Below, piece by piece: positions 1 through 38,461 of a DNA stretch of 38,461 nucleotides (positions are counted from its first letter, which is position 1; the number at the start of each line of letters is the position of its first letter). The notes below the pieces were generated by a model that worked only from the letters and a program-made list of their open reading frames with translations, did not search any database and was not told the origin of the DNA. Source of the DNA: a virus. The stretch lies in the IMG/VR virus record IMGVR_UViG_3300030406_005821, positions 2,599-41,059 of that record. The stretch is one strand, 5' to 3'. The translations under genes and the position numbers were made by a program.

Positions 1-399
1 GTTACAAGTTAAAATAAATCCACAGTTCTTAGAGTACTCTTCCATAAAATTACGGAGAGCAGGTTGTGTTGACTGAGGATTCAGATAGTCAGCCTCATCG
101 AGAATAACATACTTGCGATTGCCGGTAAGAGAAACTGTCGATGCAAAGTTCTTAATCTCGACACGTAGGGTATCGATGTTACCATTCATCGAGCCGTTGA
201 TTACAATGTAGTCAAAGTCACATTGTTCCAGCATTGCCCTTGCAACCGTGGTCTTGCCAACACCGGGACCGCCAGTGAGGAGAAGATTTGGCACATAATT
301 TTTGTCCACAAAATTAGCAAAAGTTTGCTTGAGTTCTGCTGGAAGAATGCAATCATCAATCTTTGACGGGCGATATTTTTCTACCCAAAGTTCATTCAT
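1..399 (-). CDS. gp44: Clamp loader large subunit gp44 (partial, C-terminus beyond window)
   Basis: AAA+ ATPase that, in T4, works with gp62 to load the gp45 sliding clamp onto primer-template DNA. I translated the visible 133 N-terminal residues by hand. They begin MNELWVEKYRP, the usual clamp-loader opening. A Walker A motif GGPGVGKTT lies at residues 43-51 and a Walker B motif VILDEADY near residue 100. The reading frame is still open at position 1, so the C-terminal part is missing; T4 gp44 has 319 residues. The ATG at 399 follows the gp45 stop by 19 bases, with a modest AAAGG ribosome site inside that gap. It is co-transcribed with gp45. Identification is secure. Confidence 0.95.
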   Translation of the reverse strand, partial: MNELWVEKYRPSKIDDCILPAELKQTFANFVDKNYVPNLLLTGGPGVGKTTVARAMLEQCDFDYIVINGSMNGNIDTLRVEIKNFASTVSLTGNRKYVILDEADYLNPQSTQPALRNFMEEYSKNCGFILTCN

Positions 400-418
400 A
401 ATATAAAGTACCTTTCAA

Positions 419-1069
419 TTAGCGAGATTCTGTAGCGATGTGATACTGTAACTTACCTCCATTTGTTGAGAAGTGACTGATGCCCTTCGAGGAAATTCGA
501 ACTGTATAGTCTGCTGGCATGAATTTTAGGTTTTCAACCTTAAACACCAAATCAAATTCAAGGTCGGTTGAACCTACCACAGTTCGAAATGTATTGGATG
601 TCTCGTCTTTTGAATTACCAACAACGAGGATGACATCACCACCTGAACCAATTACGGACCAGTTTGGAAGCTGAAGTACACTCGCTGCGGCCATCGTTTT
701 CTTGAACACATCATCTTTGAGTTCAAACTCAACAACAACGTCAGGCAGATCGAGATCTTTGTCTGGGGCTTGCATAATCATGTTAGCGTCGGCATAACCA
801 TAAGTGACTGATGCCACACCGTTTTTAATTTCAACAGACTTATCACCAAAATTAAAATCAGGTGACTCGAAAATACTTACGGTGCTCAAAAACTGATTTA
901 GATCATAAATACCGAATGGCTTTTCGAAAGAATCGTCAACCTCTGCCCGAGCAATAATAGTTTTTTGTGGAGAAATTGTTTTCACCACATTTCCAGAATT
1001 AACATACAAAGATGGATTAATAGAAGTAAAACTCTTCAGAACAGAAAGAGTATTTTGAGAGATGTTCAT
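419..1069 (-). CDS. gp45: DNA polymerase sliding clamp gp45
   Basis: Trimeric sliding clamp: processivity factor for the phage polymerase and, in T4, the mobile activator of late transcription working with gp55 and gp33. The protein has 216 residues against 228 in T4. The N-terminus (MNISQNTLSVLKSF) and the ending SKGISHFSTNGGKL are typical of T4-type clamps. The ATG at 1069 follows a GAGGATAAGAA ribosome site. It lies directly upstream of gp44, as in T4, and is preceded by a promoter with TTTACT and TATTAT boxes at 1115-1143. Because late promoters of TATAAATA type are present in this window, a double role in replication and late transcription is likely here too. Confidence 0.95.
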   Translation of the reverse strand: MNISQNTLSVLKSFTSINPSLYVNSGNVVKTISPQKTIIARAEVDDSFEKPFGIYDLNQFLSTVSIFESPDFNFGDKSVEIKNGVASVTYGYADANMIMQAPDKDLDLPDVVVEFELKDDVFKKTMAAASVLQLPNWSVIGSGGDVILVVGNSKDETSNTFRTVVGSTDLEFDLVFKVENLKFMPADYTVRISSKGISHFSTNGGKLQYHIATESR

Positions 1070-1114
1070 TTCTTATCCTCACATAAATGACAAAATTCAA
1101 TAGTTAACTCAAAT

Positions 1115-1143
1115 ATAATATCACACATAATATATTAAGTAAA
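1115..1143 (-). promoter_or_regulatory. Early-type promoter upstream of gp45-gp44
   Basis: On the minus strand a TTTACT -35-like box is separated by 17 bases from a TATTAT -10-like box. The -10 is preceded by TGA, an extended -10 element. The same layout recurs at 6683-6711 and 13926-13953. It lies in the only non-coding gap of this part of the window, 46 bases before the gp45 start. Confidence 0.55.
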
Positions 1144-1152
1144 CAAAAATAC

Positions 1153-1998
1153 CTATTTAAGTTTTTGAGATACATCAGCAGTGGCAGCTGCACCAATTTG
1201 AGCAAGATCAATTAGACTACCACCGAATACATATGATCCAGTGTGTGACATATTCATCCATGGGCACATCCAAACTTTTAGCCCAATTTTTCTTGACCAC
1301 TGACAAAACATGTAGTCTTCAGAAAGATAGCGATTGGACTCATCATCAATAAGAGCATCAAAGTAACACATGATCTGCCGTGATCCATCGAAGTTTGCGG
1401 ACCTAACATGATCTGGTGTATATTTTAATTCTGGATATGCTTCTGCATACTTTCCAAATGTCTTGCGCTGAATCATCATGAATCCAGTACCGCCCTCAAG
1501 CACTTCGACTGGTTTATCTAGTGGAATCTCGTTCACACCATTTGCTGGATTGAAAACATAGTCTCCAACATAGTTTGATAGCTTTTGTGGATTTTCATCA
1601 GCAAAACCTTTGTCTACAGCAACCTTGATTTTTTCCCAAGAGATAGTTTTCTTTGGATAAGGGCCGCAGACTATGTCTTTATCACTGTCCGGTTCTGATA
1701 TAGCAGCTAGTGTTAATACATCATTTGGATTAAATCCAATATCTGAATCAATAAACATCAGATGAGTATATTTTTCATTTCTCAAAAACTCATCTACACA
1801 GTAATTTCTTGCACGAGTGATGAGTGATTCATTGAATAGAAAAAAGAAATCAATTTCTACACCGTAATGATCACAAAGTTTTTGTAAATCAACACAGGAC
1901 TTAGTGTATTGACCACCGCACATCCCACCGTACATTGGAGTTGCAACAAATATTTTTCTTTTTCTTAATTCATCTACTGAAATCTCAATTTCAGACAT
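1153..1998 (-). CDS. GT-A type glycosyltransferase
   Basis: Predicted nucleotide-sugar-dependent glycosyltransferase of 281 residues. The sequence has an N-terminal beta-strand and loop (KIFVATPMYGG, about 15-25), an ARNYC segment near residue 63, and an aspartate pair in FIDSDIGF (D84, D86), the expected DxD metal/sugar-nucleotide site of a GT-A fold. A later GGTGFMMI segment and an acidic SEDYMFCQW segment are usual for the acceptor side. The ARNYC element followed by the aspartates also occurs in the two other glycosyltransferases of this operon, suggesting a common fold. It is the last gene of the accessory operon, next to a DUF3310 protein. The acceptor (DNA base, protein or surface glycan) cannot be read from sequence. 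Confidence 0.75.
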   Translation of the reverse strand: MSEIEISVDELRKRKIFVATPMYGGMCGGQYTKSCVDLQKLCDHYGVEIDFFFLFNESLITRARNYCVDEFLRNEKYTHLMFIDSDIGFNPNDVLTLAAISEPDSDKDIVCGPYPKKTISWEKIKVAVDKGFADENPQKLSNYVGDYVFNPANGVNEIPLDKPVEVLEGGTGFMMIQRKTFGKYAEAYPELKYTPDHVRSANFDGSRQIMCYFDALIDDESNRYLSEDYMFCQWSRKIGLKVWMCPWMNMSHTGSYVFGGSLIDLAQIGAAATADVSQKLK

Positions 1999-2268
1999 CT
2001 AGTTCTCCTCATTGTATAGATCGTGGTTATACATTGCAATAATCGCATAGTGTATAATTTTCATAAGATCTTTTCGGTTATACCCATTCTTTTTGCCATA
2101 ACGCTGAGCATACTTCATAATATTCCCAATACAGAAACCCTCACCATGACCACCGTCTATGATGAACTCTGTTGCTTGGTAATTGTTTGTGGAATAATGC
2201 TCACCGTAGGTACCATCAATATAGTCTTTGATCTCGGCGATCAGGTCGCCTTCATTATATTTATACAT
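1999..2268 (-). CDS. DUF3310-family small protein
   Basis: Small protein of about 89 residues. The C-terminal two thirds, with GEGFCIGNIMKYAQRYGKK followed by a lysine and an alanine/tyrosine-rich helix, match the pattern of DUF3310, a phage family sometimes labelled a nucleotide-kinase-like protein without firm biochemical proof. The ATG at 2268 overlaps the upstream glycosyltransferase stop (TGATG); a GTG one codon earlier is also possible. The stop adjoins the next glycosyltransferase start without a gap, so it is translated as part of the same operon. Its early codons contain TATAAATA by chance. Function unknown; a role in nucleotide metabolism is a family-level guess. Confidence 0.65.
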   Translation of the reverse strand: MYKYNEGDLIAEIKDYIDGTYGEHYSTNNYQATEFIIDGGHGEGFCIGNIMKYAQRYGKKNGYNRKDLMKIIHYAIIAMYNHDLYNEEN

Positions 2269-3116
2269 CACTTCAAGAACTCCATAAGGGGTGAATTAAA
2301 AGACTTGGGGATAGGGGTGTGAACAAAAGTTTTCCAGATGTTTGAAGGCTTGATTTTTGTTCTTCCATATTGATTTGTGATCTGAAAATTGGCTTGCGGC
2401 CAATACTCTTGTAATTTTAAAGACCGTTTCATTCTATTATCACCAGCGTGAGATGTGTCTGTATTACCACCCTTAATAGTCATAGTCGCTGCTTTATCAA
2501 TTAAAAATTTATTGAACAATAGAGTGCAGTAGTATTTAGTATTAAGAACTTGTAAAGAATAATCTGTGTCTTCAATTACATCATCACGCCACCATATATC
2601 AAGATCATTATTTACTAGAACGCCACTATATACTTGCTGATTTATTCCAACATGATTACTTTTAGAAAAAGCAAACATCGTGTGTGACATTCCAGCAATG
2701 CCGATATTCTCATAAGAATCACAAATAGACTCACAAGCTACAATACATTTAAAAGCTTCACATTTTACATTCTTTGTTGGTTCTCTATACTTAAATGAAG
2801 TAATGTTATCATCAAACTGCCAATGGAATTTTGCACCATTTTCAATGGAATGTTGTTTACAATAATTTCTTACATATGTTATCCCACGGTTATTATGATC
2901 CATTTTTAAAACGGATGAGATATCATAGTGCTCTAAGTACTTTTCATACTCTTGTGGCTCAACAACAACATAAAAAGGAATACCACTATTTTTCAGCTCA
3001 CGTGTAGTTAAAGCAACATCAGCTCGACCGCGAGACGGAACATATACTGGATACTTTACTGATTCAGTTATGTTGTCTATATCATCAAGTAAAGTTTCAG
3101 CTTGCTGTTCTAGCAC
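2268..3116 (-). CDS. TET-associated-type glycosyltransferase, copy B
   Basis: Predicted glycosyltransferase of 282 residues, paralogous to the protein at 3945-4916. Shared landmarks are YPVY (22-25), SRGR (28-31), EPQEY (53-57), an RNYC segment (83-86), HW (98-99), the acidic DDN (102-104), EDTDYS (182-187) and IKGGNT (214-219). These resemble the TET/JBP-associated glycosyltransferase (TAGT) family of phages, thought to put sugars on oxidised or hydroxymethylated bases; this family call is from memory of the motifs. The start is a GTG preceded by AAGGA; no ATG lies early in the frame. It overlaps the epimerase by 20 bases. Acceptor and sugar are unknown. Confidence 0.7.
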   Translation of the reverse strand: MLEQQAETLLDDIDNITESVKYPVYVPSRGRADVALTTRELKNSGIPFYVVVEPQEYEKYLEHYDISSVLKMDHNNRGITYVRNYCKQHSIENGAKFHWQFDDNITSFKYREPTKNVKCEAFKCIVACESICDSYENIGIAGMSHTMFAFSKSNHVGINQQVYSGVLVNNDLDIWWRDDVIEDTDYSLQVLNTKYYCTLLFNKFLIDKAATMTIKGGNTDTSHAGDNRMKRSLKLQEYWPQANFQITNQYGRTKIKPSNIWKTFVHTPIPKSFNSPLMEFLK

Positions 3117-3948
3117 TAATATAGTCCTTTAGGTTTTTTCTGGAAGACCATCCAAGAGCACGTGTTCGATCAGTTATCACCTTTGCTGACATCCTGTTAC
3201 CCTTCCTTTCAGGTAGCATTTCAATCTTTGTATTGATCCCAAACATTGCTGCAACATCGATGATTGTATATGAATCATCGCATCCAATTCCGTATTCGTC
3301 GCCATACCCCTCTTTTCCAACAAGAATAAGCCCATCTATGATGTCATCAATATGAGTAAAGTTTCTTTTCTGTGTACCTGGTTGAACGATTGTAAGCGGT
3401 TCACCATTTTTTACTTTATTGATAAACATTGCAATTAGAGTAGCATATGGACCACTTTCAATTTCTCTTGGCCCATATACATTATAAAAATATGTGATGG
3501 CATAGTCAATAGAATTCCACTCACAAAATAGTTTTACAAATTCGGTGTTTGTCTCCTTTGACCAGGTATAAGGGCTCTTTATATATCCTAAATGCTCGTT
3601 CGTAAATTTTGTGCTTGATCCAGCATATACAAGTTTTGCATCACACTTTTTTACAAAATCGAGAATACATTTAGTACCGATTTTATTATATTCCCAAACT
3701 TTTTCAAAATCATCGAATGACTGCTCTACTCGAGAGTATTCACCTAAGTGATACACGATGTCAAAATTAGTAGGTAATTCGCACACATCTCTTGTATCTA
3801 GGTCTCTATACAACACACCCTGCACGTGATTATCTTCAGAGCCTGTAAAGTAGTTATCTATAGAAGTCACAATATGACCTTCGTTGACCAGTCTCTCACA
3901 CAAATGTGAGCCAACAAAACCAGCACCACCAGTTACTAGTACTTTCAA
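3097..3948 (-). CDS. NAD-dependent sugar-nucleotide epimerase/dehydratase
   Basis: Extended short-chain dehydrogenase of 283 residues, UDP-glucose 4-epimerase-like. The NAD-binding motif TGGAGFVGSH lies at 6-15, an AGSST segment with the catalytic serine/threonine at 109-113, and the YxxxK pair at Y127 and K131. It is slightly shorter than usual for bacterial GalE (about 330). It would interconvert or modify a nucleotide sugar and is placed between two paralogous glycosyltransferases, so it probably supplies their donor. The start is TTG at 3948, supported by a strong GGGAGGAAAGAG ribosome site 8 bases upstream, and it overlaps the upstream stop by 4 bases. The exact substrate cannot be told. 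Confidence 0.85.
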   Translation of the reverse strand: MKVLVTGGAGFVGSHLCERLVNEGHIVTSIDNYFTGSEDNHVQGVLYRDLDTRDVCELPTNFDIVYHLGEYSRVEQSFDDFEKVWEYNKIGTKCILDFVKKCDAKLVYAGSSTKFTNEHLGYIKSPYTWSKETNTEFVKLFCEWNSIDYAITYFYNVYGPREIESGPYATLIAMFINKVKNGEPLTIVQPGTQKRNFTHIDDIIDGLILVGKEGYGDEYGIGCDDSYTIIDVAAMFGINTKIEMLPERKGNRMSAKVITDRTRALGWSSRKNLKDYISARTAS

Positions 3949-4916
3949 AACTCTTTCCTCCCTGATGGAAATTTATTTTCAGAAAAACTTTTATCAATGA
4001 TTGAGCTATCTGTAATTGGATAGTTGCTCATATCATCGTCCACATCTCGATACAAGTTCATTCCATAGTTATCTACTCTATTTAGTAACTCTACATCATC
4101 CTTTAAAATTAAGGCATTTTGCCTGGCTGGCTGACCATCTTTTGTTTTGATTGCATCAAGATCAACGTGGTGATGAACTCGACCATATCTCTCTACGAGA
4201 GTAACAACATCGGGATGCATCTCAACGAGCATCTGTGACTTTCTCAGTGATGCATCTTCTTCATAGTTATTGTAAACTTCAGATGTGTTGCCACCCTTCA
4301 CAGTACCAGTTCTGGCTTTGCCCTGCAAGAAGGCATAGATTAGACAAGTGCATAAACCATCTTTCAGTACACGAATAGATAGATCGACGTCCTCATTGTA
4401 TCGACCACGCCATCTATGCTCAATTTTATTTTGTATTAAGAAACAAGACATGATGCGCGAGTTTAAGATATATGGCGGATATGGATAATCATCAACACAG
4501 AAAAATTTGTATTGAAATCCGGTCAGTGCAATATTTTCATAGCGATCAACAAAATCTTCTGTTGCACGAAAGATACCAGAGCCCCTACGAACACGATACC
4601 TTCTGTTTTTATGCAGGCGCCAGAACTCGTATATATTGTCGTCCATCAACCAATGGCGCTCATGACCCTCGGATATTGAGTGCTCCCAGCACCAATTACG
4701 AGCAGGTCCCGATCCCTTACCGTGATTGCTGAAAGGTAATACAAGCAATTTATCCTCACCACAAGTCTCAGCATAGTTGTCATATTCCTGCGGCTCGATA
4801 GCAATTTTATAAGATGTCACACCCATTCGATCTAGGGCACGCATTGTCATGCGCTGTTTCCATCGACCCTTTGACAGAATGTAGATTGGGTACCTAGTCT
4901 CAAAGTTCATTTTCAT
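3945..4916 (-). CDS. TET-associated-type glycosyltransferase, copy A
   Basis: Predicted glycosyltransferase of 323 residues and the longer of two paralogs. Landmarks in order: YPIY (9-12), SKGR (15-18), EPQEY (41-45), ARNWC (72-76), HW (88-89), DDN (92-94), EDVDLS (175-180) and VKGGNT (206-211). DDN and EDVD are 83 residues apart here and 80 in copy B, so the core fold is shared. A C-terminal extension of about 60 charged residues is unique to this copy. Motifs resemble the TET-associated glycosyltransferase family. The ATG at 4916 overlaps the upstream gene by 17 bases; a second ATG lies at 4910. No strong ribosome site is seen, so translation is probably coupled. Confidence 0.7.
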   Translation of the reverse strand: MKMNFETRYPIYILSKGRWKQRMTMRALDRMGVTSYKIAIEPQEYDNYAETCGEDKLLVLPFSNHGKGSGPARNWCWEHSISEGHERHWLMDDNIYEFWRLHKNRRYRVRRGSGIFRATEDFVDRYENIALTGFQYKFFCVDDYPYPPYILNSRIMSCFLIQNKIEHRWRGRYNEDVDLSIRVLKDGLCTCLIYAFLQGKARTGTVKGGNTSEVYNNYEEDASLRKSQMLVEMHPDVVTLVERYGRVHHHVDLDAIKTKDGQPARQNALILKDDVELLNRVDNYGMNLYRDVDDDMSNYPITDSSIIDKSFSENKFPSGRKEF

Positions 4917-5166
4917 CTACATATCCATTTTTAATATTTGATTCTCTATCTTTTTTAGGATACCAGACTACAGGAGTTTTATCAGTTAACTCATAGTCGT
5001 ATAGCTCAGAAAAAGCTTGGCGGTCCTCTTTGGTTTTAAATTTAATCGTGATCTGTTTCCAAGGATCCAGTTTTTGAGTCTCAAACGATGGCATGCCCGC
5101 AGCCCACCATTGAAGGTATGGGTTGCGCCACTCATTCTGTAGTTGTTTCTTGTTATATGCTTTCAT
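4900..5166 (-). CDS. Small conserved phage protein with W/F motif, copy 2
   Basis: Protein of 88 residues from the ATG at 5166, which is preceded by a good GGAGACTGAA ribosome site; longer frames upstream lack this support. The centre reads DPWKQITIKFKTKEDRQAF and is followed by KTPVVWYPKKDRE. The pattern W, hydrophobic-x-F, ED and aF, then a lysine/threonine and an aromatic-Y/P segment, also appears in the neighbour at 5168-5482, so the two look like diverged copies. Similar short stretches occur in phage proteins near DNA-modifying genes, but I cannot name a function. It overlaps both neighbours and is clearly part of the glycosyltransferase operon. Confidence 0.75.
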   Translation of the reverse strand: MKAYNKKQLQNEWRNPYLQWWAAGMPSFETQKLDPWKQITIKFKTKEDRQAFSELYDYELTDKTPVVWYPKKDRESNIKNGYVDENEL

Positions 5167-5167
5167 T

Positions 5168-5482
5168 TCAGTCTCCAAAAAAGCTAAGTAGACCATCATC
5201 TTTTTGTCTACTGTAAATGTATTTAGTCAATTTTGGAACGGGTGCCTCGCCCATTTTATTCATGAACTCTGCGTAGTCTTCGATGCAATCAAAGTTCACA
5301 AAAAGATTCTGCCAATCCTCAGGAAATTCTGGATCGACTTGTTTTGGTTTGATATTTGGCTCGACATTTGTGTTTTCACCAATAAATACTGATAGGTCAG
5401 ACGGCACATTTTCTTCAGCCGTATAGCCTACAAGATCATCATAATCTTTTGATGTATCACGTACAGAGTTCATGGTAGACAT
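5168..5482 (-). CDS. Small conserved phage protein with W/F motif, copy 1
   Basis: Protein of 104 residues if started at the ATG at 5482 (MSTMNSV), which has AAGGA about 10 bases upstream. The N-terminal half is acidic and probably disordered. The C-terminal part holds DWQNLFVNFDCIEDYAEF and then PKLTKYIYSRQ, the same pattern as the WKQITIKF segment of the next gene. It therefore seems to be a paralog with an added N-terminal region. It lies between the UDG-like gene and copy 2, one base from copy 2, in the accessory operon. Function unknown. Confidence 0.7.
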   Translation of the reverse strand: MSTMNSVRDTSKDYDDLVGYTAEENVPSDLSVFIGENTNVEPNIKPKQVDPEFPEDWQNLFVNFDCIEDYAEFMNKMGEAPVPKLTKYIYSRQKDDGLLSFFGD

Positions 5483-5505
5483 TCTAATACATTCCTTCGT
5501 AATTG

Positions 5506-5979
5506 TCAATAGTTATTCAAGTACTTATGTATTTTTCTGATCTGATCTAAACGAACTTCAAAATCATTCAGCTGTCTAGTCCTACCAGACGGGTGATAGA
5601 TCTTCAAGTGATCGAGATCCATTTTATTTAGTACTTTGCTCACGAAGGATCCTAAAGCAATAATTTTTTTATCTCTAAATGGCTCTAGTCGAGGTTTTAA
5701 TAAGTCAAAAACTACATTCTTGATGTCTGGTTCTACATTCACAGCATGTGGTATGACATTTTGCCAGTCCCATTCATAGCAACGAGCAGCATGCATCCAG
5801 TCTGTAAGTGTCTGGTATGTATCTTGCTTGCTGTACTTTTCACCGGATGAATACACGCACGTATCCCACCCAGAAGGACAAAAGCCGCAAACCATCACCT
5901 CATTACTGAGGCGATGGCGCGGATCGAGAATCCCTATCCTTTCGGCAAAGGATTCTTTCAGGTAGTATTTCTCAATCAT
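5506..5979 (-). CDS. Uracil-DNA glycosylase-superfamily-like protein
   Basis: Protein of 157 residues from the ATG at 5979, which overlaps the upstream stop by 8 bases; the frame is open further upstream but that part duplicates the coding end of the nuclease gene. Three segments fit the uracil-DNA glycosylase superfamily in order: CGFCPSGWDT near 31-40 (nucleotide-pocket GxxPS-like motif), a KIIALGS strand near 105-111, and HPSGRTRQL near 129-137 (the DNA-intercalating HPS-type loop). Such enzymes excise damaged or unusual bases. The call is by motif only and the family (4/5 or Mug-like) is open. Its place directly after a nuclease gene suggests DNA processing. Confidence 0.5.
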   Translation of the reverse strand: MIEKYYLKESFAERIGILDPRHRLSNEVMVCGFCPSGWDTCVYSSGEKYSKQDTYQTLTDWMHAARCYEWDWQNVIPHAVNVEPDIKNVVFDLLKPRLEPFRDKKIIALGSFVSKVLNKMDLDHLKIYHPSGRTRQLNDFEVRLDQIRKIHKYLNNY

Positions 5980-6676
5980 TGATTTCGAACAGATCTTTGA
6001 AGATGTCGAGAGCCTGATTGGCATCAGAAACTGAAGCCGTAAATCGCCGATCTTTTCTGTCGCCACTGCCGACATTTTCTAAGTCTTGCAGACCAAGTTC
6101 TTTTGCCCAAGCTTCCAGATTTTTCTTGAATTCTGATTTGCCCAACATGAAAGTGATTTCATTTACATCACCATTCGGCATTGTCGTCCAACCAACTTGA
6201 ACTCCATTTCGAGTTACACTTTCAAAAACTGTTGAGGTAGCGGTAATGGTGAGCTTGCCGCTTCGACCCTTGATAAAGCCATAGTTATCAGTATACCACG
6301 ATGGCAGGCTTTCCAGATTGTCGATCTGATCTTCTTTCCAAGTTCCAAAAATTTCAGAGAACTTCGACATAATAAAACACTCCTTGTAATGCCCAGCAAC
6401 GGCATTATCGGTTGGTTGCAGTGTGGATATAAGATACGACTCTAAAACAAAAGATGCATCTTTTTCGTCAAGTCTAAACCTTTCAAGATTGCATGCAACA
6501 ATCCAAAGATCATTGATGTCATAACCCTTCGAGTTTATATGAGACAGACAACGATTGCCACGACCCTTGCCTGTGTATTTTGGATTTCCTGCAAGGTCCC
6601 GATACATATAAACATAGTCACCGAGAGACTCTAGGAAAACCATGGGGATGGTTTCTGTGTTTGTCATGTTCATCAT
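5972..6676 (-). CDS. GIY-YIG endonuclease (LEM-3-like type) with C-terminal extension
   Basis: Protein of 234 residues. The first 100 residues show a GIY-YIG nuclease pattern: YVYMYRD (21-27), YTGKGRGNR (34-42), a histidine at 46, the metal-binding glutamate at E79 in the ESYLI segment, and an asparagine at N91. The GKGxGNR form resembles LEM-3/ANKLE1-type GIY-YIG domains more than T4 DenA. The C-terminal 110 residues are not recognised. A promoter lies just upstream at 6683-6711, with its predicted RNA start almost at this ATG, so the real start could be a later methionine (6667 or 6643). No clear ribosome site is seen. It is first in the accessory operon. Host DNA breakdown or intron-like homing are both possible. 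Confidence 0.6.
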   Translation of the reverse strand: MMNMTNTETIPMVFLESLGDYVYMYRDLAGNPKYTGKGRGNRCLSHINSKGYDINDLWIVACNLERFRLDEKDASFVLESYLISTLQPTDNAVAGHYKECFIMSKFSEIFGTWKEDQIDNLESLPSWYTDNYGFIKGRSGKLTITATSTVFESVTRNGVQVGWTTMPNGDVNEITFMLGKSEFKKNLEAWAKELGLQDLENVGSGDRKDRRFTASVSDANQALDIFKDLFEIND

Positions 6677-6682
6677 ATGACT

Positions 6683-6711
6683 ATACTATCATATAATGCT
6701 AATTATGTAAA
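6683..6711 (-). promoter_or_regulatory. Early-type promoter of accessory operon
   Basis: On the minus strand TTTACA and TAGTAT boxes are 17 bases apart, with TGA directly before the -10. It matches the layout of the promoters at 1115-1143 and 13926-13953. It sits in the 59-base gap between the GIY-YIG gene and the deformylase gene, the only gap for several kilobases. The expected start of RNA is very near the first ATG. Confidence 0.5.
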
Positions 6712-6735
6712 TACTTTTTTATGTAATGTTTTGAA

Positions 6736-7281
6736 CTACTTAGCTTTTTTTCTTCTTCTCATGTATAGCTTGTACTGCTTCATGGCCCGATCTCTATGGA
6801 TCCTGTTTGCTCTAGTCTGATATAGAGTTCCCTGTAGATGATCATATTCATGCTGGATTGTTCTAGCAGTCATGCCGCTATACTTTGTGGTGGTAGTCTC
6901 ACCGTTCATATCCGTAAACCGGACACGAATTGCTCCAGGTCTCTTAATTTTAATATAGAGACCCGGGAAACTCAAGCATCCCTCCTCATAGTAGACATCC
7001 TCACTGAATGTGTCTACGATATTAGGGTTGAACATGCAGATCACGCTTTCTCTGTTGTCAGGATCTCCAACCACGAAAACGGAAAGTGGTATACCAACTT
7101 GTGGTGCTGCAAGTCCTATGCCATGATTGTTTATCATGGTTTCACCCAACCGTGATGCTAGTAGCTCAGGTGCTATCTGTGGATCATCAAAGTTGAATGG
7201 CTCTGTCTTTTCCTTCAGTATCGGATCTGAATTATCAATTAGATTGTATGCAATACTTTTTTCAATATCAATCAAATCCAT
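6736..7281 (-). CDS. def: Peptide deformylase
   Basis: Removes the formyl group from the N-terminal methionine of new proteins. It has 181 residues, a full-length class I enzyme with a basic C-terminal tail (RRRKKAK). All three active-site motifs are present: GIGLAAPQ (54-61), EGCLS (100-104, metal-ligand cysteine) and HEYDH (144-148, metal ligands and catalytic glutamate). The ATG at 7281 overlaps the GNAT stop (TGATG) and has AGGA 8 bases upstream. Phage-borne deformylases are known from marine T4-like cyanophages, where they may favour processing of host or phage proteins in infection. It ends the recombination operon. Confidence 0.95.
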   Translation of the reverse strand: MDLIDIEKSIAYNLIDNSDPILKEKTEPFNFDDPQIAPELLASRLGETMINNHGIGLAAPQVGIPLSVFVVGDPDNRESVICMFNPNIVDTFSEDVYYEEGCLSFPGLYIKIKRPGAIRVRFTDMNGETTTTKYSGMTARTIQHEYDHLQGTLYQTRANRIHRDRAMKQYKLYMRRRKKAK

Positions 7282-7727
7282 CAAACATTCCTATATTCAA
7301 AGTTATTACTCTCTTTATTCTCGGATAAAAGAACAGCACCGTTTCGTAAGTGAAAGCGTTCGGCCATTTTAGTCTTAGGAGAAAGAGTGACAAATCTACA
7401 TATGTGTGGTTTATTTTCTTTTATCCATTCTACAGTTTTAAAAACTATATCTCGACCTGCTCCTTTTTCATAAGACCATACCGTATAAAAGACTGCAATA
7501 CGAGGTTCATCAGCAAAGTTTGGAAACTCTATGAGCTCACTCATGTTTGTTGGAACCTGATCATTATATGATACACATATACAAGCTGCAGCATCAGCTG
7601 TTAATTCATTCTCATATACAAAGAAGTCTTTATTATTTGAAATACGAAATGCATAACTGATATTTGGTCTTACTGGATCATCATCAACTAAATAAGCCCT
7701 ATCTGGTGTAACACTATGTAGTATCAT
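7281..7727 (-). CDS. GNAT-family N-acetyltransferase-like protein
   Basis: Protein of 148 residues resembling GCN5-related acetyltransferases. The segment IAVFYTVWSYEKGAGRDIVF (about 77-96) fits motif A, where beta-strand 4 runs into the acetyl-CoA pyrophosphate loop (consensus Q/RxxGxG/A), followed by a helix and the strand RFVTLSPK. The end, FHLRNGAVLLSE, fits the last strands of the fold. The ATG at 7727 overlaps the gp46 stop (ATGA) and the gene overlaps the deformylase start, so the three are coupled. The acceptor is unknown; being paired with deformylase, protein N-terminal modification is a possibility but not shown. Confidence 0.65.
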   Translation of the reverse strand: MILHSVTPDRAYLVDDDPVRPNISYAFRISNNKDFFVYENELTADAAACICVSYNDQVPTNMSELIEFPNFADEPRIAVFYTVWSYEKGAGRDIVFKTVEWIKENKPHICRFVTLSPKTKMAERFHLRNGAVLLSENKESNNFEYRNV

Positions 7728-9439
7728 GCCGCGATCCTCGAGAAATTTTTATGTTTTTCAAATTTAATTACAGAACGAAACTTGTCTTGAAGAACATCCC
7801 CTTTATGACTAATCACAAAAACATTGGTCTCCTTACCAAGTTCATTTAATAATTTCAAGAACTCATCACATCCGTTCGAGTCTAGTGAGGCATCAAATAC
7901 TTCATCGAGAATTAAAAGGTTGGTATTTGTTGAGTTCTTCATCTTTGCTATTGCTCTCCATGTAAGTAACAGAGATAAATCAATCCTCATCTTTTCACCT
8001 TCACTGAACGATGCATAACTGAAAGAATCTCTGTGTCTAGACTTTATAGTCTCTTCAAAATTTTCATTCAACTCAAAACTCACAAAGAACTCCATTGCAG
8101 CCAAATATTTATTCACTAGCTTGTTCATTACAGGAACGTACTGTCGAACTATTTGAGTCTTGATGCCTTTATCTTTAAGTAATTCAGCGGCAACATCTAG
8201 GAGTTCCTTTTCATGTATTTCACTTTCCCTTTTCTTTTCGTGTCCCTTGATTTGTTTCTTGATATCGTTTACTTTTTTATTCTCTTCTTTCAGATCAGAT
8301 ACATCATCAACTTCTGTGTCGATGTTAGTTCTAAGTTGATTGATGTATTTATGCAAAGATGAGATCTGATTATTACCATCAGATACTTTTTCTAGTAATT
8401 TTTTAACAGCTTTATTAATTTCCATGATGTCTAGAAGTCTCTGATTTTCTTTATCTAACTCAATCTGTAGTTTATCAAATGCTTCATTGACTTCTACTAT
8501 CTTACTTTCGTTTTGACCTACCTTTTTGGACTTGATTTCATCATCTATGTCTTGGTCACAAGTAGGGCAGTGATCATTATCTTGATAAAATTTTATTTCT
8601 TTCTTTAATTTTTTAAGCTTTTCCTCAAATTTAGACTCAATTTTAAGAATCTCATTCAGCTTTTTCTGCACGGACTCTTCATCTTTTACTGATTCCATTA
8701 AATCTTTTACTGAAGAGTTATTTTTACTGATGTCGTCTTCAAGTCGACTTATTGATGTTTCACTCTTTTTAATCTCGGCTTTGAGGTTATCAATTCTTTC
8801 TTTATTTTTCGACTGCATCTCATCAATATATTTCTGATGGACTTCAAGCTTCTCTTGCTCTAAATCAATTTTGTACTTGATGTCTTTTAAATTGTTTTTA
8901 TTCTGCTGCAGCCTCTCTTTCAGTAAAATATTCATTGCGGTGAATATCTTGATGTCGAGTAGATCCTCAATAATCTCCCTACGAGCACCCGTAGGTAATT
9001 GCATAAAGGGAACAAAAGATGATGAACCCAATATAACGATTTGAGTGAATGAATTAAAATTAAGTTTTAATATATTTTGCTCAAGATGATTCTGATAATC
9101 TCTCACAGAAGCAGTTTGATTCAACATGACATCATCTTTGTAGATCTCGAATACATTGGGTTTCATACCTCTTAGTACTCGATATCTAGAATTACCAATG
9201 GTAAACTCCGTCTCAACAATCATGTCTTTTTGATTGACCGAGTTCATCAACTGTGGTTTATTTATTTTTCGGAATGGCTTGCCAAAAAGAGCAAAGCACA
9301 ATGCATCTAACATTGTGGATTTACCCGCACCGTTTTCACCAATAACTAAAGTGTTTGGACTCTTGTCCAATAAAATATTTGTCCAAACATTTCCAGTGGA
9401 CAAAAAGTTCTGCCACCGGACATTATGAAAGTGTATCAA
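7724..9439 (-). CDS. gp46: Recombination endonuclease subunit gp46 (SbcC/Rad50-like)
   Basis: ATPase subunit of the gp46/gp47 complex that resects DNA ends for recombination-dependent replication. It has 571 residues against 560 in T4. Walker A is GENGAGKST (34-42). A long coiled coil follows from about 170 to 400, broken by a zinc-hook CPTC (C291, C294). The ABC signature SEGEKMR lies near 479 and Walker B LLILDEVFD near 508. The start is TTG at 9439, six bases after a GGAG that lies in the end of gp47; the two genes abut (TAATTG). No ATG gives a better start. Identification is secure. Confidence 0.96.
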   Translation of the reverse strand: MIHFHNVRWQNFLSTGNVWTNILLDKSPNTLVIGENGAGKSTMLDALCFALFGKPFRKINKPQLMNSVNQKDMIVETEFTIGNSRYRVLRGMKPNVFEIYKDDVMLNQTASVRDYQNHLEQNILKLNFNSFTQIVILGSSSFVPFMQLPTGARREIIEDLLDIKIFTAMNILLKERLQQNKNNLKDIKYKIDLEQEKLEVHQKYIDEMQSKNKERIDNLKAEIKKSETSISRLEDDISKNNSSVKDLMESVKDEESVQKKLNEILKIESKFEEKLKKLKKEIKFYQDNDHCPTCDQDIDDEIKSKKVGQNESKIVEVNEAFDKLQIELDKENQRLLDIMEINKAVKKLLEKVSDGNNQISSLHKYINQLRTNIDTEVDDVSDLKEENKKVNDIKKQIKGHEKKRESEIHEKELLDVAAELLKDKGIKTQIVRQYVPVMNKLVNKYLAAMEFFVSFELNENFEETIKSRHRDSFSYASFSEGEKMRIDLSLLLTWRAIAKMKNSTNTNLLILDEVFDASLDSNGCDEFLKLLNELGKETNVFVISHKGDVLQDKFRSVIKFEKHKNFSRIAA

Positions 9440-10504
9440 TTAAAGCTCCATATTCTGCGCTTCTGTATATAAATTAGCAAACAGTTGGTTTAGCTTTGCT
9501 TTATCTACTCGCGTATCCATCTGATCAACATACTTGTAGAGAGAGGTCAGTGTATCTTCAGCCTCACTGATAATCTCCTCTTCGGTTTGCTGATCTAAGT
9601 TTTTATGATCGTCAACTATTGAGATGTGTGCAGGATCTGCTTTATATAAGTTATCCATCACAATATCAAACCAATAGGGATTATTTTTATTTTGAATAAT
9701 TACCTTGACATAGGTATCCTTGTACTCATCAAAATTATATTTCTCTAAAAGATCTTCTAGTTTCACATCTGTATCGTCATACCATATCTTATTAAATATT
9801 CTATATGGATTTTGAATAAATGTCAACTCTCTTTTGGTAGAATCGAATACATGAAAACCACGTTGATCATTATAATCATTCCAAAACATCTCATATGGGT
9901 TGCCAAGATAGTGAATGTTTCCCTTTGATGATTTGGTATGGAAGTGCCCGGAGCAAACAAGATCAAACTTGTCAAACAGCGCAGACTCAAGCCCGTGTGG
10001 ATTTGGCATGCCCCTGTACATATCAAAGCCTCTTAACTCTAAGTGGCCGAATAGTACTTGAGACTTTGTATTTTTAATGAACTCCATGGATTCGCCGTAG
10101 TTACCATTGCTTATCCAAGGAAGTAAAGCAATACTGCAGTCATCAAATGTATAGTCTACAGGATCTGCATGAAATGTAATATTTGTTTCTTTGAACAGCT
10201 CGTTCATGGCATTAACCTCATTGGTATTACGATAGGGAATATCGTGGTTACCAACGATACCAACCAGATTTATTTTATTATCAATGCAAGGCTGAACAAA
10301 GATTCTTTTGAACTCTCTGAGCGTAACATAACTGATGTATTTTCTTCGATCAACAATATCACCAAGATGAAAAACAGTGGTGATATTATTATCGGTCAAA
10401 TATGGAAAGAATATGTCATTATAGAACTTTTCAAAATACCTAATGTAAATTTGGCTATCATTACGAGCACCAAAATGAGTATCCGTTATAATTGCAGCTT
10501 TCAA
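9440..10504 (-). CDS. gp47: Recombination endonuclease subunit gp47 (SbcD/Mre11-like)
   Basis: Metallophosphoesterase nuclease partner of gp46. It has 354 residues against 339 in T4. The phosphoesterase motifs are all present: DTH at 8-10, GDIVDRR at 48-54, GNHD at 85-88 and GHFHT near 180. The start is TTG at 10504, directly after the gp55 stop (TAATTG) and six bases downstream of a GGAG ribosome site. That arrangement is the same as at the gp47/gp46 junction. It sits between late sigma factor gp55 and gp46, a fixed block in this branch of T4-like phages. Identification is secure. Confidence 0.96.
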   Translation of the reverse strand: MKAAIITDTHFGARNDSQIYIRYFEKFYNDIFFPYLTDNNITTVFHLGDIVDRRKYISYVTLREFKRIFVQPCIDNKINLVGIVGNHDIPYRNTNEVNAMNELFKETNITFHADPVDYTFDDCSIALLPWISNGNYGESMEFIKNTKSQVLFGHLELRGFDMYRGMPNPHGLESALFDKFDLVCSGHFHTKSSKGNIHYLGNPYEMFWNDYNDQRGFHVFDSTKRELTFIQNPYRIFNKIWYDDTDVKLEDLLEKYNFDEYKDTYVKVIIQNKNNPYWFDIVMDNLYKADPAHISIVDDHKNLDQQTEEEIISEAEDTLTSLYKYVDQMDTRVDKAKLNQLFANLYTEAQNMEL

Positions 10505-11068
10505 TTAATTCTCCATAAGAACATCAACTGCTGTAGTGTTTTTGTTCTTTTTTCTGCGCTTGGTTTCCTCGAATGCTTCAATAAAAACATCTACGTGATC
10601 ACGAGACCATTCACTTGATTTATTGGAATTGAGGTATGTTGAGGTATCATGTTCCTGAACATTGTGATCCATATTCATAGTAGACATCTCATCTGTCATT
10701 TTATACTTTGTGTACAGATGTTTCTTTTCTTTTTGAATACGTCGAAGAAATGCATAATATATAATTTGTGTAAAGTATGCAAATGGATTGTGAGACTTTT
10801 CTGGATTAAAATTATCGATATACTGCAAGCAGTTCTCAACCCCATCAGAGATCATTTCTTCTTTAAAAGTATAATTAATAAAATTTGGCTTGTGTGATAA
10901 GTGAACAGCAATTTTCATGAAGCACTCTCCGATATAAGGTGTGACTCTCGGTCTTTCTTTATTCGAACTTGCTGCCTCATTAACCATATCTTTAAATTCG
11001 ATCATGGCTGCCAAAAATTCTTTATTATTAACGTAGTGCTCTTTTTTAGCCTTTGATGTTCTACCCAT
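10505..11068 (-). CDS. gp55: Late-transcription sigma factor gp55
   Basis: Phage sigma factor that lets host RNA polymerase recognise the late promoters (TATAAATA). It has 187 residues against 185 in T4. The middle, with CLQYIDNFNPEKSHNPFAYF then YYAFLRRIQKEKK, is the reduced sigma region 2 typical of the gp55 family. The basic N-terminus (MGRTSKAKKEHY) is also usual. The ATG at 11068 overlaps the stop of the Sm-like gene by one base (TAATG). The exact match between this gene and the eleven TATAAATA boxes elsewhere in the window supports a working gp55 system. I did not see a gp33 co-activator here. Confidence 0.93.
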   Translation of the reverse strand: MGRTSKAKKEHYVNNKEFLAAMIEFKDMVNEAASSNKERPRVTPYIGECFMKIAVHLSHKPNFINYTFKEEMISDGVENCLQYIDNFNPEKSHNPFAYFTQIIYYAFLRRIQKEKKHLYTKYKMTDEMSTMNMDHNVQEHDTSTYLNSNKSSEWSRDHVDVFIEAFEETKRRKKNKNTTAVDVLMEN

Positions 11069-11454
11069 TAGTGCACCACGATGTTTGTGTTTGAATATCT
11101 TTCAAAGAATGCGCGTGTGACATCTTCATCCACCTCATCTTCTTTTGTTTCAAATTCTATGTTTTCTTCTTCGTCTGTTTGAATATCAAGACTATCTAAG
11201 CACCCTAGGTAATAATCTTTCATATCTTCCGATGCATCTGAATGAATGATTATATTTGACATACTTATAGGGAAAATAACTTCATCGGTAAACGGAATCC
11301 ACTTCGCAACTCTTACTGAAGCTCCTCTATATGTATTATGAACAAAAAGCTGAAGTGGTTTATAAAGAATTGCGTACTCATCGTCGATGCTATCTACCAT
11401 TGATATAATATGCTCTCCACTTGTAAGCTTGAAGTAGTTTATATTTGGTTTCAT
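11068..11454 (-). CDS. Conserved small protein with Sm/LSm-like N-terminal domain
   Basis: Protein of 128 residues. The first 75 residues show a pattern of short beta strands, with LTSGEHIISMVDS followed by YAILYKPLQL, that recalls Sm-like barrels (GExV...V, then a strand ending in P and a hydrophobic). The C-terminal 40 residues are strongly acidic (DEEENIEF and EDEVDEDV). It lies between uvsW and gp55, ten bases after uvsW, and overlaps the gp55 start. Such genes occur in marine T4-like phages next to gp55 as unknowns. Possible roles in RNA binding or in transcription with gp55 are guesses from fold and place. Confidence 0.6.
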   Translation of the reverse strand: MKPNINYFKLTSGEHIISMVDSIDDEYAILYKPLQLFVHNTYRGASVRVAKWIPFTDEVIFPISMSNIIIHSDASEDMKDYYLGCLDSLDIQTDEEENIEFETKEDEVDEDVTRAFFERYSNTNIVVH

Positions 11455-11464
11455 TGCTTTATCC

Positions 11465-12973
11465 TTAGAGTTTTATATTGTATATTTTATACTCGAATTC
11501 TTCTTCGTTGTAGATCTTTACTCTTTCTGAAAAATGATTGAGTGTGTAATTTACTTTGCTCTTGTGCCTTAAGTCATCGGCGATGTCAAACAGTGTTGCC
11601 TTATCTTTTTTATTGCCTTTACGTAAACCTCGGCCAATAGACTGAAGATTACGAATACGAGACTTAGTGGGAGAAGCAAAAATGATATTATGAAGATTCC
11701 TAATATTAATTCCAGTGCTGAAGGTACCGTACGAGGCAATGATAATCGCGTTTTCCTGCCCCTCAGTAATTGACCTGATTTTCTCCCGAGTCTCTGCATC
11801 AGTGCCTCCATAGACGAAAAAAACTTTTCGATCACCTTTAACTGCCTTTGATATGTTATCATACAATATTTTTCCGTGTTTGTCAACAAATTGAAATAAC
11901 AAAAGAGTATTACCATTGAGTGATAGAGTTAAATTTTGAATGAATTTATTTCTTCTTTGATTACTTACAATAAAATCAACTTCATCTTGATATTTCATTT
12001 TACTGACAAGTTTCTTTTCCTCATCGGTATATTTTAGCACCAAAGCTTTTATCTTAAAACTTGCCAGATGATCTTGATCAATGAGTTCTCGTGTTCTCAC
12101 AAATTGCTTTACTCTTCCAAATAAGCCTTCTAGAACAAGCTTATGTGTCTGTGTGCCATCAAGAGTCCCAGTAAAACCAAAACGATACTTGCAGTCGATA
12201 AGTTTCGTCATAATAGATGTAAGTGACTTTGCTTTAAACAGATGGCACTCGTCACCAATCACAACATCATACTGAGAGAAATAATCCTTACGCATCTTGT
12301 ACAGAGACTGCCAAGTCGATACAACAATTCTACAATCAGTATTTTTTTCCTGACCACTCATAATTCTATGAATATCGTTTTCATCCGATCCATACTCTAC
12401 AAAATCTGATTTCATTTGATGAACCAAAGAGGTGGTCGGTACTATGATAAGAGTCTTACAGTCACCGTACCATTGAGTTAAGAGCCATATAATGAACGAC
12501 TTGCCTGAAGCAGTTGGAGAAACAAGTAGACCCCTATTATTTCGTACGAGATGAACGAAACTGTCCAACTGATAATCACGAGGATCGAACGAAGTTTGGA
12601 GAGAAGTGATGAATTCATTTGCTTCTTTTACTGAAAAATTTTCTTGTGTGTCTATACTTTCGGTAATTTCAAGATCGTATTCTCTTTCATCAGCAAAAAC
12701 CTGTACGTATGGTAATAGACCCAGATATAGCTGTTTCGTCATAGCATTATATAACCGCATCTTTCCATCCCACATGCGATTACGATATGCTGGCATAAAT
12801 TTTGCACCGGGTACTGTGAATGTGAAGTAATCATTGAGCTCCTGACGTATTACAGGCTCTGCATCGACCTTCATATATACTTCATTTTCCTTACTAATAA
12901 TCAATTTATTGCCACTCACATTGCTAGGAACCAGAAGTAAATCTGATGAAATCCAAGCTGTTTTTGATGACAT
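11465..12973 (-). CDS. uvsW: RNA-DNA/DNA helicase UvsW
   Basis: Superfamily 2 helicase that, in T4, unwinds R-loops and branched DNA and drives the switch from origin-based to recombination-based replication. It has 502 residues. An N-terminal domain (about 1-115) with PGAKFMPAYRNRMWDGK is typical of UvsW. Walker A PTASGKS lies at 153-159, the DECH box (241-244) replaces DEAD/DEAH, and motif VI is near SIGRGLRKG. The ATG at 12973 follows GAGGGG and overlaps the end of uvsY by 50 bases. It is in the early operon with uvsY, gp55, gp47 and gp46. Identification is secure. Confidence 0.96.
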   Translation of the reverse strand: MSSKTAWISSDLLLVPSNVSGNKLIISKENEVYMKVDAEPVIRQELNDYFTFTVPGAKFMPAYRNRMWDGKMRLYNAMTKQLYLGLLPYVQVFADEREYDLEITESIDTQENFSVKEANEFITSLQTSFDPRDYQLDSFVHLVRNNRGLLVSPTASGKSFIIWLLTQWYGDCKTLIIVPTTSLVHQMKSDFVEYGSDENDIHRIMSGQEKNTDCRIVVSTWQSLYKMRKDYFSQYDVVIGDECHLFKAKSLTSIMTKLIDCKYRFGFTGTLDGTQTHKLVLEGLFGRVKQFVRTRELIDQDHLASFKIKALVLKYTDEEKKLVSKMKYQDEVDFIVSNQRRNKFIQNLTLSLNGNTLLLFQFVDKHGKILYDNISKAVKGDRKVFFVYGGTDAETREKIRSITEGQENAIIIASYGTFSTGINIRNLHNIIFASPTKSRIRNLQSIGRGLRKGNKKDKATLFDIADDLRHKSKVNYTLNHFSERVKIYNEEEFEYKIYNIKL

Positions 12974-13361
12974 AACCCCTCGTATTTATTGCTTTTATTA
13001 TTTCTTCGAGGACGTCCACCATTTCCTGTTGATACGCAATTTTTGTATTCAACTGGACCATTTCAGAATCACTTTCTACATAATATGAAACCTCGTTTTT
13101 TAATCTTTTAAATGGGTATGGCTCCCTTCCAAGTTCTGCTAGATCTTCAGGATTATTTAGGTCTCCGCGATAGTAATCCATGAGCCTTTGATGCAGCTGT
13201 TTTTGCTTCATCTTTAAGGCACGAAGCTTTAATCTCTCATCAGAGAAATGCTTCAAATACTTACCATGTAAGATTGGGATGTTTAGACTTTCTCGTGATA
13301 GCTCAGTTTCATCTATCTTAACATCCTCTTGCCACATACCAATAATATTTTCAATCTTCAT
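12924..13361 (-). CDS. uvsY: Recombination mediator UvsY
   Basis: Helps the UvsX recombinase displace single-strand-binding protein. It has 145 residues against 137 in T4. It is mostly helical and charged, with features matching T4 UvsY: an N-terminal MKIENIIGMWQEDVKIDET, a central RLMDYYRG segment and a C-terminal IKAINTRGYVIKN. The ATG at 13361 overlaps the stop of the small upstream gene by 11 bases, and its own end overlaps the uvsW start by 50 bases. This strong overlap suggests coupled translation of mediator and helicase. UvsX itself is not in this window. Confidence 0.9.
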   Translation of the reverse strand: MKIENIIGMWQEDVKIDETELSRESLNIPILHGKYLKHFSDERLKLRALKMKQKQLHQRLMDYYRGDLNNPEDLAELGREPYPFKRLKNEVSYYVESDSEMVQLNTKIAYQQEMVDVLEEIIKAINTRGYVIKNSLDFIRFTSGS

Positions 13362-13587
13362 TCGTTAAGGCTCTTTTCATTGCAAACATTGTCTTTGTAT
13401 CTAAACACTGTATAGTCGCACTTTTAACATCAGGATAGATTCTTTTCAATCCTGATAGTAGACTACGGCTATTTTCTCGATAGAAAGAATCACATACTAC
13501 ATAACTATCAAACGACAAGCGCTCATGATACTTAATATCCTGTTCACCGGATACAAATGTAACCAGCGCAACTATAAACCACTTCAT
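13351..13587 (-). CDS. Small exported-looking protein of unknown function
   Basis: Protein of 78 residues starting MKWFIVALVTFVSG, a short hydrophobic stretch that could be a signal peptide or a single membrane segment. The rest is polar, with two cysteines (about positions 32 and 60) that could pair if exported. The start has a GGAG ribosome site seven bases upstream. It sits between the Fe-S carrier and uvsY, three bases from the first and overlapping the second. Similar MKW-initiated small genes occur in marine T4-like phages without known function. I do not recognise a family. Confidence 0.7.
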   Translation of the reverse strand: MKWFIVALVTFVSGEQDIKYHERLSFDSYVVCDSFYRENSRSLLSGLKRIYPDVKSATIQCLDTKTMFAMKRALTNED

Positions 13588-13589
13588 AT

Positions 13590-13895
13590 CTACACTCCAA
13601 AGCTTTCACCACAACCACAACTTGATGTTGACATCGGATTTTTTACCGATAGAAATGATCCACCCAATTCATTTACATAATCAACAGTACTACCTAATAT
13701 ATATAATTCTGCAACTGGATCAACTACGAGTACACCATCAATCGGATCACTCCAATTTACATCTGGACAATCAGATTTAAGTCCCCATATGTATTGAAAA
13801 CCAGCACATCCTCCACCCTGAACACCAAGTGATACATAATCATCACCGCGTACTGAATCAAGATATTTCTTTGCTGAATCTGTAATAGTAACCAT
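13590..13895 (-). CDS. A-type iron-sulfur cluster carrier (IscA/SufA/HesB family)
   Basis: Predicted Fe-S cluster scaffold or carrier of 101 residues, near the usual length of about 105. The three conserved cysteines are present: C30 in GGGCAGFQY and C93/C95 in SSCGCGESF. The N-terminal TITDSAKKYLDS helix and the GVQGGGC turn also fit. It is the first gene after an early promoter (13926-13953) and heads the recombination operon. Phage copies may supply clusters to a phage or host enzyme during infection; no Fe-S client enzyme is seen in this window, so its target must lie elsewhere or in the host. The family call is secure, the role is not. Confidence 0.92.
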   Translation of the reverse strand: MVTITDSAKKYLDSVRGDDYVSLGVQGGGCAGFQYIWGLKSDCPDVNWSDPIDGVLVVDPVAELYILGSTVDYVNELGGSFLSVKNPMSTSSCGCGESFGV

Positions 13896-13925
13896 TTATT
13901 ACCCTTTAAAATCGGCTCAAGGCCT

Positions 13926-13953
13926 ATTATAACAAGATTAGCTGAAATGTAAA
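13926..13953 (-). promoter_or_regulatory. Early-type promoter of recombination operon
   Basis: On the minus strand TTTACA and a perfect TATAAT are 16 bases apart, and TGT stands directly before the -10 (extended -10). It is the best of three similar promoters in the window. It lies in the 62-base gap between the tube-like gene and the Fe-S carrier, 31 bases before the latter's ATG. Confidence 0.7.
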
Positions 13954-13957
13954 CAAA

Positions 13958-14500
13958 TTATACGGTATCAGCAACTGTAAATTGACGATACCTAAATGTT
14001 ACCTCCGCTTGCAGGTACTCAATATCTGTTTGTGTAACATCAAAAGCAAGTGGTGATAGTGATAGGGGAAACATATCTTCAAAAGAAATTCTAATGATTG
14101 GATTATTATTTGAAGATAAAATAACCAAAGCGCCATCAGAATATATACTTGAGCGTGATGTATCTAAGTCTTTATATTGTTTAAAGTTTTCTGGAAATCC
14201 CAACCCCTTTATCCAGTTAAATATTTCTAAATAATTTTTCATTTCCTCATCTACTCTAAATGTGAGGGTAAATGGCTCGTAAGAAATTTTATCACCGGGT
14301 CGAGGTATGTTTACAAAGGGATTGGTTTGAATTGCTTCTACCATAGATATTGTTGGCAATGTCGCCGCTTGACAGAAATACTCTATGTTTGGAGCTCTAT
14401 TTAAAACGAAACGAAAGCCAAGAGGCGATAAAAAGTTGAGATTTTGAGTGAGTGTTTCAGCCTCTAGTGTGTCAATTCCGATTTTTGGTATCAATGCCAT
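13958..14500 (-). CDS. gp19-like tail-tube-fold protein (second copy type)
   Basis: Protein of 180 residues with the pattern of the T4 gp19 tail-tube family: FRFVLNRAPNIEYFCQAATL, then LPTISM, PGDKISYEPFTLTFRVDEE and a W-containing helix (about 90-97). The true gp19 is at 24339-24887, so this is a second tube-fold protein. Candidates are a tube initiator or terminator at the baseplate or neck (T4 gp54, gp48 and gp3 have related roles), but I cannot choose one. It follows a small unknown gene with a 10-base overlap and is served by the late promoter at 14748-14755. It is the last late gene before the early operon. Confidence 0.65.
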   Translation of the reverse strand: MALIPKIGIDTLEAETLTQNLNFLSPLGFRFVLNRAPNIEYFCQAATLPTISMVEAIQTNPFVNIPRPGDKISYEPFTLTFRVDEEMKNYLEIFNWIKGLGFPENFKQYKDLDTSRSSIYSDGALVILSSNNNPIIRISFEDMFPLSLSPLAFDVTQTDIEYLQAEVTFRYRQFTVADTV

Positions 14501-14718
14501 CTTTTAATCTCTTCCATCATTTCTACTGTTCGATATCCGTTGTGTTTGTCGGAATAACCAACTTGAACTTCTTTAATTACTGCTTCAATATTATGTTTCC
14601 AAAAGTTCAAAAATTTGTGGACTCTCGGTATTTCAGGTACTATATCATCAGTCTGCCAAATAAACTCTTGCACGATATCATTATAATCTGGCATATAGTA
14701 TAGGATTTCTACAGTCAC
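14491..14718 (-). CDS. Small conserved late protein, unknown
   Basis: Short protein, 75 residues if begun at the GTG at 14718 or 67 from the ATG at 14694. The frame is open up to 14763, but the late promoter at 14748-14755 overlaps that part, so earlier starts are unlikely. The sequence has YMPDYNDIVQEF and a WKHNIEAVIKEVQVGY helix and ends in RRW-like basic/aromatic residues. It overlaps the tube-like gene by 10 bases, so the two are made together as late proteins. No family is recognised. A structural or assembly role with the tube-like protein is inferred from place only. Confidence 0.6.
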   Translation of the reverse strand: MTVEILYYMPDYNDIVQEFIWQTDDIVPEIPRVHKFLNFWKHNIEAVIKEVQVGYSDKHNGYRTVEMMEEIKRWH

Positions 14719-14747
14719 CACATTTCTTTTTAAGTATATCATAAGAC

Positions 14748-14755
14748 TATTTATA
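14748..14755 (-). promoter_or_regulatory. T4-type late promoter
   Basis: A perfect TATAAATA on the minus strand, downstream of the gp23 terminator and upstream of the small gene and the second tube-fold gene. It gives these two genes their own late start after transcription from gp23 is stopped. Confidence 0.75.
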
Positions 14756-14768
14756 TAGATCAATACAC

Positions 14769-14798
14769 AAAAAAAGAGGGGAGCCGAAGCTCCCCTCT
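14769..14798 (-). terminator. Rho-independent terminator after gp23
   Basis: A 10-base-pair perfect stem (arms 14775-14784 and 14789-14798) closes a TTCG tetraloop and is followed on the minus strand by seven T residues (14769-14775). It lies 30 bases beyond the gp23 stop. The core GGGAGCTTCGGCTCCC is the same as in the terminator after gp19. Confidence 0.93.
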
Positions 14799-14827
14799 AA
14801 GTTTCATCGAAACCTTATTTGTTTTTA

Positions 14828-16207
14828 TTACATTAGGTTTGCGATTGTGACAAGGCGGTAGTAGATGTTGCGATCGTTTACCGCTGTACTGATAGAACCA
14901 TCAGCGGCCGTTGTGGCGAACGGATTGGCGACCATGCCGTAGCGAGTCTTAAATCCGATCTTGGGCTGGAAGGTGTTCTCACCAACCGCACGCACCATTT
15001 GGAGAGGCACGTATGGGCAGTAGAAGAGACCCGCATCAAATGCGGACGCACCCTTGTAACCGACCGTGGCGTACTGATTTCCAGACGAACTGGCGAAGTA
15101 CGGATCAACGTAAACCTTCATGCGGCCGTTCAGGACACCCGCGAAGGTGTTACCTGTGTCATCCACACTGAGGTTGGCGCTGAGAGCAGGTGTGTAGTCT
15201 AGGACACCAGCCATCTGAAGAGCAGATGCAACATCCGAACCACAGATCAGGACGTTACCTTTACCGCGACGTGTTGACTTCGCGATCTGGTTGGCTTCAC
15301 GCTCGAGCTGGAATACCAGGCCCTTAAAGCGCTCTACACTCCAGCGACCGTTGGAATCAACGTCGAGGTCGAATGTACCAGCCGTTGTTGTGTTATCCTG
15401 AGCACCAACCGTAGCTGTGTAGTTAATCGTACGAACAACTTCACGGTTGATTTCAGCCAGGATCTCAGCAGACAGGATGTTGCTGAGTTCTGTTTCGGCA
15501 TCTAGACCGTGGATGGCTTTAAGGTCTTGAGCCAATTCCATGGTGTATTCCGCTTTGAGTGCACGAGAAACCGCCGTTACAGCAACCTTCTCGATGCTGA
15601 ATGCCATCTCTTGGAAAGCATTCTGTGACTCATCACCGAGAGCTTCTGCCTCAGCGGTAGTCATACCCGTTGTTACGGTGTAGCCAGAACCTGTTGCACG
15701 AGCCGTTGGATCACTACCGGTTGCAGCAGTGCCCGCGCCACCATCGATAGCCGCGATAGAAGCAGTGTTAGCTGCCGCCGATCCGGAGAACGTGGTGTTG
15801 GCTTCGTTGTAGAGAGCCTCACTGCCGGCTTGGCTTGTGAAGCGAGGACGCATTGCAAAGATAAGACCGGTTGGTCCTGTCATTGGCTGAACGCCGCAGA
15901 TATCGTATGCAATGAGGTTTGGCATGGAACGCCGAACCAGCGAGATAAGCACTGGGTCGAAAATGTCCACGGCACCATCAGAAGCTGTGGAGCTCGAAGC
16001 ACCCATAGCGTTGGTAGGCGCCGCTTCGCCTAATAGCGATGGCATTTGATAGCCACCAGAACCGAAAGATGCCTCACGTGAAGCATTCTCTTGGTTTTCT
16101 AGAAGAGTTGCAGTGACTGCCCGACGATGAGAATCCTTAATCTCGCTGAGGTCTGGATGCTCAATGACTGGCTGCCACTTCTTCTGTAATTCTTCAGATA
16201 GAAACAT
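14828..16207 (-). CDS. gp23: Major capsid protein gp23
   Basis: Main shell protein of the head, of the HK97 fold. It has 459 residues against 521 in T4 and close to the shorter marine forms. The N-terminus (FLSEELQKKWQPVIEHPD) and the DIFDPVLISLVRRSMPNLIA segment are standard for gp23. A gp21 protease site of the (L/I)xE type, LLGE followed by AAP, gives cleavage after E61, close to the T4 site after E65. The ATG follows AAGGAG, and a late promoter lies 41 bases upstream. A strong terminator follows. The coding sequence looks richer in G+C than its neighbours, as expected for a very highly expressed gene. Confidence 0.97.
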   Translation of the reverse strand: MFLSEELQKKWQPVIEHPDLSEIKDSHRRAVTATLLENQENASREASFGSGGYQMPSLLGEAAPTNAMGASSSTASDGAVDIFDPVLISLVRRSMPNLIAYDICGVQPMTGPTGLIFAMRPRFTSQAGSEALYNEANTTFSGSAAANTASIAAIDGGAGTAATGSDPTARATGSGYTVTTGMTTAEAEALGDESQNAFQEMAFSIEKVAVTAVSRALKAEYTMELAQDLKAIHGLDAETELSNILSAEILAEINREVVRTINYTATVGAQDNTTTAGTFDLDVDSNGRWSVERFKGLVFQLEREANQIAKSTRRGKGNVLICGSDVASALQMAGVLDYTPALSANLSVDDTGNTFAGVLNGRMKVYVDPYFASSSGNQYATVGYKGASAFDAGLFYCPYVPLQMVRAVGENTFQPKIGFKTRYGMVANPFATTAADGSISTAVNDRNIYYRLVTIANLM

Positions 16208-16247
16208 TTTTGTTTTCTCCTTACTGTATTAATCAGCCTTCATAGAT

Positions 16248-16255
16248 TATTTATA
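16248..16255 (-). promoter_or_regulatory. T4-type late promoter of gp23
   Basis: A perfect TATAAATA on the minus strand in the 54-base gap between gp22 and gp23, about 41 bases before the gp23 ATG. Unlike some other late genes here, I see no inverted repeat across it. Confidence 0.85.
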
Positions 16256-16261
16256 ATAATA

Positions 16262-17350
16262 TTATTTTTTAGCAGATCTTGAAATGGCATTCATGTATAC
16301 TGCCATAGCACCTGTAGGACCTTCGTTCTCTTCTTCAAGAGAAATGGGACCGTCTTCATCATCGACAACGACCGTTTCGGTCTCTTCATCAATATCAAAA
16401 TATTGTGACTTCAACATGCCGATTTTTTTACGAAAATCATCAGCATCATCAAAGTCAATTCCTTCTGCAAGTCCGCGAAGCTTTTCGATTTGAGTATCAG
16501 TGAGTTCGTCCGTTGCCTCTACAAAGATAGCATCTTTCTCGAAATCATTTACTTTGCCGAGAAGCTCGACATTCTTGTCTGTCTGTTCGTTAAGCTTACC
16601 TTCGAGCTCATCAACTTTAGCGATAAGTTCTTCTACAACATCGACTTTCTCTTCTGGAATATCGACATAGTGCTCTTCAAACAAACCTTTGAGTCCTTTG
16701 AGGAAATCCTCTACCATATCGGCGCGTACGCCTGTCTCGATGGCAAGACTGTTATTATCAACCCATTCCTGAACAACATAGTCAAGATATGAATCAACTT
16801 TTTCTGTGAGTTCGTCTACAGCTTCTGTACGAGATACTTCGACATCGGACTCTGCTTCAATGGCAAATTTTTCAATCTGCTCGTTAACTTTTGATACGAC
16901 AGCTGCTTCAAAAATTGTTGCAACTTTTTCCTTGAACTCTTCGTCGAGATCCGTTCCGTTCAGCATTGCATCAACATCGTCTTGGATGTTGATATCGGCT
17001 GATGTGATTGTAGCAAGTTCTTTAGGTGCTTCCGCTTCATCAATGACTTCGTCATCAGCTTCAGCTTCTTCATACATGCCAGCATTTACCTTTTTATACA
17101 TGGCTTGCAATTCAACTTTTTTCATGCTACTTAAATTTTTCATCATGGCATTGATCATCGCCATCTTAGTCTTAGGCATTGGATCGCCCTTACCCTTTGG
17201 CTTTTCGTCAGTCTTGTCTCCTACTGGATCCGCGACTTCGGAGTCTTCGCCGTCAGCCTTGAACTCTAAAAGATCTTCATCTTCTGAAATCTCTTCAGGA
17301 GTTTCAAGAACCTCTGCGTCCTCCATTACTTCTAAGTCTTGTTCGGACAT
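16262..17350 (-). CDS. gp22: Prohead core scaffold protein gp22
   Basis: Main internal scaffold around which gp23 assembles; in T4 it is then cut to small peptides by gp21. It has 362 residues, longer than T4 gp22 (269). It is highly acidic, helical and nearly without aromatic residues in its first half. The middle has a MAMINAMMKNLSSMKKVELQ segment, and the C-terminal part resembles gp22 (FVEATDELTDTQIEKLRGLA). Several xxE sites fit gp21 cleavage. Its place between protease and capsid, a late promoter at 17391-17398 and an AAGGAG ribosome site support the call. Confidence 0.9.
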   Translation of the reverse strand: MSEQDLEVMEDAEVLETPEEISEDEDLLEFKADGEDSEVADPVGDKTDEKPKGKGDPMPKTKMAMINAMMKNLSSMKKVELQAMYKKVNAGMYEEAEADDEVIDEAEAPKELATITSADINIQDDVDAMLNGTDLDEEFKEKVATIFEAAVVSKVNEQIEKFAIEAESDVEVSRTEAVDELTEKVDSYLDYVVQEWVDNNSLAIETGVRADMVEDFLKGLKGLFEEHYVDIPEEKVDVVEELIAKVDELEGKLNEQTDKNVELLGKVNDFEKDAIFVEATDELTDTQIEKLRGLAEGIDFDDADDFRKKIGMLKSQYFDIDEETETVVVDDEDGPISLEEENEGPTGAMAVYMNAISRSAKK

Positions 17351-17390
17351 CTGTTTTATCTCCTTGTGAAAATAAATTTCTCATTCATAT

Positions 17391-17398
17391 TATTTATA
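17391..17398 (-). promoter_or_regulatory. T4-type late promoter of gp22
   Basis: A perfect TATAAATA on the minus strand in the gap between gp21 and gp22, about 41 bases before the gp22 ATG. It matches the distance seen at gp23. Confidence 0.8.
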
Positions 17399-17410
17399 AA
17401 AACACATCTT

Positions 17411-18067
17411 TTAGAGTTGCTTCATGAACTTAGCAAAGGCTGCAACTTTAGCTTCCTGAAGCTCTGTTCTTGACGCTTTTCTGATCTGTTCTTGAGTTTT
17501 CTCGATGTACTGAGGAACCCAACGATCGTTTATTTGTAGCCATTCAACTCCCTCCATAATACCCTCAACAAATGCTTCAGGTGCAGACGGATCGGCTACA
17601 ATATCAGCAGCTGTTGCCAACTGGAAATCATTCGAAACAATATTTGTTCCATCCTTATCTTGTTTTAGAGTACCCATACCTCTTGATGAAACACCAAGCT
17701 TGGCTCCTTCATCCATAAGATTCTTTACGATCTTGCCCATCGGTGTTTCTATCATGATCTTTGCTCTACCCATGATGTTATTTCCATCTTGGTGCAATTC
17801 TTTAATCATATGTGATACACGCTCAAGGTTGATAGTAGGACCTTGGGGATGACCGAGTTCACCATATGCCCGGTTCTTTTCTACATATTCTTTGTTGTAT
17901 CGATTTACTTCTTTTAAAAGTGTCTGAATGGGATACTTACGACCGTTGCGGTTCTTGATTTCCCCCTGCATAAAAATGCCTTCGATAAAGTAATTTTTAC
18001 CACCGTCTTCTTTTGCCTCGGTGATAAACTCTACATCCGTTTCTAGCATTTCGGTGATAAGTTTCAT
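17411..18067 (-). CDS. gp21: Prohead core protease gp21
   Basis: Serine protease inside the prohead that matures the capsid and removes the scaffold. It has 218 residues against 212 in T4. The catalytic pair of this herpes-assemblin-like family fits H73 in YGELGHPQG and S127 or S128 in LGVSSRGMG. The segment GEIKNRNGRKYP near 35-46 is diagnostic for the family. The ATG at 18067 follows AGGAACACGTC, and the late promoter at 18091-18098 overlaps the stop of the preceding small gene. Order 21-22-23 is as in T4. Identification is secure. Confidence 0.95.
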   Translation of the reverse strand: MKLITEMLETDVEFITEAKEDGGKNYFIEGIFMQGEIKNRNGRKYPIQTLLKEVNRYNKEYVEKNRAYGELGHPQGPTINLERVSHMIKELHQDGNNIMGRAKIMIETPMGKIVKNLMDEGAKLGVSSRGMGTLKQDKDGTNIVSNDFQLATAADIVADPSAPEAFVEGIMEGVEWLQINDRWVPQYIEKTQEQIRKASRTELQEAKVAAFAKFMKQL

Positions 18068-18090
18068 GACGTGTTCCTATTTCTTTTTAT

Positions 18091-18098
18091 TATTTATA
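18091..18098 (-). promoter_or_regulatory. T4-type late promoter of gp21
   Basis: A perfect TATAAATA on the minus strand just behind the stop of the 84-residue gene and 24 bases before the gp21 ATG. Confidence 0.8.
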
Positions 18099-18099
18099 A

Positions 18100-18354
18100 T
18101 CAATAACCCTGCAAGACCTTTAATCCCATCTTTCGACCGGAACTATCGTGCTTTACCATGATCATCAAATCTTTTGTGATTGGATCGAATGATCCTTCAT
18201 CCGACACCATCGAGTAACCGGACGGTAGAGCACCGAGCAGAGCTTCGATATCCCCAGCCCTATCAGCATTTGATGAAGTCCACGAATCCATTTCTGATGC
18301 ATCCGTTGCTTCGCTATTTCTAATTGCATTCTTGATTTCTGTTAAGTTTGCCAT
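18100..18354 (-). CDS. Small unknown protein in head cluster
   Basis: Protein of 84 residues (MANLTEIKNAIRNSEATD...). It is polar, with an N-terminal helix, a central LLGALPSGYSMV segment and a C-terminal beta-like IMVKHDSSGRKMGLKVLQGY. It lies four bases after the LamG protein and directly before gp21, and has no promoter of its own. T4 has no gene at this place. I recognise no family. It may form part of the fibre or decoration set inserted between the gp68 position and gp21. Confidence 0.65.
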   Translation of the reverse strand: MANLTEIKNAIRNSEATDASEMDSWTSSNADRAGDIEALLGALPSGYSMVSDEGSFDPITKDLMIMVKHDSSGRKMGLKVLQGY

Positions 18355-18357
18355 TTT

Positions 18358-19227
18358 CTATACCTGATATCTTGTAGGTGCGTTGTCATAAAGAATTGTT
18401 GCTTCAGCTGTACTTACTGCCTTATTATAAATTGCGAAGTAACCTATGCCGCAGTTTTGTGGTACCTGGAATCTTGGATTACTTGTGTTTCCGTCAAGCA
18501 AGCTAGTCAACCAGTGCCAGTTCGTAGTAGTGTTTCCCGTCGATGGACTAGAGTAACTCGTTGTAAATTCAACTTCTGTAGAATCATTAACATAGAAGAA
18601 ACTACTGTTAGTAGCACCTCCCTCATCCACAGATAGAACAACATGATTTCTACCACTTGCTAGTACGCCAGACGTCTTTTGAGAGAAAGCGAATGATCCA
18701 GATGTGCCTCTATGACAAAAGAATCCCATTTTACCGGAGTCAACTTGCTGAAGAGAAATACCAGTGTCATTAGTATCCTCTGCAGTAATCACCCAAAACC
18801 CACCAGTCAAGTTTGGCTGGTGTATTCCTATTTCTATTGTAAATTCCGCTCCAGCTTTATGCAGTGAATGCGTAAATGCTGTGGTCGTCTTGATCCCTTG
18901 CATGGTAATAAAATCAAGAGATGATGCTGATGTTTGCGAATAGTATTTATTACCGCTGTCATAGTTCGGATCACGTGAATCTGAACCAGTTCCAGTGCCT
19001 CGGACAGCATCATATGTCGTCTGCGATGATCCATCTGCTGGAGATGTTTCTTGATTGGCGACTGTTTGAGATGTAGTCGAAATCGAAGCATCCCACGTAA
19101 ACACACGGGACTCACGTATAGATTCTATGGTCGGACTAGCACCTCCGCCACCAGCAGCAGAAATAACCGCTGCTGTTTGTGATGCAACTATTGAAGTTGT
19201 TGGTGAGACACCGACACCTAATTTCAT
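18358..19227 (-). CDS. LamG/concanavalin-like domain protein in head cluster
   Basis: Protein of 289 residues from the ATG at 19227 (MKLGVGVSPTTS), which has an AAGG ribosome site; the frame extends upstream only with a TTG. The N-terminal 30 residues are rich in alanine and glycine (VISAAGGGGAS). From about 100 to 280 the pattern of strands, with FTIEIGIHQPNL, HVVLSVDEGG, SSFFYVND and a final GIGYFAIYNKAVS, is that of a LamG-like sugar-binding jelly roll. Similar domains are in the large fibre proteins at 31579-38461. It follows a spike-base-like gene, so a short fibre or decoration on the virion is likely. Place within the head cluster is unusual. Confidence 0.65.
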   Translation of the reverse strand: MKLGVGVSPTTSIVASQTAAVISAAGGGGASPTIESIRESRVFTWDASISTTSQTVANQETSPADGSSQTTYDAVRGTGTGSDSRDPNYDSGNKYYSQTSASSLDFITMQGIKTTTAFTHSLHKAGAEFTIEIGIHQPNLTGGFWVITAEDTNDTGISLQQVDSGKMGFFCHRGTSGSFAFSQKTSGVLASGRNHVVLSVDEGGATNSSFFYVNDSTEVEFTTSYSSPSTGNTTTNWHWLTSLLDGNTSNPRFQVPQNCGIGYFAIYNKAVSTAEATILYDNAPTRYQV

Positions 19228-19243
19228 AACGATGCCCTTCTTT

Positions 19244-19522
19244 TTAGTACAACCCAACCACTGAGTTTGCCGTACCTACAGTGCGAACTTTACGAATACG
19301 AATCGGCAAAGTCGTTCCTGCTGGAACCGCAGTGAAAGTGGTGGTTGTTCCCGATGCATCATCTGCCATCTCGACAACTAAGTTACCCGCCGAACCAACA
19401 TATACAGCTCGTGTTGTAAATGCGACATTAGCACTCTCATTCGATGTAATGGCAAATGCTTTTGTAGCAGGACCCTCGAATGTTGCTGGATGAAATTGAA
19501 ATTTATCTGTTTGATCTGGCAT
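19244..19522 (-). CDS. Spike-base-like small structural protein
   Basis: Protein of 92 residues, nearly all beta by pattern: AFAITSNESANVAFTTRAVY, VGSAGNLVVEMADD, FTAVPAGTTLPIRIRKV and a GTANSVVGLY end. This motif order, with VGxAGNLVV and a final VxxxGTxAxxVvgLY, occurs in small phage and gene-transfer-agent proteins described as spike-base proteins; I give this from memory. The ATG at 19522 follows GGAGTGACAC. It ends next to a LamG protein that it may carry on the head surface. Confidence in the family is moderate. Confidence 0.6.
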   Translation of the reverse strand: MPDQTDKFQFHPATFEGPATKAFAITSNESANVAFTTRAVYVGSAGNLVVEMADDASGTTTTFTAVPAGTTLPIRIRKVRTVGTANSVVGLY

Positions 19523-19531
19523 GTGTCACTC

Positions 19532-20101
19532 CTACGTTGCAGCTTTTGCAAAAGTAACCATCGCATCGAAAGATTTCTTATCCTTCATTGCTTCGGTTTC
19601 CATCTTTTTACGATTGCCGGGATTGAGTTGTTTCATGGCATTGTTCAGCATCTTTGCAGTTGCTTCATCAACTTTTACTGATTTACCGTCTTTAAGTTTC
19701 AGCATCCCTTTTTTAAATGCCTCATCGATATACTCGACTTCTTCTTTGATTTTAGACGATCCCTGCATTACGGGAGCCTTATCTCCACCTGGTTTTGCCG
19801 CTGAGCGCATACTCGTAACAAAATCTTTATAGGTCTTCAGGATAGGTTCACCTGGTTTATCATAACCTTTATGATCAGCTCCAGCATCACCTTTTGCTCC
19901 ACCAGGACGCTCACCGCTAAAAACATAATCTGGTGCTACTGGGTGCTCACGTCCGATCTTAGCAAGATCAGCATTATGAGTAAAATGCAGCTGCTTAAAC
20001 TTTTCTTCATCGGATGATGCTGTATCATAATCCTTTTGACTTTCGTCGTCACCCTTGTAATCTTTTGCATCAGCCTCGATTAAGTCTTTAAACTTCTTCA
20101 T
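19532..20101 (-). CDS. Prohead-region protein at the T4 gp68 position
   Basis: Protein of 189 residues from the ATG at 20101 (MKKFKDLIEADAKD), which has a GAGGAAG ribosome site inside the acidic end of the gp67-like gene; 13 earlier codons in the frame are unlikely to be used. It is charged and low in hydrophobic residues to about 120. The last 70 residues (AFKKGMLKLKDGKSVKVDEA, LNPGNRKKMETEAM, SFDAMVTFAKAA) form a module I have seen in structural proteins of marine T4-like phages. A YIDE site before this module fits gp21 cleavage (IxE). By position it would replace T4 gp68, but direct similarity is not visible. Confidence 0.6.
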   Translation of the reverse strand: MKKFKDLIEADAKDYKGDDESQKDYDTASSDEEKFKQLHFTHNADLAKIGREHPVAPDYVFSGERPGGAKGDAGADHKGYDKPGEPILKTYKDFVTSMRSAAKPGGDKAPVMQGSSKIKEEVEYIDEAFKKGMLKLKDGKSVKVDEATAKMLNNAMKQLNPGNRKKMETEAMKDKKSFDAMVTFAKAAT

Positions 20102-20315
20102 CGGGTTCTTCCTCTGGCATATGTTCTGAGTCGATTTCATCTTCTACATCAATTTCGGCCTCAGGCTCATCAAAGAATGCTTGACCAGCTGAAATTTTTT
20201 GCACTTGTATCGCATCCATTGCTCGAGACATCAGTTCGGTATTTATCGTATCTTTAAATTTTGATGATTCACCGTTCTGTAGAGCAATAATTGCATCTCT
20301 AATAGTATCATTCAT
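20088..20315 (-). CDS. gp67: Prohead core protein gp67-like
   Basis: Small protein of 75 residues. The N-terminal helix (IRDAIIALQNGESSKFKDTI), the RAMDAIQVQKISAGQAFF helix and the final stretch of glutamate and aspartate copy the plan of T4 gp67, an 80-residue internal head protein with an acidic tail. It lies between gp20 and gp21, as in T4. It has its own late promoter (20337-20344) and a TAGGAG ribosome site. Its acidic end overlaps the start of the next gene by 14 bases, so that the glutamate codons also make the next ribosome site. Confidence 0.75.
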   Translation of the reverse strand: MNDTIRDAIIALQNGESSKFKDTINTELMSRAMDAIQVQKISAGQAFFDEPEAEIDVEDEIDSEHMPEEEPDEEV

Positions 20316-20336
20316 TTCGATCTCCTATTTCACTAT

Positions 20337-20344
20337 TATTTATA
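20337..20344 (-). promoter_or_regulatory. T4-type late promoter of gp67-like gene
   Basis: A perfect TATAAATA on the minus strand overlapping the stop of the preceding small gene, 22 bases before the ATG of the gp67-like gene. Confidence 0.75.
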
Positions 20345-20606
20345 AATTATTAAAAATTGCTTCGGTTTCTTTTTGATTATTTTGTAAAGCTGTAATAACA
20401 TCAGCCGTATGAAGGGCGTTGGCTATATTGCGTATTCTTTGGTCATCACTAGAAACATCATCCCCCGGATTTACAACTCTTCTGGAATATCTTTTTGATA
20501 TTTCGACTCCATCTCGTTTTATCACATGAGCTTCTCTCACTTGTATGTGATAATAATCACCAACCACTTCAATTTTATCGATAACTTTTTCTTCTGTTAA
20601 TGCCAT
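20340..20606 (-). CDS. Small phage structural-type protein, paralog 2
   Basis: Protein of 88 residues (MALTEEKVIDKIEVVGDYYH...). It shares its plan with the neighbour at 20615-20818: M-x-LTEE, IEV, VIK-x-D-x-V-x-I, then N-x-GDD-x-S. Similar small beta-rich proteins follow fibre genes in marine T4-like phages, with no known role. It lies eight bases after its paralog and has an AGGG ribosome site. A C-terminal helix of about 20 residues (HTADVITALQNNQKETEAIF) is missing in the paralog. Being next to a collagen-like fibre, a fibre-attachment role is possible but not shown. Confidence 0.7.
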   Translation of the reverse strand: MALTEEKVIDKIEVVGDYYHIQVREAHVIKRDGVEISKRYSRRVVNPGDDVSSDDQRIRNIANALHTADVITALQNNQKETEAIFNNL

Positions 20607-20614
20607 TTTTTACC

Positions 20615-20818
20615 CTATGAAAATATTGAATCGCATACAGCTCTAACTTGAGCTGGCTGTCCGCTATAATCATCTCCTTCATTTATAAAAGATTTTGTAA
20701 ATTCAGATCCAATCATAACATCATCTTTTTTGATAACATTTTTATTTACAACACAAATTATTTTATTTATAGTATCGACCTCGATGCTAGCAATCGTTGT
20801 TTCTTCTGTAAGTGACAT
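20615..20818 (-). CDS. Small phage structural-type protein, paralog 1
   Basis: Protein of 67 residues from the ATG at 20818 (MSLTEETTIASIEV), which has AGAGG six bases upstream; the longer frame begins with a TTG inside the fibre gene. It matches the next gene in LTEE, IEV, VIKKD and GDD and is shorter at the C-terminus. It follows the collagen-like fibre gene by eight bases. A TATAAATA sequence lies inside it at 20764-20771. Function unknown. Confidence 0.7.
   Translation of the reverse strand: MSLTEETTIASIEVDTINKIICVVNKNVIKKDDVMIGSEFTKSFINEGDDYSGQPAQVRAVCDSIFS
20764..20771 (-). promoter_or_regulatory. Possible internal late promoter
   Basis: A perfect TATAAATA on the minus strand inside the paralog 1 coding sequence, about 158 bases before the start of paralog 2. 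All other late promoters here lie in gaps or at gene ends, so this one may be real or chance. Confidence 0.35.
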
Positions 20819-20826
20819 AATAACCT

Positions 20827-22617
20827 CTAATCTGACCAAGTTGAAACAGGATAGAAACCTTTAAACTGGAAATATTGCGTGCCGCTATCGATGAGTGGGG
20901 CAAATGTATTTTGAGTTGTGCTAGTCGTATTAAAATCATGAGCCACACGAGCATAAGTTTGACCACTCCAAGGTCTTCCTATTACATCGGCTACAACATT
21001 ACTTGCTAAAAATCCAAAATAAAAATCTATAGTTCCTTTTCTGTAAATTGTTTCGTTGCTTCCTCCCCAAGAGGCAACCGTAAAAGGCAATCCAGTAAAG
21101 AACAATTCACCTTGAGGACTGGAAACGGAAGAGATGAAAACTAATCCTTGAACAAATACCATATTTCCTATTTTTTGATAAATGCCGCTCGGTCTCGATG
21201 TATCTAAGGTTATACTGCCACTGGTCTGTGGTGCAAGACCAGCCGTAAAAGTACCTACTTCAAAATCATCTAATTTATTCGCAGTGCCTGCACCGCCAAC
21301 ATGAAAACCATTTGAAAAAAGCATTGGTTGTGCGGCAGTAACTGCATTATTTGAATTTAATGTAAGCGCAGTTCCAGTGCTATTATCAGTAATACCCGTA
21401 ATGCTACTACCACCACTTGCTGCGTCCCAATATGCTGGATTCCCAGAACCAGCAGATTTCAAAACGAATCCGGCTGTACCAACCGAGCCGTTCGCACTAA
21501 TTGTACCAGTTATGGTTGGGTTATTTGAGTTGAGTTTAGTGGCTATAAATGCATTCGTGTTGGCGAGAGCAGCCCGTTCAACCGTTTTAGTCTGAAAAGT
21601 CGATGTAGCATTTGCGACCTGTATCCTATCATTTATTAATGCTCGAGCTGCTGTGTTTGATATAAATGTGGAAGTAACAAAACTATTACTAACACCGCTG
21701 GATCCTCCACCGCTAGCATCAGCACCAACAAATTTTTTTGATGCAGAATCATATTTAAGGAACTTACCGTTAACTTTTGCCGTTGCCCTATCGACATCAT
21801 CAAGAAACTCGAGTCTTACCTCGCCGCTTCCTGATCCTGAACTCATCGCAATCCTATCCATTCTTGAATTGATTTCGGCTGAGAATGCAACGATTCTTTC
21901 TTCAACTCCTTCTTGTAGAACATCAAGTTGCGGTTGTAGATCGACTTGTGTGCCGTCAATACCCGGTAAGCCCTGTGGACCCTGTTCACCGATAGGTCCT
22001 TGTGGACCCTGTGGGCCTCGTAAACCTTGCATACCAATATCACCCGGGTCGCCTTTTTCACCCTTATCACCCGGGTCACCTTTTTCACCCCTATCGCCTT
22101 TTAATCCGGGTACACCAGGAGTTCCTTGTTCGCCAATAAACCCACGTGGGCCTCGTTCTCCTTGTTCTCCCTTTTCACCCCGTGTACCTCGTCTACCAGT
22201 AAGACCCTGAGGGCCCTGTTCACCAATGAGCCCTTGAGGCCCCTGCGGTCCGACGTCACCCTGTATTCCTTGCTCACCAGGAATACCTTGACCGCCACGT
22301 GGTCCTATTACTTTACCAACTGAAAATACTTCGCCGTCTTCTCTGAGCAAATATAGTTTATCATCCTCGATGTAAGCCTTTTCGAATGTATGACCGGGTA
22401 CTCCTTGAGGACCTACAGGCCCTTTCGCTTCAATTACAATTCGACGCTCCGGGCCAGTGTCACCCTTTTCACCTTGAGGACCAACAGGGCCCTGTGGTCC
22501 TGGAGGACCCTCGACAATTACTGGTTCGTGTATTTCTTCTTGGATTTCTGCAATTTTTTTATCTGCATATTTTATAGCAGCAGAAAGAATTTTTGCATCT
22601 CTGATCTCATTCGACAT
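20827..22617 (-). CDS. Collagen-like fibre protein
   Basis: Protein of 596 residues from the ATG at 22617, with AGAGGA upstream (a TTG one codon earlier is less likely). Residues 1-35 form a charged helix. Gly-X-Y triplets run in three blocks, about 37-56, 66-75 and 105-225, the first two split by a short non-collagen insert. Then come a possible trimerising helix, a LDDVDRATAKVNGKFLKYD segment usual in phage fibres, and a C-terminal beta-rich domain with DDFEVGTFTAGL and YQKIGNMVFVQG, common at phage fibre tips. It lies directly after portal gp20 (no T4 counterpart). A surface fibre on the head or neck that binds cells is likely. Confidence 0.8.
   Translation of the reverse strand: MSNEIRDAKILSAAIKYADKKIAEIQEEIHEPVIVEGPPGPQGPVGPQGEKGDTGPERRIVIEAKGPVGPQGVPGHTFEKAYIEDDKLYLLREDGEVFSVGKVIGPRGGQGIPGEQGIQGDVGPQGPQGLIGEQGPQGLTGRRGTRGEKGEQGERGPRGFIGEQGTPGVPGLKGDRGEKGDPGDKGEKGDPGDIGMQGLRGPQGPQGPIGEQGPQGLPGIDGTQVDLQPQLDVLQEGVEERIVAFSAEINSRMDRIAMSSGSGSGEVRLEFLDDVDRATAKVNGKFLKYDSASKKFVGADASGGGSSGVSNSFVTSTFISNTAARALINDRIQVANATSTFQTKTVERAALANTNAFIATKLNSNNPTITGTISANGSVGTAGFVLKSAGSGNPAYWDAASGGSSITGITDNSTGTALTLNSNNAVTAAQPMLFSNGFHVGGAGTANKLDDFEVGTFTAGLAPQTSGSITLDTSRPSGIYQKIGNMVFVQGLVFISSVSSPQGELFFTGLPFTVASWGGSNETIYRKGTIDFYFGFLASNVVADVIGRPWSGQTYARVAHDFNTTSTTQNTFAPLIDSGTQYFQFKGFYPVSTWSD
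22041..22094. repeat. 27-base tandem duplication in the collagen region
   Basis: Two 27-base units (22041-22067 and 22068-22094) differ at two positions. Each codes for nine residues of the Gly-X-Y run (KGDPGD with GEK). It marks expansion of the collagen block by in-frame duplication. Confidence 0.9.
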
Positions 22618-22620
22618 CAA

Positions 22621-24237
22621 TCAGTCCTCTGTCAAGACATCGTCTAAAACTTTTGTCATCTTTTCTACAAGTTTCTTTTCTTCCTCAGTCATCTCTTCTG
22701 GTGGTTGGAATATTTCTTCTATAATTTCATCGTGAATAACCTCTTCCATGGGCTCTTCATCCTCTGGATCTTCACCACCACCTTCTTGATTTATTTGTTT
22801 TTCAATCTCCGCAACTTCATCTTCAGTCATACGAAGAACATTTGTACGAATCCACTGTTCTGAAAAGTACTTGCCGGCATACGAATCAATGTCTCCAAGC
22901 AGACGCAATCTTTCAGTGAGAATCTCAGTGTCTTTGAGTTCCGTGAAGTGGTTATCTTCCATGAAGTCATAGTAGATATCCTGCTTCATTTCCTGCCATT
23001 CCTTACGAGTGGTAACACCCGTGAGTGCAAGATGAATCTCTAACAATTCATCAAATAGCGTTGTAAATTTACTTCTTAATCGCTTAATAAATTTATTAAA
23101 TTTTAGTTCATCACGTGTAATTTCAGATGCACGACCAAGTTGGAATTGATTTTCTTGTTCCATGCGCGCTGTAGGTACATTGAGTGACTTGTAAAGCTTG
23201 CGCCGAAAATAATCCACATCTTCCATCTCACCAAGATTCTGACCACCAGGTAATGTCGTGATTTCAGTTCCTCGGCCGCCCTCTCGACGTGGTAACCAAA
23301 AATCTTCCAGCATGGTCATAAATTTACGATCATCACGAACTTCACCAGTCTGTGCATCATATGTGAGTTTGTTTTTATGCTTGACCATCATATCACGAAG
23401 ATATTGCTCCGCCTTCATCTTTGGAAGGTTACCAACATCAATGTAAAATATACGGCGCTCTGGGGCACGTGCGAGTCTATAAATCACAACTGCATCTTCC
23501 AGCATACGAAGCTGATTAAGTGGTTTTATAGCCTTGTGTAGATGTGAATATATCAGATTATTTCTATTATCAAGTATGCCAGAATTGACATAGCAGACTG
23601 AGTCTTTCGCAATCTTTACACCCTGTGATTGATTCTGAGTTGTAATACCTTTTGGGTTATAAAAGTAGTACTCCTTAGATCCACGATATACTGTAGCACC
23701 TGTTCTCTTGTCTTTATCTTTGATGGGTTCTTTAATCTTTCGAATCTTGCGAGGGTCAATATACCTCAAGTCTTTAATGCCGGCTCTTGGATTTGTTTCA
23801 TCAATTACGATGTTGTAGTATAATCTACCATCAATGTACCACTTTCTAAAAATATCATAAGCATTATTCTGAAAGTCAAGCAATTTAAATACATGCTTGT
23901 AACCCTCACGAATTTTTTTCTTGATTGCATTTGGATATTCTAATTTATCCAAAACAATTTCACATGGGCCTGAGTTCTCGTCTACTACAATCGCTTCGTT
24001 TACGATGTCTTGAATTGCATAATCACATTCTGGTTGTATAGACATTTCACGGTATTTAGAAACAAGATCACCTTCAGTCTTTGCTTTGCCCTCCATATCG
24101 ACGTAGGTTCCATATGCGCCACCCGGTGCAATCTCAATAGATCCGTCCTCAATAGTGGGCGATACAATAGATGGAAGATTTTCTTGTTCATCTTCGGTTT
24201 TTTTACGAGCGATAGTAAAACCAAATAGTTCTGCCAT
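22621..24237 (-). CDS. gp20: Portal vertex protein gp20
   Basis: Dodecameric portal through which DNA is packed, and the start point for prohead assembly. It has 538 residues against 524 in T4. Typical gp20 segments are seen: LVSKYREMSIQPECDYAIQD near 60, DLRYIDPRKIRK near 180, LARAPERRIFYIDVGNLPK near 260 and the FQLGRASEITRDELKF block near 380. The C-terminus is strongly acidic. The ATG at 24237 has AGGA upstream and a late promoter at 24272-24279. A nine-base inverted repeat pairs the promoter region with the start codon. Identification is secure. Confidence 0.97.
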   Translation of the reverse strand: MAELFGFTIARKKTEDEQENLPSIVSPTIEDGSIEIAPGGAYGTYVDMEGKAKTEGDLVSKYREMSIQPECDYAIQDIVNEAIVVDENSGPCEIVLDKLEYPNAIKKKIREGYKHVFKLLDFQNNAYDIFRKWYIDGRLYYNIVIDETNPRAGIKDLRYIDPRKIRKIKEPIKDKDKRTGATVYRGSKEYYFYNPKGITTQNQSQGVKIAKDSVCYVNSGILDNRNNLIYSHLHKAIKPLNQLRMLEDAVVIYRLARAPERRIFYIDVGNLPKMKAEQYLRDMMVKHKNKLTYDAQTGEVRDDRKFMTMLEDFWLPRREGGRGTEITTLPGGQNLGEMEDVDYFRRKLYKSLNVPTARMEQENQFQLGRASEITRDELKFNKFIKRLRSKFTTLFDELLEIHLALTGVTTRKEWQEMKQDIYYDFMEDNHFTELKDTEILTERLRLLGDIDSYAGKYFSEQWIRTNVLRMTEDEVAEIEKQINQEGGGEDPEDEEPMEEVIHDEIIEEIFQPPEEMTEEEKKLVEKMTKVLDDVLTED

Positions 24238-24284
24238 TATATTGATCCTATGCTATAAGTATTATTTTTATTATTTATAATGGC
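24233..24284 (-). promoter_or_regulatory. Inverted repeat hiding the gp20 start codon in read-through RNA
   Basis: Arms GCCATTATA (24233-24241) and TATAATGGC (24276-24284) are perfect complements, with a 34-base loop. One arm holds the gp20 ATG, the other overlaps the late promoter. RNA that starts at the promoter lacks the upstream arm; RNA read through from gp19 has both. Confidence 0.6.
24272..24279 (-). promoter_or_regulatory. T4-type late promoter of gp20
   Basis: A perfect TATAAATA on the minus strand between the gp19 terminator and the gp20 start, 35 bases before the ATG. Confidence 0.85.
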
Positions 24285-24293
24285 GAAAAACAT

Positions 24294-24320
24294 AAAAAAA
24301 GGGAGCCGAAGCTCCCTTTT
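24294..24320 (-). terminator. Rho-independent terminator after gp19
   Basis: A 10-base-pair stem (24297-24306 and 24311-24320) with a TTCG loop, followed on the minus strand by a T run. It lies about 20 bases beyond the gp19 stop and shares its core with the terminator after gp23. Confidence 0.92.
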
Positions 24321-24338
24321 GATGTAATATAAAAAATA

Positions 24339-24887
24339 TTAGTTGATAAGACCACCGAAGGCGGTTGCGACGTCTACCGTGAAGAAGTCATAAGTCCAAG
24401 TTACGGTGTATTCTTCAATAGCATCTGCGGTGTCCCAAGATAGTTCAATTGGTGCGAGTACCGTTGGGAATAATCCAACAAACTTATACTCGCGAATGAT
24501 TTCGCCTTGTTTACCGTAATGAATAACCTGCCCTTGTGACTTATAAGCTTCTGGATTTGCACCAGTAAGTCGCAAGTTACCCTGTGTGCTATTAATACTT
24601 TGCACCCATTCCTCAAGACCCGCACGAACTGCGAAATCCTCATCATTAATGATAGTAACAGTCCAGTCTTCATATGTTCTATTACCAGCAAATTTTACAG
24701 GGCGCCCGAAGTAGTTTACAGTGATTGGTGTAAGGTTTGTGCCGGGGACCTGAGCCGCCTTTGCCATAAACCTTACCTTATCATCTGCGGCACTGTTGAA
24801 GGGGTTAGTAATATTTACTTCGAAGAGTGAGGGACGGGCACCCCCAAACTCCATTTGTCCCTGAAACTCTTGTACAGAAAAAGCCAT
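24339..24887 (-). CDS. gp19: Tail tube protein gp19
   Basis: Subunit of the inner tail tube through which DNA passes. It has 182 residues against 163 in T4. The N-terminus (MAFSVQEFQGQMEFGGARPS) and the segments FMAKAAQVPGTNLTPITVNY, GRPVKFAGNRTYEDWTVTII and a final WTYDFFTVD are typical of marine gp19. The ATG at 24887 has TAGGAG upstream and a late promoter at 24914-24921. A strong terminator follows. It lies after gp18, as in T4. Identification is secure. Confidence 0.96.
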   Translation of the reverse strand: MAFSVQEFQGQMEFGGARPSLFEVNITNPFNSAADDKVRFMAKAAQVPGTNLTPITVNYFGRPVKFAGNRTYEDWTVTIINDEDFAVRAGLEEWVQSINSTQGNLRLTGANPEAYKSQGQVIHYGKQGEIIREYKFVGLFPTVLAPIELSWDTADAIEEYTVTWTYDFFTVDVATAFGGLIN

Positions 24888-24897
24888 TTTTATATTC

Positions 24898-24935
24898 TCC
24901 TAATTCTCTCTATTATTTATATTGCCCGATTAGAA
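24898..24935 (-). promoter_or_regulatory. Inverted repeat covering the gp19 ribosome site
   Basis: Seven-base arms (24898-24904 and 24929-24935), six Watson-Crick pairs and one G-U, with a 24-base loop that holds the late promoter. The gene-proximal arm covers most of the AGGAG ribosome site. AT-rich and shorter than at gp20, so less certain. Confidence 0.4.
24914..24921 (-). promoter_or_regulatory. T4-type late promoter of gp19
   Basis: A perfect TATAAATA on the minus strand in the short gap between gp18 and gp19, 27 bases before the gp19 ATG. Confidence 0.85.
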
Positions 24936-26867
24936 TTTACCAACTATTTCTTCAAAATCAACCCCAGTGCGGACGGCTATGAAGTTGAGTTGAATGAAGT
25001 TAATTGAGCGTGCCGGCTTAATGTAGATGTCACCGATAAATTCGTTACGATCAATGACCTCACCTGTGTTGTTTGTTTCGTCACAGACCACTCGGAAATC
25101 AAAGATACCACGACGACCCTGCACATCCCGTAGGAATGGTTCGACCAAATTACGGAATTGAGCCCGAGTAAATGCATCGTTAAACTCGAACAGTGTAAAC
25201 TTAGCAGCAGTCGAGATTGCTTTTTCTAAGACAATGAAGAGTCTACGAACGTTAATACGGTCAAAGGCACTCGGTTTTGCTAAGAGAGTTTTATCTCCAA
25301 ACAACACTGTTCCTTGACCAGGGAATGTTACGATCGGATTGATCCCGGACTTATACAATTCGTCACGATCTGCTTTGCGTGGATTGAAAGCAAGTTTAGC
25401 GACGTTTTTAATGTTACCCCTGTTAAATCCAGCAGGTGAGAACCAAGGATCTCTCGTGGTGTCCGTTCGGACCATGAGACCGGCTGTATCACCGTTAGAT
25501 GGAACATAACGGAAGACATCATTATACTTATCGTACTGGTATTTCCAAGTACTATCTAACACCGCATAGGATGTTGAAGGTAGTGTATTCCTGAACTCAA
25601 TAATGTCTTCTCTTTCCTTACCAGCATATATCGAGTTATTCACGACATCGGCTTCCTCTGGCGAGAGACATACAATACAATCAAGTCTTGTCTCGCAGAT
25701 ATTGTTGATAATGTGAGTAGCAACTGTCTGATTAGCAGCAGCCCCGAGGATAAGCGAAACGTCCACATCCTCCGCTGATTCAAATAGATCATATCCGTTA
25801 ATCAGTTCTGCATTCGATGGGTTTCCGCCATTATCACCACCAGACATCGATGTAGTCTGAGGTTTTGTTGAGGAAGCTGTAAATGTTTGAGTTGCCGTAG
25901 GTGTTCCTGTAATCCCTAATTGTGGATCATGTCCAGCCCACCAAATCCATTGTGATCTATTATTGATGACTTCTTTGTAAAAAGCATTTGTTCCGTCATC
26001 GAATAACGCATCAGATGCTTTCGAGGCAGCTTCAAACCGCTCGATAACCTGACCCTTAATACCTGTGATCTCACCGTCCTCATCAACAACTGCGATATGA
26101 AGTTCGTCATTAGCACCGCCGAGTCGAGCAGCATAGCTTGAAGTTCCTGGAGCAGCATTGAAGAAGTTGAAGTATTCCCATCGACGAGTGATGTCACCTG
26201 CTGTTGTCGTAAGTGATGCGTTACTACCGAGATCCTCTTGCGTCGGCGCTTTTTTAACGGTGAGCGACCTTCCGGTAGCAGCTATTGAATCAACGACGAC
26301 ATTAATTGAGACAGTAGAGTTAGCATGCACGAGTGAATCGCCAACCGCAATAGTTGGAAAGACGTTAGCGCTCGTAGTTACTGTTTGATTACCAGCAGTA
26401 AATGAGAAAGTAGCACTCGTTACCACGTTTGAAAACGCAGCATTGGACTGACAGATAGAAACTTTTAACGAGTTACCTAGTGCTCCCGGATACTTAGCGA
26501 CCCATGCTGTGGCTGAACCACCCGTTCCCGTAGAAAAGTTATTATCATAATCATCATCATTTAAGATACGAACTCCAGTATTACCACTCGAAGTAGCATT
26601 GTTTGCTTCGTTTTTAACACGAACAACGAATAAAGCGTTGCCATAAGCAAGGAAGTTCGCTGCAGTAAAGTATGTCGCAGCCGTGTTTGAATTTGGCTTA
26701 TAAAATTGCCTGGTTAATGTTTCTTCTGAATCGACCAATACTCGCAAATCTACTGGTCCCCAATCAAAACGTCCGGCAATAGCACCGATCGTCGTGGAGA
26801 CAGCGGGAATCACGGTAGTTAAATCAATTTCCGTTACATTAACGCCTGGTGATACTTGAAAAGGCAT
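24930..26867 (-). CDS. gp18: Contractile tail sheath protein gp18
   Basis: Subunit of the contractile sheath. It has 645 residues against 659 in T4. It opens with PFQVSPGVNVTEIDLTTVIP, and SPGVxxxExD is the usual sheath start. The C-terminal region (NVRRLFIVLEKAISTAAKF, AFTRAQFRNLVEPFLRDVQG, and a closing AVRTGVDFEEIVGKF) is the conserved core of the family. The middle, about 90-300, is a variable surface domain. The ATG at 26867 has GGAGAATGAC upstream and a late promoter at 26916-26923. It lies between terminase gp17 and tube gp19, as in T4. Identification is secure. Confidence 0.97.
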   Translation of the reverse strand: MPFQVSPGVNVTEIDLTTVIPAVSTTIGAIAGRFDWGPVDLRVLVDSEETLTRQFYKPNSNTAATYFTAANFLAYGNALFVVRVKNEANNATSSGNTGVRILNDDDYDNNFSTGTGGSATAWVAKYPGALGNSLKVSICQSNAAFSNVVTSATFSFTAGNQTVTTSANVFPTIAVGDSLVHANSTVSINVVVDSIAATGRSLTVKKAPTQEDLGSNASLTTTAGDITRRWEYFNFFNAAPGTSSYAARLGGANDELHIAVVDEDGEITGIKGQVIERFEAASKASDALFDDGTNAFYKEVINNRSQWIWWAGHDPQLGITGTPTATQTFTASSTKPQTTSMSGGDNGGNPSNAELINGYDLFESAEDVDVSLILGAAANQTVATHIINNICETRLDCIVCLSPEEADVVNNSIYAGKEREDIIEFRNTLPSTSYAVLDSTWKYQYDKYNDVFRYVPSNGDTAGLMVRTDTTRDPWFSPAGFNRGNIKNVAKLAFNPRKADRDELYKSGINPIVTFPGQGTVLFGDKTLLAKPSAFDRINVRRLFIVLEKAISTAAKFTLFEFNDAFTRAQFRNLVEPFLRDVQGRRGIFDFRVVCDETNNTGEVIDRNEFIGDIYIKPARSINFIQLNFIAVRTGVDFEEIVGKF

Positions 26868-26877
26868 TGTGTCATTC

Positions 26878-26932
26878 TCCTATCTACTAATTTAATAGCA
26901 TTTTTCGTTCATTATTATTTATAAAAATAGGA
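26878..26932 (-). promoter_or_regulatory. Weak inverted repeat across the gp18 late promoter
   Basis: Six-base arms TCCTAT (26878-26883) and ATAGGA (26927-26932) lie on the two sides of the promoter; the gene-proximal arm touches the GGAG ribosome site. With a 43-base loop and only six pairs it could be chance. Confidence 0.25.
26916..26923 (-). promoter_or_regulatory. T4-type late promoter of gp18
   Basis: A perfect TATAAATA on the minus strand in the gap between gp17 and gp18, about 49 bases before the gp18 ATG. Confidence 0.85.
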
Positions 26933-26935
26933 TTA

Positions 26936-28576
26936 TCACCAAGAATACCACTTATTGCTAGTATCGTTGCTCCAAATTTCACCTGTTGGATTATTTATTA
27001 ATAGCTCGCTTTCGTCACTTCCATCATCATAAAATCCAAATGGCATGACATCATCAGATATAAGTTTATCACGTTCTTCTAGCAATTTTTTACGAAAATC
27101 AGTGTCGGTTAATTCTTTGAAAAACTGTTGATTGGATGCCCAAGAGAAAAGAACAATACACATCATTAAATCATCATGTGCTCCTTGTTCTGCCTCATAA
27201 GAATTTCCTCTCTGAATAAATGTCGACATTTCATTTATTAAATCAAAATCGTTCAGAATAATTTTGTGTTTTTCAATCATTGTCTTAGCGGTGGCACAAC
27301 CAACCCGCTTTACTGGTTTTGTAGTTCTCACACCTTTCTGACTATTTGATGAAAATCCACCGCCTATTACCTGACCACCACGGCCCTGCATTGTTGTGTA
27401 GATAATGTTTTCGTATTCTAAGTCATTTGCGAGAATATCAGCAATTTGCTGTCCATTATCATTTATCTCCACGAGAGTAAATGCCTCGCCATACGATTTC
27501 ACAACATTATATATCACTTCTGGATACACTATCGGTGCAATGGTATTATTTTTATATGCTGCAACTACTTTATATGGTATTTCTGTCACGTCTACAATAA
27601 TAAATGCGGATGAGTCAATACCAACACCCCTACTTGTATCAGCAACACAGAAGTATGCTCTACCCGGTATTGGCTCTTCATATACATTTAGACTACCCTC
27701 ATAATATGTGGATATGGGTGTTTTAAATGTCATTGCTCGAAGAATACTAGGAGCAATGAGTGTATTCGATGAACCTATAAACTCCGCTTCGAATTCTTGT
27801 CTAAACTGGTCCTCACTGGTATTTGCAATAGTTTTATCACGCCATTTTTCATCTCTACCAGGTACGTCCCACCAGTTAACGGAATAGTTTACGTACTCAT
27901 TTCGATTCTCTACTGAGTTTGTCCAGATTTTGTAGAAAAGATCGAAGCCATTCGGTGTTGATGTAATTACGACTTTTGTATTTGTACCTGAAATAATTGT
28001 AGGATAAACTGATGTAAAGAAATCATCTTGGATATTACGAGGAACGAAAGCAAATTCATCTAGATACAGGAAGTTAATAGAGTAACCACGAATAGCACTC
28101 GATGCTGTAGATGATGCGATAATTTTGCTACCGTTTTCGAGTTCAATACTCGTTTTGTTCCATGTCATCACACCTTGCTGCAACCACTTAGGTAAATTTT
28201 CATATGCACGCTGAACACGAGATAAAATTTCTCTAGCGGTTGTAAGTTTATTTGCTAGAATGGCTACAGTATAGTCATCATTAAACAGAATGTGCCAAAG
28301 AATAACAGCAGCAGATGTTGTGGTTTTTCCAGCCTGCCTACAAGTTTTGATAACTGAAAATCTATTTTTTGCAATGAGTTCTGCCATTGATTCTTGGAAC
28401 CCGTACATATCAAAGTTTATAAGACCCTCGTCGAGGCTTATAATTTTTACATAGTTTTTAATAAAGTAATTAATATCTTGTGAGCACTTTATAACTTCTT
28501 GTACTTGCTCTGCTGTCCACTCTATTTGAACATATGCACGTTTTAATAATGGATTTGCTAGATAATTTTCAGACAT
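26936..28576 (-). CDS. gp17: Terminase large subunit gp17
   Basis: DNA packaging motor and headful nuclease. It has 546 residues from the ATG at 28576 (MSENYLANPL); the frame extends seven codons further only with a TTG. T4 gp17 has 610. Walker A is CRQAGKTT (79-86) and Walker B is LYLDEF (about 170-175). A coupling segment ITSTPNG follows at 204-210. The nuclease domain begins with CVADTSRGVGIDSS, giving the metal-binding aspartate D313. It lies between gp16 and gp18, as in T4. A stem-loop is found just before the start. Identification is secure. Confidence 0.97.
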   Translation of the reverse strand: MSENYLANPLLKRAYVQIEWTAEQVQEVIKCSQDINYFIKNYVKIISLDEGLINFDMYGFQESMAELIAKNRFSVIKTCRQAGKTTTSAAVILWHILFNDDYTVAILANKLTTAREILSRVQRAYENLPKWLQQGVMTWNKTSIELENGSKIIASSTASSAIRGYSINFLYLDEFAFVPRNIQDDFFTSVYPTIISGTNTKVVITSTPNGFDLFYKIWTNSVENRNEYVNYSVNWWDVPGRDEKWRDKTIANTSEDQFRQEFEAEFIGSSNTLIAPSILRAMTFKTPISTYYEGSLNVYEEPIPGRAYFCVADTSRGVGIDSSAFIIVDVTEIPYKVVAAYKNNTIAPIVYPEVIYNVVKSYGEAFTLVEINDNGQQIADILANDLEYENIIYTTMQGRGGQVIGGGFSSNSQKGVRTTKPVKRVGCATAKTMIEKHKIILNDFDLINEMSTFIQRGNSYEAEQGAHDDLMMCIVLFSWASNQQFFKELTDTDFRKKLLEERDKLISDDVMPFGFYDDGSDESELLINNPTGEIWSNDTSNKWYSW

Positions 28577-28606
28577 TATTATTGACTTTTCTGACAAGCA
28601 TATTAT

Positions 28607-28625
28607 AATAGGCTTTGAGCCTATT
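28607..28625 (-). other. Stem-loop between gp16 and gp17
   Basis: Seven-base-pair perfect stem (28607-28613 and 28619-28625) with a five-base loop, directly at the gp16 stop. No T run follows on the minus strand, so it is probably not a terminator. It could stabilise or mark the processing of the RNA between the two terminase genes. Confidence 0.4.
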
Positions 28626-29056
28626 TATTCAATATCTGTTTGTTTCTTGATAAGTTTCTGTAATTCTGATGTACTACCAACAAACAGTGCATTTGTAACA
28701 CTCTGCGGCTGAGATGATTCATCTTTTAATAATTTGACTTTCCTTTGAAGTTCTAGTAAATCTTTATTCGCATCGACAATTGTTTTCATTAAGGTCGATA
28801 GAACTTCATATGCTCTAGGTGACTCTGATGTAGATGCAATAGAAGAAAGATCCTCGATGGATGCTTGAGCAGAGTCAATAATACTTCTCAAATTTTCTCT
28901 TGCATACTTGTAATCTGCATCAATTTCATCACTCTTTTCGGAATATTTTTCTAAAACTGTGGGTACTTGGCCATCTTGCATCACTTCAATAATTGGCTTC
29001 GTATTTTCAGATATATCGAATATGTCTTCCATATTCTTTTCCATATTCGTTTTCAT
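28625..29056 (-). CDS. gp16: Terminase small subunit gp16
   Basis: DNA-recognition and regulatory subunit of the packaging motor. It has 143 residues from the ATG at 29056 (MKTNMEKNMEDIFD) against 164 in T4; methionines at 29044 and 29032 are alternatives, and the frame upstream begins with TTG. It is nearly all helical: a central helix pair around YKYARENLRSIIDSAQASIE and a long C-terminal helix with DLLELQRKVKLLKDE, matching the coiled core of gp16. The place between gp15 and gp17 settles the call. It starts one base after the gp15 stop. Confidence 0.88.
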   Translation of the reverse strand: MKTNMEKNMEDIFDISENTKPIIEVMQDGQVPTVLEKYSEKSDEIDADYKYARENLRSIIDSAQASIEDLSSIASTSESPRAYEVLSTLMKTIVDANKDLLELQRKVKLLKDESSQPQSVTNALFVGSTSELQKLIKKQTDIE

Positions 29057-29057
29057 A

Positions 29058-29894
29058 CTATGTCTCTGTGATGTCAAATGGATCTATCGTAATATCAGTA
29101 GTAAATCCGAAGTCCGTATTCGCACTAATTTGACTCAATGCTACAGATTGAGCACTATTGCCAGATGGAACAAAGAGTGGTGATCCATTTGCAAACTGTG
29201 AAGGAGTGATAGTCATTCGCTCGATTGTTGGCTCTGCATCTGTAGTCGCGTCAACAAAATTAGTAATTGCACGCTTGATCAAGCCACTATTCGCTACAGG
29301 ACCATAGATATAACCCTTCAGGCTAAATGTAAGATTATAAATCAATGCCCTTCGAGTATCAAAGTCGCCCTCGTAAGTATCTTCGATGGATACATCCTGC
29401 AGTACAATTGGTGTATCTACAACTACTTGCATTTCAGGAATCAAATTTACTTGTGTTGTAAACTCAGGCCTGAAATAAGGAAGAATTTGCTCAATTATTT
29501 GAGCTCCGTCGTCTGCATTCCGAACAAAAACGGATAGTGCAATAGTAAAATCGTACGGAACTGGTATAAACTGCGTATCTACTCTATTAAAATCCGTACT
29601 TCGTAGCCTTACATTTTTAATTGTAGAAGATAGTTTTCTCTGCGGCGAGTACGTCATGCCTTGAATCTCGAATCCCATTCGAGGTAGTGTGATGGCCACA
29701 TCTTGATCTAAATTTGGATCCTGAACTAGCCTCACTAGCCACTTTTCTTTTGGGCCATACGCAAGAGGAACTAATAGACTCTGAATACGATTGCCGTTTG
29801 AATCAAGTCTTTGTACAATGATGTCATTAAACAAGTTACCAAATGCAATAACGTATTTTCGTATTGTTCCGTGGTAGTATTGCTGTCCAAACAT
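29058..29894 (-). CDS. gp15: Proximal tail sheath stabiliser gp15
   Basis: Tail terminator ring that joins the finished tail to the neck. It has 278 residues against 272 in T4. The opening MFGQQYYHGTIRKYVIAFG and the IVQRLDSNGNRIQSLLVPLA segment, followed by YGPKEKWLVRL, are diagnostic for gp15. A later NLTFSLKGYIYGPV is also usual. The ATG overlaps the gp14 stop by one base (TAATG), so the two are translated together. It lies between gp14 and gp16, as in T4. Identification is secure. Confidence 0.95.
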   Translation of the reverse strand: MFGQQYYHGTIRKYVIAFGNLFNDIIVQRLDSNGNRIQSLLVPLAYGPKEKWLVRLVQDPNLDQDVAITLPRMGFEIQGMTYSPQRKLSSTIKNVRLRSTDFNRVDTQFIPVPYDFTIALSVFVRNADDGAQIIEQILPYFRPEFTTQVNLIPEMQVVVDTPIVLQDVSIEDTYEGDFDTRRALIYNLTFSLKGYIYGPVANSGLIKRAITNFVDATTDAEPTIERMTITPSQFANGSPLFVPSGNSAQSVALSQISANTDFGFTTDITIDPFDITET

Positions 29895-30787
29895 TAAAAT
29901 CTATCCACTTCTGAGAATGGGTTACTCTCACTGAAATCAATCACCGCACTTGAACTGAATATAGGATCATTGCTTTGGAAGTACTCGTTGTTTGCAGTCG
30001 GCTGATTGTCTTCCACACGATATTCTTGCATAATTGATCCGCCATCTTCTGATTGCAGTATGCCTGGGCCGTATCCACCACCATCTTCCAGACTGATTTC
30101 GAATGTCAAGATATCAGTACTTAAATTATCCTCAATCGCATCGATCTCACTGATACCCGTATCAATTCTTTCATTACTATATGTAAACAATTCACATCGC
30201 AGATCATAAGTCTGTAGTCGTCCTGTTTGATAAAACACAGCTTCGTGCTCTACAAATTTGATCTCAAATAACTTGTCGACCATGGGGAACCAAATGAGAT
30301 CACCTTCAGTTGGTCTGTTATTAGTAATTGCATACCCTTCTGATGTGGCTGTTTCAAGTGTAATGCCTGCTAGATATGCAGTGTTTGCGGATGTTGAAAG
30401 GTATTGACGAGAAGGAGCCGCAGTGTTTGCGCTCTCTTGAAGGTAACTATAACCTACCTCGGTCGTGAGTCTCTCCGATCGAGCCTGATCGAATCTTTTT
30501 CTTGCAACCGTAAATGTTACCGAGTCTCTAATCTCAAGATTAAATCGAGATAAAAAATCGCCCTCACCCTCGAAGCCCTCAACATTTTTTATGTACATCT
30601 CAATGTCGACTGCATCATCATAAGTAGCCAATGTATCCTCACCAAAAAGAGGATCTCGTCTCACAGCGGCCTTTGGGATGTACTTCACATTATGCCCGTA
30701 GACCTTGATTGCTTCAATACTAAGATCTTCTACTAAGTCTTGCTCTCGAGCATATCCAAAATTATTAAAATACACATTTGTGGGCAT
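29894..30787 (-). CDS. gp14: Neck protein gp14
   Basis: Head-completion (neck) protein that with gp13 closes the filled head and prepares it for tail joining. It has 297 residues against 256 in T4. The N-terminus (YFNNFGYAREQDLVEDLSIE and VYGHNVKYIPK) is strongly conserved in the family, as is LIWFPMVDKLFEIKFVEH near 170. The C-terminal 60 residues are acidic and polar and probably flexible. It starts two bases after the gp13 stop and overlaps gp15. Identification is secure. Confidence 0.95.
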   Translation of the reverse strand: MPTNVYFNNFGYAREQDLVEDLSIEAIKVYGHNVKYIPKAAVRRDPLFGEDTLATYDDAVDIEMYIKNVEGFEGEGDFLSRFNLEIRDSVTFTVARKRFDQARSERLTTEVGYSYLQESANTAAPSRQYLSTSANTAYLAGITLETATSEGYAITNNRPTEGDLIWFPMVDKLFEIKFVEHEAVFYQTGRLQTYDLRCELFTYSNERIDTGISEIDAIEDNLSTDILTFEISLEDGGGYGPGILQSEDGGSIMQEYRVEDNQPTANNEYFQSNDPIFSSSAVIDFSESNPFSEVDRF

Positions 30788-30789
30788 AA

Positions 30790-31533
30790 CTATCCAACCA
30801 TATCTTGCACAGGTAAGCTATATGCTGATAATACTTCCTCTTCAAGTTTTTGAATCTCAGCTTCTGCATCATCATATATTTTAGCACCGTTGAAAGTTAA
30901 TCCACCCGGTAATTGCATACCCTCGAACTTCGTAATATTTGATCCCCACTGACGTTTTATAAGTGCAGTTGCGTATCTTGCTAACCATCGATCGCCCCAT
31001 ATGTCAGTATAGACATCTCCATCGACTATACGATATGCATCTACAATGATATATTCGTCGAGAGCAACATCATTATCCCAGTCCATATCAATGTGCAATC
31101 TATTTACGTGTCTGTTAAATCTCAAAGGTTTTTTGCCGACAAATAACTCTTCGAGGTAAGCAACGTGTGTCATAGCAGTAACATATGGTACATACGAAGA
31201 TGCTGATAGATCAAATAAATCGTTTAAATGTATTTGATACCGTATATTGAATAAATTCGACGACTGAACTGCTTGCCCAACATCTAATATACGATTGACA
31301 CCGATAACTGAGTCTGAAAGAGTTATATATCCGTTTGATTTATCAGAAGCTGTCACGACATGTTTTATGAGAACACGCTCGGTACCATCGAAATGATAAT
31401 CTTGGTAGTATTTTAGAGCTTCATCAATACGATCTTCTACTTGCTCAGCATCGACATTTACATCGATTACTGGCTCTCCCAAACGACGAAGACAATAATC
31501 TTTAAATTCAGCCCTTGAACTTGGAACTGCCAT
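30790..31533 (-). CDS. gp13: Neck protein gp13
   Basis: Head-completion protein that forms the neck with gp14. It has 247 residues against 309 in T4. The opening SRAEFKDYCLRRLGEPVIDV and RIDEALKYYQDYHFDG are diagnostic, and the WGDRWLARYATALIKRQWG segment with LPGGLTFNG near 215 closes the core. The ATG at 31533 has GGAG seven bases upstream. A late promoter lies at 31555-31562 in the loop of a nine-base inverted repeat whose gene-proximal arm holds this ribosome site. It begins the gp13-gp17 packaging and neck block. Confidence 0.95.
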   Translation of the reverse strand: MAVPSSRAEFKDYCLRRLGEPVIDVNVDAEQVEDRIDEALKYYQDYHFDGTERVLIKHVVTASDKSNGYITLSDSVIGVNRILDVGQAVQSSNLFNIRYQIHLNDLFDLSASSYVPYVTAMTHVAYLEELFVGKKPLRFNRHVNRLHIDMDWDNDVALDEYIIVDAYRIVDGDVYTDIWGDRWLARYATALIKRQWGSNITKFEGMQLPGGLTFNGAKIYDDAEAEIQKLEEEVLSAYSLPVQDMVG

Positions 31534-31537
31534 TTTG

Positions 31538-31574
31538 AACTCCAGTCTTTTTACTATTTATAATCACTGGAGTT
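31538..31574 (-). promoter_or_regulatory. Inverted repeat hiding the gp13 ribosome site in read-through RNA
   Basis: Perfect nine-base arms AACTCCAGT (31538-31546) and ACTGGAGTT (31566-31574) enclose a 19-base loop that holds the late promoter. The gene-proximal arm contains the GGAG ribosome site of gp13. RNA begun at the promoter lacks the other arm. Confidence 0.7.
31555..31562 (-). promoter_or_regulatory. T4-type late promoter of gp13
   Basis: A perfect TATAAATA on the minus strand in the 45-base gap between the large fibre gene and gp13, 22 bases before the gp13 ATG. Confidence 0.85.
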
Positions 31575-31578
31575 TTTA

Positions 31579-34500
31579 TTACCTTCCATAAATTGGTGGT
31601 AGTGTTCCGTTTCCTGCTATATCTGCCATAGCAAGATATAAATGAACATTACCTGAACCATTTACAGCGCTGTCAGCGGTGCGGGGCACGAAACCATCTG
31701 ATAGTATGTCAATATCGTAATCGCTTCCGCTATCTGGTCCCCTTGCAGCTTCAACATCACGCTCGTCTGTAAATAGAAACAGTTCAGCTGGATTTGTGAG
31801 TGATCGTGCTGTATCTACAATAACCCAATTTCTAGCAACGGCAGTATTTTTAATTAAAATCCATCTAGGTTTAAATCCAGTATGAACATAAACACTACTA
31901 CCTGTTCCAGTATAAATTCCAACCTTACAAACACCGGGAACAGATCTGAAATTATAAGCTCTATGTGTTTGACCACTAGTGTTTACAGCTACACCATTAC
32001 CCACCACAACAATATCATTCGTAATATCGGCTGTTCTGATGCCACTTGTCGAAGTCTGAAGAGCAAGGTTGTAATGTAAAAAGAAATAGTTATTGTCGGA
32101 TAATCCTATACCTTGTGTTGCAGTCCACCAATCACTATTGGTAGATGATCCGGTTGTTCTTTTTATAGCTACGAGCTCTGGTTTTGCTCCAAGACCATGA
32201 AGGAAGTTATCTCCAGCAGTTCCAGTTCCAGTATATTCTACGATGCTTAGATGTCCCGCATCTGCAACGATACCGGTTGTTGCCATAGTATCAGAAGTAG
32301 CACCAGTAGTAATACTTGAACCCGTTGTGGCACTATCTCCTAATAACCACTGCCACAAGACATAACTTTCATTAACAGTGTTTACATTTTCATCGTTGCC
32401 AACTTGCACACCTCTTTGTAAAAACCGTTGCATTACATTTGTATTTGTTGTTGCTATGTCTGAGCCACCATCACCATGAGAGGTCGCAGCACTACCTGAA
32501 TCATTTTGAGTTGTGCTTAGATAACTTGTTGTACCTAGGAGTCTATCTTGAACGATGGTATCATCTGCTGCATCTCTATTCTTAATGATCGCTAGAGCCG
32601 TAAGTTTAGATGCAGTGGCGTCTAGGTTATCCTGATTGAGTTCTAAAAATCCAGTTGGCGCTGTACTTTCCCACCTGTCAGATGCAGTTCTTAATGTTGC
32701 AACTTGCGCATCGTAAGTCGAAATAAATGGTGTGACACTTCCTATAACATTTGTGTGAGCTGCTTTTGCAAGATCGCTTCCATCTGCAATTCCACTTGCT
32801 GATGCACTGTTCATCCAAGTTCCATTTTTACTAAAGTAAATAGCATGACGATCCATATCTAAAGCAACACCGATATAGTCACCCGTAGTGGTAGTGACTC
32901 CATAACCACTTGTTAAAGCTAATCCACCGCCATGTATTTGACCATTTTCACTTAAGCCCCAAAAATCTTTTCTGTCATCCGAACTCATAACTGCTGGTAT
33001 TGAATCTTGAGCAACGCCTGTTCTAAATCTATCTGTTCCAGCTGGATCGTTGTCTCTATTAATCTCCCAATAATATTTGCCAGAAGAAACAAACATAGTG
33101 CCTAGTCCAGTATCAAACTGACTGGAACTCACGGCGCCACCCGTTGCTTTTAAAGCGCCTTCAGTTAATGTGTGTCCAGCATTTCTACCATGATCCCAAG
33201 TACAAAAGTTTTTAGAAGGTGTATCTGTAAATCGATCTGTGGTTGCCCAAGCTGATCCACTATCATTTTGTTCTGCCCAGTGATTTCCGTTACCAGATGA
33301 ATCTTTTCCTGCACCCGTTGTCAACCCAGAATTAAATGTTCCGTCAAATTCTAAGTACCAACCCTCATCACCAAACGTAAGACCAGATACATCTTTAGGC
33401 ACCCAACGGTTTGTTGATGTATCTACTTGACCAAAGCTAGATGGGTCTAGCTGTTGATCTTCGACCATAACCATTTCAGCAAAATAAGCATCTGCTTCGC
33501 CAATTGCGCTGCTCATTTGCCGTCCAATGTTATGTTCTTGGTTATTATTAAAAAACGTATCATAATCATCAGTGCTTAACTGTGTACCAGTTGTAGTCTG
33601 CAGCACACCATTAATATAAATTTTTATCTTATTAGCAGCAGCCACTCCCGTTCTTGTATCAAAAGCAATAACAGCATGTGTCCAACCATCAGATGGTGCA
33701 AATGATCTATCTGTAGTTAAATTAGCAACAAAAGAAGAACCATTATAAAGAAGTATTCTCATCTGTTGATCAAGTGGTTTAAGTGATCCAGATGATCGAA
33801 AGGAAATTTCCGCCTGTTTCGCACCGGTGGTAGTTAAAACAGCATTTACATAGCTAGGATCACTCAAACCTGTAAGTTTAAACCAAAAACTCAAAGTAAA
33901 AGTTTTTTGATTGCCACCAGAACTTGGAGTAAATGATAAATATCTTCTATCATCATATTCAAACATTGCAGATTTATCTACAGTGTAAGTATCAGTGAAC
34001 GGAACAAAGTCACCTACTCTTTGAACACCACCATTACCTTCGTATGTAGTAGCATCAAAGTAATCTATTCCTTGATATGTTGGTGCTGTTAGGTTTTTAG
34101 TGTTAAGTTCCTTAAAACCACTTGGTGCGCTGTAAACAAAATCACTACTATCGAAGCGAAGTGTCAACGTGTCTGATGAACCTCTGGCAGATACAGTTGG
34201 AAATGCTGTGCCGCTTCCGCTTAACGTGCCAGTTTCTCCAGACCCAGCAGCAGGATTTCCGGTATTTGCATAGACATTATTTGAAGCGAACCATATTTTT
34301 CTTGTAGCTGAATCATAAGCAACTCCAATAGTAGTGCCGGATACGGGTGCTCCGGTACTAAAAACAGTGCCGCTTGTTTCCGATCCGTCTTCATATAGTT
34401 TATTACTACCGCTTTCAGTATACACCGCAATTTGAGGTGTGATATCTTGAACCCAATCATCGTAACCATGATTGACTGATCCATCTCCCGCAATGCCAAA

Positions 34501-35517
34501 CATAAGTGCATCGTTTGAACCACCAGTCAACAAATATTCCCAGTAATATTTTCCGGAATCATCTGGTATTCCAATGGTAGTTCTCATTGCAGCTTTGTCG
34601 TCTGCAGATGGTCCAGCAAAATCAAGATTGCCGCTTGTCGCAGTAGCGGTAGTCGTATCAATAATATTTAAAACTGGATATGATAAGCTAGGTGTGTGAC
34701 TTGATTGATTAGCTGCTGCCATACTTGTAGCAGTAAAATCATTATTATTGCTGCTAATATCATTCCCAAGATTAGAGGCATCAGAAAAATCTAATAAATG
34801 CGAGTGACCACCAGCAGAATTAATTCTAGCTACTAAATCAGATGTTTTCTTTGGTATTACTTGAGAACCATTAGTTCCAAATGTAAAAGTATCTACATAA
34901 TCAGATGGAACAGCAGCAGTACCTAATTCTAAAGCGCATTGAGCAAGGTATGAATTTGTTCTGCCAAACGTTCCCGCTGTATTTTTACAAGCACCCCAAT
35001 AATAAGAAGCACCACCTGTGCCACTGCCTATAGGATTTGTACTACCAGCGGTGAATCTTTTCTCTCCAACATCGTTGGATCCAACATGTTCTCCGTTTAC
35101 AAAAAGTTGCATTCTGCCATTCGTGCCATCATAATTTGCTAATATATGATACCACCCAAAATCTCGAAATACTTCATTTGTTGTAATCTGGCTGCCAGAA
35201 CCAGAAACGCTAGAAAATACAATCCACGTAAGTGTGTCGGCATTTAACCAAGTGAGTTGAACACCAGTGTTTGAATCAAAATAGTGATTGAATATTCCTG
35301 TAAAAGTACCTTCTGTAAATTCATTTCGTTGCACCCAACATGATACTGTAAATTTTGATGAAGCTGATCCACCACTCGTCTTTGCCATTTCAAGCTGATC
35401 TGAAGAACCATCAAACCACACTGAATTACCAATCAGAGTTGAGTCAAATACAGTACTACCTCCAGCAGCCGCAGCAGTTCCCGCAACAACACCTTGGTGT
35501 AAGTTAAATACCGACAT
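31579..35517 (-). CDS. Giant LamG/SPRY mosaic fibre protein
   Basis: Protein of 1312 residues, very likely a tail-associated host-recognition protein. Domains by pattern: LamG-like about 20-215 (FTVSCWVQRNEF, then WYHILANYDGTNGRMQLFVN); SPRY-like about 315-470 (DDSGKYYWEYLLTGG); a second LamG about 530-715 (FTLSFWFKLTGL, KIKIYINGVLQTTTG); a second SPRY-like about 770-970 (SSGKYYWEINRDND); and a C-terminal module from about 1060 with RFLQRGVQVG, NFRSVPGVCKVGIYTGTG and the ending PPIYGR. This last module is shared with the protein at 36663-38461. No signal peptide or membrane segment. T4 has no counterpart. Confidence 0.8.
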   Translation of the reverse strand: MSVFNLHQGVVAGTAAAAGGSTVFDSTLIGNSVWFDGSSDQLEMAKTSGGSASSKFTVSCWVQRNEFTEGTFTGIFNHYFDSNTGVQLTWLNADTLTWIVFSSVSGSGSQITTNEVFRDFGWYHILANYDGTNGRMQLFVNGEHVGSNDVGEKRFTAGSTNPIGSGTGGASYYWGACKNTAGTFGRTNSYLAQCALELGTAAVPSDYVDTFTFGTNGSQVIPKKTSDLVARINSAGGHSHLLDFSDASNLGNDISSNNNDFTATSMAAANQSSHTPSLSYPVLNIIDTTTATATSGNLDFAGPSADDKAAMRTTIGIPDDSGKYYWEYLLTGGSNDALMFGIAGDGSVNHGYDDWVQDITPQIAVYTESGSNKLYEDGSETSGTVFSTGAPVSGTTIGVAYDSATRKIWFASNNVYANTGNPAAGSGETGTLSGSGTAFPTVSARGSSDTLTLRFDSSDFVYSAPSGFKELNTKNLTAPTYQGIDYFDATTYEGNGGVQRVGDFVPFTDTYTVDKSAMFEYDDRRYLSFTPSSGGNQKTFTLSFWFKLTGLSDPSYVNAVLTTTGAKQAEISFRSSGSLKPLDQQMRILLYNGSSFVANLTTDRSFAPSDGWTHAVIAFDTRTGVAAANKIKIYINGVLQTTTGTQLSTDDYDTFFNNNQEHNIGRQMSSAIGEADAYFAEMVMVEDQQLDPSSFGQVDTSTNRWVPKDVSGLTFGDEGWYLEFDGTFNSGLTTGAGKDSSGNGNHWAEQNDSGSAWATTDRFTDTPSKNFCTWDHGRNAGHTLTEGALKATGGAVSSSQFDTGLGTMFVSSGKYYWEINRDNDPAGTDRFRTGVAQDSIPAVMSSDDRKDFWGLSENGQIHGGGLALTSGYGVTTTTGDYIGVALDMDRHAIYFSKNGTWMNSASASGIADGSDLAKAAHTNVIGSVTPFISTYDAQVATLRTASDRWESTAPTGFLELNQDNLDATASKLTALAIIKNRDAADDTIVQDRLLGTTSYLSTTQNDSGSAATSHGDGGSDIATTNTNVMQRFLQRGVQVGNDENVNTVNESYVLWQWLLGDSATTGSSITTGATSDTMATTGIVADAGHLSIVEYTGTGTAGDNFLHGLGAKPELVAIKRTTGSSTNSDWWTATQGIGLSDNNYFFLHYNLALQTSTSGIRTADITNDIVVVGNGVAVNTSGQTHRAYNFRSVPGVCKVGIYTGTGSSVYVHTGFKPRWILIKNTAVARNWVIVDTARSLTNPAELFLFTDERDVEAARGPDSGSDYDIDILSDGFVPRTADSAVNGSGNVHLYLAMADIAGNGTLPPIYGR

Positions 35518-35528
35518 AAAGAAACTCC

Positions 35529-35993
35529 CTATGCAGTGCCAAGAAGATCAATCGTAGCTACCGCATGTATGGTATTTGCTGATTGTACTACATAATCAAT
35601 CCTGTCAACTTTACCAGCAGAAGTCGACATCGTAGGAGCAGTCCCTGTCGCAAACCGCCAGTGAGAACCGAATGATGTTGTAAAGCTACCGTTCGCAGTT
35701 ACGAATAAAGCACCAGCCTGACCCGCAGTTGTATTACTAGGATTTGCTATGGTAATGTTTCCATTTGCCGTCAAACTAAAATAGTTTGACGTGTTCATAT
35801 TGAGAGTGACCGTTGATGTTTGTACACCGAGTGCACTAATCGCACCACGTTGCGCAACCGTGAAAGATTGGTTACGATCGGTGTGAGCCGTATTTGCATC
35901 CAACTTATTGAATACCACCGCATTATCTTTGATAGCAGCACTTACAACGGACGAAGTGCCGAATGCCGTATTTCCTAATGTTGTCAGTGCCAT
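35529..35993 (-). CDS. Small beta-rich structural protein
   Basis: Protein of 154 residues (MALTTLGNTAFGTSSVVSAA...). The first 50 residues resemble the N-terminal attachment region of phage fibres (IKDNAVVFNKLDANTA). The rest is alternating small polar and hydrophobic residues (TVTLNMNTSNYFSLTANGNI, then FTTSFGSHWRFATGTAP and a closing VDRIDYVVQSANTIHAVATI), a plan often seen in small structural proteins of marine phages. It lies between the fibre-assembly-like gene and the giant fibre, so it may join or cap a fibre. Exact role unknown. Confidence 0.65.
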   Translation of the reverse strand: MALTTLGNTAFGTSSVVSAAIKDNAVVFNKLDANTAHTDRNQSFTVAQRGAISALGVQTSTVTLNMNTSNYFSLTANGNITIANPSNTTAGQAGALFVTANGSFTTSFGSHWRFATGTAPTMSTSAGKVDRIDYVVQSANTIHAVATIDLLGTA

Positions 35994-36003
35994 TTATCTT
36001 TCC

Positions 36004-36597
36004 TTACTTGAGTGCGTCTGGTACTTCTGGCCAATCCTGCAGTGTAGCTACCACGTTGATATCACCGTTAGCGTGATATGTGGTCGTATCGAGGGCAATA
36101 ACCGCTGCTAAGTCCGATGCGTTATCGATTGCAGTTTCCATAGAATTAGACTTAGTGCGAACCGCTGCACGATATGTAGCAACTGCAGATGGAACGGCTG
36201 TTCCACCCTCGGCTGCACGAATCGCCATCCAGTCAGATGCTTCTAGGAGACTTGCCGCTGTACTCTTGACCATATTCTTCTCATTAGTTTTTACACCAGG
36301 CGCATAGTTATCATCGCCCTTGCTTCCTGTATCAGCAAGATTTTTAGCGGCAGGTGTCCATGTCTTTACAACCGTTCCAGCCGAATCATCAACTACGGTT
36401 TCAGACGTTCCCTGTTTGTAGTAACGATTATTTGGTTGTGCATTAACTTCGCTATAGTCGTAGATACCGATAGCTTTCTTCTGATCCTTTGTCCAAGCTG
36501 TAAAGATAGCAGCTGGATGTTGAACACCATCGATTGTCAATGCTTTTGGTCGTGGATAAATCGCTGTTACCTGACCTGCTTTTACCATTGCCCACAT
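36004..36597 (-). CDS. Tail fibre assembly-type protein (DUF4376/Caudo_TAP-like C-terminus)
   Basis: Protein of 197 residues. The first 80 residues (MWAMVKAGQVTAIYPRPKAL) form a small beta domain. The C-terminal part reads LLEASDWMAIRAAEGG, then PSAVATYRAAVRTKSN and a final DWPEVPD, the usual pattern of phage tail fibre assembly chaperones (SDW, then YR, then WP). Such proteins fold or attach fibres and may stay on the tip. The ATG at 36597 follows GAGGAGG and is served by a late promoter at 36652-36659. It lies between two fibre genes, which supports the role. Confidence 0.65.
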   Translation of the reverse strand: MWAMVKAGQVTAIYPRPKALTIDGVQHPAAIFTAWTKDQKKAIGIYDYSEVNAQPNNRYYKQGTSETVVDDSAGTVVKTWTPAAKNLADTGSKGDDNYAPGVKTNEKNMVKSTAASLLEASDWMAIRAAEGGTAVPSAVATYRAAVRTKSNSMETAIDNASDLAAVIALDTTTYHANGDINVVATLQDWPEVPDALK

Positions 36598-36651
36598 TTT
36601 ATATTCCTCCTCTGTTTGAGCAACATCATGTAGTATTTCACTCGTTTAGTT

Positions 36652-36659
36652 TATTTATA
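36652..36659 (-). promoter_or_regulatory. T4-type late promoter of fibre-assembly block
   Basis: A perfect TATAAATA on the minus strand in the gap behind the partial fibre gene, 55 bases before the next ATG. No inverted repeat across it was found. Confidence 0.8.
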
Positions 36660-36662
36660 AAC

Positions 36663-38461
36663 CTATCTACCATAGATCGGTGGATAGGCTCCATTCGGAG
36701 CTATTTCTGCCATCGCTAGGTAGATGTAGGTTTGGTTGCTATTATTGAAGCCGCCAGTTTTTCTGAGCTTAAACCCATTTGATAAGAAATCCATCTGTTC
36801 GCCATCTGTATCTTCTGCTGAATTTGCATTACCAAAAAGTCTTTGTTGCACTGGATTATCTATATCTCTTTTATTGTCCAGAATTCCCCATGCACCAGTT
36901 GCATCAATAGTCTTGGTCATAACCCAAGCAGGTTTAAAGCCTAGATTTACAAAAGTTCCATCGGCAGCATTATTTCCTTCATAGCTTCCTACGCTACATA
37001 CACCGGGAACTGAACGGAAACAATAAACAATCATACCCTGTCCGTTTCCGTTAGTATCTGGTGTTGCTCCAGAACCAATCGTAAAGACCGTAGAATTAGG
37101 TTCTGCATCATTGAAATAGTTTGAATTGCCAGAGCCTGGTTTAGCAGCAGTGCTACTTAATAAAATGTAGTTAGTCGCTCCTATCTCTTTATGATAAACA
37201 GTTCTGTTAGCACCATTCTGCTCTCTGTTAATGAATATCATCATCTCTGGTGCACCACCCATACCGTGGGCGACTGTTTGCACTCCAGTAGCACCTGTAA
37301 ATCCTACGACAGAAAAATGTCCCGCATCAGCAGCAGCCACGGTGCTCGCTATTGATCCACCACTTGGTGTAGTGGTTGTTGCACTGGATCCAACGAGCCA
37401 CTGCCATAGAACATGGCTTTCATTAACAGTGTTTTCTTCTCCACCACTGCCAACCTGCACGCCTCGTTGTAAAAACCGCTGTACACCATTTTGACCATCA
37501 ACTTCTACACTCGTGTTATTGAAACTTAAACTTTTTTGAACGCCTCTCACACGATCTACTAAATTGTGATTATCACTATCATCCCTATTCTTGATCCACG
37601 ACCAAGCAGTGATCTTATCATCAGCACCATCTTTATTATCTTGAGTAAGTGCCTTATAACCCGTTGGTGGCGTACCGTTCCATTTTGTAGAATCGAATAA
37701 AAAGTTTACAGAGTTACTAGAGCCACCACTGACTGCACCGAAATAGAAAGTATCTTCTCCGGTTAGATGCAACCCAAACGGTGCCGCACCAGTTCCGGCT
37801 TCACCAGATGTAGGATCACCCGTTACCGAACCACTCCTGCCATAATATGTGAGTGTAGAACCGCTTCCTCCGGATCCAACCTCACCCACATAAGCATACT
37901 TGTTATCAGCATCGTATGCAAAGAACATTCGGTCTCCGTTTGCGATAAATGCTCCAGGACCGCCACTTGGAGAGGCTCCGCTCGCTGCACTATACAGAAT
38001 CTTTGTGCCATCACCGTGTGCGCCGAGCCAGTGACCCTCGGCAGGTGCTATCAAGAATGAACCTGAGTTGTTATTCCATGGCGTTGTTGAAGAAAATGCA
38101 ACACCTGCTGGCGTAAAGAATCCTGGATAAAATGCCGATGCTGTAGTAACTTCTAACTCCCAATACCATTTACCAGACGTTAAAGGAAAACCAGAAACGT
38201 ATCTTCCACCGTTATCAGCACCAGTGTATGTTAGATTGCCTTCTGTTAATGTTGGAGTCGCACTACCTATCGTATCCTGTGAATCTAGAACGGCATGGTT
38301 ATTAGATGGTGTATCGTTGGATTGATCACCTGCAGCAAATGCATTTACGGTATAATCATTATTATTACCACTAACATCGTTACCAGGACCATTACCGGTG
38401 CCTGGAGCTATTGCCATATCGAGATAGAAACCGTTAGTACCGAACGTAAGACCGGATACGT
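36663..38461 (-). CDS. SPRY-like fibre protein with shared C-terminal module (partial, N-terminus beyond window)
   Basis: The frame is open to the right edge: reading back from the ATG at 38417 gives VSGLTFGTNGFYLD in frame, so that ATG is not the true start and the N-terminus lies outside. About 599 residues are visible. A SPRY-like region (LTSGKWYWELEVTTASAF) is followed by DGDRMFFAYD-type strands. The C-terminal 270 residues (RFLQRGVQVG, NTVNESHVLWQWL, FRSVPGVCSVGSY, ending PPIYGR) are paralogous to the end of the giant protein at 31579-35517. A host-recognition fibre or adhesin is likely. The missing part probably holds a LamG domain, as judged from the paralog. Confidence 0.8.
   Translation of the reverse strand, partial: VSGLTFGTNGFYLDMAIAPGTGNGPGNDVSGNNNDYTVNAFAAGDQSNDTPSNNHAVLDSQDTIGSATPTLTEGNLTYTGADNGGRYVSGFPLTSGKWYWELEVTTASAFYPGFFTPAGVAFSSTTPWNNNSGSFLIAPAEGHWLGAHGDGTKILYSAASGASPSGGPGAFIANGDRMFFAYDADNKYAYVGEVGSGGSGSTLTYYGRSGSVTGDPTSGEAGTGAAPFGLHLTGEDTFYFGAVSGGSSNSVNFLFDSTKWNGTPPTGYKALTQDNKDGADDKITAWSWIKNRDDSDNHNLVDRVRGVQKSLSFNNTSVEVDGQNGVQRFLQRGVQVGSGGEENTVNESHVLWQWLVGSSATTTTPSGGSIASTVAAADAGHFSVVGFTGATGVQTVAHGMGGAPEMMIFINREQNGANRTVYHKEIGATNYILLSSTAAKPGSGNSNYFNDAEPNSTVFTIGSGATPDTNGNGQGMIVYCFRSVPGVCSVGSYEGNNAADGTFVNLGFKPAWVMTKTIDATGAWGILDNKRDIDNPVQQRLFGNANSAEDTDGEQMDFLSNGFKLRKTGGFNNSNQTYIYLAMAEIAPNGAYPPIYGR

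Follow-up and report, generated by a model that had tools for sequence, protein, structure and literature searches.

The junction between the fibre genes and gp13 in this T4-like phage raises the question of what becomes of gp13 on RNA that runs on from the fibre gene, since the late promoter and the ribosome site of gp13 are bracketed there by an inverted repeat. The window, which is the whole 38,461-nucleotide stretch of DNA analysed here, belongs to a virus record of 41,059 bases, and its recognised genes all lie on the minus strand in the order fibre genes, gp13, gp14, gp15, gp16, gp17, gp18, gp19, gp20, a fibre gene, small genes, gp21, gp22 and gp23. gp13 (30790-31533, minus strand) encodes the neck protein, or head-tail adaptor Ad2, of 247 aa (phrog_211, E 1.6e-41), is identified by tblastn matches to gp13 neck proteins of named T4-like phages, and opens the conserved neck-packaging operon gp13-14-15-16-17. 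Upstream, in the same direction, lies a fibre-like gene of 1312 aa (31579-35517, minus strand; phrog_19943, phrog_24898), whose stop codon (31579-31581) is 4 nt before the 5' arm of the repeat. This arm, AACTCCAGT on the coding strand (31566-31574, minus strand), is the exact complement of the 3' arm ACTGGAGTT (31538-31546, minus strand), which holds the gp13 ribosome site GGAG; both are perfect 9-mers, the loop between them is 19 nt long, and gp13 starts at 31533. Within the loop lies a T4-type late promoter box, TATAAATA (31555-31562, minus strand). In T4 the late promoter box is about one helical turn upstream of the transcription start (PMC2988020), and by analogy we place the predicted start (+1) at the sixth base after the box (31549, minus strand), so that the 5' arm occupies -25 to -17 and, with the box between the arms, the predicted start falls 3' of the 5' arm. 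The coding strand (minus) thus runs GGTAATAAA - AACTCCAGT - GATTATAAATAGTAAAAAG - ACTGGAGTT - CAAA - ATGGCAGTT, and the junction itself reads TAATAAA, AACTCCAGT, GATTATAAATAGTAAAAAG, ACTGGAGTT, CAAA, ATG.

The sequence of the repeat and its position relative to the promoter and predicted start are directly seen, and we consider that the repeat probably works as a translational switch at the RNA level, likely insulating gp13 from upstream transcription. Read-through RNA from the fibre gene would carry both arms, would fold into the hairpin with GGAG hidden and would be poorly translated into gp13, while RNA from the promoter in the loop would begin at about 31549, would be free of the 5' arm and would leave the ribosome site open. 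We infer from the sequence that such read-through RNA exists, folds in this way in the cell and is affected in its translation; the likely purpose would be insulation, the output of gp13 being set by its own promoter whatever gene of the variable module precedes it, and in part of the clade an upstream intrinsic terminator would do the same job.

Taken alone, the window genome is suggestive only, chance being a modestly unlikely source of the gp13 hairpin there. The pattern CTCCAGT-N8-30-ACTGGAG occurs once in the window against 0.01 expected, and shuffling the upstream arm only, in this single genome, gave P = 0.0014 for the 9-bp Watson-Crick run and P = 0.005 for the duplex energy, values in the range 0.001-0.005 that take no account of the nine promoters tested or of the site having been picked by eye. 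The predicted cost of opening GGAG was 9.2 kcal/mol in read-through RNA and 3.8 kcal/mol in promoter-begun RNA (shuffle P 0.006), and Rfam gave no family match above its gathering score in the window. Such uncorrected P values are what a chance inverted repeat has in its favour; against it stand pairing in relatives beyond that of shuffles, covariation and specificity to gp13, and we regard it as scarcely credible. It is because of this comparative evidence in relatives that the gp13 hairpin lies well beyond chance.

Viral contigs were scanned three times with gp13 proteins, which gave 181 leaders, or 61 distinct ones after merging near-copies, and the ingroup with the promoter box comprised 52 distinct gp13 leaders; the TATAAATA box is the same in most gp13 leaders of relatives. 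Sequestration exceeded that of shuffled upstream arms (P<=0.05) in 26 of the 52 ingroup leaders, P values here and in the comparisons below being too small on account of the shared ancestry of the leaders. A separate structural threshold also gave 26 hairpins, with a median opening cost of 9.9 kcal/mol in read-through RNA against 2.7 in promoter-begun RNA. Among close relatives the stem is kept through a compensatory change of AGT/ACT to AACCA/TGGTT, and the arms AACTCCAGT/ACTGGAGTT of the window are replaced by AACTCCAACCA/TGGTTGGAGTT in L008 and L263. Arms with sequences unrelated to those of the window were observed in L053 (CATTGCAATCTC/GAGATTGCAATG), L063 (TCACCTCTGA/TCAGAGGTGA), L273 (CTCTGATACA/TGTATCGGAG) and L266 (CCCTCCG/CGGAGGG), and a further distant relative has at the same position the unrelated stem ACAGCCCTCCG/CGGAGGGTTGT. 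In alignment A3, 82.7% of cells pair, against 31-46% when the arms are slid by 1-3 columns, and double-change cells number 9 against 3.8 in shuffles. Conservation and covariation are therefore matters of direct observation. A comparable gp13-leader hairpin was not seen in T4 or in nine named T4-like phages (DLP6, Cr30, phiN3, S-8S53, Mosig, Melnitz, HTVC008M, RHph_I1_18 and OspM_OC), most of them without the box, and the locus had no direct DNA matches in named phages.

Perfect dyad symmetry could also mark an element of the DNA itself, a cruciform or a symmetric protein site around the promoter, and compensatory change would equally keep a DNA dyad. However, the stems hold 17 G-U wobbles against 5 A-C mismatches (P 0.008, symmetric scoring, ungapped core count), and this excess favours coding-strand RNA over a DNA cruciform; a count from the gapped alignment, 14 against 13, was uninformative as it extended into AT-rich flanks, and the ungapped core count is preferred. 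Moreover, the arm sequence is free to change, unlike that of a protein site, and the repeat occurs preferentially where the 3' arm holds the ribosome site, which together make a DNA-level element very unlikely. The earlier note, whose perfect nine-base inverted repeat with GGAG in one arm and the late promoter in a 19-base loop proved exact in its coordinates, had claimed that read-through RNA is silent and promoter-begun RNA translated; hiding and exposure of the ribosome site are indeed predicted at gp13 and are conserved with compensatory changes, so that the claim holds at the level of prediction.

The placement of the 5' arm points in the same direction as an RNA-level switch, as it ends at or before +2 in every strong relative. 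In L222, L225 and L297 the 5' arm is shifted past the TATAAATA box and still ends at about +1, and in L298, which falls below the cut-off, it likewise lies past the box and still stops at the predicted start. An arm stopping at the predicted start is what selection for absence from the late RNA would predict. Two further arrangements were noticed in gp13 leaders. The late promoter of L222, L225 and L059 is enclosed by two stacked stems, of which TAGCGTA/TACGCTA includes the start codon and AGTCCTAG/CTAGGACT the ribosome site; L213 and L216 have another hairpin, ATAGATCA/TGATCTAT, whose loop carries the ribosome site and whose 5' arm overlaps the variant promoter box TAGATAAATAG.

The closeness of the upstream stop codon to the 5' arm, 4 nt in the window, would suit translational coupling, in which ribosomes finishing the upstream gene cover the 5' arm, open the hairpin and keep gp13 in step with that gene. 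Such coupling would need a fixed short distance, but in hairpin leaders the distance from the upstream stop to the gp13 start ranges between about 39 and 200 nt, and the genes that precede gp13 are not related to each other, so we consider coupling improbable. A ribosome halted at the fibre stop codon could nevertheless briefly open the hairpin, which counts against the switch.

The restriction of the hairpin to gp13 is also directly observed. When one pipeline was run on every gene start linked to TATAAATA among the first 195 sequences, sequestration by the upstream arm of at least 3 kcal/mol was found in 17 of 31 distinct gp13 leaders, as against 7 of 154 leaders of other late genes (P 1e-10). 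A design common to all late promoters was rejected, as gp18, gp19, gp20, gp21, gp22, gp23 and smaller genes were at or near background. In the comparison with shuffled sequence that the earlier note had proposed, gp13 exceeds shuffles across relatives whereas the other late genes do not, and the idea of a genome-wide feature had to be given up for this 41,059-base record, its other late genes being near background. The same note had held gp20 to be a second strong case, which our results contradict. The gp20 inverted repeat GCCATTATA/TATAATGGC is present in the sequence, its 9-mer overlapping the box at TATA, but it is not retained in relatives; its duplex energy does not stand out (P 0.14), its ribosome site is unpaired (0.7 kcal/mol in read-through and 0.7 in promoter-begun RNA), and sequestration of its start codon was neither above shuffles (P 0.23) nor conserved. 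Just upstream of the gp20 promoter lies an intrinsic terminator, GGGAGCTTCGGCTCCC-T7 (window 24297-24320, minus strand), conserved in 13 of 16 distinct relatives; gp20 would be insulated by this terminator and not by a promoter-spanning hairpin.

Terminators also occur before gp13. A GGCCC-GGGCC-T5/6 terminator lies upstream in 8 distinct gp13 leaders, and the hairpin was found in none of these 8 against 26 of the 44 others (Fisher P 0.004), an exclusion confounded with the upstream gene family, as most terminators follow family 9; L271 and L273 have family 9 upstream and yet carry the hairpin. On the gp13 protein tree, where labels are thresholded, the terminator state needs 5 changes, and sister lineages differ in their device, L053 having the hairpin and L217 the terminator, and L286 the hairpin and L295 the terminator. 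At gp13, hairpin and terminator appear able to replace one another. Across the ingroup about 18 families supply the gene that precedes gp13, with fibres and 2OG-oxygenase-like proteins among the functions assigned by eye, and the hairpin persists, although leaders after 2OG-oxygenase-like genes mostly go without it. Neither device was clear in 18 of the 52 ingroup leaders, which implies that insulation is not indispensable. We infer that a variable module has its edge at the fibre-gp13 junction, where either the hairpin or the terminator acts as the insulator.

That the hairpin might itself be a terminator or attenuator, ending upstream RNA while the promoter in its loop restarts transcription, is suggested by a run of T5-T7 after the 3' arm in the subclade L025, L029, L033, L034 and L035, and by the ordinary terminator that lineages without the hairpin can carry in its stead. 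For the window copy this was rejected: the 3' arm is followed by CAAAATGG without a U run, and a terminator scan, which covers loops of 3-8 only, listed none at the hairpin, whose loop of 19 is long, and found none between the fibre-like gene and gp13. As most relatives also have no coding-strand U run after the hairpin, we hold this explanation to be unlikely. In the five leaders of the subclade the T run stands directly before the start codon, and the read-through RNA would also look like an intrinsic terminator whose loop holds a promoter.

A broader reading of the switch is evenly poised in our judgement: that a large clade of uncultured T4-like phages may share a conserved insulator, in which a promoter-spanning, ribosome-hiding hairpin would guard the start of the neck operon from transcription of a rapidly changing fibre and accessory module, would evolve freely in sequence, would be exchanged repeatedly with an intrinsic terminator and, in one subclade, would be fused with it, the promoter lying in the terminator loop.

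By analogy, the mechanism is predicted to be of a kind known from T4. The principle of a late promoter within a hairpin is established for T4 e, soc, 49 and I-TevI, and the same has been described, by prediction or experiment, for I-TevII, I-TevIII, segB and mobE of Aeh1 (PMC3014915, PMC2988022), such genes being late genes on long transcripts with early and middle genes (PMC2988022). The T4 controls e, I-TevII and segB reproduced the pattern of hiding and exposure in the same opening-cost calculation. In T4 e (lysozyme), as here, late promoter boxes lie between the arms, the long RNA hides the ribosome site and the late RNA is without the 5' arm (PMC3014915), with computed opening costs of 14.5 and 3.6 kcal/mol in long and late RNA. 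The two hairpins have no sequence relation, and silencing of e concerns a lysis gene on early RNA, whereas gp13 here, a core neck gene, follows late fibre genes. In T4 I-TevII the hairpin CCTCGTAT...ATACGAGG encloses the promoter in a near-identical geometry, at computed costs of 11.3 against 0.3 kcal/mol; however, I-TevI, I-TevII, segB and Aeh1 mobE are mobile endonuclease genes in early or middle units (PMC2988022), while a core structural gene is concerned here. In T4 soc and gene 49, both late genes, longer RNA sequesters the initiation region (PMC3014915), as is predicted for gp13, but soc lies behind non-structural genes, and by computation its ribosome site is not buried and the helix covers the start codon. 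T4 gene 13 itself is orthologous and likewise placed before gp14, yet its leader has neither TATAAATA nor a promoter-spanning hairpin.

This anatomy, with its documented role in T4 e (PMC3014915) and I-TevI (PMC2988022), allows that the gp13 hairpin is a classic T4 timing switch, blocking translation from early and middle RNA so that gp13 is made late only. We rate this a possible but doubtful account, as the upstream fibre genes have their own late promoter box at 36652, from which most read-through RNA should be late, and related leaders retain the hairpin behind many kinds of upstream gene. What is new, if the hairpin is read as an insulating switch, is that it serves a core late gene which itself follows other late genes and borders a variable fibre and accessory module; a literature search, with subscription papers mostly outside its reach, found no report of such a hairpin at gp13. 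A mechanism known from a few T4 genes, namely lysis, capsid-decoration and mobile ones, would thereby reach a core structural gene in a broad environmental clade, for the suggested reason that a conserved operon becomes independent of the adhesin or accessory gene placed upstream by recombination. The interchange with a terminator makes this idea testable from sequence alone, and covariation of the hairpin arms may help to mark where late RNA truly starts in uncultured phages.

Other features of the window were also observed. The C-terminal parts of the fibre genes at 31579-35517 and 36663-38417 (both minus strand) match the same families, phrog_19943 and phrog_24898, and have near-identical final residues. 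Besides gp19 (24339-24887, minus strand), a second tail-tube-like protein (phrog_45) is encoded at 13958-14500 (minus strand). Two genes, at 2268-3116 and 3945-4916 (minus strand), match beta-glucosyl-HMC-alpha-glucosyltransferase (phrog_842), a hint that the phage DNA may contain modified cytosine that is glucosylated.
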